NCBI RefSeq assembly: GCF_002927635.1
Contig: NZ_PRDS01000012.1
Location: 1 to 60,926 of the forward strand
Source: Albidovulum inexpectatum
GTDB lineage: Bacteria; Pseudomonadota; Alphaproteobacteria; Rhodobacterales; Rhodobacteraceae
Direction of reading: 5' to 3'
Length of the DNA: 60,926 nucleotides
How positions within the stretch are numbered: the stretch's first letter is position 1; every line of letters begins with the position of its first letter. Of the stretch, positions 1-60,926 are shown piece after piece. A program made the position numbers and the translations under genes. The notes beneath the pieces were generated by a model that saw only the letters and a list, made by a program, of their open reading frames with translations, was not told the DNA's origin and did not search any database.

Positions 1-137
1 GAAGGCCACGCTCAGAGGCCTGACACACGTCCGATCGAAGACCCTGCCGAGACCTCAAGAAACGCTTGCCAAACAGGAGGCATCCACACACGTCATGGCA
101 TACAAGATGCCGTTGGTGGGGGCATCCACCGCATCAG

Positions 138-377
138 TTCACCATCCGCGCCGTCACAATGATCCCCGGCGCGGGCGAGTTCGTCTACGCCACCGAGCCG
201 CTGATGCGCGTGGAGGGTGCAAAGACCACGCCCGAGAACGTGCACGCCGAGACCGACAGGGGCGACTTCCTAGTTTCGCTCGACCGACTCGAGACGATGG
301 CGCCGGCAGTTCAGAGCGTGTCGCTGATGGTGAGCTGGTTCGGCGACGCGCGGCTCAGGCGCTCAGCCGGCGCCTGA
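138..377 (+). pseudogene. Remnant of a GTA baseplate/host-specificity protein (GTA TIM-barrel-like 'megatron')
   Basis: An open frame encodes about 74 residues that read like an internal stretch of the very large Rhodobacterales gene transfer agent host-specificity protein: an IPGAGEFVYAT block, then PENVH, then SLDRLE, then SVSLMVSWFG. The family protein usually exceeds 1,000 residues, so only a few percent is present. Upstream in the same frame the residues do not resemble the family and a stop lies at 21-23. Downstream the match ends at WFGDARLR and the frame stops six codons later. The last bases overlap the 3' end of the opposed RND pump gene. No other GTA gene is in the window. The family assignment rests on remembered motif blocks; that it is a non-functional fragment is an inference from length and context. 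Confidence 0.55.
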
Positions 378-3300
378 ACCAGCGATTCCAGAAACGCGGG
401 CGGCCCGGTTCCGCGGGTGCATCGCGCGAAGTCAGCATCAGCAGCGATGGTGTGACGACCAGTGTCAGCACCGTCGCAAAGGCCAAACCGAAGACGATCG
501 CCGAGGAGAGGGAAATCCACCATTGCGTGGACGGCGCGCCATAGGTCGTTTCGTGCGAGAGCAGCTCGAGGTTGACGCCAAAGGCAATCGGCAGCACGCC
601 CAGGATCGCGGTGATCGCCGTCAATAGGACCGGCCGCGCGCGTTCGTGGCAGGTCTGCAGGATCGCGTCGACCTTGTTCATCCCTTCGCGTCGCAACGTG
701 TCAAAGGTGTCGATCAACACGATGTTGTTGTTCACCACCACACCGGCCAGGGCAATGATCCCGATGCCGGTCATGACGATGCCGAATGGCTGCCCCATGA
801 TCATGAGTCCCAGCAGGACGCCGATCGTGGACATGATGACCGCCGAAAAGATCAGCCCGACCGAAATGAACCGGTTGAACTGGGCCAGCAGCACGATGAA
901 GATCAGGAACAACGCCGCAAGGAATGCCTTGCTGAGGAAGGCACCGGCCTCGGCCTGCTCCTCGTCCTCGCCGGCCAGCTCCCAGCGTATGCCGTTCGAT
1001 TCGAGGTCCATCGCATTCAGCATCTCGACGACACTCTTGCGAACCGGGTCGGTCTGAACGCCCTCGCGCACGTTGGCCTGCACCGTGACCGTGCGCCGCC
1101 CGTCGATCCGCGTCAGGGTTCCGACAGCTTGCACGGGCTCGCGCTTGACGAAATTTGCGATCGGCACGGGGCCCTGGGCCGTCTCGACACGCAGTTGATC
1201 CAGCATTGCAATGGTACGCTGATCGGGGGGCAGGCGAAGCACGATGTCCACCGCGTCATCCGTGCCTTCGGGACGGTAGTCGGACAGCTTCAGCCCGTTC
1301 GTCACCAGCTGGACCACGGCGCCAACCGCACCGGGCGATACGCCGAACCGCGCCGCGGCCGCCCGATCCACCCGAATCTGCCAGTCGATGCCGGGCGGCG
1401 GCAAGCCGTTGTCGATATCCAGAATGTCCGGGTTCTTCGCAAGCTCGTCTGCGACCTGCGCCGCAACTTCGTTCAGGCCTTCGGGATTGTCTGCCGACAG
1501 GCGGATCTGGATCGCCTTGCCCGTGGGCGGGCCGGCCTGGGGCACGGACACCTCGACCTCGACGCCGGGTATCCCCTGCATCGCCGTGCGCAGGTCGGCC
1601 AGGATTTCGCTTGCCTTCTTGCGTTCGCGCCAATCGACGAATTCGTACTGGATCACGCCCACGACATCGGCTGCGACATCCGCGCCGGGCCCGCCGCCGG
1701 TTCCCGCGCGGGTATAGACCGTCTTGATGCCGGGCCAGCCCAGGATTCGCTCTTCGGCCATCCGGGTCAGCATGTCCTTTTCTTCGATCGACAGGTTGCC
1801 CCGGGCATGGACGTACAACAGCCCGTATTCAGGCTCGACATCGGGGAAGAACTCGACCCCCTTGCCGAATTTTCCATAGGCATAGGGCACGGCGATCAGC
1901 GCGGCGAGGGCGGCGAAGGTCACGATCCACGGATGCCGGATCGCGCGGGCCACAAAGCGCATGTACAGGTTGTCGCGCCCGCGGTCCTCCTCCACCACCG
2001 GACGGGCGATCAGCGCGCCGATCGTGGGCGCGAAGAACAGCGCATAGATCAGCGAGGCCGACAGCGTGGCGATCAGCGTGATCGGCATGAATTTCATGAA
2101 TTCGCCCACGACGCCCGGCCAGAACAGCAGCGGGGAGAAAGCCGCGACCCGCGTTGCCGTCGCCGCGATGACCGGACCGGTCATCTTGTGAGAGGCCAGC
2201 GCGAAGGCCTGCCGCTTGTCCATTCCTTCGGACATGCGGCGTTCGGCATATTCGGTCACGATGATGGCATCGTCCACCAGCATACCGACGGCCAGGATCA
2301 GGCTGAACAGAACGACGATGTTGACCGTAAGCCCGGCCAGTTGCAGCGCAAGAATGCCCATCAGGAAGGATGCCGGGATGGCCAGGCCGATCAGCAGCGA
2401 GGCCCGCCCCGACAACGAATACAGGATCACCACGAAGACCAGGATCACCGCCGTCAGGACCGAGTTCTGAAGATCGGCCAGAAGCTGACGGATTGTGTCG
2501 GACTTGTCCTGGCTGAAGGTGACGACCGTGCCCTCGGGCAGGTTTTCCGCGAATCGCTCTGTCACGGCCTTCACGGCATCGACCGTCTCGATCAGGTTGG
2601 CCCCGACACGCTTCGACACTTCGATGGCGATTGCGGGGGCGCCGTTCAGGCGCGTGACGGTCTCGGCGTCCTTGTAGGTCTGCCGCACCGCGGCCAGATC
2701 GCGTGCCCGTACCACGGCCGTGCCATTCGACAGAACCGGCAGGTTCGCGATGTCTTCGACGGTTTCGATCAGGCTTGGAACCTTGATGGCATAGCGCCCC
2801 TGATCGCCCTCGAGCGCACCGGCAGCGATCAGCTGGTTGTTCGCCGCCACGCCCGCCGCCAGCGCATCCAGCCGCAGACCATAGGACGTCAGCTTTGCGG
2901 GATCGATGATGACCTCGACCAGATCATCGCGCACGCCTTGCAGATTGGCGTCAAGAACACCCGGGATTTCCTCGATCCGGTCGCGCAATTCGCGCCCCGC
3001 GCGCGCCAGGACGCGCTCGGGCACGTTCCCCGAAAGGGTGATGACCAGAACCGGAAATTCCGAGATGTTGACCTCGTTCACGCTGGGCTCGTCAGCGCCC
3101 GAGGGCAGTTCGCGCTTGGCCTCGTCCACCTTCGAGCGGACATCGTCAAGCGCCTTGTTCAGATCCGATCCCGCCTGGAACTCGAGAATGACGTTTCCGC
3201 CCCCCTCATAGGCGGTCGCCGTCATTTCCTTGATGCCCGCAATGGTTTTCAGCCTGGTTTCCATGGGGCGCAGCAGCAGGCGCTCGGAATCCTCGGGCGA

Positions 3301-3462
3301 GATGCCCTGATAGCCAAGGCTGACATAGATGATCGGGATCTGGATGTCCGGCTCGGCCTCCTTGGGGATGGTCATGTAGGCTTGGGCGCCCGCAATCATC
3401 AGGAAGACAAGGACGGAAATCGTCAGGCGCGCATTGCGGATGCAGGTTTCGACCAGACCCAT
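355..3462 (-). CDS. RND multidrug efflux transporter permease (HAE-1/AcrB-like)
   Basis: Inner-membrane proton/drug antiporter of the resistance-nodulation-division family, about 1,035 residues, the normal length. It starts with the usual cytoplasmic segment and TM1 followed by a long periplasmic porter domain; the second half repeats this plan. TM4 carries the Asp-Asp proton-relay pair (GMLVDDAIIV, residues about 397-398). The start chosen is MGLVET at 3462, four bases past the stop of the adaptor gene, because the longer frame only adds residues read through the adaptor's end. It forms a two-gene operon with the adaptor. No outer-membrane factor gene lies nearby, so a TolC-like protein encoded elsewhere is probably used. 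The substrate cannot be inferred. The 3' end overlaps the GTA remnant. Confidence 0.93.
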   Translation of the reverse strand: MGLVETCIRNARLTISVLVFLMIAGAQAYMTIPKEAEPDIQIPIIYVSLGYQGISPEDSERLLLRPMETRLKTIAGIKEMTATAYEGGGNVILEFQAGSDLNKALDDVRSKVDEAKRELPSGADEPSVNEVNISEFPVLVITLSGNVPERVLARAGRELRDRIEEIPGVLDANLQGVRDDLVEVIIDPAKLTSYGLRLDALAAGVAANNQLIAAGALEGDQGRYAIKVPSLIETVEDIANLPVLSNGTAVVRARDLAAVRQTYKDAETVTRLNGAPAIAIEVSKRVGANLIETVDAVKAVTERFAENLPEGTVVTFSQDKSDTIRQLLADLQNSVLTAVILVFVVILYSLSGRASLLIGLAIPASFLMGILALQLAGLTVNIVVLFSLILAVGMLVDDAIIVTEYAERRMSEGMDKRQAFALASHKMTGPVIAATATRVAAFSPLLFWPGVVGEFMKFMPITLIATLSASLIYALFFAPTIGALIARPVVEEDRGRDNLYMRFVARAIRHPWIVTFAALAALIAVPYAYGKFGKGVEFFPDVEPEYGLLYVHARGNLSIEEKDMLTRMAEERILGWPGIKTVYTRAGTGGGPGADVAADVVGVIQYEFVDWRERKKASEILADLRTAMQGIPGVEVEVSVPQAGPPTGKAIQIRLSADNPEGLNEVAAQVADELAKNPDILDIDNGLPPPGIDWQIRVDRAAAARFGVSPGAVGAVVQLVTNGLKLSDYRPEGTDDAVDIVLRLPPDQRTIAMLDQLRVETAQGPVPIANFVKREPVQAVGTLTRIDGRRTVTVQANVREGVQTDPVRKSVVEMLNAMDLESNGIRWELAGEDEEQAEAGAFLSKAFLAALFLIFIVLLAQFNRFISVGLIFSAVIMSTIGVLLGLMIMGQPFGIVMTGIGIIALAGVVVNNNIVLIDTFDTLRREGMNKVDAILQTCHERARPVLLTAITAILGVLPIAFGVNLELLSHETTYGAPSTQWWISLSSAIVFGLAFATVLTLVVTPSLLMLTSRDAPAEPGRPRFWNRWFRRRLSA

Positions 3463-3466
3463 GTGC

Positions 3467-4612
3467 TCAGTTCCCGCTGATTTGCGCGGCGACATCGCTT
3501 ACGGCGACACGCTCGCCATCCCGGACAAGGTCCTGGCCAAGGACGATGATCCTGACATCCTCGGGGACGCCAGCCAGCACCAGGCCGCGCGGTGTGTCAT
3601 CAATCAGCTCGACCGGTGCAAAGCGCGCAATGTTGTCCTCGCCCACGACGCGCAGTCCCAGTTCTCCATCGTCCGACAATGTTATGACGGATCTGGGCAC
3701 GACAACCGCGCGGACCGGAGCGGTGAACAACGAAATCTCGGCCGTCATGCCCGACGGCACTTTGCCGCCGGTATTCGGCAGGCTGACCTCGACGGGGTAG
3801 GTGCGGGTCTGGGGCGAGGCCTCGCGCGCCACATGGCGCACAACGCCTTCGGCACGCAGGCCGTTGACCAGCCGCACTTCGGCCTTGTCGCCGATCCGAA
3901 CGTGCCCGACCTCGATCTCGCTGATTTCACCCAGAACGATGATCGGGTCCAGCGAAAGGATGCGCGCGACCGGCGTTCCGGCCTGGATCCATTCGCCTTG
4001 CTCGACCTCGACCGAGTCGACGAAGCCTTCGAATGGCGCGACCACATTCAGGCGGTCGGCAGCGGCTTCTGCCTGAACCAGAGCGGCCTCGGCGGCGGCG
4101 GCATCGGCGCGGGCGCGGATCAGTTGCAGCTCTGACCCCGTGCCGGATTTGAACAGGGATTCGGCGATCTGCAATTCCTGCTGCCGCTGGGCCAGTGTGG
4201 CGCGTGCGGTTTCGACCGCGGCCAGCACCTCGGGGCCCTCGATCGACAGGACGACTTCGCCTGCGGAAACCATGCTGCCTTTCTCGACTTTCAGGCTGGC
4301 GATCACGCCGCTTGCGCGCGCCGCCAGAACGGCATTCTTGTCCGCCTCTGTCAGGCCCGAGACGCGAATGCGGCGGGCATGCTCGACGAATTCCGGGGCA
4401 ATCACCCCGACCGTCCGCAATGGCTGGTCTGTGGCCGCCTTGGATTCCACCGGCTGTTCTCCCGGCGCGGGCTGGGCGGCATGGGCCTCTTCGCTGCCTA
4501 CCGAGCTGAACTTGCCGGTCACCACCCAGACCGCCGCAGAGATCAGAACGATGATGGCCGCAATCCTGTGACCCCTGATACGAAAAGCCATGGCGAAGTT
4601 CCTGTTCTGCAA
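3467..4612 (-). CDS. Efflux RND transporter periplasmic adaptor subunit (HlyD/AcrA-like MFP)
   Basis: Membrane fusion protein that bridges the RND pump to an outer-membrane channel. The N-terminus has one hydrophobic segment (IAAIIVLISAAVWVV) that can serve as membrane anchor or signal. A first lipoyl half (VSAGEVVLSIEGPEVLAAV) is followed by a helical hairpin with heptad character (residues about 130-190), the second lipoyl half (FEGFVDSVEVEQGEWI) and beta-barrel domains. At 381 residues it is of normal size. Two starts are possible: 4612 (MQNRNFA) or 4591 (MAFRIRG). It is the first gene of the operon and the pump follows after four bases. Upstream, 4613-4818 holds no gene and presumably the promoter. 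Confidence 0.9.
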   Translation of the reverse strand: MQNRNFAMAFRIRGHRIAAIIVLISAAVWVVTGKFSSVGSEEAHAAQPAPGEQPVESKAATDQPLRTVGVIAPEFVEHARRIRVSGLTEADKNAVLAARASGVIASLKVEKGSMVSAGEVVLSIEGPEVLAAVETARATLAQRQQELQIAESLFKSGTGSELQLIRARADAAAAEAALVQAEAAADRLNVVAPFEGFVDSVEVEQGEWIQAGTPVARILSLDPIIVLGEISEIEVGHVRIGDKAEVRLVNGLRAEGVVRHVAREASPQTRTYPVEVSLPNTGGKVPSGMTAEISLFTAPVRAVVVPRSVITLSDDGELGLRVVGEDNIARFAPVELIDDTPRGLVLAGVPEDVRIIVLGQDLVRDGERVAVSDVAAQISGN

Positions 4613-4818
4613 TTGCGGCGGTTTCGGCCCGAAGCCGCCATCCTGCGCGCGCTCAAACCAGATCGTTCGTAATATCTGCGGCGTGAACCGTAAAGTTCAA
4701 TCCCGCGCGCAAGAATACCCGACGCGCGGAATGTTCGGCACGCTCAGCCGCACCAGGCAATCACCATGACGCGCCCGACCGGCCAGAGAATACAGGATTC
4801 ACGCCGGAATGGCGATTT

Positions 4819-5721
4819 TCACCCGCGCCGCGCAAGGTCCGGGTCGGACAGGACGCGGATCAGGTATCTGCCATATTGGGTCTTCAGATAGGGCTTTGCC
4901 AGATCTTCAAGCTGTGCCGCGTCGATCCATCCGTTGAGAAAGGCGATCTCTTCGGGGCAGCCGATCTTCAGATTCTGGCGCTCTTCGATCGTGCGGATGA
5001 ACTCGGCCGCTTCCAACAGGCTTTCATGCGTGCCCGTGTCCAGCCATGCAAATCCGCGCCCCAGCGTTTCCACATGCAGCTTGCCTTCGGCGTTGTAGAG
5101 GTTGAGAAGGTCGGTGATCTCCAGCTCGCCGCGCGCCGATGGGCGGATCGAGCGTGCCCGCTCGGGCGCGGAAGCATCAAGGAAATAGAGGCCGGTGACG
5201 GCATAACTGCTCTTGGGGTGTTCGGGTTTTTCGACGATCGACAGCACCCGGCCCGCGTCGTCGAATTCGACGACGCCATAGCGTTCGGGGTCCGACACGT
5301 GGTAACCAAATACCGTGCCCCCGTCGACGCGCAAGTCGGCCGATTTCAGCTTTGCCGACAGGCCTTCCCCGAAAAAGACGTTGTCGCCGAGCACCATCGC
5401 CGATGGGCTGCCCGCCAGGAACTCCTCGGCCAGCAGATAGGCCTGAGCCAAACCGTCGGGCGAGGGCTGTTCGATATAGTCGAATCGCATTCCCCATTTC
5501 GACCCGTCACCAAGCAGAGCGCGGAACTGCGGCAGATCTCGGGGGGTCGAGATGATCGCAACCTCGCGGATCTGGGCCAGCATCAGGGCCGAGAGAGGGT
5601 AGTAGATCATCGGCTTGTCATAGAGCGGCAGCATCTGCTTCGAGACCGCATGCGTGATGGGATAAAGACGCGTCCCCGACCCACCGGCCAGAATGATGCC
5701 CTTGCGGTTCGTCTTGGTCAT
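4819..5721 (-). CDS. rmlA: Glucose-1-phosphate thymidylyltransferase
   Basis: Makes dTDP-glucose from dTTP and glucose-1-phosphate, the first step of the dTDP-L-rhamnose pathway. The N-terminal nucleotide-binding signature [11 protein letters not shown] followed by [16 protein letters not shown] is intact, as are the VLGDNVFFG and [17 protein letters not shown] blocks. At 300 residues it has the typical length for RmlA. It is the last gene of the rmlC-rmlB-rmlD-rmlA operon; its ATG overlaps the rmlD stop by four bases, which suggests translational coupling. RmlA is usually inhibited by dTDP-rhamnose; this is family knowledge, not visible here. Confidence 0.96.
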
Positions 5722-6590
5722 TGGTCTGCCTCGATTTCCTCGATCACTTCGGCAAGGCTCTGGCGCCAGTCAGGCTGAGCAATGCCATAGGTCTGATGGA
5801 TCTTCGTGCAATCCAGCACCGAATTGGCGGGCCTGCGCGCCGGCGTGGGATAATCCGACGTCGTAATCCTGCGTACGCGCGGTGGATGTGCGATCCGGCG
5901 GGAAGCCGCGAAGATGGCTTCGGCAAAATCCGCCCAGGTCACGGCGGGCGCGCCGGCGAAATGATAGATGCCGGGAACCCCTTTGCCCTTTTCAAACGCG
6001 GCTGCGATCGTCCAGATGGCATCGGCAATATTCGCCGCGGCGGTCGGGCCGCCTCGCTGGTCGGCGACGATGGACAGTTCCTCTCGTTCCGCCCCAAGCC
6101 GCAGCATGGTCTTCACGAAATTGCGCCCATGGGCCGAAAAGACCCATGCTGTGCGCAAGATGACCGAAGTCCCCCCGGCGTCGAGCACTGCCTGCTCGCC
6201 TTCAAGCTTGGTCCGCCCATAAACGCCAAGGGGACCGGTTGAGTCGTCTTCGCGCCACGCCAGGTTGCCCGATCCGTCAAAGACGTAGTCGGTCGAGACG
6301 TGAATGAATGGCAGGCCGCGCGCCGCCGCCGCGCGTGCCATGGCCCCCGGCGATTGGGCGTTGACGCGGCGTGCCAGCTCGGGTTCGCTTTCTGCCTGGT
6401 CCACGGCCGTATATGCCGCGGCATTGATGACGATGTCGGCATCCGTCTCGGTTACCGCCCTTGCGCAGGCGTCGGGGTGGGCCAGATCCACGGCATCGCG
6501 CCCAAGCGCGACCAGATTGGCCCCCTCGGGCGCGCGCCGGACAAGCTCGATGGCCAGCTGCCCGGTCCGTCCGAAGATAAGCGCTTTCAT
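5718..6590 (-). CDS. rmlD: dTDP-4-dehydrorhamnose reductase
   Basis: Last enzyme of dTDP-L-rhamnose synthesis; reduces dTDP-4-keto-rhamnose with NAD(P)H. A Rossmann glycine motif (FGRTGQLA) opens the protein. STDYVFDG and the catalytic YGRTK (Tyr-x3-Lys) are present, followed by the RmlD-typical [18 protein letters not shown] block. The start is ATG at 6590 (MKALIFG), which overlaps the rmlB stop by four bases; the open frame extends 19 codons further but into rmlB. About 290 residues, as usual. Confidence 0.95.
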
Positions 6591-7624
6591 CCGGTTCCCA
6601 GCCTCCGGCCAACGCCCTCGCGGTTCAGAAGCGGACGCCACCACCATTCATTGTCGAGGTACCATTGGACGGTGCGTTCCAGGCCTTCGTCCAGCGTGAC
6701 CGAGGGCCGCCAGCCCAGCTCCTCGCGGATGCGGGTCGGGTCGATCGCATAGCGCCGATCGTGACCGGGGCGGTCGGGGACGAATGTAATCAGACGGTCA
6801 TGCGGCGCGGCCTCGGGCCGTTTGTTGTCCAGGATCGCGCAGATTCGGCGCACAAGGTCCAGGTTCGTGGCCTCGTTTTCTCCGCCGATATTGTAGCTGC
6901 GCCCGACAGGGCCCTTTTCCAGAACCAGCATCAGCGCTTCGGCGTGATCCTCGACATACAGCCAGTCGCGGACATTGCCGCCATCGCCATAGACGGGGAT
7001 CGGCTCTCCGGCCAGCGCCTTGAGGATCACCACCGGGATCAGTTTCTCGGGGAAATGATACGGGCCGTAATTGTTCGAGCAGTTCGTCAGCAGGACCGGC
7101 AGGCCATAGGTTTCGTGCCAGGCCCGCACCAGGTGGTCGGAAGACGCCTTCGAGGCCGAATAGGGGGAACGCGGATCATAGGGCGTCGTTTCGGTGAACT
7201 TGCCGGTGGGGCCGAGCGAGCCGAAGACCTCGTCGGTCGAGATGTGGTGGAAGCGGAAGTCCGCGGGCTTGCCGCGGCCGGACCAATAGGCCCGCGCGGC
7301 CTCGAGCAACGTATAGGTGCCAATGATATTGGTCTGGATGAAGGCCGCAGGCCCGTCGATCGAACGGTCCACATGGCTTTCCGCCGCCAGGTGCATGATC
7401 GCGTCGGGCTGGTGCCGGGCCAGAATGCGATCCATGGCGTCGCGGTCGCAGATATCCGCCTGTTCGAAGGCATATCCGGGTTCATCCGCGACTTCGGCGA
7501 CGTTGGTCAATGACCCGGCATAGGTCAACTTGTCGACATTTACGACCTGGTGGCCGGCACGGATCGCTCGCCGCACCACGGCCGAGCCGATGAAGCCCGC
7601 ACCACCGGTTACCAGAAGTTTCAT
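6587..7624 (-). CDS. rmlB: dTDP-glucose 4,6-dehydratase
   Basis: Second enzyme of the rhamnose pathway; converts dTDP-glucose to dTDP-4-keto-6-deoxyglucose using bound NAD. It has the extended SDR fold: [12 protein letters not shown] at the N-terminus, [12 protein letters not shown], the [10 protein letters not shown] catalytic Asp-Glu region and [10 protein letters not shown] carrying Tyr-x3-Lys. At 345 residues it has the family length. It begins three bases after rmlC and overlaps rmlD by four bases, so the four genes form a single transcription unit. Confidence 0.96.
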
Positions 7625-7627
7625 GTA

Positions 7628-8191
7628 TCAGCCCTCATACCGAAACGGGGATTGGAAATCGCGCAGAAGGGGGGCGCTTGCGTCCTTGTCCGACAGGATG
7701 GCCGTTGACGGATCGATGCCCCAGTCGATACCGATATCCGGGTCGTCGAAGCGAACGGCGCCGTCGCATTCGGCCGAGTAATAGTCCGAACACTTGTAGA
7801 GCAACTCGCTGTGCGGCTCGCGCGTGACGAAGCCGTGCAGGAAACCCGCGGGGATGAACAGCTGGCGCCCGTTTTCGGCCGACAGTTCCACGCCCACCCA
7901 ATGGCCATAGGTGGGCGAGCCTGTGCGAATATCAACGGCGACGTCGAAGACCCGGCCGCGCCCGCAACGCACCAGCTTGGCCTGCGCATGGGGCGGGGCC
8001 TGGAAGTGCAGGCCGCGCACGGTTCCCGCCTGAGCCGAATAGGAGTGGTTGTCCTGAACAAAGTCGATGTCGATGCCGGCACTTGCCAGCGTGCGCCGGT
8101 TCCATACCTCGCTGAACCATCCGCGCGCGTCGGTGAAGCGTCTTGGAGTCAGTATCAGCACACCCGGCAGGGATGTTTCCTCGATTTGCAT
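7628..8191 (-). CDS. rmlC: dTDP-4-dehydrorhamnose 3,5-epimerase
   Basis: Third enzyme of the rhamnose pathway, a cupin-fold dimeric epimerase. Typical blocks are FTDARGWFSE near the N-terminus, RGLHFQ containing the catalytic His, VFDVAVDIR and FIPAGFLHGF. The start is ATG at 8191 (MQIEETSLPG); the open frame continues 26 codons upstream without family similarity. About 187 residues, normal. First gene of the minus-strand rml operon, divergent from the large glycan operon that starts at 8744. Confidence 0.95.
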   Translation of the reverse strand: MQIEETSLPGVLILTPRRFTDARGWFSEVWNRRTLASAGIDIDFVQDNHSYSAQAGTVRGLHFQAPPHAQAKLVRCGRGRVFDVAVDIRTGSPTYGHWVGVELSAENGRQLFIPAGFLHGFVTREPHSELLYKCSDYYSAECDGAVRFDDPDIGIDWGIDPSTAILSDKDASAPLLRDFQSPFRYEG

Positions 8192-8743
8192 GGTGGCACC
8201 CCAGATGTTTGATCGGCGCGGACCATAGTCATGTCCGCCTCGAAGGTGAAGCCCCGATTTCAAGATCAACCGATGGGATGAGCATGCACGCTCAAGGCTT
8301 GTGGCGCTTTGAACTTCATCCCCCGTCGGCGGGCAACTCTTCCTTCGCGCCCGGGAAAAACCGTGCTATTCATTGGATGATATCATTTTGATCATGTCCG
8401 TCGGTCTTGTCCGCGGACCATTTTTGGAAACGGCATCAAGGCCGGATTTTGCAATCGCCCGGAAGGGCAGGGATGTGGTTTGGCGTGAGAATTTCTGCAA
8501 GCAGCCATGCATGCCGAAACCTGAGATTGGTGTTGCAGCAATCTGGCGCGGCCCGGGTGTTCGCGGGCGCACGCCGATCTGCATCGCTTTCCCTTTGCGT
8601 CAGCCGGTATCGCGACCAATTCGGTCGGCGCATGGGGACTGACGCAAGCTCGATGGCAATTTCACGGGTCGGGGCGAAATGTCTCGACTGCCATGCGCCG
8701 CCGGGCAAGACTGAAGCCCGGGTGTCAAGGGGTGGAGCGTAGC
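8192..8743. promoter_or_regulatory. Divergent intergenic region between rmlC and the glycan operon
   Basis: About 550 bases with no convincing gene in either direction; the open frames here lack family features. It must hold the promoters for the rml operon and for the nine-gene glycan operon. A local A+T-rich patch at 8366-8396 contains a perfect 10-base palindrome (ATGATATCAT, 8377-8386) next to a TGATCA hexamer, a possible operator. A GGGGTGGAG-like ribosome binding site precedes the ATG at 8744. No clear -35/-10 pair could be assigned. Confidence 0.4.
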
Positions 8744-9718
8744 ATGAGTGTGATGTCCAAGCGTATCCTTGTGACGGGCGGCGCAGGGTTTCTGGGCTCG
8801 CATCTGTGCGAGCGGCTTTTGCAGCAAGGCCACGAAGTCCTGTGCGTGGACAATTATTTCACGGGACGCCGGGCCAATGTCGCGCACCTTCTGGCCAATC
8901 CGCGCTTCGAGACCATGCGCCACGACGTCACCTTCCCGCTTTATGTCGAGGTGGACGAGATCTACAACCTTGCCTGCCCGGCGAGCCCCGTCCACTATCA
9001 GCACGATCCCGTGCAGACGACCAAGACCAGCGTCCATGGCGCGATCAACATGCTGGGGCTTGCCAAGCGCCTGCGCGCCAGGATCCTTCAGGCATCGACA
9101 TCCGAGGTCTATGGCGACCCGCAGGTGCATCCCCAGACCGAGGAATACTGGGGGCATGTCAACCCGATCGGCTACCGGTCGTGCTATGACGAAGGCAAGC
9201 GCTGCGCCGAGACGTTGTTCTTTGACTATCACCGCCAGCACGGCCTGCGCATCAAGGTGGCGCGGATCTTCAACACCTATGGCCCGCGCATGCATCCCAG
9301 CGACGGCCGCGTCGTGTCGAATTTCGTCATGCAGGCACTGAATGATCGACCGATCACGTTGTACGGCGACGGCAGCCAGACGCGCTCGTTCTGTTATGTC
9401 TCGGACATGGTGGATGGCCTGATCCGGTTGATGAACACGCCCGACGAGGTGACGGGCCCCGTCAATCTTGGAAACCCGGTCGAAATGTCGATACGCGAGC
9501 TGGCGGAAACCGTCATTGCGCTGACCGGCTCTCGCTCGGAAATCGTACACGAGCGCCTGCCCTGGGACGATCCGGTCCAGCGCAAGCCGGATATCACGCT
9601 GGCGCGCAAGTTGCTGGACTGGCAGCCGCATGTCCCGCTGCGCGAGGGACTGGTTGCCACGATCGAGTATTTCCGCGATCTGCAGGACCGCGTGGCTGCG
9701 GATGAAGGGGTCGCATGA
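8744..9718 (+). CDS. UDP-glucuronate decarboxylase (UDP-xylose synthase)
   Basis: NAD-dependent SDR enzyme that turns UDP-glucuronate into UDP-xylose. [12 protein letters not shown] binds [23 protein letters not shown] and YDEGKRCAE (Tyr-x3-Lys) are characteristic of UXS rather than of 4-epimerases, as is [19 protein letters not shown]. About 324 residues, typical. The start at 8744 has a good ribosome binding site (GGGGTGGAG); 8753 is an alternative. First gene of the nine-gene operon, with its stop overlapping the next start. UDP-glucuronate would come from a UDP-glucose dehydrogenase that is not in the window. Confidence 0.93.
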
Positions 9719-11229
9719 TGACCACGCTCGCGCATACCGATGAACAGCAGGGCGCGGCCGTACGCTCGGCCGTCTGGCTGATGCTTGCGGTCCTTGCCTG
9801 TCTCAGCGTCTGGCTGATCAACGGCCGGCCGCTATTCTATTTTGATACCGTCGCCTATGTGTCACAGGGGCATAACGGGCTGCGCCAGTTGGGATGGAGC
9901 GCGGAATCGCCTCTGGCCGGCCGTGGTGCCGCCTTGCGCGAAGCGGGTGTGCCGGCGCCCGACATTGCGCAGATCGAGGCCGACAAGACCGTCGATGGGT
10001 CGCGATCCGCCGTCTACGCGCTGATCGCCGGCGCACTTGCACGTCTGAGAATGCTCGAAGGCCTGATCGTCCTGAACGTCGCGGCCGTACTTGCGGCTGT
10101 CTGGTTGCCGATGCGCGTCGCGCTGCGGGTCTGGGGGGGCGACATGCCGATCGGCAAGGCCGTCGCCTTGCCCATTATCGTGGCATCCCTTGGGTCGCTG
10201 CCGTTCCTCATCGCCTATCTGATGCCTGACACATTCGCGCCGGTCCTGTTGCTGGTCATCGCGACACTGGTCGCGTTCGCGCAGCACATGCGACCGTGGG
10301 AGATCGCCTTTGCCGTCGCGCTTGGCGCTCTCGCGATCGTCACGCATCTGTCGCACCTTGCGATCGCGGCGCTGATGGTGCCGGCATCGGCGCTGGTCTC
10401 TGTCTTCGTGGCGCGCCGCCAATGGTGGCTTGCGCCCGCGCTTGTCGCGTTGATCGTCGGAATCGGATTTGCCGAACAAAGCGTCTTGCGCTCCGCGGCC
10501 AGATCGGTTGCCGGGGCAGAGGTCGTCATCAAGCCCTATATCACGGCGCGGATGATCCAGGACGGACCGGGGCTGGATTATCTGAACGAACATTGTCCGG
10601 ACGCCAATATCCCGACCTGCAAGCTGCACGCGGCGTTGCAATGGTCGGACGATCCCTACCGGATCACGGCCACCCATATCGTGTTCGAGACAAGCCCAAG
10701 GCTTGGGTCATTCCGCCTGATGGCGCCCGAGGACCAGAAGGCCGTGGCCGACGATCAGATCCGCTTCTTCCTTGCCGTTCTGGCCGACCGCCCGCTGGAC
10801 ACGATGGCGGCCTTTCTGAAGAACACGCTGATCCAGTCCCGCTGGGTCGCCGTCGACCTGACCCTGCCCACGGATTCCGTGGTCAACCAGAACCGGGGCG
10901 TCACGGGGTTGCTGCTTTCGGACTTCGATCACGGTCGCCTGACCCGCGATCGATCGTGGTTCGGCCCGGTCACGGTCGCGCAGGAGATCCTGTATGCCCT
11001 GTCGCTGCTTGTCATCGCGGTGCTGCTGCTGCTTCCGGGTCGGGTGCCCGCGCCGCTGAAGGCCCTGGCGGTGACGGTCCTGCTGGGCATTCTGGCCAAT
11101 GCGCTGGTCTGTGGCGGCATATCCCAACCGTCCACGCGATACGGCGCGCGGGTGATCTGGCTACTGCCTCTGGTGGCGACAATGATGCTGATATTCGCGC
11201 GCCACGGCCGCCGCGAGGTCGCGCCATGA
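9715..11229 (+). CDS. Polytopic membrane protein of unknown function, GT-C-like layout
   Basis: A 504-residue integral membrane protein without a family I recognise. A first hydrophobic segment (residues about 18-38) is followed by a short loop with an acidic residue in [12 protein letters not shown], then about six more membrane segments to residue 260. A soluble stretch of about 160 residues with Cys residues ([13 protein letters not shown]) follows, then three C-terminal segments. An acidic first extracytoplasmic loop and a large soluble loop recall GT-C glycosyltransferases that use polyprenyl-phosphate sugars. It lies between UXS and two GT2 genes with four-base overlaps on both sides. 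A Wzy-type polymerase is an alternative. Function is inferred only. Confidence 0.75.
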
Positions 11230-12239
11230 CCCACGACTTGCGCATATCGGCCATCGTGCCTGCCTATCGTGCAGCGCATCTGTTGCCGCGGGTGCTTGCG
11301 CCGCTGATCGCCCTGCGCGATGCGGGCGAACTGGCCGAGGTGATCGTCGTCGATGATGTCTCGCCCGATGACACGGCACGTGTGGCGCGCGACCTTGGGG
11401 CGCGCGTCATCGTGATGGCGCGGAACGGCGGTCCGGGTGCTGCGCGAAACCGCGCGGCGCATGAGGCCGTTGGCGACATCCTGTGGTTCGTGGACAGTGA
11501 TGTGATCCCGGACAGGCGTGGGCCTGCGCGGATCCGCGCGGCGATGACGGATGCCGAAGTCGGCGCCGTCTTCGGGTCATACGATGCCGAACCGGAAGGG
11601 ACGTCGTGGTTTTCACGCTACAAGAACCTGATGCACCGCTACTATCATCAGCGGGCCCAGCGCGACGCGCGGACCTTCTGGGCCGGTTGCGGTGCGGTGC
11701 GGCGTGACGTGTTCATGACTGTGGGCGGTTTCGATACCGAAACCTATCGGATCCCTTCGATCGAGGATATCGAGCTTGGCTATCGCATCCGCCGCGCGGG
11801 TTGGCGGATCGTCGTCGACCCCGATCTGCTTGGCAAGCATCTGAAGGTCTGGACACCCCGAAGCGCCATCCATACCGACATATTCTGTCGGGCGCTGCCA
11901 TGGTCGCGGCTGATGATCGCCCGCGAGGGGCTGCATGACGATCTGAACACCGGTTGGGGCGAAAGGGTCCGGGCGCTGATTGCCGCGGCGCTTGTGCTGT
12001 CGGTGCTGGCATTGCCCTTCGTGCCCGGACTTTGGCCGCTGACCCTGGCGGTTCTGGCCGCCGCGCTGCTGGCCAATCTGCCCTTTCTGCGCTTCATGCG
12101 CGCGCATGGCGGAACGCTGTTTGCGCTCAAGAGCTTTCTCTATCACCAGATCTATTACCTCTATTCGGCCGCGTCCTATGCCTGGTGCCTGTTCGAATAC
12201 CATGTCCTTGGGCGGCGCGACCGCCTGCATGTGCCCTGA
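11226..12239 (+). CDS. Glycosyltransferase family 2, membrane-associated
   Basis: A GT-A fold transferase of about 337 residues. The N-terminus shows IVPAYRAAHLLPRV, EVIVVDDVSPDDT and the metal-binding VDSDV (DxD-like), then WAGCGAVRRDVF and the ED motif SIEDIELGYRIRRAGW. Two or three hydrophobic segments near residues 240-280 anchor it to the membrane. The start is ATG 11226, which overlaps the preceding stop; the much longer open frame upstream is a shadow of the preceding membrane protein. Sugar donor and acceptor cannot be told. Confidence 0.9.
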   Translation: MTHDLRISAIVPAYRAAHLLPRVLAPLIALRDAGELAEVIVVDDVSPDDTARVARDLGARVIVMARNGGPGAARNRAAHEAVGDILWFVDSDVIPDRRGPARIRAAMTDAEVGAVFGSYDAEPEGTSWFSRYKNLMHRYYHQRAQRDARTFWAGCGAVRRDVFMTVGGFDTETYRIPSIEDIELGYRIRRAGWRIVVDPDLLGKHLKVWTPRSAIHTDIFCRALPWSRLMIAREGLHDDLNTGWGERVRALIAAALVLSVLALPFVPGLWPLTLAVLAAALLANLPFLRFMRAHGGTLFALKSFLYHQIYYLYSAASYAWCLFEYHVLGRRDRLHVP

Positions 12240-12242
12240 GCC

Positions 12243-13205
12243 ATGACGATGACCGACGCGACCAGACCCGAAGCCAGCTGTGTGAGTGAAATGAAGGATA
12301 TCGAGGAACACGCGGCCAAGGCCGCCGATGGACCCGCGCCGGATGTGCAGGGTCTGTCGCTGAGCGTGGTCATTCCGGCCTATAACGAGGAAGGCGCCAT
12401 CGGTCAGACGGTCGAGAACGTTCGCGCGGCCCTGGAGCCGCTGGGCATACCGTACGAGATCATCGTCGTGGATGACGGATCCGAGGATTGCACGCTCGAG
12501 ATTGCGCGCAACAGCGGTGCGATTGTCGACAGCAATCAGGTGAATACCGGCTATGGAGCCGCGCTGAAACGGGGCATCCGCCGGGCGCGGCACGAATACG
12601 TGGCCATAATCGATGCGGACGGAACCTATCCGGCGCATTACCTGCCCCAGATGCTGGCACTGTGTCGCGATCAGGACATGGTGGTGGGCGATCGCGGTTC
12701 TGCCATGCGCAACGTGCCGCTGATCCGCCGGCCCGCGAAATGGTTCCTCAACCGCTTTGCGTCGTTCCTGGCAGAACGTCGGCTGAACGATCTGAATTCC
12801 GGCCTGCGCGTCTTTCGCAAGTCCGAACTGGTGCCGTTTCTGCCGCTTCTGCCCCAGAAGTTTTCCTTTACCACCACGATCACGCTGTGCATGTCGTGCA
12901 ACGGCAAGCGGATGATCTATTTCCCGATCGAATACGGCAAGCGGGTGGGCAAGTCGAAGATCCGTCCGGTGGACTTCCTGAACTTCCTGATCCTGATCCT
13001 GCGCATGACGGTTCTGTTCAACCCGTTGCGCGTCTTCATCCCGCTGGGTCTGATCCTGATGGGGATCGGCATGACCAAGCTTGTCTATGACATATACATG
13101 GACAACCTGTCGGAAACGACGGTGTTTGCCTTCCTGTCGGCGCTGATCATCTGGTCGCTGGGCCTGATCGCCGACATGATCTCGCGTCTGCATCTGAGGC
13201 CATGA
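12243..13205 (+). CDS. DPM1/DPG-like glycosyltransferase family 2 (polyprenyl-phosphate sugar synthase)
   Basis: Cytoplasmic GT2 with C-terminal membrane helices. An N-terminal extension of about 40 residues precedes LSVVIPAYNEEGAIG. IIVVDDGSEDCT, NTGYGAALKRGI and the metal-binding IDADGTYP follow, then LNDLNSGLRVFRK as in dolichol-phosphate-mannose/glucose synthases. Two membrane segments lie at about 255-275 and 290-310. Such enzymes move a sugar from a nucleotide donor to polyprenyl phosphate, giving the donor for GT-C enzymes outside the membrane. Three bases after the preceding gene and overlapping the next by four. The neighbouring YbhN-type protein and GT-C candidates fit this role. 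Confidence 0.87.
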   Translation: MTMTDATRPEASCVSEMKDIEEHAAKAADGPAPDVQGLSLSVVIPAYNEEGAIGQTVENVRAALEPLGIPYEIIVVDDGSEDCTLEIARNSGAIVDSNQVNTGYGAALKRGIRRARHEYVAIIDADGTYPAHYLPQMLALCRDQDMVVGDRGSAMRNVPLIRRPAKWFLNRFASFLAERRLNDLNSGLRVFRKSELVPFLPLLPQKFSFTTTITLCMSCNGKRMIYFPIEYGKRVGKSKIRPVDFLNFLILILRMTVLFNPLRVFIPLGLILMGIGMTKLVYDIYMDNLSETTVFAFLSALIIWSLGLIADMISRLHLRP

Positions 13206-14176
13206 TGTCTGGCGGGGGGGCAGGGAAGCGGGGCGGCTGGCTGATACGCGCGCTTGGATCGGCTGTGGCGCTGGGCCTGATACTGTGGTTCCTGCCACTT
13301 GAGCGGATTGGGTCCGCGCTGGGCCGCCTGTCGGCGCCGATATTCCTGTCCGTTCTGGTTGCCTTTCTCGCCTGCCACGTGGTCACGGCGACGAAGTGGT
13401 GGGTTCTGATGGGCCGGGCCATCCCATGGCGGGTGGCGCTGCGCGCGCATTTCGCCGGGCTTGCGGCCAATCTGTGCCTGCCAGGCGCCGTGGGCGGTGA
13501 CGCCGTGCGTGCCGGGTTTGCACATGCATACATGCGGGACGGACCGCGTGTTGCCGTGGCCGCCATTGTCGATCGGCTGATCGACATGGTGGCGCTGGCC
13601 TGTCTGGCCCTGTCGGGGCTGGTTCTTGTGCCGGCTGGAAACGCACCGGTCGGGCTTGCGCTGGGCGTGGGGGGTGTCGTGGCCGCGCTTGCGCTGGCAA
13701 CGCTGGTCATCCTGCCATGGCTGATACCCGCGATCTGGAGGCGCTGGCCGCATCTGCCGATGGGCGGCCTGTTTCTTCGTGTCGCCGACGGCTTTTCCGC
13801 GTTGCGCTCGGCCCGGGCAAGGATTGCGGTGGCCTTCCTTCTTTCGCTTCTTGCGCAGGCCATGCTTGTGACCTTGTTCATCGGCCTGGCAATGTCGGTT
13901 GGGGTCGCCTTGCCCTGGCCGGTCTGGTTCCTGACATGGCCTCTGGCCAAGATCGTGGCGACGCTGCCGATCTCGCTGGGCGGCCTTGGCGTGCGCGAAG
14001 GCACGCTGGCCGCGCTGGCCCTGCCGTTCGGGGCCAGCGCGCATGACGTCGTCGCCGCCGGTCTGGCATGGCAGGCCGTGCTTTGGCTCGCGGGCGGCAT
14101 CGGGGCGCTGACATTCCCGCTGGGCGGGCCCATGTCCGCACGGATCAAACAGGAGGCGGGCGAAGGTGCGGAATGA
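13202..14176 (+). CDS. YbhN/LPG-synthase transmembrane-domain (flippase-like) protein
   Basis: A 324-residue polytopic protein with about eight hydrophobic segments, resembling the membrane half of lysylphosphatidylglycerol synthase (UPF0104/YbhN family). Typical signatures are NLCLPGAVGGDAVRA, AAIVDRLIDMVAL and LGGLGVREGTLAAL. It lacks the soluble aminoacyl-transferase half, so lipid lysylation is excluded. Stand-alone members often sit beside DPM-like GT2s and are suspected to move polyprenyl-P-sugars or other lipids across the membrane; this is an inference. Overlaps both neighbours (4 and 11 bases). Confidence 0.82.
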   Translation: MMSGGGAGKRGGWLIRALGSAVALGLILWFLPLERIGSALGRLSAPIFLSVLVAFLACHVVTATKWWVLMGRAIPWRVALRAHFAGLAANLCLPGAVGGDAVRAGFAHAYMRDGPRVAVAAIVDRLIDMVALACLALSGLVLVPAGNAPVGLALGVGGVVAALALATLVILPWLIPAIWRRWPHLPMGGLFLRVADGFSALRSARARIAVAFLLSLLAQAMLVTLFIGLAMSVGVALPWPVWFLTWPLAKIVATLPISLGGLGVREGTLAALALPFGASAHDVVAAGLAWQAVLWLAGGIGALTFPLGGPMSARIKQEAGEGAE

Positions 14177-15641
14177 ACATGACGAAACAAGCGGCAGGGC
14201 CGATCAGGTGACGCCGGCGCATCCAGAGCTTCCGCGCGTCGCGGTTCTGGGCGCGGGCCCCGCGGGCATCGCCGCCGCGCTGGCCCTGTCACGCGGTCGG
14301 GCGCAGGTCGAGGTCTTCGAGCGCGCGCCGGTCGTGGGCGGCAACGCGGCATCGTTCCAGATCGAAGGCATCTGGTGCGATTACGGCTCGCACCGGTTTC
14401 ACCCGGCGGCCGATCCCGACGTGCTGCAGGATGTGCGCGATCTGCTGGGCGAGGATCTTCTTCTGCGCCCTCGGCATGGCCGAATCCGGCTGGGGGGGCG
14501 GTGGATCCACTTCCCGCTGAAATTGCAGGATGCGCTTCTTCGTCTTCCCCCGCGCTTTTCCGCGGCGCTTTTGCGCGATATGGCGACGGGCCCCATGCGA
14601 AAACGCAAGGAAGCCGCCGAGACGTTCTCTTCGGTCCTGTATCGGGGATTGGGGCCGACGATTTCCGAGAACTTCTACTTTCCCTATGTGCGAAAGCTTT
14701 GGGGTCTGGAGCCCGACCAGCTGGCCGTGACGCTGGCCGAAAGGCGGGTATCGGGCAGTTCCGTGGGAAAGATCCTGGGGCGGATGGTGCGGATGGTGCC
14801 GGGTCTGCGTGGCAAGACCACGGGACGGTTTTTCTATCCGCGGCAAGGATTCGGGCAGATCTGCGAAACCATGGCCGAAAGGGCCATGGCCCAGGGCGCA
14901 AGATTCCATCTTGGCGCCGAGATCCGCCGGATCGAGCGCGAGGGCACGCGCGTCACCGGGCTGGTCGTCGCCGATGGCGAAGGGGAAAGGCGCGTGGTCG
15001 CCGATCAGATCTACTCGACCATACCGCTGACCGCTGCCGTTCGGCTCATGGATCCGGCGCCGCCGCAGCCGGTTCTGGACGCGGCCGATGCGATCCGCTT
15101 TCGCGGCATGATCCTGATCTATCTGGTGCTGAAGACCAAGCGCTTCACCGAATATGACGCACACTACTTCCCCGAAACCTCGATCCCGATCAGCCGCATG
15201 TCCGAGCCGCGAAACTACAACGCGGCCGACGAGCCGGGCGACCGGACCGTGCTGTGCGCCGAACTGCCCTGTGATCCGGGCGAACGGTGGTGGAACATGG
15301 ACGACGACGAGCTTGGCGCGCACTTCTGCGACTGGCTTGGATCGGTCGGTCTTCCGGTTGATGTTCGGGTGATGCGAACGGTGACGCGCCGGATCTCGCA
15401 TGCCTACCCCGTTTACGATCTGGACTATCAGCGCAATTTCGAGACGCTGGATGATTGGCTGTCGTCGCTGGACGGGTATCTGGGCTTTGGTCGCCAGGGA
15501 CTGTTTGCCCACGACAACACCCACCATGCCTTTGCGATGGCCTATGCCGCCGCGCAGGTTCTTCGCCCGGACGGCCGGATCGATCGGGACGCCTGGGCGG
15601 CGCATCGCCGGGCATTTGAAAGCCACCGCGTGGAGGATTGA
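14166..15641 (+). CDS. FAD-dependent UDP-galactopyranose-mutase-like/amine-oxidase-like oxidoreductase
   Basis: A 491-residue flavoprotein. VAVLGAGPAGIAAALAL is the FAD-binding Rossmann motif, followed by the second-strand acidic residue (EVFERAPVVGGNAAS) and YGSHRFH. The middle contains ENFYFPYVRKLWG and the C-terminus YLGFGRQGLFAHDNTHHAF. This layout matches the protoporphyrinogen-oxidase/UGM-like family common in polysaccharide loci. The exact reaction is unknown; sugar ring contraction or another redox-neutral sugar rearrangement is likely. It is clearly paralogous to the gene at 25022. The start is GTG 14166, overlapping the previous gene by 11 bases; GTG 14208 is an alternative. Confidence 0.83.
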   Translation: MRNEHDETSGRADQVTPAHPELPRVAVLGAGPAGIAAALALSRGRAQVEVFERAPVVGGNAASFQIEGIWCDYGSHRFHPAADPDVLQDVRDLLGEDLLLRPRHGRIRLGGRWIHFPLKLQDALLRLPPRFSAALLRDMATGPMRKRKEAAETFSSVLYRGLGPTISENFYFPYVRKLWGLEPDQLAVTLAERRVSGSSVGKILGRMVRMVPGLRGKTTGRFFYPRQGFGQICETMAERAMAQGARFHLGAEIRRIEREGTRVTGLVVADGEGERRVVADQIYSTIPLTAAVRLMDPAPPQPVLDAADAIRFRGMILIYLVLKTKRFTEYDAHYFPETSIPISRMSEPRNYNAADEPGDRTVLCAELPCDPGERWWNMDDDELGAHFCDWLGSVGLPVDVRVMRTVTRRISHAYPVYDLDYQRNFETLDDWLSSLDGYLGFGRQGLFAHDNTHHAFAMAYAAAQVLRPDGRIDRDAWAAHRRAFESHRVED

Positions 15642-15642
15642 G

Positions 15643-16428
15643 ATGCCGCCGCCGGTGATCGATATCCTGATGTACCATTCGATCTCGAACCGGGGCGGGG
15701 CGACCTCGATCACGCCCGAGGTCTTCCTCAGCCAGGTGGATGCGCTCGCTCAGTCCGGCCTGCCAGTGATCACCATGGACGATCTTCTGGCCGCGCGGCG
15801 CGGTGGGCCGGCGTTGCCAGACAGATCGATCATCCTGACCTTTGACGACGGGTTTCGTGACTTCCTCGATACCGCGTGGCCGGTTCTTTCGCGCCACGGA
15901 TTTCGCCCGATCGTCTATCTGCCCACCGCCCATGTGGGACGCGCCGAGCGTTGGGCAGGGGGTGCCGAGCCGCCCCGGGCATTGATGTCCTGGGCGGAAA
16001 TCCGGGCCCTTGCCGCCGAGGGCGTCCTGTTTGGCAGTCACACGGTCAGCCATGCCGATCTGGATCTGCTGGACGGGGATGCAAGCATGGCCGAACTCAT
16101 CGTCTCGCGCAGAAAGCTTGAAGACATACTGGACCGGCCGGTCCGACATTTCGCCCCGCCCTATGGACGCGCGGGGCCCGAGGTTCGAAGCCAGATCGCG
16201 CAGGTCTATGAAACCTCGGTTGGCACACGACTGGGGCAGGCGACGGCCAAGAGCGACCCGTTCGATTTGCCAAGGATCGAGATGTTCTATTTCACCGATC
16301 TTTCCCGATGGCGCGATTGGCTTGCGGGCAAGGGCAAGGCCTATCTGGTACTGCGACGGGGTTTGCGCGCAATCCGGCACGCCGTCCTGCATCCGTCCGG
16401 GGCAAATCCCCGTCGGACACCATCATGA
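15643..16428 (+). CDS. Polysaccharide deacetylase (NodB domain, CE4)
   Basis: About 261 residues with the carbohydrate esterase 4 motifs in order: DILMYHSIS, TFDDGF (Asp-Asp of motif 1), GSHTVSHADL (metal His pair, motif 2) and FAPPYGR (motif 3). Such enzymes remove N-acetyl groups from glycans. No signal peptide is visible, so it would act in the cytoplasm or be exported otherwise; other stand-alone NodB proteins in capsule loci are similar. ATG 15643 follows the previous stop by one base and its own stop overlaps the flippase start. The longer upstream frame is a shadow. Confidence 0.9.
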   Translation: MPPPVIDILMYHSISNRGGATSITPEVFLSQVDALAQSGLPVITMDDLLAARRGGPALPDRSIILTFDDGFRDFLDTAWPVLSRHGFRPIVYLPTAHVGRAERWAGGAEPPRALMSWAEIRALAAEGVLFGSHTVSHADLDLLDGDASMAELIVSRRKLEDILDRPVRHFAPPYGRAGPEVRSQIAQVYETSVGTRLGQATAKSDPFDLPRIEMFYFTDLSRWRDWLAGKGKAYLVLRRGLRAIRHAVLHPSGANPRRTPS

Positions 16429-17870
16429 CGGTCGGGCGCAAGTTCCTGGGCGGGGTGGCCTGGATGGCTGCGGGCGGCTGGACAGAGCAGGCAATCAATT
16501 TTGTCGTCTTCATCGTCATGGCAAAGATCCTGGGCCCCGAACGCTATGGGCTTTTGTCCATGGCGGCCGTCTTCATCGTTCTGGCCGAGGCCTTGGTGCG
16601 CGAAAGCGTGTCCGAATACCTGATTGCCGCGCCCGACCCTGCGCCCGAGGATTTCAACGCCACCTTCTGGCTGACGGCCGGGCTGGGGCTGGTGCTGGCG
16701 GTCGCGCTGTGGCTTGGCGCAGGCTGGATCGGCACCTTTTACGGGCATCCGATTGTCGCGGGACTGATCAGGGTTCTGTCGGTGACGGTTCTGATGATCG
16801 CCTTCACCGCCGTTCCGGTGGCGATCCTGCGGCGCGAGCTCAATTTTCGGGTCCTGTCGCTGCGCGCGGTCGTGGGCGTGGCCGTCGGGGGGGCGGTCGG
16901 AATCTTCATGGCCTTGACGGGCTGGGGCGTGTGGAGCTTTGCCGGTCAGTGGATCGCGATGATCGCGGCGAATGTCGTTCTTGCGTGGACCTCGGTTCCG
17001 TGGCGGCCCGGTCTGAAGACGACGCGGGCGCATCTGGCGCGGGCGGGCCGGTTCGGCGCGCAGGTGCTTGGCCTGCGCCTTGCGGAACTGACACTGGTGC
17101 AGTTGCCGACCTTGATGATCGGGGCGTTTCTCGGGCCTGTCGCAACGGGGCTTTACGCCCTTTCCTGGCGGCTGGTCGAGACGCTGACCTTTCTCATCTC
17201 CACCCCGTTGCGTATGGTTTCACAGCCAGCATTCGCCGCGCTTGGCCGCGATGGCGGGCGGCCGGGCGATTTCCTGTTGGATATCGCGCGTCTGACCGGT
17301 GTTGTGGCATTTCCCTTCTTCATCGGACTAGCCCTGGTGGCACAGCCGGCCATCCTGCTGTTCTTCGGCGAAAGCTGGGCAGGCGCCGCGCCCGTCCTTT
17401 CGATACTCGCTTTGCTGGGGCTGTATCTGGCCTTTGCGATGGTTCAGCAAAGCTTCTGCCTGGCTGCAGGGCGGGCGGGTGAAATCATGGGGCTGGCCTG
17501 GATCAATGCCGCTCTGGCGGCGGGCCTGATGGCTGTGTCCGCGCCCTGGGGCCTGACGGCGATCACGGGGGCCTTCGTTGCGGCGCATTATCTGGCCTGG
17601 CCCCTGCGCTATCGTCTGGTGGCGCGGATCGGGCAGATATCGGCATGGCCTCTGGTCGCTTGCAAGGTCCGGCCCGCCATGGCCGCTGTGGCGATGGGGC
17701 TGGCGGTTGCGGCGGTTCGATGGCTGCTTGCCGGACAGCCGGTTCTGCTGGAGCTGGGGGCAGCCGTCCTGACCGGGGCCGGGGTCTATGCGCTGCTTGT
17801 CCTTGCGACGATGCGCGACCGCATGTGGCTTTTGCGCTCGATGATCCGACCGGAGGCTGCAGGCGCATGA
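16425..17870 (+). CDS. Wzx-type oligosaccharide flippase (MOP/polysaccharide transporter)
   Basis: About 481 residues with 12-14 hydrophobic segments distributed along the full length, the plan of the MATE-like polysaccharide exporters. The N-terminal FLGGVAWMAAGGWTEQAINFVVFIVMAKILGPERYGLLSMA is characteristic of this family (lipopolysaccharide biosynthesis protein). It is expected to move undecaprenyl-diphosphate oligosaccharides to the periplasm. ATG 16425 overlaps the deacetylase stop (ATGA), and its stop overlaps the next start in the same way. No Wzy with clear similarity accompanies it; the 9715 protein is the only candidate in the operon. Confidence 0.88.
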   Translation: MTVGRKFLGGVAWMAAGGWTEQAINFVVFIVMAKILGPERYGLLSMAAVFIVLAEALVRESVSEYLIAAPDPAPEDFNATFWLTAGLGLVLAVALWLGAGWIGTFYGHPIVAGLIRVLSVTVLMIAFTAVPVAILRRELNFRVLSLRAVVGVAVGGAVGIFMALTGWGVWSFAGQWIAMIAANVVLAWTSVPWRPGLKTTRAHLARAGRFGAQVLGLRLAELTLVQLPTLMIGAFLGPVATGLYALSWRLVETLTFLISTPLRMVSQPAFAALGRDGGRPGDFLLDIARLTGVVAFPFFIGLALVAQPAILLFFGESWAGAAPVLSILALLGLYLAFAMVQQSFCLAAGRAGEIMGLAWINAALAAGLMAVSAPWGLTAITGAFVAAHYLAWPLRYRLVARIGQISAWPLVACKVRPAMAAVAMGLAVAAVRWLLAGQPVLLELGAAVLTGAGVYALLVLATMRDRMWLLRSMIRPEAAGA

Positions 17871-19129
17871 GATCGCTGTCCATTGTCATGTTCACGACCT
17901 TCTATCCTCCGCATTCCTTTGGCGGCGATGCGATCGGGGTGCAAAGGATGGCGCGCGCGCTTGCCTCGCGCGGGCACCGCGTGACGGTCGTGCATGACGA
18001 GGACAGCTACCGCATCCTGGGCGGGCGGGTTCAGCCAAAGGACGCGACAGATGGCGTCGAGCGGATCGGCCTGAGATCTTCCGCGGGATTTGTATCGAAC
18101 CTGATGGTCCAGCAACTGGGCCGGCCGGTCCTGCATGCCGCGCGCATCCGGAAGATACTGGATGAAAGGCGGCCCGACATCATCTGGTACAACAACACCT
18201 CGCTGATCGGTGGGCCGGGCCTTCTGCGCATGGGGGATGGGCTGAAAGTCTATGAGGCGCATGAACACTGGTTGGTCTGTCCGACCCATGTGCTTTGGCG
18301 ATATGGACGCGAATTGTGCGACTCGCGCGAATGCCTGCGCTGCCAGATCAGCTATCGCCGTCCGCCGCAACTGTGGCGACGGACGGGGCAACTGGACAGG
18401 GCGCTGGACCGGATGGATCTCATCATCGCAAAGAGCCGCTTCAGCCGGGACAAGCATCGGGAATTCGGCCTGCGGCAGCAGATGGAGGTCTTGCCCTATT
18501 TCCTGCCCGATATCTATGAGCTGCCGCCGCCGCATGGGGGCCACCCGCGCCCATACTTTCTGTTTGTCGGGCGGCTGGAGAAGATCAAGGGCCTGCAGGA
18601 TGTGATCCCGGCCATGGCGGACTGCCCCGATGCCGATCTCTTGATCCTGGGCGACGGCGATTACGCCGATGAGCTGAAGCGTCTGGCGGCGGGCAATCCG
18701 CGGATCCATTTCCTGGGCCGCAAGACGCCAGAAGAATTGAATGCCTATTATCGCGGGGCCCTGGCGCTGATCGTGCCGTCGGTCTGTTACGAAACCTTCG
18801 GGATCATCCTGATCGAAAGCTTTCGGCTGGGCACGCCCGTGATCGCCCGCAGGCTGGGGCCGTTCCCCGAGATTGTCGAGGCCGCGGGGGCGGGCGCACT
18901 GTTTTCCAACCGACAAGAGCTTGTGTCCGCAATGGTCGAGTTGCAGTCGAATCCCCAGATCCGGCAGCGACGTGGAGAGGCCGCGCGCGAGGCTTTTGGC
19001 CGGATCTGGCGCGAGGACCGGGTGCTGGCCGCCTATTGCGCGGCCTTCGCCCGCGCGGCACATCGGCGGGGGGATTCGGGGCTTGCGCGCGCATTGGAGG
19101 CCGGCGCACTTGAGCGCGGGGCAGGCTAG
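17867..19129 (+). CDS. Glycosyltransferase family 4
   Basis: About 420 residues, GT-B fold. The N-terminal half opens with FTTFYPPHSFGGDAIGVQRMARAL, typical of GT4. The C-terminal half shows FLFVGRLEKIKGLQDVI, ILGDGDY and the nucleotide-sugar-binding E-x7-E in YETFGIILIESFRLGTPVIA. A Cys-rich loop (RELCDSRECLRCQ) lies near residue 150, unusual but seen in some GT4s. Last gene of the nine-gene operon; its stop overlaps by four bases the stop of the convergent GMC gene, so no terminator separates them. Confidence 0.92.
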   Translation: MRSLSIVMFTTFYPPHSFGGDAIGVQRMARALASRGHRVTVVHDEDSYRILGGRVQPKDATDGVERIGLRSSAGFVSNLMVQQLGRPVLHAARIRKILDERRPDIIWYNNTSLIGGPGLLRMGDGLKVYEAHEHWLVCPTHVLWRYGRELCDSRECLRCQISYRRPPQLWRRTGQLDRALDRMDLIIAKSRFSRDKHREFGLRQQMEVLPYFLPDIYELPPPHGGHPRPYFLFVGRLEKIKGLQDVIPAMADCPDADLLILGDGDYADELKRLAAGNPRIHFLGRKTPEELNAYYRGALALIVPSVCYETFGIILIESFRLGTPVIARRLGPFPEIVEAAGAGALFSNRQELVSAMVELQSNPQIRQRRGEAAREAFGRIWREDRVLAAYCAAFARAAHRRGDSGLARALEAGALERGAG

Positions 19130-20664
19130 GGCGCGTTGGTCGCGATCCTGTGTGCATTGGCCATGACGGAAAGGGTGATGGTCGTCGCCGGTATCGCGGG
19201 CAGGCTGCTTGCATCGACCACGTGCAGCCTGCTCCAGCCATGAGGGCGCCCCAGAAGGTCGCTCTGGCCCGCCTGCGGCGCGTGATGCATCGGAAGACTG
19301 GCGCCGACATGAAAGCTGGAGCCCGGCGGCTCGATCCGAAGGGCTTGGGGCAGGCTGAACAGGCCCAGTGCCGAAAACGCTTTTGCAAGCCGCCGCGCCG
19401 CAGCCCGAAGCTTTGCATCGGTCTCGGGATTGCGCTGCAGCCCGACCTTCAGACGGCCATCCGGCGCAAGCTGTAGGGTCATGCCGTGCGAATGGTCGGA
19501 ATGCAGAAAGATCTGGGCGACCATCAGGCGTCGGGCAAGCCCGCGCAAGAGGGGGACGAGGATCGGGACGCGCCCATAATTGTCCACCAGGTCGCGCGGG
19601 AAGTGTTCGTTCCAGCTGTATATCTGAGCGTGGACCAGATGCGGCGACATGTCGGCAGCGCGCAGCTCGGCAAAGGCCTGCGGCAAGGTGTGGAAGCGAC
19701 CGCGATCCGGGCGCGTGCGGTTCGGCCAGCGATGCAGCATGGGCAGGAAGCCGTGCTGGCTGTCGCGCAGCGTCAGTTCGCCAGGACCGGATTGCGAGCG
19801 AAGCACGATCCGTGCCGTTTCCAGAACGCCCGCGGCCAGAAATATCCGGTCCCCGCGCAGTTCCTGGCCCGTTTCCAGTGTCACGATTGCGCCGTCGACA
19901 TCTTCGGCAACCGACCGCACGATGTCGCCAGGGCGATAGTCGAAACCGGGCAATGCCTGCAATTGCGCAAGAGCGTGCCGCCCGGACCAGATCAAGCCAT
20001 AGGGGCATCCATGCAGGCACATTCCGCACAGTCGGCATCCGGGCGCGACGGCCTGACGCGCCATCCCGATGACGACGCCGTGCTTGGCAAGGGCATCGGT
20101 CCTGTCTTCGGCCCGGCGTAGAAGTTCGGCTGCCTGCGGAGCCGGCTGGATCGGGACCCGCCCGGTCATGGGCAGATCCGGAAAAAGCATCTCGAGCGCG
20201 TCGGCGCGCCCCGAGATCGGCAGAAATTCGGCAACCGCGCGATAATGGGGGGCAAGCTCTTCGGCGCGGACGGGCCAGCCTGTCAGGTCCGAGCGCGCAT
20301 AGGGCAAGACGGCCGAGCCCCAAAGGTTCGACAGCCCCCCGCGCGCCCGAGATGCACGCAATCCAAACCACGACGGCGGGTCGCACAGAATGGCCGTGGC
20401 CGGTTCGACCGCGAAATCCGATCCATAGCGACGAATCTGGCCCGGTCCTGCCGTGAATTGCGGCTTCATCCAGTCTGCCCGCGCGGCCGGTTCCCAGCCG
20501 TCGGGATCGGTTGCGGCCATCGTCTGGCGGCGGTTTTCGGCACCGGGTTCCAGGTCACGACCCCCATCGAGCATCATGACACGCCGCCCGCGCTTCAGGA
20601 GGCCATGAGCGGCGGCGATGCCCGCGGGGCCAGAGCCGATCACGATGTCCACCCGCTCAGTCAC
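19126..20664 (-). CDS. GMC-family FAD oxidoreductase with a ferredoxin-like Cys cluster
   Basis: A 512-residue flavoprotein. VDIVIGSGPAGIAAAHGLLKRG binds FAD and the C-terminus has the GMC-type SLPAIPATTITLSVMANAHRIA. Near residues 207-217 lies CRLCGMCLHGCP, spaced C-x2-C-x2-C-x3-C-P as in [4Fe-4S] ferredoxins, within the interdomain region. Known relatives oxidise alcohols or sugars; the substrate here is unknown. It overlaps the upstream GT39 gene by eight bases and is the last gene of the epimerase-GT39-GMC operon. A role in oxidising a sugar or polyprenyl intermediate is inferred from context only. Confidence 0.85.
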   Translation of the reverse strand: MTERVDIVIGSGPAGIAAAHGLLKRGRRVMMLDGGRDLEPGAENRRQTMAATDPDGWEPAARADWMKPQFTAGPGQIRRYGSDFAVEPATAILCDPPSWFGLRASRARGGLSNLWGSAVLPYARSDLTGWPVRAEELAPHYRAVAEFLPISGRADALEMLFPDLPMTGRVPIQPAPQAAELLRRAEDRTDALAKHGVVIGMARQAVAPGCRLCGMCLHGCPYGLIWSGRHALAQLQALPGFDYRPGDIVRSVAEDVDGAIVTLETGQELRGDRIFLAAGVLETARIVLRSQSGPGELTLRDSQHGFLPMLHRWPNRTRPDRGRFHTLPQAFAELRAADMSPHLVHAQIYSWNEHFPRDLVDNYGRVPILVPLLRGLARRLMVAQIFLHSDHSHGMTLQLAPDGRLKVGLQRNPETDAKLRAAARRLAKAFSALGLFSLPQALRIEPPGSSFHVGASLPMHHAPQAGQSDLLGRPHGWSRLHVVDASSLPAIPATTITLSVMANAHRIATNAP

Positions 20665-22150
20665 GGCTCAGGACGATCACGTTGCCATCGCCCAGCGTGC
20701 CCGGGAAACATCGCAGAGTGCGCAACACAGGCCCCTCGTGGCCGGGCGCGCAGATATCCGTGCCCGGCGTGACGCCCGCATCTGCGGCAAGCTGCGGCAT
20801 GTCACGAAAGACACGCGCGGGAAATCCGACGACCAGAACAACCGGACCGTCCCCGGCGATGGCCTTGTGATATTCGGCATCCGTGAACAGCACTGGCCAG
20901 TCTGCGCCGAAGCGGGCACGAAAATTGCTGCCCGCGTGGCCAATGGCGATGACCCGCGCGCCCTGCCGCTCGATCTGGTGTGCAAAATTCCACGCGGCTT
21001 TCAGATCCTGTTTCGGATACTGGTAGTTGCGCAGGGCCAGCATTGCCGAGATCCCGATCATTCCAATCACGCCAAGCGTGAAGATCGGCCCTGCGAGCCT
21101 TGGCGCGCGGACAAGGTGCGCGATCAGGGCCGAACCCAGCTGGACGCCCGATACGATGAGGATCATCAGGAATGCGATATCGGTGAAGAAGAAGCGGGGC
21201 CAGATCCGCATGTCTACCGCCATCAGCAGCGCCACCGTAACGGCGATGTGCAGGAAGACCGTCGGCGCGAAGAGACGGGCATCGCGATACGTGGCAATCC
21301 AGCCAAGCAAGGACAGCAGAAGAACCGCAACCCCGGCCAATGCGGTCAGCGGTCCGGCGTTCCCGGTTGCTGTCCGGATGGCCTCGAAGGCGGCCCAGAG
21401 CGGGCTTTGGTATTCCTTCATGGGATCGGCCGCCGACGAGCCCGATACGGATTGAACAGTCGCGATCAGGCTGGGGACAAGCGGCGCATACAAAAGTAGT
21501 GTCACGGCAGTCCCAAGCAGGAAACCCGTCAGGGGTGGCCCGATCAGCCCGGGTTCCAGCCGCCCCCGCAGCGCGCGCACCATCACGGTGCCCAGCCACA
21601 CCAGACCAAGCGCGACGAAGAAGAACGCCCCCGTCAGATGCGTGAAGATCGCGGCAGCCATGCAAAGCCCAAGCCCCAGCCAGGTTGCCGGTCGCGGGCG
21701 TCTCATGCCGCGCAGGAACAGAACCATTGCAAGGGTCGAGAAGAAGGCCAGCGCCGTGTAGCCGCGCGCGTTCTGTGAAAACCATATCTGGTGATACGAG
21801 AGCGCGAGCAGCAGCGCCGACACATGGGCGATGCGCGTCCCGCCTATGTCGCGGGCCAGATGCCAGGCCGCTGCGATCGTTCCCAGCCCGAACAGCATGG
21901 CCGGCAGCCGAACCGCCCATGGCGTATCGCCCAGGACCGAGATCGATGCCTTTGCCAGCAGGTTGTGGAGGTAGTGGTGGTTCATCGAATAGCTGTCGAG
22001 CATCGATGCCCAGCCGCGGTTCAGATGCGTGGCCAGCGTCTGGATCTCGTCATGCCACAAAGGGGCGTTCAGGCCCCAAACGCGCAGCGCGGCGGCCAGC
22101 GCAAGGATCGCGCCGAGCCAGACGAGGTCATGGCGTCCGGAATGTCGCAT
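20657..22150 (-). CDS. GT39/ArnT-like membrane glycosyltransferase
   Basis: A 497-residue polytopic protein with about ten hydrophobic segments. The first periplasmic loop carries LWHDEIQT, the acidic pair typical of PMT/ArnT-type GT-C enzymes, and WFSQNARGYTALAFFS matches the conserved RxY region of that superfamily. These enzymes take sugars from polyprenyl phosphate and add them to lipids or proteins at the periplasmic face. The DPM-like gene at 12243 could make its donor. The C-terminal soluble part (about residues 400-497) is less conserved. It lies eight bases after the epimerase gene and overlaps the GMC gene. Confidence 0.86.
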   Translation of the reverse strand: MRHSGRHDLVWLGAILALAAALRVWGLNAPLWHDEIQTLATHLNRGWASMLDSYSMNHHYLHNLLAKASISVLGDTPWAVRLPAMLFGLGTIAAAWHLARDIGGTRIAHVSALLLALSYHQIWFSQNARGYTALAFFSTLAMVLFLRGMRRPRPATWLGLGLCMAAAIFTHLTGAFFFVALGLVWLGTVMVRALRGRLEPGLIGPPLTGFLLGTAVTLLLYAPLVPSLIATVQSVSGSSAADPMKEYQSPLWAAFEAIRTATGNAGPLTALAGVAVLLLSLLGWIATYRDARLFAPTVFLHIAVTVALLMAVDMRIWPRFFFTDIAFLMILIVSGVQLGSALIAHLVRAPRLAGPIFTLGVIGMIGISAMLALRNYQYPKQDLKAAWNFAHQIERQGARVIAIGHAGSNFRARFGADWPVLFTDAEYHKAIAGDGPVVLVVGFPARVFRDMPQLAADAGVTPGTDICAPGHEGPVLRTLRCFPGTLGDGNVIVLSRD

Positions 22151-22158
22151 CGCCGGGC

Positions 22159-23130
22159 TCAGGCCGCCATCCGGGCGCGCTTTTCGGCGACGATATCGGC
22201 GATGATCTCATCCAGCCCCCGGCGCGGACGGAACCCGATGGTCTGTTCCAGCCGCGAGACATCGGGGATGCGGCGGGCCATGTCTTCGAAGCCTTCGGGA
22301 TAGACGCTTTCATAAGGAACATGGATGATCGGCGCGTTCGAGCCGGTCATCGCGATGATCCTTTCGGCCAGCGCGCGAATGGTGACTTCCTGATCGTTGC
22401 CGATGTTGAAGACCCGTCCGCGCGCGGCGTCGCAGTCCATCAGTCGCACGAGTGCCTCGACCACGTCCGCGACATGGCCGAAGCAGCGCGATTGCTGGCC
22501 ATCGCCATGTACCGTCAGGGGGCGATCCTCCAGCGCGGCCTGAACGAAATTCGGAACCACCATACCGTAACGCCCCGTTTGGCGAGGCCCAGTCGTATTG
22601 AAGAATCGCAGGATCACGACGGGAAGGTCGGCTTCGCGGGCAAAGGCCAGCGCAAGAAATTCGTCGATCTGCTTGGCCGACGCATAGGACCAACGCAGGT
22701 TGCGCGTCGCGCCGATCACCAGATCGTCGTCTTCGTGGAAGGGCAGGCGGGTGGATTTGCCATAGACCTCGGAGGTCGAGGCAACGAAGACCGGCTTGCG
22801 ATCGCGCAAGGCGGCCTTGAGGACCGCTTCGGTCCCGCCGACATTCGTCAGGATCGAGCGCGACGGCTGCTCCATGATCAGCTTGACGCCGACCGCCGCG
22901 GCAAGGTGAAAGACCAGGTCGCAGGCATCGACCAGATCTTCGACCAGATCGGTATCCAGAACCGAGCCTTCGACAAGCCTGAACCGCGGATGCGCCGCGA
23001 TCGACACCAGATTTTCGCGCCGGCCGGTTGACAGATCGTCAAGCGCGGTGACGTCATGGCCTTCGCGGATCAGCCGCTCGGCCAGATGGGAGCCGATGAA
23101 GCCGGCGCCGCCCGTAATCAAGATCTTCAT
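22159..23130 (-). CDS. NAD-dependent sugar-nucleotide epimerase/dehydratase
   Basis: A 323-residue extended SDR protein: [14 protein letters not shown] binds NAD, HLAAAVGV follows, ASTSEVYG precedes the catalytic YASAKQIDE (Tyr-x3-Lys), and RFFNTTGPRQ is typical of UDP-glucose 4-epimerase/dTDP-glucose dehydratase relatives. The dehydratase Asp-Glu pair is replaced by Ser-Glu (STSEV), favouring an epimerase or a decarboxylase-like enzyme. The substrate cannot be fixed. First gene of the minus-strand three-gene operon, divergent from the dehydrogenase at 23387. Confidence 0.88.
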   Translation of the reverse strand: MKILITGGAGFIGSHLAERLIREGHDVTALDDLSTGRRENLVSIAAHPRFRLVEGSVLDTDLVEDLVDACDLVFHLAAAVGVKLIMEQPSRSILTNVGGTEAVLKAALRDRKPVFVASTSEVYGKSTRLPFHEDDDLVIGATRNLRWSYASAKQIDEFLALAFAREADLPVVILRFFNTTGPRQTGRYGMVVPNFVQAALEDRPLTVHGDGQQSRCFGHVADVVEALVRLMDCDAARGRVFNIGNDQEVTIRALAERIIAMTGSNAPIIHVPYESVYPEGFEDMARRIPDVSRLEQTIGFRPRRGLDEIIADIVAEKRARMAA

Positions 23131-23386
23131 AACGCCTCGTCTGAAAATACCCGTTACAACAATGCGGTGATGCTAGCACGGGCTGGGCGTGCGGTCATCC
23201 ATGCTGTGCGCCGGGTGACCAGAGTGCAAGCAGGGCAAGGATTGTGTCCTGAGTGTGCACGATTTGCCCGACTCATGCCATATTCATTGCCGCGCAGCGG
23301 ACTGTGTGGCAAAGTCGTCAACGGTGTTGGTGGGTGAGGCCCCATTTTTCGGGTCTGCCATGTTTGCATTCTTGGGATGGTTTTTG

Positions 23387-24733
23387 ATGACCAATGTGTT
23401 TTCGCTCTCTGCGACGCTGAGGGACCGTATCCAGTCGCGGCAGGCCAAGGTAGTCACGGTGGGGCTGGGCTATGTGGGGCTGCCTCTGGCGCTTACGCTG
23501 AGCGAAGAGGGATTTCCCGTCACAGGGCTGGATCTGAACGCGGATCGCGTTGCGGCGATCAACGCGGGTCGGCAGGTCATTTCCTATTTCGCGAAGGATC
23601 GCATCCGAAATGCGGTTCTGTCGGGGCGTTTCGCGGCCAGCTGTGACGAGGCGGTGCTGGATGAGGCCGATGTGGTCGTCATCTGCGTTCCGACGCCGCT
23701 GTCAGATACGCGCGCGCCTGATCTTTCCCATGTCCTGGGTGCGGCCGAGACGATCGCGCGCCACCTGCGGCCCGGGCAACTGATCGTTCTGGAAAGCACG
23801 GTGTGGCCCGGCGCGACGACCATGGTCTTGCGCCCGGTTCTGGAGGCAGGCGGTCTGCGTGCGGGCGACGACTTCTTTCTGGCCTTTTCGCCCGAGCGCG
23901 AAGATCCGGGCAATGATCGCTTTTCGACGCGCGCGATCCCCAAGGTCGTGGGGGCCGATGACGCGCGTTCCCTGGACTTGGCTGATCTGTTCTATGCACA
24001 GGTCGTGACAAGAACCGTGCCGGTTGGGTCATCGGCAACGGCCGAGGCCGTCAAGCTGGTCGAAAACAGCTTTCGGACGGTGAACATCGCCCTGGTCAAT
24101 GAGCTGAAGGTCGCGCTGCAGGCGATGGGGGTCGATGTCTGGGAAGTGATCCGCGCGGCGGCGACCAAGCCCTTCGGCTTCATGCCCTTCTATCCCGGAC
24201 CCGGCATAGGTGGCGATTGCATCCCCGTTTCGCCCGTCTATCTGTCGTGGCGCGCGCGCGATGTCGGCTCGGCCGTGCCGATCATCGATCTTGCGCGAAA
24301 GAACAATGACGAGGCCCCGGACCTGATCGCCGGGCGCATCGCCGTCGAGCTTGCGCGTGACGGGGTCAAGATGAAGGATGCGCGCATCCTGATCATGGGC
24401 ATTGCCTACAAGAAGGATGTCGAGGATACGCGCGAAAGTCCGGCCCTGGCGATCCTGAAGCGACTGGAGGCCATGGGCGCCCGATGCCTGTATCACGACC
24501 CGTTCTTTCCTGTCATGCCGGTGACGCGCGATCATCCGGATCTGGCGGGCCGGCAGTCACAGACACTGGATGAGGACGTGCTGGCGACCTGCGACGCCGT
24601 CCTGATCGCCACGGACCACACGAATGCCGACTATCGATGCGTTGCACGACATGCGCGGCTGATCCTGGACTCCCGCAATGTCCTGGAGGCGATGGGGCTG
24701 CGTCCCGAGCGAGGACGGCTGGTAAAGGTGTGA
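23387..24733 (+). CDS. UDP-N-acetylhexosamine 6-dehydrogenase (WbpA/TviB-like)
   Basis: About 448 residues, a four-electron nucleotide-sugar dehydrogenase that oxidises C6 of a UDP-HexNAc to a uronic acid with two NAD. GLGYVGLPLALTLSEEG binds NAD, VPTPLSDTRAPDLS follows, and the catalytic Cys lies in PGPGIGGDCIPVSP. The C-terminal UDP-binding domain contains ILIMGIAYKKDVEDTRESPA. The ASxPFG-like region reads AATKPFGFMPF, as in UDP-GlcNAc rather than UDP-glucose dehydrogenases. The start is ATG 23387 with GGGATGG upstream. Divergent from the epimerase; 23131-23386 holds no gene and presumably both promoters. Confidence 0.9.
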   Translation: MTNVFSLSATLRDRIQSRQAKVVTVGLGYVGLPLALTLSEEGFPVTGLDLNADRVAAINAGRQVISYFAKDRIRNAVLSGRFAASCDEAVLDEADVVVICVPTPLSDTRAPDLSHVLGAAETIARHLRPGQLIVLESTVWPGATTMVLRPVLEAGGLRAGDDFFLAFSPEREDPGNDRFSTRAIPKVVGADDARSLDLADLFYAQVVTRTVPVGSSATAEAVKLVENSFRTVNIALVNELKVALQAMGVDVWEVIRAAATKPFGFMPFYPGPGIGGDCIPVSPVYLSWRARDVGSAVPIIDLARKNNDEAPDLIAGRIAVELARDGVKMKDARILIMGIAYKKDVEDTRESPALAILKRLEAMGARCLYHDPFFPVMPVTRDHPDLAGRQSQTLDEDVLATCDAVLIATDHTNADYRCVARHARLILDSRNVLEAMGLRPERGRLVKV

Positions 24734-24886
24734 TGGCGGTGAACGGGATGGAAAACGTACTGCAATCGGCGCGCATTTCGAATCGGGCGCACATGCCATG
24801 CGTGTGCCATGTTCACGCCGTGCAATCCAGACCAGCAAGGGCGGCCCCGCATCACGCCATGCCGCGGGCTTCTGCACATCGAAAAG

Positions 24887-24901
24887 TCCCGCCAGGCGGG
24901 A
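24887..24901. terminator. Short GC-rich hairpin after the dehydrogenase gene
   Basis: TCCCGC and GCGGGA form a perfect six-pair stem with a three-base loop, in the 288-base gap between the dehydrogenase and the flavoprotein. Four A residues precede the left arm, so the T-run is on the minus strand; as a terminator it would fit minus-strand transcription better. The rest of the gap shows no gene. Confidence 0.3.
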
Positions 24902-25021
24902 AATCATGTGGCCTGACGGCTTCGCGGCATGCGCGCCGATTGGTCCGGGCGTCGTCGTGCGCTACACTGCGCGGTGGGTGTATTTTCGATCCAGACATTT
25001 TCGGGAACGGTGGTGATTTTC

Positions 25022-26509
25022 ATGAACAAGGTTGACCCGAGCAAGGTTGTCGTCATCGGCGGCGGGCCTGCCGGACTGACGGCGGCATATGAGCTGCTGA
25101 AGCGAAGCGATCGCCACAAGCCCGTCGTGTTCGAGGCCGGGCGGCTGGTCGGTGGCATCTCGCGCACGGAGACGAACAACGGATATCGCTTCGACATTGG
25201 TGGACACCGGTTCTTTACCAAGGTGCCCGAAGTCGAGAGCATGTGGCACGAGGTATTGGGCGACGATTTCATCACCGTGCCCCGGTTGTCGCGTATCTAT
25301 TATCGCGGCAAGTTCTTTGACTATCCGCTGAAGCTGATCAACGCCCTGATCAATATCGGACCCTACGAATCCACCCGGATCCTGCTGTCCTACTTCAAGT
25401 GGCAGGTACGTCCCTACCGGAAGGAAGAGAATTTCGAGGAATGGGTCATCAACCGCTTTGGTGGCCGGTTGTACATGCATTTCTTCCGCAGCTACACCAA
25501 GAAGGTCTGGGGTATCAGCCCGCGCGAGATACGCGCGGACTGGGCCGCGCAGCGGATCAAGAATCTGTCGCTGTTCAAGGCGGTTTGGAATGCGCTTTCA
25601 GGCGCAAACGATACGGCTTCGCTGATCGAGGAATTCAAGTATCCGCGCCTTGGTCCAGGCATGATGTGGGAACGAACCGCCGACATCGTCAGGCAGAAGG
25701 GCGGAGAGGTCCATCTGCGATCAGAGGTCGTTCGGGTCAATCGCGCGGGCAGCCGCGTGACATCGATCGAAGTGAAACACTGGTTCGAGGATGGGCGCGA
25801 GCCCGTGATCGAGCATGTCGAGGGCGAGCATTTCGTCAACTCGATGGCTTTGCGCGATCTGATCCACGCCTTTGACCCGCCGCCGCCGCCCGAGGTGATC
25901 GCGGCCGCGGACAAGCTGAAATACCGCGACTTCCTGATCGTGACGCTGGTGCTGGATCATCCGGACCCGTTCAAGGACAACTGGATCTACATCCATGAAC
26001 CCGATGTGAAGGTGGGGCGTATCCAGAACTTCCGTGCCTGGTCCAGGGAGATGCTGCCCGATCAGGACACGGCATCCATCGGTATGGAGTATTTCTGTCA
26101 GCAAGACGATGGCTTGTGGTCGATGTCGGACGCCGATCTGCGCGAGCTGGCATCGCGTGAGCTGGAGCATCTGGGGCTGGCGCGCGCAAGCGATGTCATC
26201 GATGCCGCGGTCATCAGGCAGCCCAAGGCCTATCCTGTCTATGATTCCGAATATCGCGCGGCGCTGGATGTGATCGAGGAATGGATCGATAGCCTCGAGA
26301 ACTTTCAGACCGCGGGTCGAAATGGTCTGCACCGCTACAACAACCAGGACCATTCGATGCTGTCGGCCATGTATGCGGCGCGAAATATCCTGGGCGAGAA
26401 GCTTGACGTGTGGAACGTGAATGTCGAGCGCTCGTATCACGAGGAGTTCGAAGTCCCAAGGAAAGACGACGCGGAAGCCGGGGCGACGCCGTCCCTGGCA
26501 GCGGAGTAG
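25022..26509 (+). CDS. FAD-dependent UDP-galactopyranose-mutase-like oxidoreductase
   Basis: About 495 residues. [18 protein letters not shown] is the FAD-binding motif, followed by [14 protein letters not shown], the family-typical [11 protein letters not shown] and [11 protein letters not shown]. The C-terminus shows [18 protein letters not shown] and [13 protein letters not shown], matching the final flavin-contacting region. Homologues occur widely in polysaccharide loci and are annotated as UGM-like; the substrate is unknown. It is a diverged paralogue of the gene at 14166. The start is ATG 25022; the in-frame extension upstream has no family similarity. A haem-type membrane protein gene follows after four bases. 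Confidence 0.88.
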
Positions 26510-26513
26510 GGCC

Positions 26514-27095
26514 ATGACCACGCGAAGCGACCGCCTGATCGACGATACTCGGATACTCTGGACACTACTTGCCTTGCCGGCCGTGTGGTTCGTCCTGGCG
26601 CGGATCGGCCTGTGGCCGGGAAAGGTCGCGTTCGTTCCCTGGACGGGGATCCTGTCGTGCTGGCTGCTGATCGTGACAATGGCGGTCACGCCATTGCAGA
26701 TGCTGTTTGGTCCTCTGCCCTGGCTTCGGAAGCGTCGGCGCTATTTCGGTGTGGCCAGTTTCGGTTACGCCGTGTTGCACCTGTTGTTCTGGTTGGTGAA
26801 TGCGAACATGGGCGCGCTGATCCGGTCGTTCAAACGGCCCGAGATCCTGACCGGATGGATTGCCTTCGCGATCATGGTCGGGCTGGCAATCACGTCGAAC
26901 GACCAGTCGGTCCGCCGGTTGGGGCCGGGTTGGAAGAGGTTGCAGCGCTGGGTGTATCCCGCCGCGGTCCTGACCTTTGTGCATTGGATCATGACCACCG
27001 ATCATCTGGTGGATGCGATCCTGTACTGCACACCGCTGATCTTGCTGGAGGCCTGGCGCCTGATGCACAATCGGGCGCGGATGGGCGGGGCCTGA
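26514..27095 (+). CDS. Ferric-reductase-like transmembrane protein (MsrQ-related)
   Basis: About 193 residues with five or six membrane segments and the ferric reductase-like fold of MsrQ/YedZ. A His in FGYAVLHLLFWL fits a haem b ligand, as does the His in LTFVHWIM. At the position where MsrQ usually has LHRL this protein reads LQRW, so one conserved His is missing. It is in a two-gene unit with the flavoprotein (four-base gap) and no MsrP (molybdopterin subunit) gene is near, so it is probably not a methionine sulfoxide reductase subunit. An electron-transfer partner role is inferred. Confidence 0.8.
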   Translation: MTTRSDRLIDDTRILWTLLALPAVWFVLARIGLWPGKVAFVPWTGILSCWLLIVTMAVTPLQMLFGPLPWLRKRRRYFGVASFGYAVLHLLFWLVNANMGALIRSFKRPEILTGWIAFAIMVGLAITSNDQSVRRLGPGWKRLQRWVYPAAVLTFVHWIMTTDHLVDAILYCTPLILLEAWRLMHNRARMGGA

Positions 27096-27097
27096 AC

Positions 27098-27140
27098 GCC
27101 AGGCTCCCCGGGCGGGCGACCGATGGCCGCCCGTCCTGGC
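27098..27140. terminator. Bidirectional hairpin between convergent genes
   Basis: An outer stem GCCAGG/CCTGGC (27098-27103 with 27135-27140) encloses an inner stem CGGGCGG/CCGCCCG (27109-27115 with 27127-27133) and an 11-base loop. It lies exactly between the convergent haem protein and ettA genes. No long T-run follows in either direction, so it would be a weak or factor-assisted terminator. Confidence 0.55.
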
Positions 27141-27152
27141 TGTCGTGTCAGG

Positions 27153-28808
27153 TCAGCGGGTGAACTTCTTGTATTTCACGCGCTTGGGTTCCACCGCGTC
27201 GGGGCCAAGACGGCGGATCTTGTCCTGTTCATAGGCCTCGAAGTTGCCCTCGAACCATTCGACGTGGCCCTCGCCTTCGAAGGCAAGAATGTGGGTACAC
27301 AGGCGGTCGAGGAAGAAGCGATCGTGGCTGATGATGACGGCGCAGCCGGCGAAGTCTTCCAGCGCGGCTTCGAGCGCCTGCAGCGTTTCGACGTCGAGGT
27401 CGTTTGTCGGCTCGTCGAGCAGCAGAACGTTGCCGCCCGATTTCAGAAGCTTGGCCATGTGAACGCGGTTGCGTTCGCCGCCAGACAGAAGGCCCACCTT
27501 CTTCTGCTGGTCGCCGCCACGGAAGTTGAAGGCCGAGCAATAGGCGCGGCTGTTCATGGTGACATCGCCGAGCTGGATCAGCTCGGCCCCGCCCGAGATT
27601 TCTTCCCAGACGGTCTTTTCCGGGTCCAATGCGTCGCGCGTCTGGTCGACATAGGACAGGACAACCGTGTCGCCATAGCTGATCGTGCCTGCATCGGGCT
27701 GAACCTGCCCGGTCAGCATGCGGAACAGCGTGGTCTTGCCCGCGCCGTTCGGGCCGATCACGCCGACGATTCCGCCCGGCGGCAGGCTGAAGGAAAGATC
27801 TTCGATCAACAGCTTGTCGCCCATGTGCTTGGTCAGGCCTTCGACGTCGATGACCTTGTTCCCAAGGCGCGGACCGTTCGGGATGATGATCTGGGCACGG
27901 GTCAGCTTTTCGCGTTCCGACTGGCTGGCAAGCTGTTCATAGGCCTGGATGCGCGCCTTGGACTTGGCCTGCCGTGCCTTTGCGCCGGCCCGGATCCATT
28001 CCAGTTCGCGTTCGAGGATCTTCTGGCGCGAGCGGTCTTCGCGCGCTTCCTGCTCCAGCCGCTTGGCCTTCTGTTCAAGCCAGGCAGAATAATTGCCTTC
28101 ATACGGAATGCCCCGGCCGCGATCCAGTTCGAGGATCCAGCCCGTGATATCGTCCAGGAAATAGCGGTCATGTGTGACGATCAGGCAGGTGCCCTTGTAT
28201 TCGATCAGGTGCTTTTGCAGCCAGGCGACGGTTTCTGCGTCCAGATGGTTCGTCGGTTCGTCCAGCAGCAGCATGTCGGGTGCTTCGAGAAGCAGCTTGC
28301 ACAGGGCCACGCGGCGCTTTTCCCCGCCCGACAGCTGGTCCGGCATCGCGTCGTCGGGCGGGCAGCGCAGGGCTTCCATCGCCACGTCGATCTGGCTGTC
28401 CAGATCCCACAGGTTTTCGGCGTCGATCTCGTCCTGCAGGCGGGCCATTTCCTCGGCCGTTTCGTCCGAGTAGTTCATGGCCAGTTCGTTGTAGCGATCC
28501 AGCTTGGCCTGCTTGGCCTTGACGCCTTCCATCACGTTGCCGCGCACGTTCAGGTCCGGGTCGAGTTCGGGTTCTTGCGGCAGATAGCCGACGCGGACAC
28601 CCTTGGCCGCCCAGGCTTCGCCGGTAAAGTCCTTGTCGATGCCGGCCATGATGCGCAGCAGCGTCGATTTGCCCGCGCCGTTGACGCCGACAACGCCGAT
28701 CTTCACACCGGGAAGGAAGTTGAGCGAGATGTTCTCAAAGCATTTCTTGCCGCCGGGATAGGTCTTGGAGACCCCATCCATGTGATAGACATATTGATAG
28801 GAAGCCAT
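27153..28808 (-). CDS. ettA: Energy-dependent translational throttle protein EttA (ABC-F ATPase)
   Basis: About 551 residues, cytosolic ribosome-associated ABC-F ATPase that binds the E site and gates the first peptide bond depending on the ADP/ATP ratio. Two ABC modules: first Walker A GVNGAGKST, signature LSGGEKRRVALCK, Walker B LLLDEPTNHLD; second GPNGAGKTT, LSGGERNRVHMAK, LLLDEPTNDLD. Between them is the helical linker rich in Lys/Arg (residues about 240-310). The start MASYQYVYHMDGVSKTYPGGK at 28808 is the family N-terminus; the frame open further upstream is spurious. Divergent from nadD. Confidence 0.95.
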   Translation of the reverse strand: MASYQYVYHMDGVSKTYPGGKKCFENISLNFLPGVKIGVVGVNGAGKSTLLRIMAGIDKDFTGEAWAAKGVRVGYLPQEPELDPDLNVRGNVMEGVKAKQAKLDRYNELAMNYSDETAEEMARLQDEIDAENLWDLDSQIDVAMEALRCPPDDAMPDQLSGGEKRRVALCKLLLEAPDMLLLDEPTNHLDAETVAWLQKHLIEYKGTCLIVTHDRYFLDDITGWILELDRGRGIPYEGNYSAWLEQKAKRLEQEAREDRSRQKILERELEWIRAGAKARQAKSKARIQAYEQLASQSEREKLTRAQIIIPNGPRLGNKVIDVEGLTKHMGDKLLIEDLSFSLPPGGIVGVIGPNGAGKTTLFRMLTGQVQPDAGTISYGDTVVLSYVDQTRDALDPEKTVWEEISGGAELIQLGDVTMNSRAYCSAFNFRGGDQQKKVGLLSGGERNRVHMAKLLKSGGNVLLLDEPTNDLDVETLQALEAALEDFAGCAVIISHDRFFLDRLCTHILAFEGEGHVEWFEGNFEAYEQDKIRRLGPDAVEPKRVKYKKFTR

Positions 28809-28965
28809 GTTCGAGCCTGCCACGATGAGTTCGGGTTTGTCGCGTTCTAGCCTTGCGGGCGGTCGGGCGCAACGGTTGCAGGGCGGGCGTTGACATGGGC
28901 GCGCGCGGCGGGGACAACGGCGCGAAGGCAAGCGGCATGCCGGCAAGGCGAAACGGAGCGAGAAA

Positions 28966-29565
28966 GTGCAGGGATTCCCCTTGGCCTGGCCGGGCATGAA
29001 GATCGGCCTTCTCGGAGGGTCGTTCGACCCCGCGCATGAGGGGCACGCACATATCACGCGCGAGGCGCTGCGCCGGCTGGGTCTGGACCGGGTCTGGTGG
29101 TTGGTGTCGCCCGGCAACCCCCTGAAGCAGAGAGGGCCGGCGCCGATGACCGAGCGGATGTCGCGCGCGCGGCGGGTGATGGCCCACCCGCGCGTCGATG
29201 TCACCGATATCGAGCTGAGGCTGGGCACGCGATACACGGCGCAGACATTGCGGCAGCTGAAGGCGCTGTATCCCGGCGTCCGGTTCGTATGGCTGATGGG
29301 GGCCGACAACCTGGTCCAGTTCCATGAATGGAAGGACTGGGAGTGGATCATGCGAAATGTGCCCATCGGCGTGTTCGCGCGCCCGGGCGCGCGGATGGCA
29401 GCACGCGGGGCGCGGGCCGCGGATGAATACGCGCGTTATCGTCTGCCGTCTTTTGCGGCGAAGATGCTGCCTGACATGACGCCGCCGGCCTGGTGTTTTC
29501 TGAACGTGCCGATGAAGCCGATTTCATCGACCGAGATCCGGGAACGGGGCGAGTGGGTGGCCTAG
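28966..29565 (+). CDS. nadD: Nicotinate-nucleotide adenylyltransferase
   Basis: About 199 residues. Adenylates nicotinate mononucleotide in NAD synthesis. [16 protein letters not shown] contains the GxFxPxHxGH nucleotidyltransferase signature, [11 protein letters not shown] follows and the C-terminus carries [10 protein letters not shown] (ISSTxIR). The start is GTG 28966, with GGAG seven bases upstream; ATG 28996 (MKIGLLGG) is an alternative. It lies close to dacB on the same strand. Confidence 0.93.
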
Positions 29566-29622
29566 GGATTGCCTTGGTGCGGCGCGCGCGGCACTGTTGG
29601 TCGAGGGAGGTCGCGCGACATC

Positions 29623-31092
29623 ATGCTGTCACGCCGGACTTTGTTGATGGGAATGGCTGCAAGCACGGCGTTGCCGGCATGGGCGGAAGCGCCGGCGCGC
29701 TCGCCACGGCCGCCGGTGCGGCCTGGATTCCTGGGGGCGAATGTCCCGCAGCTGTCGGAAATCGTCGCCCGGGCCGACCTTGGTGGCAGGGTGGGGTTCG
29801 CTCTTGTGGATCTGTCATCGGGTGGAATGCTGGAATCCCTGGGCGCCGAGACCCCGATGCCGCCGGCCTCGACCGCAAAGGTCGTGACGGCGCTCTACGC
29901 GCTTGCGCAGCTGGGGGCGGAATATCGCTTTGCGACGCAGTTGATCGTCACCGGGCCGATTTCGAATGGCCGTGTCAGGGGGGATGTCGTTCTTGCGGGA
30001 GGGGGCGATCCGACGTTGACGACCGACGGTCTGGCGGATCTGGTCGAACAGATGGCGGGACGTGGCATCACGGGGGTGGACGGCGCGTTGCTTGTTTGGG
30101 CCGGCGCCCTGCCATTTGTCGAGGCCCTGGACCCCACGCAGCCCGAGTGGCTGGGCTACAACCCCGCGGTGAGCGGACTGAACCTGAATTTCAACCGTGT
30201 GCACTTTGCCTGGAAAAAGGTGAAGGCAGGTTATGAGGTCGCGCTGGAGGCAAGGGACAGGCGGTTTTCACCGCCCGTGCGGTCGGCGCGCATGCGTGTT
30301 GTCGAACGCGAGCAGCCTGTCTATGCGCGCGACGCTGACGCACAGGCCGAGGAATGGAGTGTGGCGCGCGCCGCTCTGGGCCGTGCGGGCAGCCGATGGC
30401 TGCCGGTGCGGCGCCCGGATCTGTACGCGGGGGATGTTCTGTGGACCCTGGCTCGGGCGAAGGGGATCGATCTGCCGCGGCCGCGCGTGGTCGCCGAGCG
30501 GCCGCAGGGTCGGAACGTGGCAGAGGTCCAGAGCGCGACGTTGCGGGACGTGTTGCGCGGGATGCTGAGATATTCAACCAACATCACGGCCGAGGCGGTG
30601 GGGATGGCTGCTTCGGCCCGTCTTGGAGCGACGAGCCACGTTGAATCGGCCCGAAAGATGACCGATTGGGTGCGTGATGCCGCTGGGCTGAGTATCGCGC
30701 GGTTCGTGGATCATTCCGGGTTGTCCGGAGCGTCGCGAATCTCGGCGGACGAGATGGTGCGGGTTCTGACGCGGCTTGGTCCGGATGCGAACCTGCGCGA
30801 TCTGCTGAAGCCGGTGAAGCCTGATCCTGAAACGACGGCGGGGGCCATCGTCGGACGCGCCGATATCCGGGCAAAGACTGGTACCTTGAATTTTGTCTCG
30901 GCCCTTGCGGGTTACATCAATGGCGATGGTCGCGACATGGCCTTTGCAATCTTCAGTGGCGATGTCGCCCGGCGCGACGCGGTGCCTGACGCCCAAAAAG
31001 AGCGCCCGCCCGGGGGGCGTGCCTGGCTGGGCCGTGCGCGGCGCATGCAGCAAGAGGCGCTTGCGCGCTGGATCGCTGTCTATGCGTCCTGA
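29623..31092 (+). CDS. dacB: D-alanyl-D-alanine carboxypeptidase/endopeptidase (PBP4 family)
   Basis: About 489 residues, periplasmic peptidoglycan hydrolase. The N-terminus MLSRRTLLMGMAASTALPAWA is a signal peptide with a twin-arginine-like SRRTLLMG. Penicillin-binding motifs in order: STAK (Ser-x2-Lys, about residue 88), YSTN (Ser-x-Asn, about residue 317) and KTGT (about residue 418), with the large insertion between the first two typical of PBP4. The start ATG 29623 gives the signal peptide; the open frame begins earlier. The 3' end overlaps the convergent TerB-like gene by 13 bases. Confidence 0.93.
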   Translation: MLSRRTLLMGMAASTALPAWAEAPARSPRPPVRPGFLGANVPQLSEIVARADLGGRVGFALVDLSSGGMLESLGAETPMPPASTAKVVTALYALAQLGAEYRFATQLIVTGPISNGRVRGDVVLAGGGDPTLTTDGLADLVEQMAGRGITGVDGALLVWAGALPFVEALDPTQPEWLGYNPAVSGLNLNFNRVHFAWKKVKAGYEVALEARDRRFSPPVRSARMRVVEREQPVYARDADAQAEEWSVARAALGRAGSRWLPVRRPDLYAGDVLWTLARAKGIDLPRPRVVAERPQGRNVAEVQSATLRDVLRGMLRYSTNITAEAVGMAASARLGATSHVESARKMTDWVRDAAGLSIARFVDHSGLSGASRISADEMVRVLTRLGPDANLRDLLKPVKPDPETTAGAIVGRADIRAKTGTLNFVSALAGYINGDGRDMAFAIFSGDVARRDAVPDAQKERPPGGRAWLGRARRMQQEALARWIAVYAS

Positions 31093-31520
31093 ACCGCGTC
31101 GAGCGTGAGGTGGCGCACGCGGGCGCCCCATTCGATCGCGGCTGCATGCAGTCGGTCGATCTGCAACTCGTGCCGGATTTCTTCCAGCAGCCGAAGTTCG
31201 GCCTGGCGCACGGCGCCATCCGCAGCGGCGATGTCACATGCCACGGCATAGGCCGTTTCCCAAAGCGGTTCGGGCAGCGCGTCGCGCACCATGGCGAAAA
31301 GCGTATCGAGCCCGTCTTCGTCTTCCATCAGGCGATAGACGGTTGCCGCGACCTCGCGGACCGAATCCATGTCGTAATCGGCGAAGATCGGCAGGTGGTT
31401 TACCTGGCGTTCGATCGCGACGAGTTCCGACGTGCGGATGGTTTCGTCGGAGATCGAGACCGTCACCATGATGGCGACCAGTGCGTCCTGCGGGGAAAAG
31501 CTGGCAAGGGTATGTGTCAC
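31080..31520 (-). CDS. TerB-family tellurite resistance-like protein
   Basis: About 146 residues, all-helical and acidic, with the TerB/DjlA-N pattern: SPQDALVAIMVTVSISDETI near the N-terminus with an acidic metal-site-like region, and a second half-repeat CDIAAADGAVRQAELRLLEEI. The role of single-domain TerB proteins is unclear; tellurite resistance is unlikely to be the main one. The start chosen is GTG 31520, preceded six bases upstream by AGGAAG; the frame extends to an ATG at 31577 but without a better ribosome binding site. Divergent from lysS, with a gap of about 110 bases that must hold both promoters. Confidence 0.75.
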   Translation of the reverse strand: MTHTLASFSPQDALVAIMVTVSISDETIRTSELVAIERQVNHLPIFADYDMDSVREVAATVYRLMEDEDGLDTLFAMVRDALPEPLWETAYAVACDIAAADGAVRQAELRLLEEIRHELQIDRLHAAAIEWGARVRHLTLDAVQDA

Positions 31521-31630
31521 AAGTCGCTTCCTGTATTGTTCGCGGGTCAAATTATTGACGATCCGTGCGGCGTTCAATAGGACACCGAGGTTGCGGCCCG
31601 GAATGCCGCGAATTTCAGGAAGATTCAGCC

Positions 31631-33214
31631 ATGACCTCCTTGCGCGACGCAGCGTTGAAATCCAAAGCCTGGCCCTTCGAGGAAGCGCGCCGGTTGCTCA
31701 AGCGCTATGAAAAGGCGCCGCCTGAAAAGGGATATGTGCTGTTTGAAACCGGCTACGGCCCATCGGGATTGCCGCATATCGGAACGTTCGGGGAAGTGCA
31801 GCGCACGACGATGATCCGGCGGGCATTCGAGGTCATTTCGGACATCCCGACCAGGCTGATCTGCTTTTCGGACGACATGGACGGAATGCGCAAGGTTCCC
31901 GACAACGTGCCGAACCAGGAGATGCTGACCGAGCATCTTCAGCGCCCGCTGACCAGCGTGCCCGACCCGTTCGGGGAATACGAGAGCTTTGGCCATCACA
32001 ACAACGCGATGCTGCGGCGGTTCCTGGACACGTTCGGGTTCGAGTATGAATTCATCAGCGCGACGGACTTTTACAAGTCGGGCCGGTTCGACGAGATCCT
32101 GCTGCGTTGCGCCGAGAAGTATGACGAGATCATGAAGATCATGCTGCCTTCGCTGCGCGAGGAGAGGCAGAAGACCTATTCATGTTTTCTTCCGATCCAT
32201 CCGGAGACGGGGCGTGTTCTGTACGTGCCAATGAAGCACGTGGACGGCAAGCGCGGCGAGGTGACCTTCGAGGACGAAGACGGCCGCGAATGGACGCTGC
32301 CGGTGACCGGCGGGCATGTGAAGCTGCAGTGGAAGCCGGACTTCGGCGCGCGCTGGGCCGCGCTGGGCGTCGATTTCGAAATGTATGGCAAGGATCATTC
32401 GACGAACACGCCCATTTACGATGGCATCTGTCGTGTACTTGGCGCGCGTCCGCCAGAGCATTTCATCTATGAGCTGTTCCTGGACGAGCATGGCCAGAAG
32501 ATCTCGAAATCGAAGGGCAACGGGCTGACCATCGACGAGTGGTTGACCTATGCCTCGAGCGAGTCGCTGGGCTATTTCATGTATCAGAAGCCCAAGACGG
32601 CCAAGCGTCTGTGGTGGGGCGTGATCCCCAAGGCGATGGACGAGTATCATCAGCAGCTGCGCGCGTTCCCCCACCAGGGGGTGGAGCAACAATTGGCCAA
32701 TCCGGTCTGGCATATCCACAATGGGAAGCCGCCGGCGTCCGACATGGTCGTGTCCTATTCCATGCTGCTGAACCTTGCATCGGTTGCCGGGGCGGCCGAC
32801 AAGGACGGCCTGTGGGGCTTCATTCGTCGCTATGCGCCCGACGCGAGCCCGGAGAAGAACCCGCAGCTGGACCAGGCGGCGGAATATGCTGTGCGCTATT
32901 TCCGCGATCATATCGCGCCATTGCGTGTCTACCGCCAGCCTGACGACAAAGAGCGCGCGGCGATCGAGGATCTGCTAGGCCGTTTGAAGGCATGGCAAGG
33001 CGGGCTGGATGCCGAGGAGCTGCAGTCGATGGTTTTTGCCGTGGGCAAGGAGCACGGTTTCGAGCCGCTGCGCGACTGGTTCAAGGCACTTTATGAAGTC
33101 CTGTTGGGGGCGAGCGAAGGGCCGCGGTTTGGCGGTTTCATTGCGCTCTATGGCATCGACGAGACCGTGAATCTGATCGAGCGTGCCTTGGCGGGAGAAT
33201 TGGCCAAGGGCTGA
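31631..33214 (+). CDS. lysS: Lysine-tRNA ligase, class I
   Basis: About 527 residues. Charges tRNA-Lys. It belongs to the class I (LysRS-I, LysK) type found in archaea, spirochaetes and alphaproteobacteria, not the common class II enzyme. [14 protein letters not shown] carries the HIGH-like motif and [10 protein letters not shown] the KMSKS-like motif. [20 protein letters not shown] is typical of the class I lysyl enzyme. The start ATG 31631 gives the usual [19 protein letters not shown]. The alpha-helix cage domain follows and length is normal. Confidence 0.95.
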
Positions 33215-33242
33215 GGTCGATTTGGAGCGTGGATTTTCATGA

Positions 33243-33278
33243 GGGCGCTGCCGGCAAGGGCGGCGCCCGTTGCGTTTT
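33243..33278 (+). terminator. Intrinsic terminator of lysS
   Basis: A ten-pair stem (33243-33252 with 33259-33268, one G-U pair) with a six-base loop, followed by GTTGCGTTTT. It starts 28 bases after the lysS stop. Confidence 0.7.
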
Positions 33279-33455
33279 GGACGGAGCTGCGCGCGCCCGA
33301 TCAGGCTTTTGTTCGTTCCCTTGCGCTATGGATGGCCGCGATGGCCCGTCCAGTGCGCCGACATCCCGACTTGAGGCTTTGATGTGCCGCCCATCGTGGC
33401 GGGCGTGAGCCTGCGGGGCGCGGCGCGGGGCCGAAGGCAACAAGAGGGCGCACAC

Positions 33456-35753
33456 ATGAACAAGGCGATCACGGATGGTCTGATCTTCATGCCGCCGGCT
33501 TTCGAGGCCGGGCTGGATGTCTGGTCGAGCGGTGACGGATCCGCTGGATCGCCCACATGGCAGGGCGCAGCCAATGCCGCGATCGTGACGGCGGATCAGG
33601 ATTTCGGGTCGTGCCTGGAGTTGCAGAAGCTGAGCGATACGACGAGGCTGCGCTATATGGGGCAGACGCCGATCCTGCCCGGCTGCTATTTGCGGATCCG
33701 GGCGCGGGTGAAGGCGATGAGTGGCAACCTGCCCACCGTGCGCATCGCGGGCTGGGCCGGGGGTGCGGGAGATACGCATGTTGCCGGTGTGGTCGAGGTC
33801 GGACCGGCGGTGACGTTGTCGTCCTATGGCAAGGTCGAGACGGTCGAGGCGATCGTCGGCACCGGATCGCGCCCGGGTGTGGACATGGCGTGGGGCACGG
33901 GGGCGATCTATGGACATTTCGGCCTTGATCTGACGGGGCCGAATGGTGGTGTGGTACGGGTCGACGATATCGAGATCGAGGACATCACCTCGGTCTTCCT
34001 GCGCGAGATGATGGACTGGGTCGATGTGCGCGACTACGGCGCGGTCGGCGACGGGGTCACGGACGATTCGGCGGCATTCGATGCTGCGGATGCAGCCGCG
34101 GTTGCGCGGGGTGGCAGCGTGCTGGTGCCGGCCGGGACCTATTTCCTAGATGCGAGTGTCACGATGGAGGCGCCGGTACGCTTCGAAGGCCGCGTCGTGA
34201 TGCCCGACAACCGGCGCCTGTCTCTGACGCGCAGTTTCGATCTGCCAACCTATGCCGATGCCTTTGGAGATGAGGAGCTGGGGTTCCGCAAGGCATTCCA
34301 GGCCCTTTTGAACTGGTCGGACCACGATTCGCTGGACCTGAAGGGTCGGCGCATCGAGGTGACCGCGCCCATCGACATGCAGGCCGCGGTGAACAACAAG
34401 ACGACATTTGCCTCGCGCCGGGTGATCCGCAATGGCCAGTTCAATGTCATTCCGGGTCCGGCCTGGGATCCGGTGGTCGTGAAATCGCAGGCGAGCTATT
34501 CGACCAGCGCGCCGACCATGCTGACGAACGTGGTGAATGCGGCCAACATCCCTGTCGGGGCGCTGGTGGAAGGCGTGGGCGTGGGTCGTGAGGTCTATGT
34601 GACGGATGTGAACGTGGGCGCCGGAACGGTGACCCTGTCCAAGCCGCTTTACGGTGCCGCGGGAACGCAGGTCTATACGTTCACGCGATTCAAGTATGTT
34701 CTGGATTTCAGCGGGTTCCAGTCGTTGTCGCAGATGGTTCTGGAAGATGTGGATATCCAGTGTGGCGGCGTCGCGAGCGGCATCATGCTGGCCCCGGCCG
34801 GAATCGTGTTTCAGATCCGGGACAGCTTCATCGCCAATCCTTCGCATCGGGGAATCACGTCGATCGGACGTGGATGCCAGGGCATCATGATCGACCGCTG
34901 CCAGTTCATTTCGGCCGAGGGGCAGCTGAACGCGCAGGATCGTCAATCGATCGGCTTCAACGTGAATGGCAACGACGCGAAGATCCGCGATTGTCGGGCG
35001 CTGAATTTCCGCCATTTCGGCGTATTGTCCGGCGCTGGGCACGTGATCTCGGGCAACCATTTCTTCCAGGCCGACAGTCAGACGCAGGGTGTGCGGCTGG
35101 CGGGGCTGGTCCTGATCGGCACGGATCTGCGGACCGCGATCACGGGGAATTCGATCGACAACGCCTTTGTCGAATGGACCAACGAGCACGAGGCCGATCC
35201 GGACTTTGCAAACCAGTATTCTTTCGGCGGGCTGACGATCACGGGCAATGTCTTTACGGTTTCGGATGTCGCGCCATGGTTCAGCTGGATCGTGGTCAAG
35301 CCATATGGTGCTGGCCATTTCATCCAGTCTCTGGCGGTGACGTCGAATGCCTTCAAGGCCTATAACGGGCGTGTGGACCGGATCGAAAAGGTGGACACGA
35401 CCTTTGCCGTTCTGGACAATTCGCGCATGCGCAACATTCGTTTCGAAGGCAACACCTTTACCGGCGTCGATCAGGTCGTGGCGAACCCCGTCCTGCACGA
35501 ACACGTGCAGGCAAGCGCGGCGACCACCTGGGTGATCGATGCCGGGAGCTATCTGCCCTTTGGGGGCTGGGCGCGCGTGGTTGAATCGATCGTCCCGATG
35601 GGCAAGATCACGGGGGCTTCGAACGAACGTCGGTCGGACATGCCCTATGTCGAGGTCGAGCAGGGGGCGGGCAAGCAGCAGGTCACGCTGAACTGGCTGG
35701 CGGCGTCGAAGGGCACGGTGCGGGTGGCAATCCGCATGGACCAGCCGCACTAG
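33456..35753 (+). CDS. Pectate-lyase-superfamily beta-helix protein (GH28-related)
   Basis: A 765-residue protein. Residues 1 to about 185 form a beta-rich region resembling a carbohydrate-binding jelly roll. At about 190 the pectate lyase 3 signature VRDYGAVGDGVTDDSAAFDAA begins, followed by a right-handed beta-helix region with repeated Gly/Asn-rich turns (SGNHFFQ, ITGNSIDN, ITGNVFTV, FEGNTFTG). No signal peptide or RTX repeats are seen, so export, if any, is by another route. Such proteins occur in phage tailspikes and in exopolysaccharide loci as glycan lyases or hydrolases. ATG 33456 was chosen over an upstream in-frame codon because it follows a ribosome-binding-like stretch. Activity is unknown. 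Confidence 0.8.
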   Translation: MNKAITDGLIFMPPAFEAGLDVWSSGDGSAGSPTWQGAANAAIVTADQDFGSCLELQKLSDTTRLRYMGQTPILPGCYLRIRARVKAMSGNLPTVRIAGWAGGAGDTHVAGVVEVGPAVTLSSYGKVETVEAIVGTGSRPGVDMAWGTGAIYGHFGLDLTGPNGGVVRVDDIEIEDITSVFLREMMDWVDVRDYGAVGDGVTDDSAAFDAADAAAVARGGSVLVPAGTYFLDASVTMEAPVRFEGRVVMPDNRRLSLTRSFDLPTYADAFGDEELGFRKAFQALLNWSDHDSLDLKGRRIEVTAPIDMQAAVNNKTTFASRRVIRNGQFNVIPGPAWDPVVVKSQASYSTSAPTMLTNVVNAANIPVGALVEGVGVGREVYVTDVNVGAGTVTLSKPLYGAAGTQVYTFTRFKYVLDFSGFQSLSQMVLEDVDIQCGGVASGIMLAPAGIVFQIRDSFIANPSHRGITSIGRGCQGIMIDRCQFISAEGQLNAQDRQSIGFNVNGNDAKIRDCRALNFRHFGVLSGAGHVISGNHFFQADSQTQGVRLAGLVLIGTDLRTAITGNSIDNAFVEWTNEHEADPDFANQYSFGGLTITGNVFTVSDVAPWFSWIVVKPYGAGHFIQSLAVTSNAFKAYNGRVDRIEKVDTTFAVLDNSRMRNIRFEGNTFTGVDQVVANPVLHEHVQASAATTWVIDAGSYLPFGGWARVVESIVPMGKITGASNERRSDMPYVEVEQGAGKQQVTLNWLAASKGTVRVAIRMDQPH

Positions 35754-35759
35754 GCGGTG

Positions 35760-37460
35760 TCACAGGGGCGGGGGCGGCGGCACGGTGGCCAGGATTTCGG
35801 CCCAGAGCAGCCGCCTCTCGAGCGGCTTGGTGAGATAGCCGTCAAAGCCCATGGAAAGGTAAAGATCCCGTTGCCAGGTGACCGAGTCGGCCGTGATCGC
35901 GATGACGGGAATCTTCGACCACGCGGCGTCGGTTTCGCGGATCTTCTTCAGTGTCTCGGTTCCGTCCATGCCGGGCATGTTTATGTCGAGCAGGACGACG
36001 TCGAACGGTTCGGCATTCAGCCATTCCAGCGCGTCATTGCCGTCCTTGGCCTCGATCGTGTCGATCCGCAGGGATCGCAGCAATTGGCACAGGACGAAAC
36101 GGTTGGATGGAATGTCATCGACGACGAGTGCCCTGAGCGTCCCGTATACGGATTCCGCGCCCCCGGCCGGCGGGTCGGGCAAGGGCACGAAAGGAAGTTC
36201 AAGCCGGGCGACGCGCCCGCCATTGGGCGCGCGCATCAGGACTAGCCGCCCGCCCATGCGTTCGGCGAGTCCGGAGGCGAGGTCGACGAAAATGTCGTTT
36301 CTGCCGTTCTCCCGGGGGTCATCCCGCGTGGCCGCGGGCGTGCCGGTCGCCGTGATGATGAGCCGCTCAGGCGTCGAGGGGGAAATCGTGCAACGCAGAC
36401 GGATTTCCGCAGCCATCAAGGGGTCGGCCACGAGGGCGCAGATATGCGCGATGGATCGGCGCAGCAGGGCAGGATCCAGTCGTCCGTATTCCGGCACGTC
36501 AGGGGCGATTTCTACCGTGACCCTTGTCGGGTGAGATGGATCCCGATTGATGGGCGCCGAGCGGATTTCCTTGTGAATTGCCGTCGTGGCCGGCCTGAAC
36601 GACAGCGTGCCGTCGGTAAGCAGAGACAGATCCAGAGCCGTTTCCAGCATTTGATGGATCTGCATGGAGGCTGATGCGATCTGCCGCGCGTGATCCTTGA
36701 CCTGATCGGGGTGGGTTTCGGACATGAGTAGATCGCTATGGCCGCTGAGTGCATTCAGCGGCGTTCGGATTTCGTGGCTCATGGTCGAAAGAAAGCGGGT
36801 CTTGGCTTCGCCCGCTGCGCGTGCCTCGGCAAGTGCGTTCAGCAATGCGGCATGGCTGCGGTGGTTCTGGATCAGCGCAGACAGGAAATATGCCACCAGC
36901 GTTCCGGCGGCCCCCATGGCCACAAGGCCGGGAATGGTAAGCCCGTAGATCAGAAGCTCTTGCGCGGGGAGTGCAAGCAGTGCGAGCGCGGCGGGAAGGG
37001 CGCTGGCGATGCCGAGCGGCAAATGGATCGCCCGCATCACCGAAATGTTCAGCAAGGCTCCGATCGGGGCAAGCGTGCCGACAAAGCGCGCCATCGGGTC
37101 GTCGAATTTCCATAGAACCAGGGCCACCGAACTGTAGGCAGCAATGGCGATGGCCGAATTCAGCAGAACAAGGGCCCGGTTGCGCCATGTCGGCTGTGCT
37201 TCGCAGATGCGAAGATAGCGCCGCTGGATGATCTCGCTGCCGACGCTGATCAGGTAGATCAGGAATACGTACCAGAACGGCACGAAGGCAAGAAAGAGCA
37301 GGCAGCTGAGCGCCACGCCAATCTGTCGTGGGACAAGGTCGGCATTCAGGCGTTGCCGCTGGCGCGCAATTTCCTCCTGCAGGCGGACCGCTGACGTCAT
37401 GCCCAAGCGCCGAAACCCCTTTCCCCTTGCCCGCGCCAAGCGACGGTTCGGGCCGTTCAA
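35760..37460 (-). CDS. Membrane hybrid sensor: HisKA, degenerate HATPase, receiver
   Basis: A 566-residue protein. Six hydrophobic segments (about 43-195) lead into a HisKA domain with an intact phosphoacceptor, SHEIRTPLNALSGHSDLLMSE (His229). The following ATPase-like region (about 310-425) lacks the usual N-box Asn (HICALVADP) and any DxGxG box; only a GLAERMGGRL G2-like stretch is recognisable. A C-terminal receiver has DD at 448-449, phosphorylatable Asp492 (LLDINMPGMDG) and Lys in YLTKPLE. It may therefore be unable to autophosphorylate. The start at 37460 forms an ATGA overlap with the upstream oxidase-like gene; ATG 37400 is an alternative. Its signal is unknown. Confidence 0.85.
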   Translation of the reverse strand: MNGPNRRLARARGKGFRRLGMTSAVRLQEEIARQRQRLNADLVPRQIGVALSCLLFLAFVPFWYVFLIYLISVGSEIIQRRYLRICEAQPTWRNRALVLLNSAIAIAAYSSVALVLWKFDDPMARFVGTLAPIGALLNISVMRAIHLPLGIASALPAALALLALPAQELLIYGLTIPGLVAMGAAGTLVAYFLSALIQNHRSHAALLNALAEARAAGEAKTRFLSTMSHEIRTPLNALSGHSDLLMSETHPDQVKDHARQIASASMQIHQMLETALDLSLLTDGTLSFRPATTAIHKEIRSAPINRDPSHPTRVTVEIAPDVPEYGRLDPALLRRSIAHICALVADPLMAAEIRLRCTISPSTPERLIITATGTPAATRDDPRENGRNDIFVDLASGLAERMGGRLVLMRAPNGGRVARLELPFVPLPDPPAGGAESVYGTLRALVVDDIPSNRFVLCQLLRSLRIDTIEAKDGNDALEWLNAEPFDVVLLDINMPGMDGTETLKKIRETDAAWSKIPVIAITADSVTWQRDLYLSMGFDGYLTKPLERRLLWAEILATVPPPPPL

Positions 37461-37957
37461 TCATCCGTGAGTTTAAGGTCTTCGGGCGAAAGTTCATAGG
37501 CTTTCCCGAAGCCTGCATTCAGGAACGCATCAAGGGGCCGCAAAATGGCGAAGCGAAAGTCCGGGAAATCGACATACAGCTTCGATTTCGGATGAGATCG
37601 CAGCCAGTGGGCGCGCATTTCGTGACGCGCAGCGTCTTGCGGCGAGATGATTTCGGCATGGGTCCGAAGGCTGAGCCGTGGATGGGTCAAAGGGTCGCCT
37701 TTCGATCCGGGATCGCCGATCAGCAAGGACGCACGCGGGTCACGCGCAAGCGCACGGCCATGCTGTGACAGGCCCGAAACCAGGGTCATTGGCAGTCCGT
37801 CCCATGTCAGCCCGAACGCGATGCGGGCGATGAGGGGCGGCCCGGCATCCGGTGCGGGTACCGCGATGGCGGCGCTGCAGCTCTTGCGCAGCAGGTCGCG
37901 GGCAAGCTTGCGCGCGGCGTCGTTCGCGGGCTGGACAAGTTTTGGTTGCCGGGTCAT
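37457..37957 (-). CDS. Pyridoxamine 5'-phosphate oxidase-fold protein (HugZ-like)
   Basis: About 166 residues of the split-barrel flavin/haem-binding fold. Typical are ARKLARDLLRKSCSAAIAV, GLPMTLVSGLSQHGRALARDPRASLLIGDPG and FPDFRFAILRPLDAFLNAGFGKAYEL; the last block recalls haem-utilisation (HugZ-like) proteins. The true cofactor is not visible. ATG 37957 is the family-like start; the frame open to 38071 adds no similarity. It overlaps the hybrid sensor gene by four bases, so the two are probably co-transcribed. Divergent from acs. Confidence 0.82.
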   Translation of the reverse strand: MTRQPKLVQPANDAARKLARDLLRKSCSAAIAVPAPDAGPPLIARIAFGLTWDGLPMTLVSGLSQHGRALARDPRASLLIGDPGSKGDPLTHPRLSLRTHAEIISPQDAARHEMRAHWLRSHPKSKLYVDFPDFRFAILRPLDAFLNAGFGKAYELSPEDLKLTDD

Positions 37958-38401
37958 GGGTCGTGATCCTGTCTTGCCTGAATGGCCCGCAGGCGCGGCG
38001 GTTTCAAGCAATTCGGCGCGCCGCCGTTCGGGGCAATCATCATCACCGTGACGTGCGTGTCGCAACGTCACGAATCACTTTCCCGTGTGATCGCTAACGG
38101 CTGGGAGGTGCGATTCGCCTTGTCACGGATCGCAGCCGATGGGTGCCGGCATCGGTCCGTCGTGCTACGATTTTCACGGTCTGGGGCGTCAACACTCAAC
38201 CGATTGATAAAGTTCAGTAAGTTTCGTTTCCGCCCGCAAAAATTTACAACATGATCCGATATTCTGTGAATAAATTAACAGAAAAATCCTTTGAATAAAA
38301 TATGTTACACAAACCTAAACAGGTGAATTAGAATGCCTCTCGACCACGGCCAGTCCGGTGGTGTGGATCTGTTGCAATGCGAAAAGGATGGAGGAGTTCT
38401 C
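37958..38401. promoter_or_regulatory. A+T-rich divergent promoter region upstream of acs
   Basis: About 440 bases without a gene. The stretch 38170-38340 is strikingly A+T-rich compared with the rest of the window. It contains TTTACA at 38243, TTAACA at 38275 with TAAAAT at 38296 (spacing 15), and a perfect inverted repeat at 38262-38283. It probably carries the acs promoter and operator; the exact -35/-10 pair is uncertain. Confidence 0.55.
38262..38283. promoter_or_regulatory. Candidate operator, inverted repeat TTCTGT-N10-ACAGAA
   Basis: Perfect six-base arms separated by ten bases, in the A+T-rich acs leader 119-140 bases before the acs start. The spacing (centre to centre about one and a half helical turns) suits a dimeric DNA-binding protein. 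It overlaps possible promoter elements. The regulator is not known; the family of acetate regulators such as RamB/ScfR is only a guess. Confidence 0.4.
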
Positions 38402-40375
38402 ATGGGGGCCAAGGCAGGCAGCGACATTCAGGCTACGGCGAAGCGTCCCATCCCGCCGGGCTTCGAGAACGCGCATGTGACACCGCAGATCTATGCCGAG
38501 CGCTATGCCGCCTCGATCCGCGATCCCGAGACCTTCTGGGCTGAGGAAGGCAAGCGGCTCGACTGGATCAAGCCCTATACCAAGGTCAAGAACACGACCT
38601 TCGAATACGGCAAGGTCTCGATCCGGTGGTACGAAGATGGTGTGCTGAACGTTGCGGCGAACTGCATCGACCGGCATCTGGAAAAGCGCGGCGATCAGGT
38701 CGCCATCATCTGGGAGCCGGACGATCCGAACGCGCCCGAACGCCGGATCACCTATCGCGAATTGGCCGACAAGGTGGCGCGCATGGCCAATGTGCTGAAG
38801 GCCCACGGCGTTGCCAAGGGGGATCGGGTGGTCCTGTACCTTCCAATGATCCCCGAGGCCGCGTTCGCCATGCTGGCCTGTGCCCGGATCGGCGCGATCC
38901 ATTCGGTCGTCTTCGGCGGCTTCTCGCCCGACGCGCTGGCCAACCGGATCAACGACTGCGACGCCAAGCTCGTGATTACCGCCGACACCGCGCCGCGGGG
39001 CGGGCGCCGCACGCCGCTGAAGTCGAATACCGACGCCGCGCTGCTGCATTGCGACGACAAGGTGAAGTGCCTTGTCGTGAAGCATACCGGCGATCAGACC
39101 ACCTGGATCGAGGGCCGCGATTTCGACCTTCTGGCCGAGATGGAAGCCGCCTCGCCCGATTGCCCGCCCGAGCCGATGAATGCCGAGGATCCGTTGTTCA
39201 TCCTGTATACCTCGGGTTCGACCGGCAAGCCCAAGGGCGTGGTGCATACTTCGGGCGGATATCTCGTCTATGCCTCGATGACGCATCAGCTGACATTCGA
39301 CTATCGGGACGGCGACATCTTCTGGTGCACGGCCGATGTCGGCTGGGTCACGGGCCACAGCTATATCGTCTATGGGCCGCTGGCCAACGGTGCGACCACG
39401 CTGATGTTCGAAGGCGTGCCCACCTGGCCCGACCCGGGGCGGTTCTGGGCGGTGTGTGAAAAGTACAAGGTCAACCAGTTCTACACCGCCCCGACCGCCA
39501 TTCGCGCCCTGATGGGGCAGGGGTCGGAATGGGTCGAGAAATACGACCTTTCCAGCCTGCGCGTGCTGGGCACGGTGGGTGAGCCCATCAACCCCGAGGC
39601 CTGGGCATGGTACGACAAGCATGTCGGGAAAGGTCGCTGCCCGATCGTGGATACCTGGTGGCAGACGGAAACCGGCGGTCACATGATCACGTCGCTGCCC
39701 GGGGCGATCGAGGCCAAGCCCGGATCGGCCACGCTGCCCTTCTTCGGGGTCAAGCCCGTCGTCCTGGATCCGCAGAGCGGAGCCGTCATCGAAGGCAACG
39801 GGGTCGAGGGCGTTCTGGCCATTGCCGACAGCTGGCCGGGTCAGATGCGCACCGTCTGGGGCGACCATCAGCGCTTCCAGGACACCTATTTCCAGCAGTA
39901 CAAGGGCTATTACTTCACCGGTGATGGCTGCCGCCGCGACGAGGACGGCTATTACTGGATCACGGGCCGCGTGGACGACGTCATCAACGTCTCGGGCCAC
40001 CGCATGGGCACGGCCGAGATCGAAAGCGCGCTGGTCGCGCACGAAAAGGTCGCCGAGGCCGCGGTCGTGGGCTATCCGCATCCGGTCAAGGGGCAGGGCA
40101 TATATGCCTATGTGACGCTGATGGCGGGCGTCGAGCCCAGCGACGAGTTGCGCAAGGAGCTGGTGAAATGGGTCCGTCAGGAGATCGGTCCGATCGCCTC
40201 GCCCGACCTGATCCAGTTCGCGCCCGGCCTGCCCAAGACCCGTTCGGGCAAGATCATGCGCCGCATCCTGCGCAAGATCGCCGAGAATGATTATGGCAGC
40301 CTGGGCGATACCTCGACGCTGGCCGATCCGGCCGTGGTCGACGATCTGATCGCCAACCGGATGAACAAGGGCTGA
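38402..40375 (+). CDS. acs: Acetate-CoA ligase (acetyl-CoA synthetase)
   Basis: About 657 residues, AMP-forming enzyme that activates acetate to acetyl-CoA with release of AMP and pyrophosphate. [19 protein letters not shown] is the adenylate-forming P-loop, [13 protein letters not shown] contains the acyl-pocket Trp, YYFTGDG and [15 protein letters not shown] follow, and [11 protein letters not shown] holds the acetylatable catalytic Lys near the C-terminus. The start ATG 38402 is preceded by GGAGGAG; the ATG at 38333 in the same frame has a weaker site. First gene of the acetate operon. Confidence 0.96.
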
Positions 40376-40391
40376 ACGGATGGAGGACGTC

Positions 40392-41060
<669 letters not shown>

Positions 41061-41070
41061 GAGGGGAGGA

Positions 41071-41095
41071 CCCTTCCCGGATGAACCGGGGAGGG
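41071..41095 (+). other. Intercistronic hairpin between adk and the DUF4212 gene
   Basis: CCCTTCCCGG and CCGGGGAGGG form a ten-pair stem (one G-U) with a five-base loop, between the adk stop and the DUF4212 start. No T-run follows, so it is more likely an mRNA stabiliser or processing element than a terminator. Confidence 0.5.
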
Positions 41096-41128
41096 AACGG
41101 ATAACGAGGGAACTCAGGGAGTAAACAC

Positions 41129-41386
41129 ATGGCGGACAAATCTTCGTCCAATGCCTATTGGGCCGCCAACATACGCCTGATCAGGCTTTGCCTGATCATC
41201 TGGGCGCTGGTGTCGTTCGGATTCGGCATTCTGCTTCGCCCCATGCTTTCGGGGATCGCCGTTGGCGGTACCGATCTTGGATTCTGGTTTGCCCAGCAGG
41301 GCTCCATTCTCGTCTTCCTGGTACTGATCTTTTTCTATGCCGCGCGCATGAACAAGCTCGACCGGGAATACGGCGTGGAAGAGTGA
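41129..41386 (+). CDS. DUF4212 protein, small subunit of the sodium/substrate symporter
   Basis: An 85-residue protein with two membrane segments (about residues 15-35 and 50-70): YWAANIRLIRLCLIIWALVSFGFGILL, then FWFAQQGSILVFLVLIFFYAARMNKLDREYGVEE. The family always lies directly before a VC_2705-type sodium:solute symporter, as here (ten-base gap), and is thought to be its small partner subunit. Confidence 0.93.
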   Translation: MADKSSSNAYWAANIRLIRLCLIIWALVSFGFGILLRPMLSGIAVGGTDLGFWFAQQGSILVFLVLIFFYAARMNKLDREYGVEE

Positions 41387-41396
41387 GGATACGATC

Positions 41397-43139
41397 ATGG
41401 ACCAGTTCACACTTAACCTGATCGTCGTCGGCGCGACCTTCCTGCTGTATATCGGGATCGCCATCTGGGCCCGCGCCGGATCGACCAGTGAATTCTATGC
41501 CGCGGGTCGCGGCGTTCACCCGATCACGAACGGCATGGCGACCGCTGCCGACTGGATGTCGGCCGCGTCGTTCATCTCGATGGCCGGTCTCATCGCCTTC
41601 CTGGGCTATGACGCCTCGGCCTATCTGATGGGCTGGACGGGCGGCTACGTGCTGCTGGCGCTGATGCTTGCGCCCTATCTGCGCAAGTTCGGCAAGTACA
41701 CCGTGCCCGAATTCATCGGCGACCGCTTCTATTCGCCGACGGCGCGCATGGTGGCTGTTGTCTGCCTGATCGTCGCCTCGGTCACCTACGTCATCGGCCA
41801 GATGACGGGCGTCGGGGTTGCCTTCTCTCGCTTCCTCGAGGTGGACAACGCGACCGGCCTGTATATTGGCGCGGGCATCGTGTTCCTGTATGCCGTTCTG
41901 GGCGGCATGAAGGGCATCACCTATACGCAGGTGGCGCAATATGTCGTGCTGATCATCGCCTACACGATCCCGGCGGTGTTCATCTCGCTGCAGCTGACGG
42001 GCAATCCGATCCCGGCGCTGGGCTTGTTCTCGGAAGCCAAGGCGACCGGCGAACCGGTTCTGACCACGCTGAACGGCATGCTGGCCGATCTGGGCTTCCA
42101 GTCGTATACCGAACAGCATGACACGACCCTGAACATGTTCCTGTTCACCGTGTCGCTGATGATCGGTACCGCGGGTCTGCCGCACGTCATCGTTCGCTTC
42201 TTCACGGTTCCCAAGGTCGCCGACGCGCGTTACTCGGCCGGCTGGGCGCTGGTCTTCATCGCGCTTCTGTACCTGACGGCCCCGGCCGTGGGCGCGATGG
42301 CGCGGATGAACCTGATCGCCACGTTCTATCCGAACGGGACGACGGGCGAAGCCGTGGCCCTGTCCGACATCCAGAGCAACGAAAACCTTGACTGGGTGCG
42401 CAACTGGGAAAAGACCGGCCTGCTGAAGTTCGAGGACAAGAACGGTGACGGCCGCATCCAGTATGTCGCCGATGCGGACGCCAACGAGCTGACGGTCAAC
42501 CGCGACATCATGGTTCTGGCCAACCCGGAAATCGCCAACCTGCCGGGCTGGGTCATCGCCCTTGTCGCGGCCGGTGGTCTGGCGGCGGCGCTGTCCACGG
42601 CTGCGGGCCTGCTGCTTGCGATCTCGTCGGCGATCTCGCATGACCTGATCAAGGGCCAGCTCAATCCGAACATCTCGGAACGGGGCGAGCTGTTGGCGGC
42701 GCGCATCTCGATGGCCGTTGCGATCGCGGTTGCCACCTATCTGGGTCTGAACCCGCCGGGCTTCGCGGCCCAGACGGTTGCCCTGGCCTTTGGTATCGCC
42801 GCGGCATCGCTGTTCCCCGCGCTGATGATGGGCATCTTCGTGAAGCGCATCAACAACAAGGGCGCGGTTGCGGGCATGCTGGCCGGTCTGATCGTGACGC
42901 TGGTCTACATCTTCCTGCACAAGGGATGGTTCTTCCTGCCGGGCACGAACAGCTTCAGCGACAGCGATCCGCTGCTGCTGTCGATCAAGTCGACGTCGTT
43001 TGGCTCGATTGGCGCCCTGATCAACTTCATCGTCGCCTATGTCGTGTCGAACGCGACCGAGGAGCCGCCGGAGGAGATCCAGGAACTGGTCGAATCGATC
43101 CGCATCCCGAAAGGGGCGGGCGCGGCCACGGCGCACTGA
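41397..43139 (+). CDS. Sodium:solute symporter of the VC_2705 type (acetate symporter)
   Basis: A 580-residue inner-membrane symporter with about 13 hydrophobic segments. EFYAAGRGVHPITNGMATAADWMSAASFI is the family N-terminus with the sodium-site region, and AAALSTAAGLLLAISSAISHD carries the Ser/Thr pair of the Na2 site. Acetate or a related monocarboxylate is the likely substrate because acs precedes it. In the loop near residues 346-357 lies DKNGDGRIQY, spaced like an EF-hand calcium loop. The gene is followed by a hairpin and then the DUF294 gene. Confidence 0.92.
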   Translation: MDQFTLNLIVVGATFLLYIGIAIWARAGSTSEFYAAGRGVHPITNGMATAADWMSAASFISMAGLIAFLGYDASAYLMGWTGGYVLLALMLAPYLRKFGKYTVPEFIGDRFYSPTARMVAVVCLIVASVTYVIGQMTGVGVAFSRFLEVDNATGLYIGAGIVFLYAVLGGMKGITYTQVAQYVVLIIAYTIPAVFISLQLTGNPIPALGLFSEAKATGEPVLTTLNGMLADLGFQSYTEQHDTTLNMFLFTVSLMIGTAGLPHVIVRFFTVPKVADARYSAGWALVFIALLYLTAPAVGAMARMNLIATFYPNGTTGEAVALSDIQSNENLDWVRNWEKTGLLKFEDKNGDGRIQYVADADANELTVNRDIMVLANPEIANLPGWVIALVAAGGLAAALSTAAGLLLAISSAISHDLIKGQLNPNISERGELLAARISMAVAIAVATYLGLNPPGFAAQTVALAFGIAAASLFPALMMGIFVKRINNKGAVAGMLAGLIVTLVYIFLHKGWFFLPGTNSFSDSDPLLLSIKSTSFGSIGALINFIVAYVVSNATEEPPEEIQELVESIRIPKGAGAATAH

Positions 43140-43155
43140 TCGTCAATCTGAAAAT

Positions 43156-43180
43156 GGCGCGTCCCCGACCGGGGCGCGCC
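43156..43180 (+). other. Intercistronic hairpin between the symporter and the DUF294 gene
   Basis: GGCGCG/CGCGCC and CCCC/GGGG form a ten-pair stem with one bulged T and a four-base loop, 16 bases after the symporter stop. No T-run follows. It may lower transcription or stabilise the upstream message, giving less of the regulatory genes than of the transporter. Confidence 0.5.
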
Positions 43181-43205
43181 AACCTGCAGGACCGGGGAGG
43201 CTGGC

Positions 43206-45032
43206 TTGAATACCGAAACAGCTGCAGTTCAGACGTTCCTGCAATCGGTCCATCCCTATGATGCCCTGCCGCAGGATGAGCTGGCGCGTGTCGCCAGCTC
43301 CTTCGGCCGCAGGGAACTGCCGCCGGGCACACTGGTCTATGAAATCGGCGAGGCGCTCGAAGGCCTGTTCCTGATCGAAAGCGGTCAGGTCGAGATTCTC
43401 GATTCAAACGGCGCGCTGGTTTCGATACTCGGGCCGCGGAACTCGTTTGGCGAACGCGGATTGCTGCGCGATGGGCGCGCTGCCACCACCGCGCGGACCA
43501 CGGCGCCGACGCGGCTTCTGGTTCTGCCTGCCCGTGAATTCCACCGGCTTGTCAGGGAAAGCCCCGCCTTTGCGCGCTTCTTCGACCGTGGCGGAGGCGG
43601 CGAGCCGCGCGGTCCCGATCTGGCCACGCGCAGCATCGCCGAGCTGATGACGCCAGACCCGGCGACCTGTGCGCCCGAAGCCAGCGCGGCCGAGGCCGCG
43701 CGTCAGATGCGGGACCGCAAGATCTCGTGCCTTGGCGTCACGGATCGGCAGGGCAGGCTTGTGGGGATCGTGACGACCCGTGATCTCTCCAATCGTGTCG
43801 TGGCCGAGGGGCGGCCATCGGACATCCCGGTCGCGCAGGTGATGACACCCGATCCCGTTGCCCTGCCGCCAACGGCGCTGGGCACGGATATCCTGCATCT
43901 GATGCTGGAGCGCCGCATCGGTCATGTGCCCGTGGTCCGCGATGGGCGGATGATCGGCATCGTGACCCAGACGGATCTGACGCGCCAGCAGGCCATCACT
44001 TCGGCCAGCCTGATCCGCGACATTGCGCGCGCCGACACGATCGACCAGATGCGGACGGCGACCGCGCGCATCCCGCAACTGTTGCGCCAGCTGGTCGGCG
44101 CGCAGACCGCGCACGAGATCACGACGCGCCTGATCACCGACATCGCCGATGCCGTGACCCGCAGGTTGATATCCATGGCCGAGGCCGAGCTGGGACCGCC
44201 TCCGGCACCCTATCTGTGGCTCGCCTGCGGCAGCCAGGGGCGGCAGGAACAGACCGGAGTTTCGGATCAGGACAACTGCCTGATGATCGACGACTCGGTC
44301 ACGGCCAAGGACATGGCTTGGTATGAGCGGCTGGCCCGCTTCGTCAGCGATGGTCTGAATGCCTGCGGCTATGTCTTTTGCCCGGGCGACATGATGGCCA
44401 CCAATCCGCGCTGGCGACAGCCGGTGCGGGTCTGGCGCGACTATTTCATGGGTTGGATCGCGACCCCCAGTACCGAGGCCCAGATGCTGGCCAGCGTCAT
44501 GTTCGACCTGCGCCCCATCGGCGGCGACGCCGCGCTGTTCGAGGGGTTGCAGGCCGAGACGCTCGAGGCTGCGTCGCGCAACTCGATCTTCGTTGCGCAC
44601 ATGATCTCGAATGCGTTGAAGCACACGCCGCCGCTTGGCCTGATCCGCGGCTTTGCCACGATCCGCTCGGGCGAGCACCGCAACACGATCGACATGAAGC
44701 ATTCGGGTGTCGTTCCGGTCGTCGATCTGGCGCGGATCTATGCCTTGAAGGGGCGTCTGCGTCCGGTCAATACCCGTGCCCGGCTGCTCGAGGCCATCGA
44801 TGCGGGAATCGTTTCGCCCGCGGGAGGGCGGGATCTGCTTGCGGCCTATGACCTGATCGCGCAGACCCGGCTGAACCACCAGGCGGCCCAGATTCGCGCG
44901 GGCGAAAAGCCTGACAACTACCTGGCCCCGTCCCAACTTTCGGATTTCGAGCGTAGCCACCTGCGCAACGCCTTTGTCGTGGTTCGAACGATGCAATCCG
45001 CCCTGGGCCACGGCAAGGGCATGCTGGAGTGA
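43206..45032 (+). CDS. cNMP-binding/CBS/DUF294 nucleotidyltransferase-like protein
   Basis: A 608-residue cytosolic protein. Residues about 12-125 form a cyclic-nucleotide-binding-like domain (RELPPGTLVYEIGEALEG, FGERGLL). Two CBS domains follow at about 147-265 (AELMTPDPATCAPEAS and VMTPDPVALPPTA). The nucleotidyltransferase domain shows CGSQGRQEQTGVSDQDN, with Gly-Ser and Asp354/Asp356 intact as in GlnD-type enzymes, and a DUF294 C-terminal domain completes it. The family accompanies acetate symporters; the adenylate-sensing CBS pair would suit a response to AMP/ATP. The target is unknown. The start is TTG 43206 with GGGGAGG six bases upstream. Confidence 0.92.
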   Translation: MNTETAAVQTFLQSVHPYDALPQDELARVASSFGRRELPPGTLVYEIGEALEGLFLIESGQVEILDSNGALVSILGPRNSFGERGLLRDGRAATTARTTAPTRLLVLPAREFHRLVRESPAFARFFDRGGGGEPRGPDLATRSIAELMTPDPATCAPEASAAEAARQMRDRKISCLGVTDRQGRLVGIVTTRDLSNRVVAEGRPSDIPVAQVMTPDPVALPPTALGTDILHLMLERRIGHVPVVRDGRMIGIVTQTDLTRQQAITSASLIRDIARADTIDQMRTATARIPQLLRQLVGAQTAHEITTRLITDIADAVTRRLISMAEAELGPPPAPYLWLACGSQGRQEQTGVSDQDNCLMIDDSVTAKDMAWYERLARFVSDGLNACGYVFCPGDMMATNPRWRQPVRVWRDYFMGWIATPSTEAQMLASVMFDLRPIGGDAALFEGLQAETLEAASRNSIFVAHMISNALKHTPPLGLIRGFATIRSGEHRNTIDMKHSGVVPVVDLARIYALKGRLRPVNTRARLLEAIDAGIVSPAGGRDLLAAYDLIAQTRLNHQAAQIRAGEKPDNYLAPSQLSDFERSHLRNAFVVVRTMQSALGHGKGMLE

Positions 45033-45042
45033 AGGAGAGCAG

Positions 45043-45573
45043 ATGCTGTTTGATTTCGTGAGTACGATCACCGCCGGGATCGGCGCCGCGGGTCTGGTGC
45101 TGATCGTTGATCGGCTGACGGGGCGTCGCCTGCCCAAGGGGATCGTGCCCGCAATCGCCGGTCTGGCCATGATCGCATTCACCCTGTGGAACGAATACAG
45201 CTGGGCCGACCGCGTTCGCGGGGCCTATCCCGACAGCGCCGCCGTGACCTTTCGCAATGAAAGGCGAGATTTCTGGCGCCCGTGGACCCTGGTGGTGCCG
45301 GTCACCACCCGCATGACGATCGTGGAATACGGGCCTGACGCCGATCTGCCGCCGAACCCCGGACCGGACTACCGCTATGCCCGGATCAGCCTGATCGAGC
45401 GCTGGAATCCCGTCTATGCGGTGACAACCCTTTATGACTGCGCGAAAGGTCGGCGCATCGATGGCGTGGCGGCAGGCACCGATCCGGGCACGATCGACCC
45501 GGCCGCGTGGCATGTTCTGGACCCGCAGGACCCCGGCCTGCAGGCTGCCTGCAATGGAGGATCGGATGGATGA
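45043..45573 (+). CDS. Small membrane-anchored protein of unknown function
   Basis: About 176 residues, no family recognised. Two hydrophobic segments (about 5-22 and 35-52) are followed by a soluble part of about 120 residues starting with WADRVRGAYPDSAAVTF. Two Cys residues (YDCAKG and AACNGG) could form a disulphide if this part is periplasmic. The ATG 45043 has GAAGGAG upstream. It sits between the DUF294 and receiver genes of the acetate block, so a sensing or accessory role is possible. Its end overlaps the start of the receiver gene by eight bases. Confidence 0.75.
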   Translation: MLFDFVSTITAGIGAAGLVLIVDRLTGRRLPKGIVPAIAGLAMIAFTLWNEYSWADRVRGAYPDSAAVTFRNERRDFWRPWTLVVPVTTRMTIVEYGPDADLPPNPGPDYRYARISLIERWNPVYAVTTLYDCAKGRRIDGVAAGTDPGTIDPAAWHVLDPQDPGLQAACNGGSDG

Positions 45574-45973
45574 GCCAGCCTCTCGGCGCCGCATCCTGGT
45601 CGTCGAGGATGAAGACAATATCGCCATGGCATTGGATTATGTCCTGACGCGCGAAGGCTATGAACACGACCGCGTGGCCAACGGCGCCGATGCCATGCCG
45701 AAGATCCGCGAAACGCGCCCGGACCTGGTGCTGCTGGACGTCATGTTGCCCGAAGTGTCGGGTTACGAGATTTGCCAGAACATCCGCATGGATCCGTCGC
45801 TGAAGGATACCAAGGTCCTGATGATGACGGCGCGCGGCTCCGCGATGGAACGGCGCAAGGGGCTGGCGCTTGGGGCCGATGGGTTCATCGCCAAGCCCTT
45901 CGAGCTGAAGGAGCTGCGCGAAGAGGTCCGCAGGCTGCTGGCGCCCGCCGATGGGGCAGGGGGCAATGTCTGA
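45566..45973 (+). CDS. Single-domain response regulator
   Basis: About 135 residues, receiver domain only, with no output domain. Acidic pair Glu14/Asp15 (VVEDEDN), phosphorylatable Asp58 (LLLDVMLPEVSG), Thr of MMTARG and Lys110 (FIAKPFEL) are all present, so it should be phosphorylated. The start ATG 45566 has GGAGG five bases upstream and is preferred over ATG 45554. Its stop overlaps the start of the sensor-exonuclease gene by eight bases, which ties the two together. Confidence 0.92.
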   Translation: MDEPASRRRILVVEDEDNIAMALDYVLTREGYEHDRVANGADAMPKIRETRPDLVLLDVMLPEVSGYEICQNIRMDPSLKDTKVLMMTARGSAMERRKGLALGADGFIAKPFELKELREEVRRLLAPADGAGGNV

Positions 45974-48035
45974 GCGCAGCAGCCTTCGCCTGCGCCTGTT
46001 GGTGCTGATTGCCGCGGCGCTTGCGGGGGCGATCGCTGCGCTGGCGGTGGCGGCAATGTGGATCCATGCCCGCTGGCCGGATTCCGGTCCGGTCGCCGCG
46101 ATCACCGGTGGGGCGGTCATTGCCGGCTTTGGCGTGCTGGCGTGTCTTCTGGCGGTGTGGTTCTGGCTGGACGACCGGATTGCCCGACCGCTTGCCCGGC
46201 TTGCGGCGGATCTGCGCGCCCAGGCGCATGCCCAAGGTCAGGAACCTGACTTCGATCCCGCGGTCTGGCCCCATCTGGGCGATCTTGCGCCGGCGGTGGG
46301 CGCGATCGTGTCGGAGCTGGCGCGCACGCGGCGCGAACTGGCCGAGGCCATCGCACGCCACACCGAACGCCTGCGCGAGGAGAAGGCCCGGCTGGAAGCG
46401 CTGCTGGCAGACGTTCCGGCCGCGGTTCTTCTGTGTTCCGAAACGCATCGGCTGGTCTTTTACAACGCACCCGCACGCGACATGCTGGGCGCCGATCCGG
46501 GGCCTGCTCTGGGGCGGGAGCTGTTCGACTGCCTGCGGCGCGCGCCGATCATGCATGCCCATGAAAGACTGCTTTCCGGGGGGGACCCCGACAGCGTTGC
46601 CGACCTGATGGTGGCCACGACCGATGGCGCGCGCATTCTTTCGGGCCGGATGCGGCTGTTGTCGGCGAACGGATCGGACGGATATGTCCTGACCTTGCGC
46701 GACGTGACCGCCGATCTTGCCGCCCAGGCCGGGCGCGACCTGCTGCTGGAGGAAATCTTCGATCGCATCCGCAGGCCCGCCGCCAACCTACAGACAATGA
46801 TCGGGGTGCTGGCCGAAGAGGGCCAGGATGCGGTCCTGACGCCCGCGCTGGTTGGCGAGGCCCAAGCGCTTGCGCACACGGTCAACGAGCTGGCGAGCCG
46901 TTACGAGGCGCTGCGCGGCGCCTGGACCGTACTGCCGCACAGTCGCGCGGCCGATCTGGCCGATGGTATCCGCGCCAGGGTCGAGGCCGTCGGGCTGAGC
47001 ATCACGACACGGACCGACGACCTGATCCTGCGCTGTGACGGTTTCGAAATCGCGGCTTTGCTGTCCCATCTGGCGCGTTGCCTTGACCGCGAGTCGTTGG
47101 CCTCGGCCTTGCGATTCACCATCGAACAGGACGGCGCGGGGGCAATGCTGTCGCTCGTCTGGCGGGGGCGGTCGGTGACCGTCGCGCAGTTGGAGGAGTG
47201 GCTGTCCCAGCCCGTCGATCCGGCTGCAGGCGATCTGACCGGGCGTTCGGTTCTGGTGGTTCACGCGACCGAATGCTGGCCCGAGCATCTGGGCGACGAT
47301 ACCTGCGCGATCCGCCTGCCGATCCGCGATGCCCGCCGCGCGGGGCCGCCGCCTGCGCCCCTTGCGCGTCACGTCGTCTATGACTTCGATCTTCTGTTCG
47401 CGCCCGCAACCGCGGCACTCGAGAACACGCCGCTGGATCGTCTGACCTATGTCGTCTTCGATACCGAGACCACGGGCCTGTTGCCCGACGAGGGGGACGA
47501 GATCGTCCAGATCGCGGCCCTGCGCCTCGTCAATGGCCGTCGCGTGCCGGGAGAGGTGCTGGACCTGTTGGTCAATCCCGGCCGTCCGATCCCGCCGCGC
47601 GCAACCGCGGTCCACGGGATCAGCGATCAGATGGTCGCAGATGCGCCCGATCCGACTCAGGCCATCGCACGCTTTCACAGCTTTGCCGAAGGGGCGGTGC
47701 TGATCGCGCACAACGCCCCCTTCGACATGGCCTTCCTGCGGCGCCGCGAGGAACAGATCGGCCGGCGCTTTGACAACCCGATCCTGGATACGGTGCTGTT
47801 GTCGGCGGTGGTCTATGGACGCACCGAGTCACATTCTCTGGATGCGCTGGCCCACAGGCTGGGCGTGACGATACCGCAGGAGGCGCGCCATACCGCGCTG
47901 GGCGACACGATCGCCACGGCCGAGGTCTTCCTGAAGCTGCTGCCCATCCTGAAAGGGCGCGGGATCGTCACCTTTGGCGATGTGCTGACCGAAATCCGCA
48001 AGCATTCCAGCCTGCTGCGCGATCTGAACGCATGA
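45966..48035 (+). CDS. Membrane PAS/pseudo-histidine-kinase fused to a DEDDh 3'-5' exonuclease
   Basis: About 689 residues. Two membrane segments (about 9-30 and 43-67) lead through a HAMP-like stretch and coiled coil to a PAS-like domain (about 140-250). A DHp-like helix follows, IFDRIRRPAANLQTMIGVL, with Asp266 at the position of the phosphoacceptor His, and an ATPase-like fold without N-box or DxGxG (about 320-460). The C-terminus is a DnaQ/PolC-type exonuclease with every catalytic residue: Asp499 and Glu501 (FDTETTG), Asp587 (IAHNAPFD), His642 and Asp647 (HTALGD). It thus looks like a sensor in which kinase output is replaced by a nuclease. Starts ATG 45966, overlapping the receiver gene. 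Confidence 0.88.
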   Translation: MSERSSLRLRLLVLIAAALAGAIAALAVAAMWIHARWPDSGPVAAITGGAVIAGFGVLACLLAVWFWLDDRIARPLARLAADLRAQAHAQGQEPDFDPAVWPHLGDLAPAVGAIVSELARTRRELAEAIARHTERLREEKARLEALLADVPAAVLLCSETHRLVFYNAPARDMLGADPGPALGRELFDCLRRAPIMHAHERLLSGGDPDSVADLMVATTDGARILSGRMRLLSANGSDGYVLTLRDVTADLAAQAGRDLLLEEIFDRIRRPAANLQTMIGVLAEEGQDAVLTPALVGEAQALAHTVNELASRYEALRGAWTVLPHSRAADLADGIRARVEAVGLSITTRTDDLILRCDGFEIAALLSHLARCLDRESLASALRFTIEQDGAGAMLSLVWRGRSVTVAQLEEWLSQPVDPAAGDLTGRSVLVVHATECWPEHLGDDTCAIRLPIRDARRAGPPPAPLARHVVYDFDLLFAPATAALENTPLDRLTYVVFDTETTGLLPDEGDEIVQIAALRLVNGRRVPGEVLDLLVNPGRPIPPRATAVHGISDQMVADAPDPTQAIARFHSFAEGAVLIAHNAPFDMAFLRRREEQIGRRFDNPILDTVLLSAVVYGRTESHSLDALAHRLGVTIPQEARHTALGDTIATAEVFLKLLPILKGRGIVTFGDVLTEIRKHSSLLRDLNA

Positions 48036-48039
48036 TGGC

Positions 48040-48807
48040 TCAGGCGAAGGGGTCGGTCGGATAGCGCACGCCCGTCAGGTACAGCCCGTCGGGCGGGGCG
48101 ACCGGGCCACATGCGGCGCGCTCACGCGCCGCCAGTGCGCGCGCGACATCTTCGGGTGTCCATGCGCCGGCCCCCACGCGTTCCAGCGTACCCACGATCG
48201 AACGCACCTGGTTGTGCAGGAAACTTCGCGCGCGCAGGAAGAAGCGATACTCCCTGCCTTGCGGGATCTCGTGCTCGGTGATCGTGATTTCGTCCAGCGT
48301 CTTCACGGGGCTTTTCGCCTGACAGATCGTCGAACGGAAGGTGGTGAAATCGTGATGACCCACCAGATGCGACGCGCCCAGGCGCATGGCGTCCACGTCC
48401 AGCGGCGACAGGATGCGCCAGGCCAGCCCCCGGTCATGGGTCAGGGGCGCGCGTCGCGCGATCAGGCGAAAGAGATAGCGCCGCTCGATCGCCGAAAAGC
48501 GCGCGTGGAAATCGTCGTCAACGCGCGCCGCCTGCAGAATGGCGACCGGCGCGGGTTTCAGATGGTAGTTCAGCGCCTCGGACAGGCGAAACGGGTCCCA
48601 GTCCCGAGCCAGGTCGCAATGCGCGACCTGACCCGTCGCATGCACGCCGGCATCGGTCCGGCCCGCGGCCATGATGCCGGGCGCGTCGGGTTCCAGGCGG
48701 CGGATGGCATTCTCGACCGCCTCCTGCACCGAGGGGCGGTTTGCCTGACGCTGCCAGCCGGAAAAGGGCGCGCCGTGATATTCGATCTTCAGGGCATAAC
48801 GCGGCAT
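48040..48807 (-). CDS. truA: tRNA pseudouridine(38-40) synthase
   Basis: A 255-residue enzyme that makes pseudouridine at positions 38-40 of the tRNA anticodon stem-loop. [15 protein letters not shown] opens the fold, [15 protein letters not shown] carries the catalytic Asp, and [21 protein letters not shown] is the C-terminal family block. Convergent with the sensor-exonuclease gene with a gap of four bases and no terminator between them. Confidence 0.95.
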
Positions 48808-48918
48808 GGCCTTTCCCTATCGGCGGGATCGGCGATTGGCAATCGGGCCGTGTGACATTCGCCCCTACACATGTGCCCCGCCCGCACCTATCTTGAGCCG
48901 CGAATACAGGGGGCAGTC

Positions 48919-50331
48919 TTGGGCATAACAGAGATCGCCGACAATGTCTGGCGCGGGATCGAGGATCTGGGGGCGGGCGTTTCCGGCGCCTTTTCCGATC
49001 CGGTCATCCGGCTGGGTGTCACGGGGCTTTCGGGGGCGGGCAAGACGGTGTTCATCACCTCGCTTGTCGCGAACCTGCTGGACCGCGCGCGCATGTCGGG
49101 CCTGCGGGCCGAAGCCGAAGGGCGCATTCTGGCCGCCTATCTACAGCCGCAACCCGATGACACGGTGCCGCGCTTCGATTTCGAAACGCATCTTGCCGCC
49201 CTGACCGGCCCCGATCCGCGCTGGCCCGAAAGCACCCGCGCCGTCAGCGAGTTGCGCCTGTCCCTGCGCCTGCGCGGTTCAGGCCTGATCGCGGGCCTGC
49301 GCGGCCCGCGCAGCGTGCATCTGGATATCGTCGACTATCCCGGCGAATGGCTGCTGGATCTGGGCCTGATGGGCCGGGACTATGACGAATGGTCGGCAGA
49401 GGTTCTGAAGCGGATGGGCGAGCGTGAGCAAGCCAGGGACTATCTTGCGGCGATCGAGGGATTGGATCCCGCCGCACCGCTGGATGAGCCGCTGGCGATC
49501 TCGTTGGCCGAGAAATTCACCGACTACCTGCAGCAGGCGCGCAAGGCTGGCTATTCGGATCTGACTCCGGGGCGCTTCCTGTTGCCCGGAGAGCTGGCCG
49601 GGTCGCCGGTTTTGACCTTTGCACCGCTGCCCGGCGGGGTGGCAGGGGCGCGCGGTTCGCTGGCGCGCGAATTTGCGCGGCGTTTCGCGGCCTATCAGTC
49701 CAAGGTCGTCCGTCCCTTCTTTCGCGACCATTTTGCGCGCATTGACCGTCAGATCGTGCTGGTCGATGTGCTTGGCGCGATCCATGCCGGCCCCAGGGCG
49801 GTCGAGGATCTGCGCCGGACGATGGCCGATATCATGGCGGCGTTTCGTCCCGGCCGCGTCGGCTGGCTGACGGGCCTGCTGGGCGTGCGCCGGATCGACC
49901 GCATCCTGTTTGCGGCGACGAAGGCCGATCATCTGCATCACAGCCAGCACGCCGCGCTGACGCGGATCATGGCCGCCCTGATGCGCGAGGCGAAGGATCG
50001 TGCCGATTTTGCCGGGGCACAAACCGCGGCGATGGCCATTGCCTCGGTGCGTGCCACGGTCGAGGAGGTGCTGCGCCATGACGGGCAGGAACTGGCCCTG
50101 GTGCGCGGCCGGACCGAGGATGGCCGCGAGGCGGCATTCCATCCGGGCGATCTGCCCGACAACCCCGCCGCGATCCTGTCGGCGGCCAAGGGGGGGCAGA
50201 CACGCTGGCTGGATGGCGACTATGGCATGATGCGCTTTCTTCCCATCCCGCCGGGCGCCGGGGCCGTTGGCGGGCTGCCGCATGTGCGGCTGGATCGGGC
50301 GGCGGAATTCCTGATCGGCGACAGGCTTTAG
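48919..50331 (+). CDS. YcjX-family P-loop GTPase-like protein (DUF463)
   Basis: About 470 residues. VTGLSGAGKTVFITSLV is the Walker A, VHLDIVDYPGEWLLDLGLM the switch/Walker B region and LFAATKADHLHHSQH the (T/N)KxD nucleotide-specificity motif. The family is widespread in proteobacteria, often with a YcjF partner, and is stress-linked; function is not well defined. The start is TTG 48919, with AGGGGG five bases upstream and the family N-terminus GITEIADNVW. The DUF697/YcjF gene follows after 12 bases. Confidence 0.88.
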   Translation: MGITEIADNVWRGIEDLGAGVSGAFSDPVIRLGVTGLSGAGKTVFITSLVANLLDRARMSGLRAEAEGRILAAYLQPQPDDTVPRFDFETHLAALTGPDPRWPESTRAVSELRLSLRLRGSGLIAGLRGPRSVHLDIVDYPGEWLLDLGLMGRDYDEWSAEVLKRMGEREQARDYLAAIEGLDPAAPLDEPLAISLAEKFTDYLQQARKAGYSDLTPGRFLLPGELAGSPVLTFAPLPGGVAGARGSLAREFARRFAAYQSKVVRPFFRDHFARIDRQIVLVDVLGAIHAGPRAVEDLRRTMADIMAAFRPGRVGWLTGLLGVRRIDRILFAATKADHLHHSQHAALTRIMAALMREAKDRADFAGAQTAAMAIASVRATVEEVLRHDGQELALVRGRTEDGREAAFHPGDLPDNPAAILSAAKGGQTRWLDGDYGMMRFLPIPPGAGAVGGLPHVRLDRAAEFLIGDRL

Positions 50332-50343
50332 GCGGAGGACCAG

Positions 50344-51381
50344 ATGACCGGGAATGACAGGACGTCCGGCCGCCGTCGTGGCCCCGTGGTGATAGAGATC
50401 GGCGACAAGCCCTCGGCGCGCCCCGACATCGCGCCACCCGTGCCCGATGCTCCGGGGGCGGGCGGCAGGCCAACGGCCATGCAGATCCTGGCGACGCGGC
50501 AGGGCGGGTCGCGATCGCGATTGGGGGCGCTGTTCTTCGCGGCGCTGTCGGGCCTGATCGGGCTGATGATCTCGGTCGCCGCGTGGCGGTTCATCCAGGG
50601 GCTGATCGCGTCCTATCCGCTGCTTGGCTGGGTGGCCGCGGGCCTTGCCGGGCTGACGGCGCTGGCCGCCTTGCTGATCGTCCTGCGTGAGCTTCGCGCC
50701 TATGCGCGGCTTGCCCGGCTGGACCGCGTGCATGCGGCTGCGCTCGAGGCCGTCGCCTCGGGCGATCTGCGCGCCGCGGGTCGGGTCGTCGATCGGCTGG
50801 TCGCGCTTTATTCCGCGCGCGAGGATACGTCCTGGGGCCGCACCCGGCTGGCCGAGCGGCGCGGTGACGTCTTCGATGCCGATGCACTGCTTGCGCTGGC
50901 CGAGGCCGAGCTGGTGGCTCCGCTGGACAGGGCGGCGGTGGCCGAGGTCGAGCGTGCCGCCCGCCAGGTTGCGACCGTGACCGCGATCGTGCCGCTTGCC
51001 CTGGCCGATGTCGTGGCGGCGCTGGTCGCGAATCTGCGCATGGTGCGTCGCATCGCCGAAATCTATGGTGGCCGCGCGGGGGTGATCGGCAGCTGGCGCC
51101 TGCTGCGCGCCGTGATGACGCATCTTGTTGCGACCGGAGCGGTTGCAGTGGGCGACGATCTGGTCCAGTCGGTTGCCGGGGGCGGGCTTGTTTCGAAATT
51201 GTCGCGCCGCTTTGGCGAAGGGATCATCAACGGCGCGCTGACCGCGCGCGTCGGGCTGGCCGCGATCGATGTCTGCCGCCCGCTGCCCTTTGCCGCGCGC
51301 CCCCGGCCGCGCGTCTCCGACATCGTGCGCCGCGCCCTGACGGGGCTGTTCGGGTCGGGCGGCGATACCATGCGCGACTAG
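50344..51381 (+). CDS. YcjF-like membrane protein (TIGR01620/DUF697)
   Basis: A 345-residue membrane protein. After a polar Pro-rich N-terminus of about 55 residues come two hydrophobic segments (about 60-80 and 95-118), then a helical cytosolic region and two weaker hydrophobic stretches (ATVTAIVPLALADVVAALV and VTHL). The DUF697 block includes MVRRIAEIYGGRAGVIGSWRLLRAVMTHL and GGGLVSKLSRRFGEGIINGALTARVG. It is always found beside YcjX. Its molecular role is unknown. Confidence 0.88.
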   Translation: MTGNDRTSGRRRGPVVIEIGDKPSARPDIAPPVPDAPGAGGRPTAMQILATRQGGSRSRLGALFFAALSGLIGLMISVAAWRFIQGLIASYPLLGWVAAGLAGLTALAALLIVLRELRAYARLARLDRVHAAALEAVASGDLRAAGRVVDRLVALYSAREDTSWGRTRLAERRGDVFDADALLALAEAELVAPLDRAAVAEVERAARQVATVTAIVPLALADVVAALVANLRMVRRIAEIYGGRAGVIGSWRLLRAVMTHLVATGAVAVGDDLVQSVAGGGLVSKLSRRFGEGIINGALTARVGLAAIDVCRPLPFAARPRPRVSDIVRRALTGLFGSGGDTMRD

Positions 51382-51400
51382 CCCGCCCGGCGGGGCTTTA
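51382..51400 (+). terminator. Weak GC hairpin after the YcjF-like gene
   Basis: CCCGC and GCGGG pair with a three-base loop directly after the stop codon, followed by GCTTTA. Short stem and short T-run make it a weak candidate. The rest of 51401-51581 up to ileS shows no gene and no T-box was recognised. Confidence 0.3.
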
Positions 51401-51581
51401 CGATGCGATTGGCCCTGCTTATAAGCCGGGACATGAGGCGCATATCCGCGATCATCATTCGAATTACCTGCCCGGCGTCCTGAACTTCGGACGCCGGGTC
51501 ACAGGCGCATGAGCCTACGCGCCGCATTTTCCTGACGATTCCCTCAAACCCGCGCCAGATCGCGCCGACAGGATCGATCCG

Positions 51582-54500
51582 ATGACCGACAAGTCCGCAC
51601 CCGACTATCGCGACACCGTCTTTCTGCCCAAGACCGACTTTCCTATGCGCGCCGGCCTGCCGCAGCGCGAGCCCGAATGGCTGGCCCGGTGGGAGCGGCT
51701 GGGCATCTATGACCGGCTGCGTGACAAGGCCCGTCAGGCACAGGAGCAGGGCAACCCGCGCCCGCCCTTCGTGCTGCATGACGGCCCGCCCTATGCCAAC
51801 GGGCATCTGCATATCGGCCACGCGTTGAACAAGATCCTGAAGGACATGGTCGTGCGCAGTCAGCAGATGATGGGTCGCGATGCGCGCTATGTTCCAGGCT
51901 GGGACTGCCACGGCCTGCCGATCGAGTGGAAGATCGAGGAACAGTATCGCGCGCGCGGCCAGAACAAGGACGAGGTGGACGTCATCGCCTTCCGTCAGGA
52001 ATGCCGGAAATTCGCCGAGGGCTGGATCGACATCCAGCGCGAGGAGTTCAAGCGCCTGGGCGTGACCGGCAAGTGGGACGATCCCTATCTGACGATGGAC
52101 TTCCACGCCGAGGCCGTCATCGCCGAGGAATTCATGAAGTTCCTGATGAACGGCTCGCTTTATCAGGGGTCGAAACCCGTCCTGTGGAGCCCGGTCGAAA
52201 AGACCGCGCTGGCCGAGGCCGAAGTCGAGTATCACGACCATACCAGCCACACGATCTGGGTCCGCTTCGCGGTTCAGACGCCAGGCGACCTGCAGGGCGT
52301 GAACGTCCTGATCTGGACGACGACCCCGTGGACGATACCGCAGAACCGTGCCGTCGCCTTCAACCCCGATATCGCCTATGGGCTGTACCGGGTTGACGCG
52401 GTTGCCGACGGGGCATCCGCCCAGCCCGGTGAGCAGATCGTGCTGGCCGATGCCCTTGCCGACAGCGTGCGTGCCGCCGGAAAGGTCGAAGCCTGGACGC
52501 GCCTGCGCGACGTCAAGGCGGACGAGCTGCAGGGACTGGTGATGGCCCATCCGCTGCGCGGGGTCGAGGGCGCGAATGGCGAATGGGATTATGACGTACC
52601 GATGCTGCCGGGCGATCATGTGACCGACGATGCCGGCACGGGCTTTGTGCATACCGCGCCCAGCCATGGCGATGACGACTATCAGCTGGGCCTGAAATTC
52701 GGCCTGCCGATGACCTACAACGTCGAGCCGGACGGCAGCTATCGCGCCGATCTGCCGCTGTTCGGCGGCCAGTTCATCATCCAGCCCGACGGCAAGGAAG
52801 GCCCCGCCAATGTCAGCGTCATCAAGCAGCTGGCCTGGGCGGGCAAGCTGTTCGCCAAGGGCAAGGTCAAGCATTCCTATCCGCATTCCTGGCGCTCGAA
52901 GGCGCCGCTGATCTATCGCAATACGCCGCAATGGTTCGTCGCGATCGACAGACCCTTGCAGGACGGGCGCGATGAATACGGCTGCACGATCCGCGAACGC
53001 GCCCTGCATTCGATCGAGGAGCTGGTCACCTTTACTCCGCCCGCCGGGCGCAACCGCCTGCATTCCATGGTGGCAGCGCGTCCCGACTGGGTTCTGTCGC
53101 GCCAGCGTGCCTGGGGTGTGCCACTGACCTGCTTCGTCAAGCGGGGCGCACGCCCGGACGACCCGGATTTCCTTTTGCGCAATGCCGAGGTCAATGCTCG
53201 CATCAAGGCCGCCTTCGAGGAGAAGGGCGCGGATGTCTGGTACGAACCCGGCTTCAAGGAGCGCGTTCTGGGTGGGATCGTGAACCCGGACGATTATGAC
53301 CAGGTCTTCGACGTGCTGGACGTGTGGTTCGATTCCGGTTCGACCCATGCCTTCGTCCTGCGTGACAGGCCCGACGGGACACCAGACGGCATCGCCGACC
53401 TGTACCTGGAAGGGACCGACCAGCATCGCGGCTGGTTCCATTCCTCGCTGTTGCAGGCCTGCGGCACGATCGGCCGTGCGCCCTATCGCGGTGTGCTGAC
53501 GCATGGCTTCACGCTCGACGAAAAGGGCATGAAGATGTCCAAGTCGTTGGGCAACACCGTCGCCCCGCAGGAAGTGATCGAGCAATACGGCGCTGACATC
53601 CTGCGGTTGTGGGTGGCCCAGTCCGATTACACCGTGGACCTGCGTATCGGGAAGGAAATCCTGAAGGGCACGGCGGATTCCTATCGCCGCCTTCGCAACA
53701 CGATGCGTTTCCTTCTGGGGGCGTTGGCCGAGTTCGACGAGGCCGAGCGCGTTGCGCCGGACCAGATGCCCGAACTGGAACGCTGGGTCCTGCATCGCCT
53801 GGCCGAGCTGGACCACGCGGTGCGCAAGGGCTTTGACACCTATGATTTCCAGGGCGTGTTCCAGAAGCTTTTCAACTTCTGCACGGTGGATCTGTCGGCC
53901 TTCTATTTCGATATCCGCAAGGATTCGATCTATTGCGATGCGCCAGACAGCCTGACGCGCCGTTCTGCCCGCACGGTGATGGACCTGCTGTTCCACCGCC
54001 TGGTGACCTGGCTGGCGCCGATCCTTGCCTTCACGATGGAGGATGTCTGGCTGGCCCGCTTCCCGGGTGAAGACAGCTCGGTCCATCTGCAGGACATGCC
54101 CCAGACGCCGGCCGACTGGCTGGATGAACCGCTGGCGCGCAAGTGGGACATCGTGCGCCGCGTGCGCCGCGTGGTGACCGCCGCGCTGGAAGTCCAGCGG
54201 ACATCCAAGGTCATCGGCGCCTCGCTGGAGGCCGCGCCGGTGGTTCATGTCGAGGATGCAGACGTTCTGGCCGCCCTGCGCGACGTGCCTTTTGCGGATG
54301 TGTGCATCACCTCGGACATCCAGCTGACCAGCGATCCGGCCCCGCAGGAAGCCTTCCGCCTGCCCGAGATCCCCGGCGTGGGTGTGGTCTTCGAACGGGC
54401 CGAGGGCGAAAAATGCGCGCGGTGCTGGAAATATCTGCCCGATGTGGGCAGCCATCGTCACCCGGCGACCTGTGCGCGCTGCGACGCGGTGCTGGGCTGA
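51582..54500 (+). CDS. ileS: Isoleucine-tRNA ligase
   Basis: A 972-residue class I synthetase. PYANGHLHIGHALNKILKD carries the HIGH motif. WTTTPWTIPQNRAV lies in the editing (CP1) domain. GMKMSKSLGNTV is the KMSKS loop. The C-terminal zinc finger CARCWKYLPDV...CARCDAVLG shows that it is the bacterial type 1 enzyme. Starts ATG 51582. Downstream lies a good terminator shared with the convergent stress-protein gene. Confidence 0.97.
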   Translation: MTDKSAPDYRDTVFLPKTDFPMRAGLPQREPEWLARWERLGIYDRLRDKARQAQEQGNPRPPFVLHDGPPYANGHLHIGHALNKILKDMVVRSQQMMGRDARYVPGWDCHGLPIEWKIEEQYRARGQNKDEVDVIAFRQECRKFAEGWIDIQREEFKRLGVTGKWDDPYLTMDFHAEAVIAEEFMKFLMNGSLYQGSKPVLWSPVEKTALAEAEVEYHDHTSHTIWVRFAVQTPGDLQGVNVLIWTTTPWTIPQNRAVAFNPDIAYGLYRVDAVADGASAQPGEQIVLADALADSVRAAGKVEAWTRLRDVKADELQGLVMAHPLRGVEGANGEWDYDVPMLPGDHVTDDAGTGFVHTAPSHGDDDYQLGLKFGLPMTYNVEPDGSYRADLPLFGGQFIIQPDGKEGPANVSVIKQLAWAGKLFAKGKVKHSYPHSWRSKAPLIYRNTPQWFVAIDRPLQDGRDEYGCTIRERALHSIEELVTFTPPAGRNRLHSMVAARPDWVLSRQRAWGVPLTCFVKRGARPDDPDFLLRNAEVNARIKAAFEEKGADVWYEPGFKERVLGGIVNPDDYDQVFDVLDVWFDSGSTHAFVLRDRPDGTPDGIADLYLEGTDQHRGWFHSSLLQACGTIGRAPYRGVLTHGFTLDEKGMKMSKSLGNTVAPQEVIEQYGADILRLWVAQSDYTVDLRIGKEILKGTADSYRRLRNTMRFLLGALAEFDEAERVAPDQMPELERWVLHRLAELDHAVRKGFDTYDFQGVFQKLFNFCTVDLSAFYFDIRKDSIYCDAPDSLTRRSARTVMDLLFHRLVTWLAPILAFTMEDVWLARFPGEDSSVHLQDMPQTPADWLDEPLARKWDIVRRVRRVVTAALEVQRTSKVIGASLEAAPVVHVEDADVLAALRDVPFADVCITSDIQLTSDPAPQEAFRLPEIPGVGVVFERAEGEKCARCWKYLPDVGSHRHPATCARCDAVLG

Positions 54501-54521
54501 CGCGCAAATGTGTCATGCACG

Positions 54522-54548
54522 GGTCCGGGCCCAGTCGCCCGGACCTTT
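54522..54548 (+). terminator. Intrinsic terminator after ileS
   Basis: A perfect nine-pair stem GGTCCGGGC/GCCCGGACC with a six-base loop (CCAGTC) and a TTT tail, 21 bases after the ileS stop. Confidence 0.75.
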
Positions 54549-54574
54549 CGGCCCCTGCTGTGGTCCTGGGGTCG

Positions 54575-55030
54575 TCAGGCGATGGCTTCCAGTCGTTCCT
54601 TCGACATCGCGCCCGGAACGATGGTGATTGGCACGGGCAGATTCCCCGAATTGCGGGACATCTGCGTCACCAGAGGACCCGGGCCGGACTTGTCCGTTCC
54701 CGCCCCAAGAACCAGAACGCCGATCTCGGGGTCTTCCCGGATCTGGGCCAGGATCTCCTGGACGGGTTCGCCTTCGCGGATCACCAGTTCCGGGTTCAGC
54801 CCGTGCTTGTCGCGCATCCACTTGGCGAAGACTTCGAAATGAGCCTCGATCCTTTCGCGCGCTTCGGCGCGCATGATGTCGGCGACGCCGATCCAGTGCT
54901 GGAATTCTTCGGGCGGTATGACCGACAGGATCGTGACGCCCCCGCCGGTGTGAGACGCACGCAGCGCGGCGAAACGCATCGCATTCAGGCATTCGCGGCT
55001 GTCATCCAGAACGACCAGGAACTTGCGCAT
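54575..55030 (-). CDS. Universal stress protein (UspA family)
   Basis: About 151 residues. FLVVLDDSRECLNAMRFAAL is the N-terminal strand and helix, and the C-terminal ATP-site-like segment reads VLGAGTDKSGPGPL near GNLPVPITIVPG. The usual G-x2-G-x9-G-S/T motif is altered. ATG 55030 has a strong GGAGG-type ribosome binding site (CGGAGGCTCC); the longer open frame upstream is spurious. Convergent with ileS. Confidence 0.88.
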   Translation of the reverse strand: MRKFLVVLDDSRECLNAMRFAALRASHTGGGVTILSVIPPEEFQHWIGVADIMRAEARERIEAHFEVFAKWMRDKHGLNPELVIREGEPVQEILAQIREDPEIGVLVLGAGTDKSGPGPLVTQMSRNSGNLPVPITIVPGAMSKERLEAIA

Positions 55031-55123
55031 GGAGCCTCCGATTGCGGTTCGCGCGATCATGGCCGTTTGCTGCGTTTCAGGCAACACTCGGCTGGGCAGG
55101 AGCGGCATTTCGCGCGATCCTCG

Positions 55124-55151
55124 CCAGTGACTTGGGGCCAGTGACTTGGGG
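55124..55151. repeat. Tandem repeat, two copies of a 14-base unit
   Basis: CCAGTGACTTGGGG occurs twice in exact head-to-tail copies (55124-55137, 55138-55151), followed by CC of a partial third. It lies between the divergent stress-protein and epimerase genes, just before the possible epimerase starts. Confidence 0.9.
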
Positions 55152-55160
55152 CCGCGCGGC

Positions 55161-56045
55161 ATGGGAATGGGGCAGATGACGGAAGACCCGGGAACACAGG
55201 GGGCACGCGTGCTGATCGTCGGCGGTACGGGGCGACTGGGGGCCTTGTTGCGCCGCGCCTGGGCTGCAGGCGGCGTCACCGGTCTGGCCTGGCAGGCGCG
55301 GCGCGCCATGCCCGAAGCGGACCTTGTGTTTGACCCGCTGAGGGAGCCTGCGGCCTTTGCACGCGCGGCCGAGGGCTGCGATGCGGTGCTGATGCTGGCT
55401 GGTGTCGTCTCGGGCGATGGCCTTTCCCTGAACAGGGCGCTTGGCATGGCGGCGGTCGAGGCCGCACGGGCCGGCGGGGCGCGTCGGGTTTTCCTGGCCT
55501 CAAGCGCGGCGGTCTATGGGCGAGATGCCGAGGATGCGCGAGAAAGCGATACAGTCTGCCCGGTTTCGGCCTATGGTCAAGCCAAGCTGGAGATGGAGCA
55601 GGCGGTCCTGGCGAGAGCCGCGCAGATCGGGCAGGCCGCGCATTGCCTGCGTATCGGAAATGTCGCGGGAGCGGATGCGCTTTTGGGGCAGGTCGATGAC
55701 GCGCCGGTATCGCTTGACATGTTCGATGGCGGCAAGGGGCCGTTGCGCAGCTATTGCGGACCACGTGTCCTGGCCGAGATTCTGCTGCGCCTTGTTCGGG
55801 CGCCAGGTGATCTGCCGCCCGTCCTGAACGTGGCCCAACCGGGCGCCGTTCGGATGGAGGACTTGCTGGAAGCCGACGGGCGGGTGTGGCGGCCGCGTCG
55901 CGCGCGGCCAGAAGCGATCGAGTGCGTTCGTTTGAACACCGAACTGTTGCAATCGACCATCGGAGCGATCACGCCCGCCAGCGCCATCGGAATTGTTGCC
56001 GATCTCAGGCGAATCGTGCCACGTGCAACGCATGCCGGAAGGTGA
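55161..56045 (+). CDS. NAD-dependent epimerase/dehydratase family protein
   Basis: About 294 residues from ATG 55161 (ATG 55167 and 55176 or TTG 55146 are alternatives). VLIVGGTGRLGALLRRAW is the Rossmann motif, LASSAAVYGRDAED and the catalytic YGQAKLEME (Tyr-x3-Lys) follow. The C-terminal substrate domain is short and diverged. A sugar-nucleotide reductase or epimerase is likely because the next two genes start a glycan. Its stop overlaps the region of the sugar transferase start. Confidence 0.82.
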   Translation: MGMGQMTEDPGTQGARVLIVGGTGRLGALLRRAWAAGGVTGLAWQARRAMPEADLVFDPLREPAAFARAAEGCDAVLMLAGVVSGDGLSLNRALGMAAVEAARAGGARRVFLASSAAVYGRDAEDARESDTVCPVSAYGQAKLEMEQAVLARAAQIGQAAHCLRIGNVAGADALLGQVDDAPVSLDMFDGGKGPLRSYCGPRVLAEILLRLVRAPGDLPPVLNVAQPGAVRMEDLLEADGRVWRPRRARPEAIECVRLNTELLQSTIGAITPASAIGIVADLRRIVPRATHAGR

Positions 56046-56049
56046 CGGG

Positions 56050-56664
56050 ATGAACTGGAAGAAGCGTGTGTTCGACTTGACCCTGGCGACCTTGCTTCTG
56101 GCGCCGATCGCGTTCCTGTCGGCGCTGGTTGCGATGGTGCTGCTTGTCACTCAGGGACGACCGATCCTGTACGGGGCCGAACGCATGCAGGCGCCGGGGC
56201 GTCCATTCACCCTGTGGAAATTCCGCACGATGCGCCCCGCGCCGGCCGATGCAGGTGTATCGGGTGGTGACAAGGCCGACAGGATCACGCCGGTCGGGCG
56301 TTTCCTGCGCCGTACGCGGCTGGACGAATTGCCACAGCTGTACAACATTTTCGCGGGCCATATGAGCTTTGTCGGACCACGCCCGCCTTTGCGGCAATAT
56401 GTCGAGGCTTTCCCAGAGCTCTATGCCCGCGTCCTTCAGTGCCGCCCCGGCGTCACCGGGCTTGCATCGCTGGTCTTTCACAGGCACGAGGAATGGCTGT
56501 TGTCACGCTGCAGGACGGCCGAGGAAACGGATGCCGTCTATCGCAGGCTTTGCATTCCGCGGAAGGCCAGGCTGGACCTGATTTATGCCGGACACGCGAA
56601 TATCTGCCTTGATCTGGTCATAATCGGGCGCACCGCTTGCCGCATCGTGGCGAGACGGGTATAG
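56050..56664 (+). CDS. Minimal phosphoglycosyl transferase (PglC/WcaJ C-terminal type)
   Basis: About 204 residues, the monotopic bacterial sugar-transferase fold that adds a sugar-1-phosphate to undecaprenyl phosphate and so starts a glycan. KKRVFDLTLATLLLAPIAFLSALVAM is the re-entrant membrane helix. GRPFTLWKFRTMRP follows, TRLDELPQLYNIFAGHMSFVGPRPPL carries the catalytic Asp-Glu, and CRPGVTGLASLVF completes it. It lacks the four N-terminal membrane segments of WcaJ, like PglC. ATG 56050 with GAAGG upstream was chosen; ATG 56032 is an alternative. Confidence 0.93.
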   Translation: MNWKKRVFDLTLATLLLAPIAFLSALVAMVLLVTQGRPILYGAERMQAPGRPFTLWKFRTMRPAPADAGVSGGDKADRITPVGRFLRRTRLDELPQLYNIFAGHMSFVGPRPPLRQYVEAFPELYARVLQCRPGVTGLASLVFHRHEEWLLSRCRTAEETDAVYRRLCIPRKARLDLIYAGHANICLDLVIIGRTACRIVARRV

Positions 56665-56791
56665 GAAAGACATCCGAAAGTTGACGAAAGTTCAATTTGA
56701 TCGGACGGATTTGGGCAGGCTGGACGGACCGGTTGCAAGACGAACCAGACAGGGCAACCGCGATCGTCGGGGGGCAGCGAGTGAGGCAGGC

Positions 56792-58708
56792 ATGCGACGC
56801 ATGACCCCGATCAAGGCAATCTTGTCGCTGACGCCAGCGCACAAGCGGCTTGTCTTCTATGCACTCGATGCTGTGCTGGCGGTGCTTGCCCTTGGCGCCG
56901 CGGTGGCTGTCCACAGCAGCTCGATGCCTTCGGCAGAGTCGGCTTTCCGCTATATCGGGCTGCTGGGCATGTACGGTCTTGCCGCGGTCTCATGGTCGGG
57001 TGTTCTGGGCGTCGCGCGCCTGCGCCTGAAAGACTTTGGCGGCGCCGCCGTCGGCCGCATCGCCGTTCATGCCGGATTGCTTGCGGCGACAAGTCCGGTG
57101 CTGACCGCGTTTGGCTCGGTTTCCGTGGAGCCCGGGCTGCATGTCGTCTTCGGGCTGACATTCTTTGCGCTTTCCTGCCTGGCCCGACTTGGCCTGTTGA
57201 AGCTGCTGATCTCGATCTATCGCCGCAGCGCGGCCGTGACGCGCGTGCTGATCTATGGTGCGGGGCGCACGGGCATGGCCCTTGCCTCGGCCCTGCGAGA
57301 GCAGCCGCATCTGATGCCCGTCGCCTTTCTTGATGACAATGCCACGCTGAGCGGTCAGATCGTCGCCGGTCTGCCCGTCTATCCGGGGATTCGTCTGGAA
57401 CAGGCCGCCCGCGAGTTCAAGGCGACACGGGTGATCCTCGCCATGCCATCGGTCGGTGAGCACAGGCAAACCCTGATTGCGCACCGGGTTCAACGGCTTG
57501 GGATGGAGGTTCTCAGCCTGCCATCCTTCGCGCAGTTGATCGGGGATGAATCGCTGGTGGATCGGCTGATGCCCACGCGCCCGCAATTCCTGTTGCGGCG
57601 TGAACTGATGGCGAGGGCCGGGATCGACGGCAACGCGTATCGCGGCGGAAACGTTCTTGTGTCCGGTGCGGGCGGTACGATCGGACTGGAACTTTGCCGG
57701 CAGGTTCTGGCGCAGCGTCCTGCGCGTCTGGTCCTTCTGGAGATAAGCGAGCCTGCGCTGTACCGTGCCGAGCGCGAGCTGCAGATGCTGAACGATCACG
57801 GTCGCACCCAGATCGTGCCCGTGCTTGGCTCTATCGGAGACGAGGAGCTTGTGCGCGATGTGCTGGCAAGGCACCGGATCGGTGTGGTCCTTCATGCGGC
57901 GGCCTACAAGCACGTTCCGATCGTCGAGGCCAATCCGCGCGCGGGGCTGATCAACAACACGCTGGGCACGGCGGTCTTTGCCAATTGCGCGCGCGAAGCG
58001 GGCGTCGAACGTTTTGTCCTGATTTCATCGGACAAGGCGGTTCGGCCCACCGGCGTGATGGGGGCATCGAAGAGGTTGGCGGAACTTGTCGTCCAGGACC
58101 TGGCGACAAGGTCAACGACCACGCGGTTTTCGATCGTGCGTTTCGGCAACGTGCTGGGCTCATCGGGATCGGTCCTGCCGCTGTTCCAGGAGCAGATCGC
58201 TCTGGGCGGGCCGGTGACGATCACCGATCCGCGCGTCACGCGCTATTTCATGACGGTGCGCGAGGCGGTCCAGCTGGTTCTGGTCGCGGGCAGTATCGCC
58301 AAGGGGGGCGAAGTCTTCGTTCTGGACATGGGGCAGCCCATCCCGATCATCGACCTTGCGCGCCGTCTTATCGAAGGTGCGGGCCTGAAGGTGCGTGATG
58401 AAGACAACCCGGACGGCGATATCGAGATCGTCGTCACGGGGTTGCGTCCCGGCGAGAAACTGCATGAGGAACTGACAATCTCGGACAAGATCGAACCCAC
58501 GGTTCATCCCAAGATCATGGTTGTCCGCGAGGCCTGCCTTTCCGAGCTGGAAACCGCGGCTGCCCTGCGTGACATCCGCCAAGCGATTTCCGAAGGACAG
58601 CCCGAACACATGGCCGCGCGTGCCTTGCATTGGGCGCGCGATCGTTGGACCGGTTCGGCGGGCTCTGCCAGCCAGCCCGCCGCCGAGATCGAAAAAGCTC
58701 AGAATTGA
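56792..58708 (+). CDS. Nucleoside-diphosphate sugar 4,6-dehydratase, CapD/PglF-like
   Basis: About 638 residues. Four N-terminal membrane helices (about 15-115), a first Rossmann-like CoA-binding-type domain (VLIYGAGRTGMALASAL), then the catalytic SDR domain: GAGGTIGLELCRQ, HAAAYKHVPIVEANP and SSDKAVRPTGVMGASKRLAE with Met in place of Tyr before the x3-Lys, as in this inverting/retaining dehydratase family. PglF/WbpM members turn UDP-GlcNAc into a 4-keto-6-deoxy sugar. Together with the PglC-like gene this suggests a bacillosamine- or QuiNAc-type first sugar. ATG 56792 follows GAGGCAGGC; a TTG at 56681 is less likely. Confidence 0.92.
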   Translation: MRRMTPIKAILSLTPAHKRLVFYALDAVLAVLALGAAVAVHSSSMPSAESAFRYIGLLGMYGLAAVSWSGVLGVARLRLKDFGGAAVGRIAVHAGLLAATSPVLTAFGSVSVEPGLHVVFGLTFFALSCLARLGLLKLLISIYRRSAAVTRVLIYGAGRTGMALASALREQPHLMPVAFLDDNATLSGQIVAGLPVYPGIRLEQAAREFKATRVILAMPSVGEHRQTLIAHRVQRLGMEVLSLPSFAQLIGDESLVDRLMPTRPQFLLRRELMARAGIDGNAYRGGNVLVSGAGGTIGLELCRQVLAQRPARLVLLEISEPALYRAERELQMLNDHGRTQIVPVLGSIGDEELVRDVLARHRIGVVLHAAAYKHVPIVEANPRAGLINNTLGTAVFANCAREAGVERFVLISSDKAVRPTGVMGASKRLAELVVQDLATRSTTTRFSIVRFGNVLGSSGSVLPLFQEQIALGGPVTITDPRVTRYFMTVREAVQLVLVAGSIAKGGEVFVLDMGQPIPIIDLARRLIEGAGLKVRDEDNPDGDIEIVVTGLRPGEKLHEELTISDKIEPTVHPKIMVVREACLSELETAAALRDIRQAISEGQPEHMAARALHWARDRWTGSAGSASQPAAEIEKAQN

Positions 58709-58723
58709 ATTGATTGTCCGGAC

Positions 58724-58738
58724 TGCGGAAAGACCGCA
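58724..58738. terminator. Small hairpin after the dehydratase gene
   Basis: TGCGG and CCGCA pair with a five-base loop (AAAGA), followed by TTAATT. A five-pair stem is weak; it is the only candidate between the dehydratase and the RTX gene. Confidence 0.3.
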
Positions 58739-58796
58739 TTAATTCGCGCTCGCCGATCCTGACCGTGGATATGACGGCAGTATCGGGGTGGTTTTC

Positions 58797-60926
58797 ATGC
58801 AGCTGGAGCGCGTCTCTGTCGTCCCGGCGGGGACGGCAGCCTATGTCGACGGCATCACGGACATGGACGTTGTCCAGATCGGCGGTTCAGCGCATCTGGT
58901 AACGATTTCACGGGCAATACCCGGGGTCAGCGTCTTTTCCATGGCGGATGACCGGGCGCCCGTGTTGGTGGATCAGCTGGGCCTTACGGCTAGCCTTTCG
59001 ACCGTGGCAGAGCCTCAAATTGCCATGATTCAGACCGGGGCTGGCGGCGTGTTGCTGACATCCGGGCTCAAGACCCTTGCGCCATACGCGCTTGGCGTCG
59101 ATGCGTCAGGGGATCTGGGCGGCGGCGGGTATTGGGCGGATCCGAAATCTGCCGGCGCCAATCTGGCCGTGGTGGAGCACATCTCGGTGGGTGGGGAAAG
59201 CATCGTCTGCGCCGAGCGGCAAGATGGCGGGCTGGTGGCCTTGAAAATCACTGCCGGCAAGGGCATCGGGGTGGACCCGCTGGCATCGGTGGATTGTGGG
59301 CAGGTTGCGGATCTCGTGTCGGTTTCGGGCAGTGGTGGAACCCATGTGATTGCCGCACTGCCCGAAGCGGATGCGATCATTTCCTATACGCTCGGCGCCG
59401 ATGGCAGCCTGACGCAGGCGGGGATGGTGTCGGCGGCCAGCGGGCTTGGGATCGGCGGTCCCGAAGCATTGGCCGCGGTCAGCCTGGGCGGTATCGACTA
59501 TGTCATTGCGGGTTCTGCCGGGTCCTCCACGCTGACCGTGTTGCGCGTGGCGTCTGACGGAACTCTTGTTGCGGTAGACAACGTTCTGGACAGTCTGACG
59601 ACCCGATTTGCCGGCGCGACGGCCGTCGAGGCGCTTGCGGTCAATGGTCGCGTATTCGTCGCTGCGGCGGGTTCGGACGATGGCGTCAGCCTGTTTACCC
59701 TGCTTCCCGACGGGCGCCTGGTGCATGTGGCGACGCTAAGCGACAGCGCCACGACGACGCTGTCAAAGGTTTCGGCTTTGGCGATGGGAGTCGTGGGAGA
59801 CGAGCTTCAACTCTACGTCGCAAGCGGAAACGAGCCGGGCGTGACCCAGCTGGCATTCGATCTGTCTTCGGTTGGGCTGACCATTCAGGGCACTTCGGGG
59901 GCTGACGTCCTGATTGGCGGGGCGCAGGACGATCTGGTTTGCGGTGGCTCGGGTAATGACACTCTGTCAGGCGGTTCGGGCAATGACATCCTGTATGATG
60001 GCATTGGCTCTGACGTCATGCGGGGCGGGGCAGGCGCCGACCTGTTCGTCCTGTCGCCAGATGGCGAACTCGACGTGATCGAGGATTTTCAGGTTGGCCT
60101 GGATCGGTTGGACCTTACCTCGTTTTCATTCCTTTACGATGTGTCTCAACTGAGCATTACGTCTACCAGTTGGGGCTGCATATTGCACTATCGCAACGAA
60201 ATTCTGGAGGTGCATTCGTCAGGCGGGGTGACTATTTTGGCGACCGATCTGACGACCGCACTATCGGACGGGACCATGCGAACACTGGATCTGACTGAAT
60301 TGAGCATTCAGCAGGTCGAAGGATCAACTGAGAATGATTCTTTGCAAGGTGGGGACTGGCAAGACATCATGGATGGTGGGAAAGGAAATGACACGATCGT
60401 GGGCTTCGGCGGGTCTGACGTGATCCATGGGGGATATGGCGCCGACTCGATTCTTGGGGATGACGGCGATGACTTGATCTGGGGCGGTCTTGGCGCTGAC
60501 ACGATCCGCGGCGGGTTGAATCAGGACCAGTTGCATGGGGACGACGGGGCGGATCTGCTTTACGGCGATGCCGGCTTTGACACGATACATGGCGGCGCCG
60601 GGGCGGACAGCATCTGGGGGGGCGCGCAGGCTGACCTGCTGTATGGCGGCACGGACAATGACGTGCTGTTTGGCGAGGCCGGCGTCGACAACATCTATGG
60701 CGAAGACGGCGCCGACCGCATGTTCGGTGGCTCGGAAAACGACTGGATGTGGGGTGGCACGGGCAATGACCTGATGCGGGGCGGAACGCAGGAAGACCGC
60801 CTGTATGGCGAGGATGGCGACGACGTCATCTATGGCGAGGCCGGGTTTGACCGGCTCGAGGGCGGTGCGGGCAATGACACGCTGTGGGGCGGCGCCCAGG
60901 CCGACAACCTGTTCGGCGACGACGGC
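58797..60926 (+). CDS. RTX calcium-binding protein with an N-terminal propeller-like region (partial)
   Basis: The frame is open for 710 codons to the window end without a stop. It begins MQLERVSVVP at ATG 58797 with GGGGTGG upstream; a stop at 58740-58742 bounds it. Residues 1 to about 360 are Gly/Ala/Val-rich with repeated blade-like strands (VYVIAGSAG-like SLGGIDYVIAG, NGRVFVAAAGSDD), recalling a beta-propeller. Residues about 365-410 hold a first RTX block (GGSGNDTLSGGSGNDIL), about 410-515 a linker of lower GC, and 515 onward a long array of GGxGxD nonapeptides. Such proteins leave by a type I secretion system whose C-terminal signal is outside the window. Its function is unknown. Confidence 0.88.
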   Translation, partial: MQLERVSVVPAGTAAYVDGITDMDVVQIGGSAHLVTISRAIPGVSVFSMADDRAPVLVDQLGLTASLSTVAEPQIAMIQTGAGGVLLTSGLKTLAPYALGVDASGDLGGGGYWADPKSAGANLAVVEHISVGGESIVCAERQDGGLVALKITAGKGIGVDPLASVDCGQVADLVSVSGSGGTHVIAALPEADAIISYTLGADGSLTQAGMVSAASGLGIGGPEALAAVSLGGIDYVIAGSAGSSTLTVLRVASDGTLVAVDNVLDSLTTRFAGATAVEALAVNGRVFVAAAGSDDGVSLFTLLPDGRLVHVATLSDSATTTLSKVSALAMGVVGDELQLYVASGNEPGVTQLAFDLSSVGLTIQGTSGADVLIGGAQDDLVCGGSGNDTLSGGSGNDILYDGIGSDVMRGGAGADLFVLSPDGELDVIEDFQVGLDRLDLTSFSFLYDVSQLSITSTSWGCILHYRNEILEVHSSGGVTILATDLTTALSDGTMRTLDLTELSIQQVEGSTENDSLQGGDWQDIMDGGKGNDTIVGFGGSDVIHGGYGADSILGDDGDDLIWGGLGADTIRGGLNQDQLHGDDGADLLYGDAGFDTIHGGAGADSIWGGAQADLLYGGTDNDVLFGEAGVDNIYGEDGADRMFGGSENDWMWGGTGNDLMRGGTQEDRLYGEDGDDVIYGEAGFDRLEGGAGNDTLWGGAQADNLFGDDG

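Follow-up and report, generated by a model that had tools for sequence, protein, structure and literature searches.

A protein encoded in DNA of Albidovulum inexpectatum joins, in one membrane-anchored polypeptide, a histidine-kinase core that looks dead to an intact-looking DEDDh exonuclease. The gene of a response regulator overlaps the fusion gene, and among relatives the regulator tracks the dead core, which points to docking of the phosphorylated regulator as the input to the nuclease. An earlier note made from the sequence alone had recognised the fusion and placed control of the nuclease in a signal at the membrane or the PAS domain. It overlooked the overlapping regulator gene and the intact transporter-kinase that lies next door in many other proteobacteria.

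The regulator and fusion genes form part of a putative operon

The window is the whole 60,926-nucleotide stretch analysed, and the genes of the putative operon lie on its + strand. The first (41397..43139) codes for a VC_2705-family sodium/solute symporter (ActP-like SSF), which matches TIGR03648 with an E of 2.9e-251 (834.7 bits, with a cut-off of 320.75) and also Pfam SSF. The following gene (43206..45032) codes for a protein in which Pfam finds a cNMP-binding domain, two CBS domains, a DUF294 nucleotidyltransferase and DUF294_C, with a GSxGR..DxD motif at residue 342. The next ORF (44974..45573), whose true start is uncertain, codes for a small protein classed as membrane-bound (TMx) by its hydrophobic segment; it has no assigned function, matched no NCBIfam family, and gave a best Pfam match at chance level (E 0.17). 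A homologous ORF sits at the same place in most of the Rhodobacterales loci compared. The regulator gene (45554..45973), identified by Pfam (Response_reg, 2.2e-28) and by reading of the sequence, codes for a single-domain response regulator; the fusion gene (45966..48035) starts before the regulator's stop codon, so that the two overlap.

The fusion ORF codes for 689 amino acids, with an additional in-frame ATG at 45951. As the earlier note had described, two transmembrane helices (residues 7-36 and 43-70; 45984..46175) are predicted by hydropathy and AF2, the hydrophobic segments spanning about residues 5-35 and 41-70, and after a coiled linker comes a PAS domain (residues 149-249; 46410..46712; PAS_4, 4e-8). 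The HAMP-like stretch that it also listed is unsupported, because Pfam shows no HAMP match at E≤1; HisKA and HATPase were likewise without a Pfam match at E≤1 in this protein. A pseudo-DHp helix hairpin (residues 248-320; 46707..46925) is assigned by AF2 and by profile match to PDB histidine kinases including DivL, and a pseudo-CA domain (residues 325-458; 46938..47339), its fold kept and its N, G1 and G2 boxes lost, by AF2, Foldseek and box patterns. The DEDDh exonuclease domain (residues 494-664; 47445..47957) is placed by its RNase_T and fold matches and its residues.

Relatives are present in three proteobacterial classes

A search for the domain fusion in other genomes, which the earlier note had called for, found long forms (kinase core present) in alpha-, beta- and gammaproteobacteria. 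Conservation across these classes excludes chance, a local oddity, or a frame or assembly artefact. Short forms, TM-PAS-exonuclease proteins with neither kinase core nor adjacent regulator, keep the DEDDh residues; 36 of them have enough upstream sequence. Among the matches listed, no published fusion of a kinase-like protein with an exonuclease, or of DUF294 with an exonuclease, is described, although subscription papers leave room for one.

Residue, box, regulator, covariation and DUF294 counts refer to 208 distinct proteins from 234 open frames. They do not include loci L120-L175, some of whose genomes have no other entry in the set, nor L060 (no complete frame) and L233 (broken frame). Proteins were taken from stop to stop, so that their N-termini are not true starts. 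The 80 loci of the profile search are the best 80 of 282 confirmed, obtained with an alignment of long forms as query, and class proportions are therefore not natural frequencies; the regulator was part of no query. In the analyst's definition, class A fills at least 28 of the 31 DHp columns, class B fills fewer but has a CA, and class C has no CA. Regulator counts leave aside three class A rows and one class C row at contig ends, together with 11 rows classed as 'other'. Of the 134 regulator frames, 113 fall short of 200 aa. 'Outside Rhodobacterales' is defined by the genome-search family code or the NCBI order, with rows lacking taxonomy counted as outside; the window's family is placed within the order on the strength of its named relatives.

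The kinase core looks dead and the exonuclease looks intact

Asp266 occupies the phospho-His position of the DHp-like hairpin. This replacement, noticed earlier in the window protein, extends to the family: the site holds His in none of the 141 long forms and Asp or Glu in 119, while Arg269 of the pseudo-DHp is conserved in 136. The window protein's core has lost the N, G1 and G2 boxes, in agreement with the earlier claim, and among the 141 long forms the H, N and G2 patterns were never found; the G1 pattern gave eight loose matches, of which at most one (L291) is in place. The same patterns were found in 51 (H), 54 (N), 54 (G1) and 51 (G2) of 54 neighbouring transporter-kinases, a control that is partly circular because these 54 are those of 56 symporter-matching frames of at least 800 aa that match at least two patterns.

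The pseudo-CA persists as a fold (AF2 pLDDT 91; Foldseek matches to histidine kinases at E about 1e-9), and in Foldseek DivL matches the core at 3.8e-9. When a profile of the core was compared with the PDB, a YycG-type kinase was matched with an E of 1.3e-9 and DivL with 6e-6. Of 68 members, 13 gave a weak Pfam match to HisKA and three a match to HATPase_c; the window core matches neither. Structure prediction, by which a functional HATPase might have come to light, returned the CA fold, with the ATP boxes absent. Compared with a sensor histidine kinase, the protein has the DHp-CA fold and lacks the acceptor His and the N, G1 and G2 boxes.

Pfam RNase_T matches residues 496-655 at 3.8e-37. The earlier note had called all five DEDDh residues intact and named their loss in all relatives as evidence to the contrary; D499, E501, D587, H642 and D647 are present in the window protein, and all 207 relatives in which the domain is covered retain the five. 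Fold matches include the PolC exonuclease (rmsd 1.7 A), E. coli epsilon (TM 0.84) and RNase T. An assignment as the epsilon subunit of replicative DNA polymerase III was rejected, the score being 113.8 bits against an equivalog cut-off of 196; a separate dnaQ is present elsewhere in the genome, where a frame on contig C1 scores 276.7 bits with the epsilon equivalog.

The response regulator accompanies the kinase core

A regulator gene lies directly upstream of 128 of 138 long forms with the core, the other 10 being without this adjacency. It was found upstream of 5 of 19 relatives with a short or eroded DHp, and of none of the 36 without the core. Four of the five class B rows with a regulator (L064, L068, L069 and L073) keep a shortened helix with the Arg. 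With kinship taken into account, the coupling is suggestive: six independent pairs on well-supported branches gave means of 4.7 that agree, 0 that oppose and 1.3 that are equal (median p 0.0625). The phospho-Asp and the Lys of the regulator are each kept in 133 of 134 sequences, hence phosphorylation seems to be still needed, though the neighbouring fusion protein has no donor His.

Transporter-kinase and DUF294 genes neighbour the pair

Of the 62 long-form loci outside Rhodobacterales, 44 have an intact transporter-kinase no more than 1.5 kb away, and both neighbours scanned for Pfam HisKA and HATPase_c have these domains. It is adjacent to just 1 of 36 Rhodobacterales long forms, and in the window's genome one such kinase is on another contig. 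Presence of the transporter-kinase was rejected as a marker for the regulator, because 192 of 196 genomes of the order have it irrespective of the form of their exonuclease. Outside Rhodobacterales it is near 3 of 7 core-less relatives (three exonuclease-DUF294 fusions), compared with none of 8 in which the core is eroded or missing; proximity to the kinase therefore does not single out proteins with the core. The Pfam SSF threshold was not reached in the transporter-kinases (0.0089 in one of three), the kinase of locus L282 gives a match (2e-74, residues 16-478) to PDB 10ed, an entry with the title histidine kinase, and no receiver domain was found in the three scanned. CrbS, by contrast, is described as a hybrid kinase (PMC5715377).

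DUF294 is present in the locus of 132 of 151 relatives with context, and in six relatives the exonuclease is fused directly to CBS-DUF294. The partnership of exonuclease and DUF294 that the earlier note mentioned for other proteobacteria is thus borne out by the window operon, by these fusions, and by PP_0354/PP_0353 of Pseudomonas putida (PMC9927547). A neighbourhood of transporter-kinase, SSF symporter and DUF294, which might mark a CrbS/R-type regulon, was found in many loci outside Rhodobacterales; the window has the symporter and DUF294, with the kinase on another contig.

A phosphorylated regulator may switch the exonuclease through the dead core

We propose that the inactive core is used backwards, as an input that sets the activity of a membrane-anchored DEDDh 3'-5' exonuclease. 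The regulator from the overlapping upstream gene would receive its phosphate from a different kinase, for which the intact SLC5-like (CrbS/MxtR-type) transporter-kinase is the likeliest candidate, and would dock on the pseudo-DHp helices and alter the PAS-DHp coiled coil, so that the exonuclease is switched. The exonuclease may pair with the cNMP/CBS-gated DUF294 nucleotidyltransferase, one adding and the other removing nucleotides or a short tail, and the whole system might serve the uptake and use of acetate/pyruvate-like carboxylates. In favour of such a role, in P. putida ErdR binds the PP_0354 promoter and normal growth on pyruvate requires PP_0353; against it, loss of PP_0354 changed nothing on acetate, succinate or pyruvate, nor did loss of PP_0353 on acetate or succinate (PMC9927547). 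The degenerate core, the exonuclease residues, the regulator co-occurrence, and the operon and fusion links are read from sequence; we infer the docking, the kinase, the switching, the substrate and the physiology. Taken as docking and switching with a DUF294 partner in a CrbS-type carboxylate system, the proposal is close to an even call. It is doubtful that it extends to a widespread proteobacterial chain in which the transporter-kinase acts through the regulator on a dead kinase that gates an eraser exonuclease, with DUF294 as writer, and reversible nucleotidylation of a protein or RNA controls acetate/pyruvate uptake. A membrane or PAS signal is possible as a second input, because the short forms exist without core or adjacent regulator.

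The same switch could act on another substrate, the mRNA of central carbon genes rather than DUF294 products, which is compatible with docking and has a reasonable, if lesser, chance of being right. DEDDh exonucleases include RNase T, one of the fold matches. The pyruvate phenotype of PP_0353 fits such a substrate, and the P. putida authors guess that the exonuclease acts on such mRNA (PMC9927547). However, this substrate leaves the DUF294 genes of 132 of 151 loci and the six direct fusions unexplained.

It is rather unlikely that the regulator gives no input to the nuclease, with the core a dimerising linker that passes on PAS or membrane signals and the regulator gene a passenger left over from an earlier two-component pair and working for a different kinase. 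The 36 short forms with their DEDDh residues and the merely suggestive kinship-aware result would fit this view, as would the covariation between regulator and fusion protein (128 pairs, about 76 effective), where neither Gaussian DCA nor MI showed clear enrichment at the DHp: the top DCA pairs are mostly in the TM/linker part, and in the MI top 100 the DHp reached 1.5 times expectation, no better than the CA (1.56). A passenger, however, should not vanish wherever the core does (0 of 36) or be missing from most relatives with an eroded DHp (14 of 19), and a simple linker would have no need of Arg269, kept in 136 of 141.

Bifunctional histidine kinases often act as phosphatases, and the transporter-kinase next to 44 of 62 loci could phosphorylate a regulator for which the core is a phosphatase or sink, the nuclease being a separate PAS output. 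This is improbable: in HisKA phosphatases the residue four after the phospho-His is usually T, N or Q, whereas none of the 141 long forms has T there and 9 have N or Q. An unusual active kinase with Asp or Glu as phospho-acceptor, which the acidic residue in 119 of 141 might suggest, is barely credible and was rejected on the lost boxes (N and G2 in none, at most one of eight loose G1 matches in place).

Comparison with known systems

The exonuclease domain has the fold and all five catalytic residues in common with the DnaQ and PolC DEDDh exonucleases; it differs from DnaQ in falling far under the epsilon cut-off, in a genome with its own dnaQ. In general build, the kinases near the regulator-fusion pair resemble the SLC5/STAC histidine kinases (CrbS, MxtR, CbrA, RpuS). 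Those are intact kinases, and the fusion protein is not one of them. In P. putida an RNase_T exonuclease and a CBS-domain protein, PP_0353/PP_0354, are encoded side by side as targets of MxtR/ErdR (= CrbS/R) and, like the fusion loci, are tied to actP symporters and a transporter-kinase system (PMC9927547). Compared by description rather than sequence, they differ in that the accessible text gives an RNase_T match only and is silent on TM segments, a PAS domain and a kinase core.

Reading of a phosphorylated regulator by a dead histidine kinase is known from DivL of Caulobacter, the model case, which, in the accessible text of PMC4211667, reads DivK~P and keeps the H, N, G1, F and G2 boxes apart from its Tyr. 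The fusion protein resembles it in having a PAS domain, a DHp-CA core without phospho-His and a single-domain regulator as partner. Where alphaproteobacteria have no DivK, the DHp-CA of DivL is often absent too (PMC4211667); here likewise regulator and core tend to go missing together, a co-occurrence that is suggestive with kinship counted. The acceptor site holds Tyr in most DivL proteins and mostly Asp or Glu in the fusion proteins, and the ATP boxes kept in DivL are lost in them. Unlike DivL, the fusion protein has an exonuclease fused as output and a regulator encoded by an overlapping gene. If our proposal is true, it would be a second case, in another context, with an enzyme as its output and a spread over alpha-, beta- and gammaproteobacteria, and would suggest that reversed two-component signalling is a more general device. 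It would also open a direct way into the function of DUF294 proteins and their partner exonucleases, both of which belong to a studied acetate/pyruvate regulon.

Architecture and descent of the fusion protein

The fusion gene (45966-48035, + strand; 689 aa as read from the ORF) begins before the preceding gene has reached its stop codon, and a G-rich stretch ahead of it may serve as the ribosome site. The earlier note had described a membrane sensor with two transmembrane segments, a HAMP-like part, a PAS domain, Asp266 at the phosphoacceptor place and a complete DEDDh set. Most of this was borne out: hydropathy gave two membrane segments, Pfam placed PAS_4 at residues 149-249 and RNase_T at 496-655 (3.8e-37), residue 266 is Asp, and the DEDDh residues are D499, E501, D587, H642 and D647. 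Pfam at E≤1 found neither a kinase nor a HAMP domain, and the HAMP-like part was not recovered.

By descent, the middle of the protein is a histidine-kinase core. A profile built from 68 sequences, covering the region of residues 247-470, matched histidine kinases when compared by sequence with the PDB (best 1.3e-9; DivL 6e-6). The AlphaFold2 model of the core (pLDDT 91.1) is a two-helix hairpin followed by a CA alpha/beta sandwich, and the top 50 Foldseek matches listed were, by title, histidine kinases or proteins or complexes containing one (E values from 9e-10; DivL 3.8e-9). The TM score was about 0.4, because DHp and CA are differently placed relative to each other. Pfam detected HisKA weakly in 13/68 and HATPase_c in 3/68 of the core sequences, and neither in the window's own core. 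The ATPase, previously called missing, has thus lost its boxes, but its fold is still there as a CA domain. In the full-length model (pLDDT 87.5), the exonuclease part matched PolC exonuclease at 1.7 Å and reached TM 0.84 against E. coli epsilon.

Loss of kinase residues among relatives

Relatives were drawn from genus, order, class and phylum genomes and from named GTDB genomes. The best 80 of 282 GTDB relatives include Rhodobacter, Rhodovulum, Roseovarius, Azospirillum, Zoogloea, Thauera, Azoarcus, Accumulibacter, Polaromonas, Ectothiorhodospira, Wenzhouxiangella and one MAG titled Nitrospirota. We compared 208 distinct proteins, 141 of which have full DHp and CA (long forms). At the phospho-His place these carry Glu (63), Asp (56) or other residues (22), and never His; the Arg three residues further on is kept in 136/141. 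The H, N, G1 and G2 box patterns matched 0, 0, 8 and 0 long forms, and only one of the loose G1 matches (L291) lies near the correct place. The same patterns matched 51, 54, 54 and 51 of 54 transporter-kinases (a symporter-like membrane part with an intact histidine kinase) from the same loci, a partly circular control, since these were chosen as symporter-matching frames of at least 800 aa with at least two box patterns. In total, 56 frames matched the symporter, and the two left out of this control are symporter frames. None of the 207 relatives compared has lost any of the five DEDDh residues. Judged by its residues, the kinase core is dead in every relative examined; the dead core has therefore been retained, with the nuclease residues under strict selection.

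The companion response regulator

The gene that immediately precedes the fusion gene, and overlaps it in the window, encodes a single-domain response regulator (45554-45973; Pfam, sequence read). Such a regulator adjoins 128/138 long forms with enough context, 5/19 relatives with CA and a short or eroded DHp, and none of the 36 relatives lacking both. Fisher's test on these rows, which ignores kinship, gave 3e-30; on supported branches of the exonuclease FastTree, six independent pairs gave a mean of 4.7 in the same direction and 0 opposed (median p 0.0625). Regulator-fusion covariation did not single out the DHp. Because short forms (TM-PAS-exonuclease) have neither core nor adjacent regulator, the regulator input appears to be a separable module.

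The phospho-Asp and Lys are each kept in 133/134 regulators and the Thr/Ser in 131/134. The L112 regulator has lost both Asp and Lys, and its adjoining fusion carries Val in the acceptor position. A conserved phosphorylation site in the regulator, next to a partner unable to phosphorylate it, is what one would expect of a reversed, reading kinase.

Eight long forms (L055, L056, L061, L062, L109, L110, L114 and L119) have an eroded DHp helix, a persisting CA and no adjacent regulator; here the docking site may have been lost first. Four Accumulibacter loci (L257, L261, L264 and L288) have a full core and no adjoining regulator, which may lie elsewhere in the genome; Accumulibacter L281 has one.

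Linkage to DUF294

The gene row in the window is symporter, cNMP/CBS/DUF294, small membrane protein, regulator and fusion. Of 151 relatives whose context reaches 3.5 kb either way, 132 have a DUF294 relative in the locus, and in six it shares the open frame. Six genomes of the window's class (L202-L206, L208) encode exonuclease, two CBS, DUF294 and DUF294_C as one protein (frames of 704-823 aa). Our own GSxGR..DxD pattern matches 129/135 DUF294 frames of at least 450 aa. The small membrane protein (44974-45573), for which no credible Pfam or NCBIfam family was found, keeps its place between the DUF294 gene and the regulator in most Rhodobacterales loci compared. In L219, symporter and DUF294 matches share one 1108-aa open frame, either a fusion or open-frame read-on.

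In P. putida, an exonuclease (PP_0353) and a CBS-domain protein (PP_0354) share an operon, and ErdR, which partners the transporter-kinase MxtR, binds the operon's promoter (PMC9927547). Mutants without PP_0353 showed impaired growth on pyruvate, but not on succinate or acetate, and mutants without PP_0354 showed it on none of the three. In P. aeruginosa PAO1 the homologues adjoin actP (PMC9927547). P. fluorescens Pflu5625, a CrbS/R target with cAMP-binding, CBS and nucleotidyltransferase domains, is predicted to act by nucleotidylation (PMC5715377). Matched by their descriptions, these Pseudomonas genes probably correspond to the window's.

A candidate upstream kinase

Outside Rhodobacterales, 44/62 long-form loci with context have an intact transporter-kinase, on either strand, no more than 1.5 kb away, against 0/8 loci with an eroded core or none and 3/7 of the remaining class. 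These three (L204-L206) are core-less exonuclease-DUF294 fusions, so what the kinase is tied to is the exonuclease/DUF294 pair and not just the core. Among Rhodobacterales long forms, 1/36 has one adjacent.

The N-terminal part of the 54 transporter-kinases matched a symporter profile (E 1e-34 to 7e-17); Pfam SSF was not reached in three scanned (0.0089 in one). The two neighbour kinases scanned (L258, L282) have HisKA and HATPase_c. Residues 16-478 of the L282 kinase match PDB chain 10ed, titled histidine kinase (2e-74); this chain is perhaps the CbrA transceptor described in preprint PMC13022988. CrbS-type is a tentative name for these kinases; CrbS is called hybrid (PMC5715377), whereas no receiver domain was found in the three scanned here.

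The window's genome has one such kinase outside the window (L299:4543-7257, - strand, contig C9; 904 aa; HisKA 3e-18, HATPase_c 3.7e-24), which shares 45% identity with the L282 kinase. Since 192/196 genomes of the order have a transporter-kinase whatever the exonuclease form, it is available but not diagnostic.

Proposed mechanism and relation to DivL

The sequences themselves show a core homologous to histidine kinases with its boxes lost, an exonuclease with its residues intact, a co-occurring regulator, a kinase nearby in many loci, and DUF294 adjacent or fused; from these features we infer docking, direction of control, the kinase acting in the window's genome, substrate and physiology. 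Most likely, a carboxylate signal would act through the transporter-kinase to phosphorylate the regulator, which would dock on the pseudo-DHp dimer and change the exonuclease, with PAS and membrane segments as a second input. The DUF294 enzyme would make a product that the exonuclease removes.

Each piece of the system is of an already known kind. Among the matches listed in the open-licence literature, we found no regulator-reading dead kinase conserved together with a nuclease output. The precedent for a reading kinase is DivL, which reads DivK~P and whose DHp-CA is often missing from alphaproteobacteria without DivK (PMC4211667); there too, regulator and DHp-CA tend to go missing together. 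Because its box pattern differs, the fusion is classed here as a putative variant of DivL-like reversed signalling, not as DivL itself.
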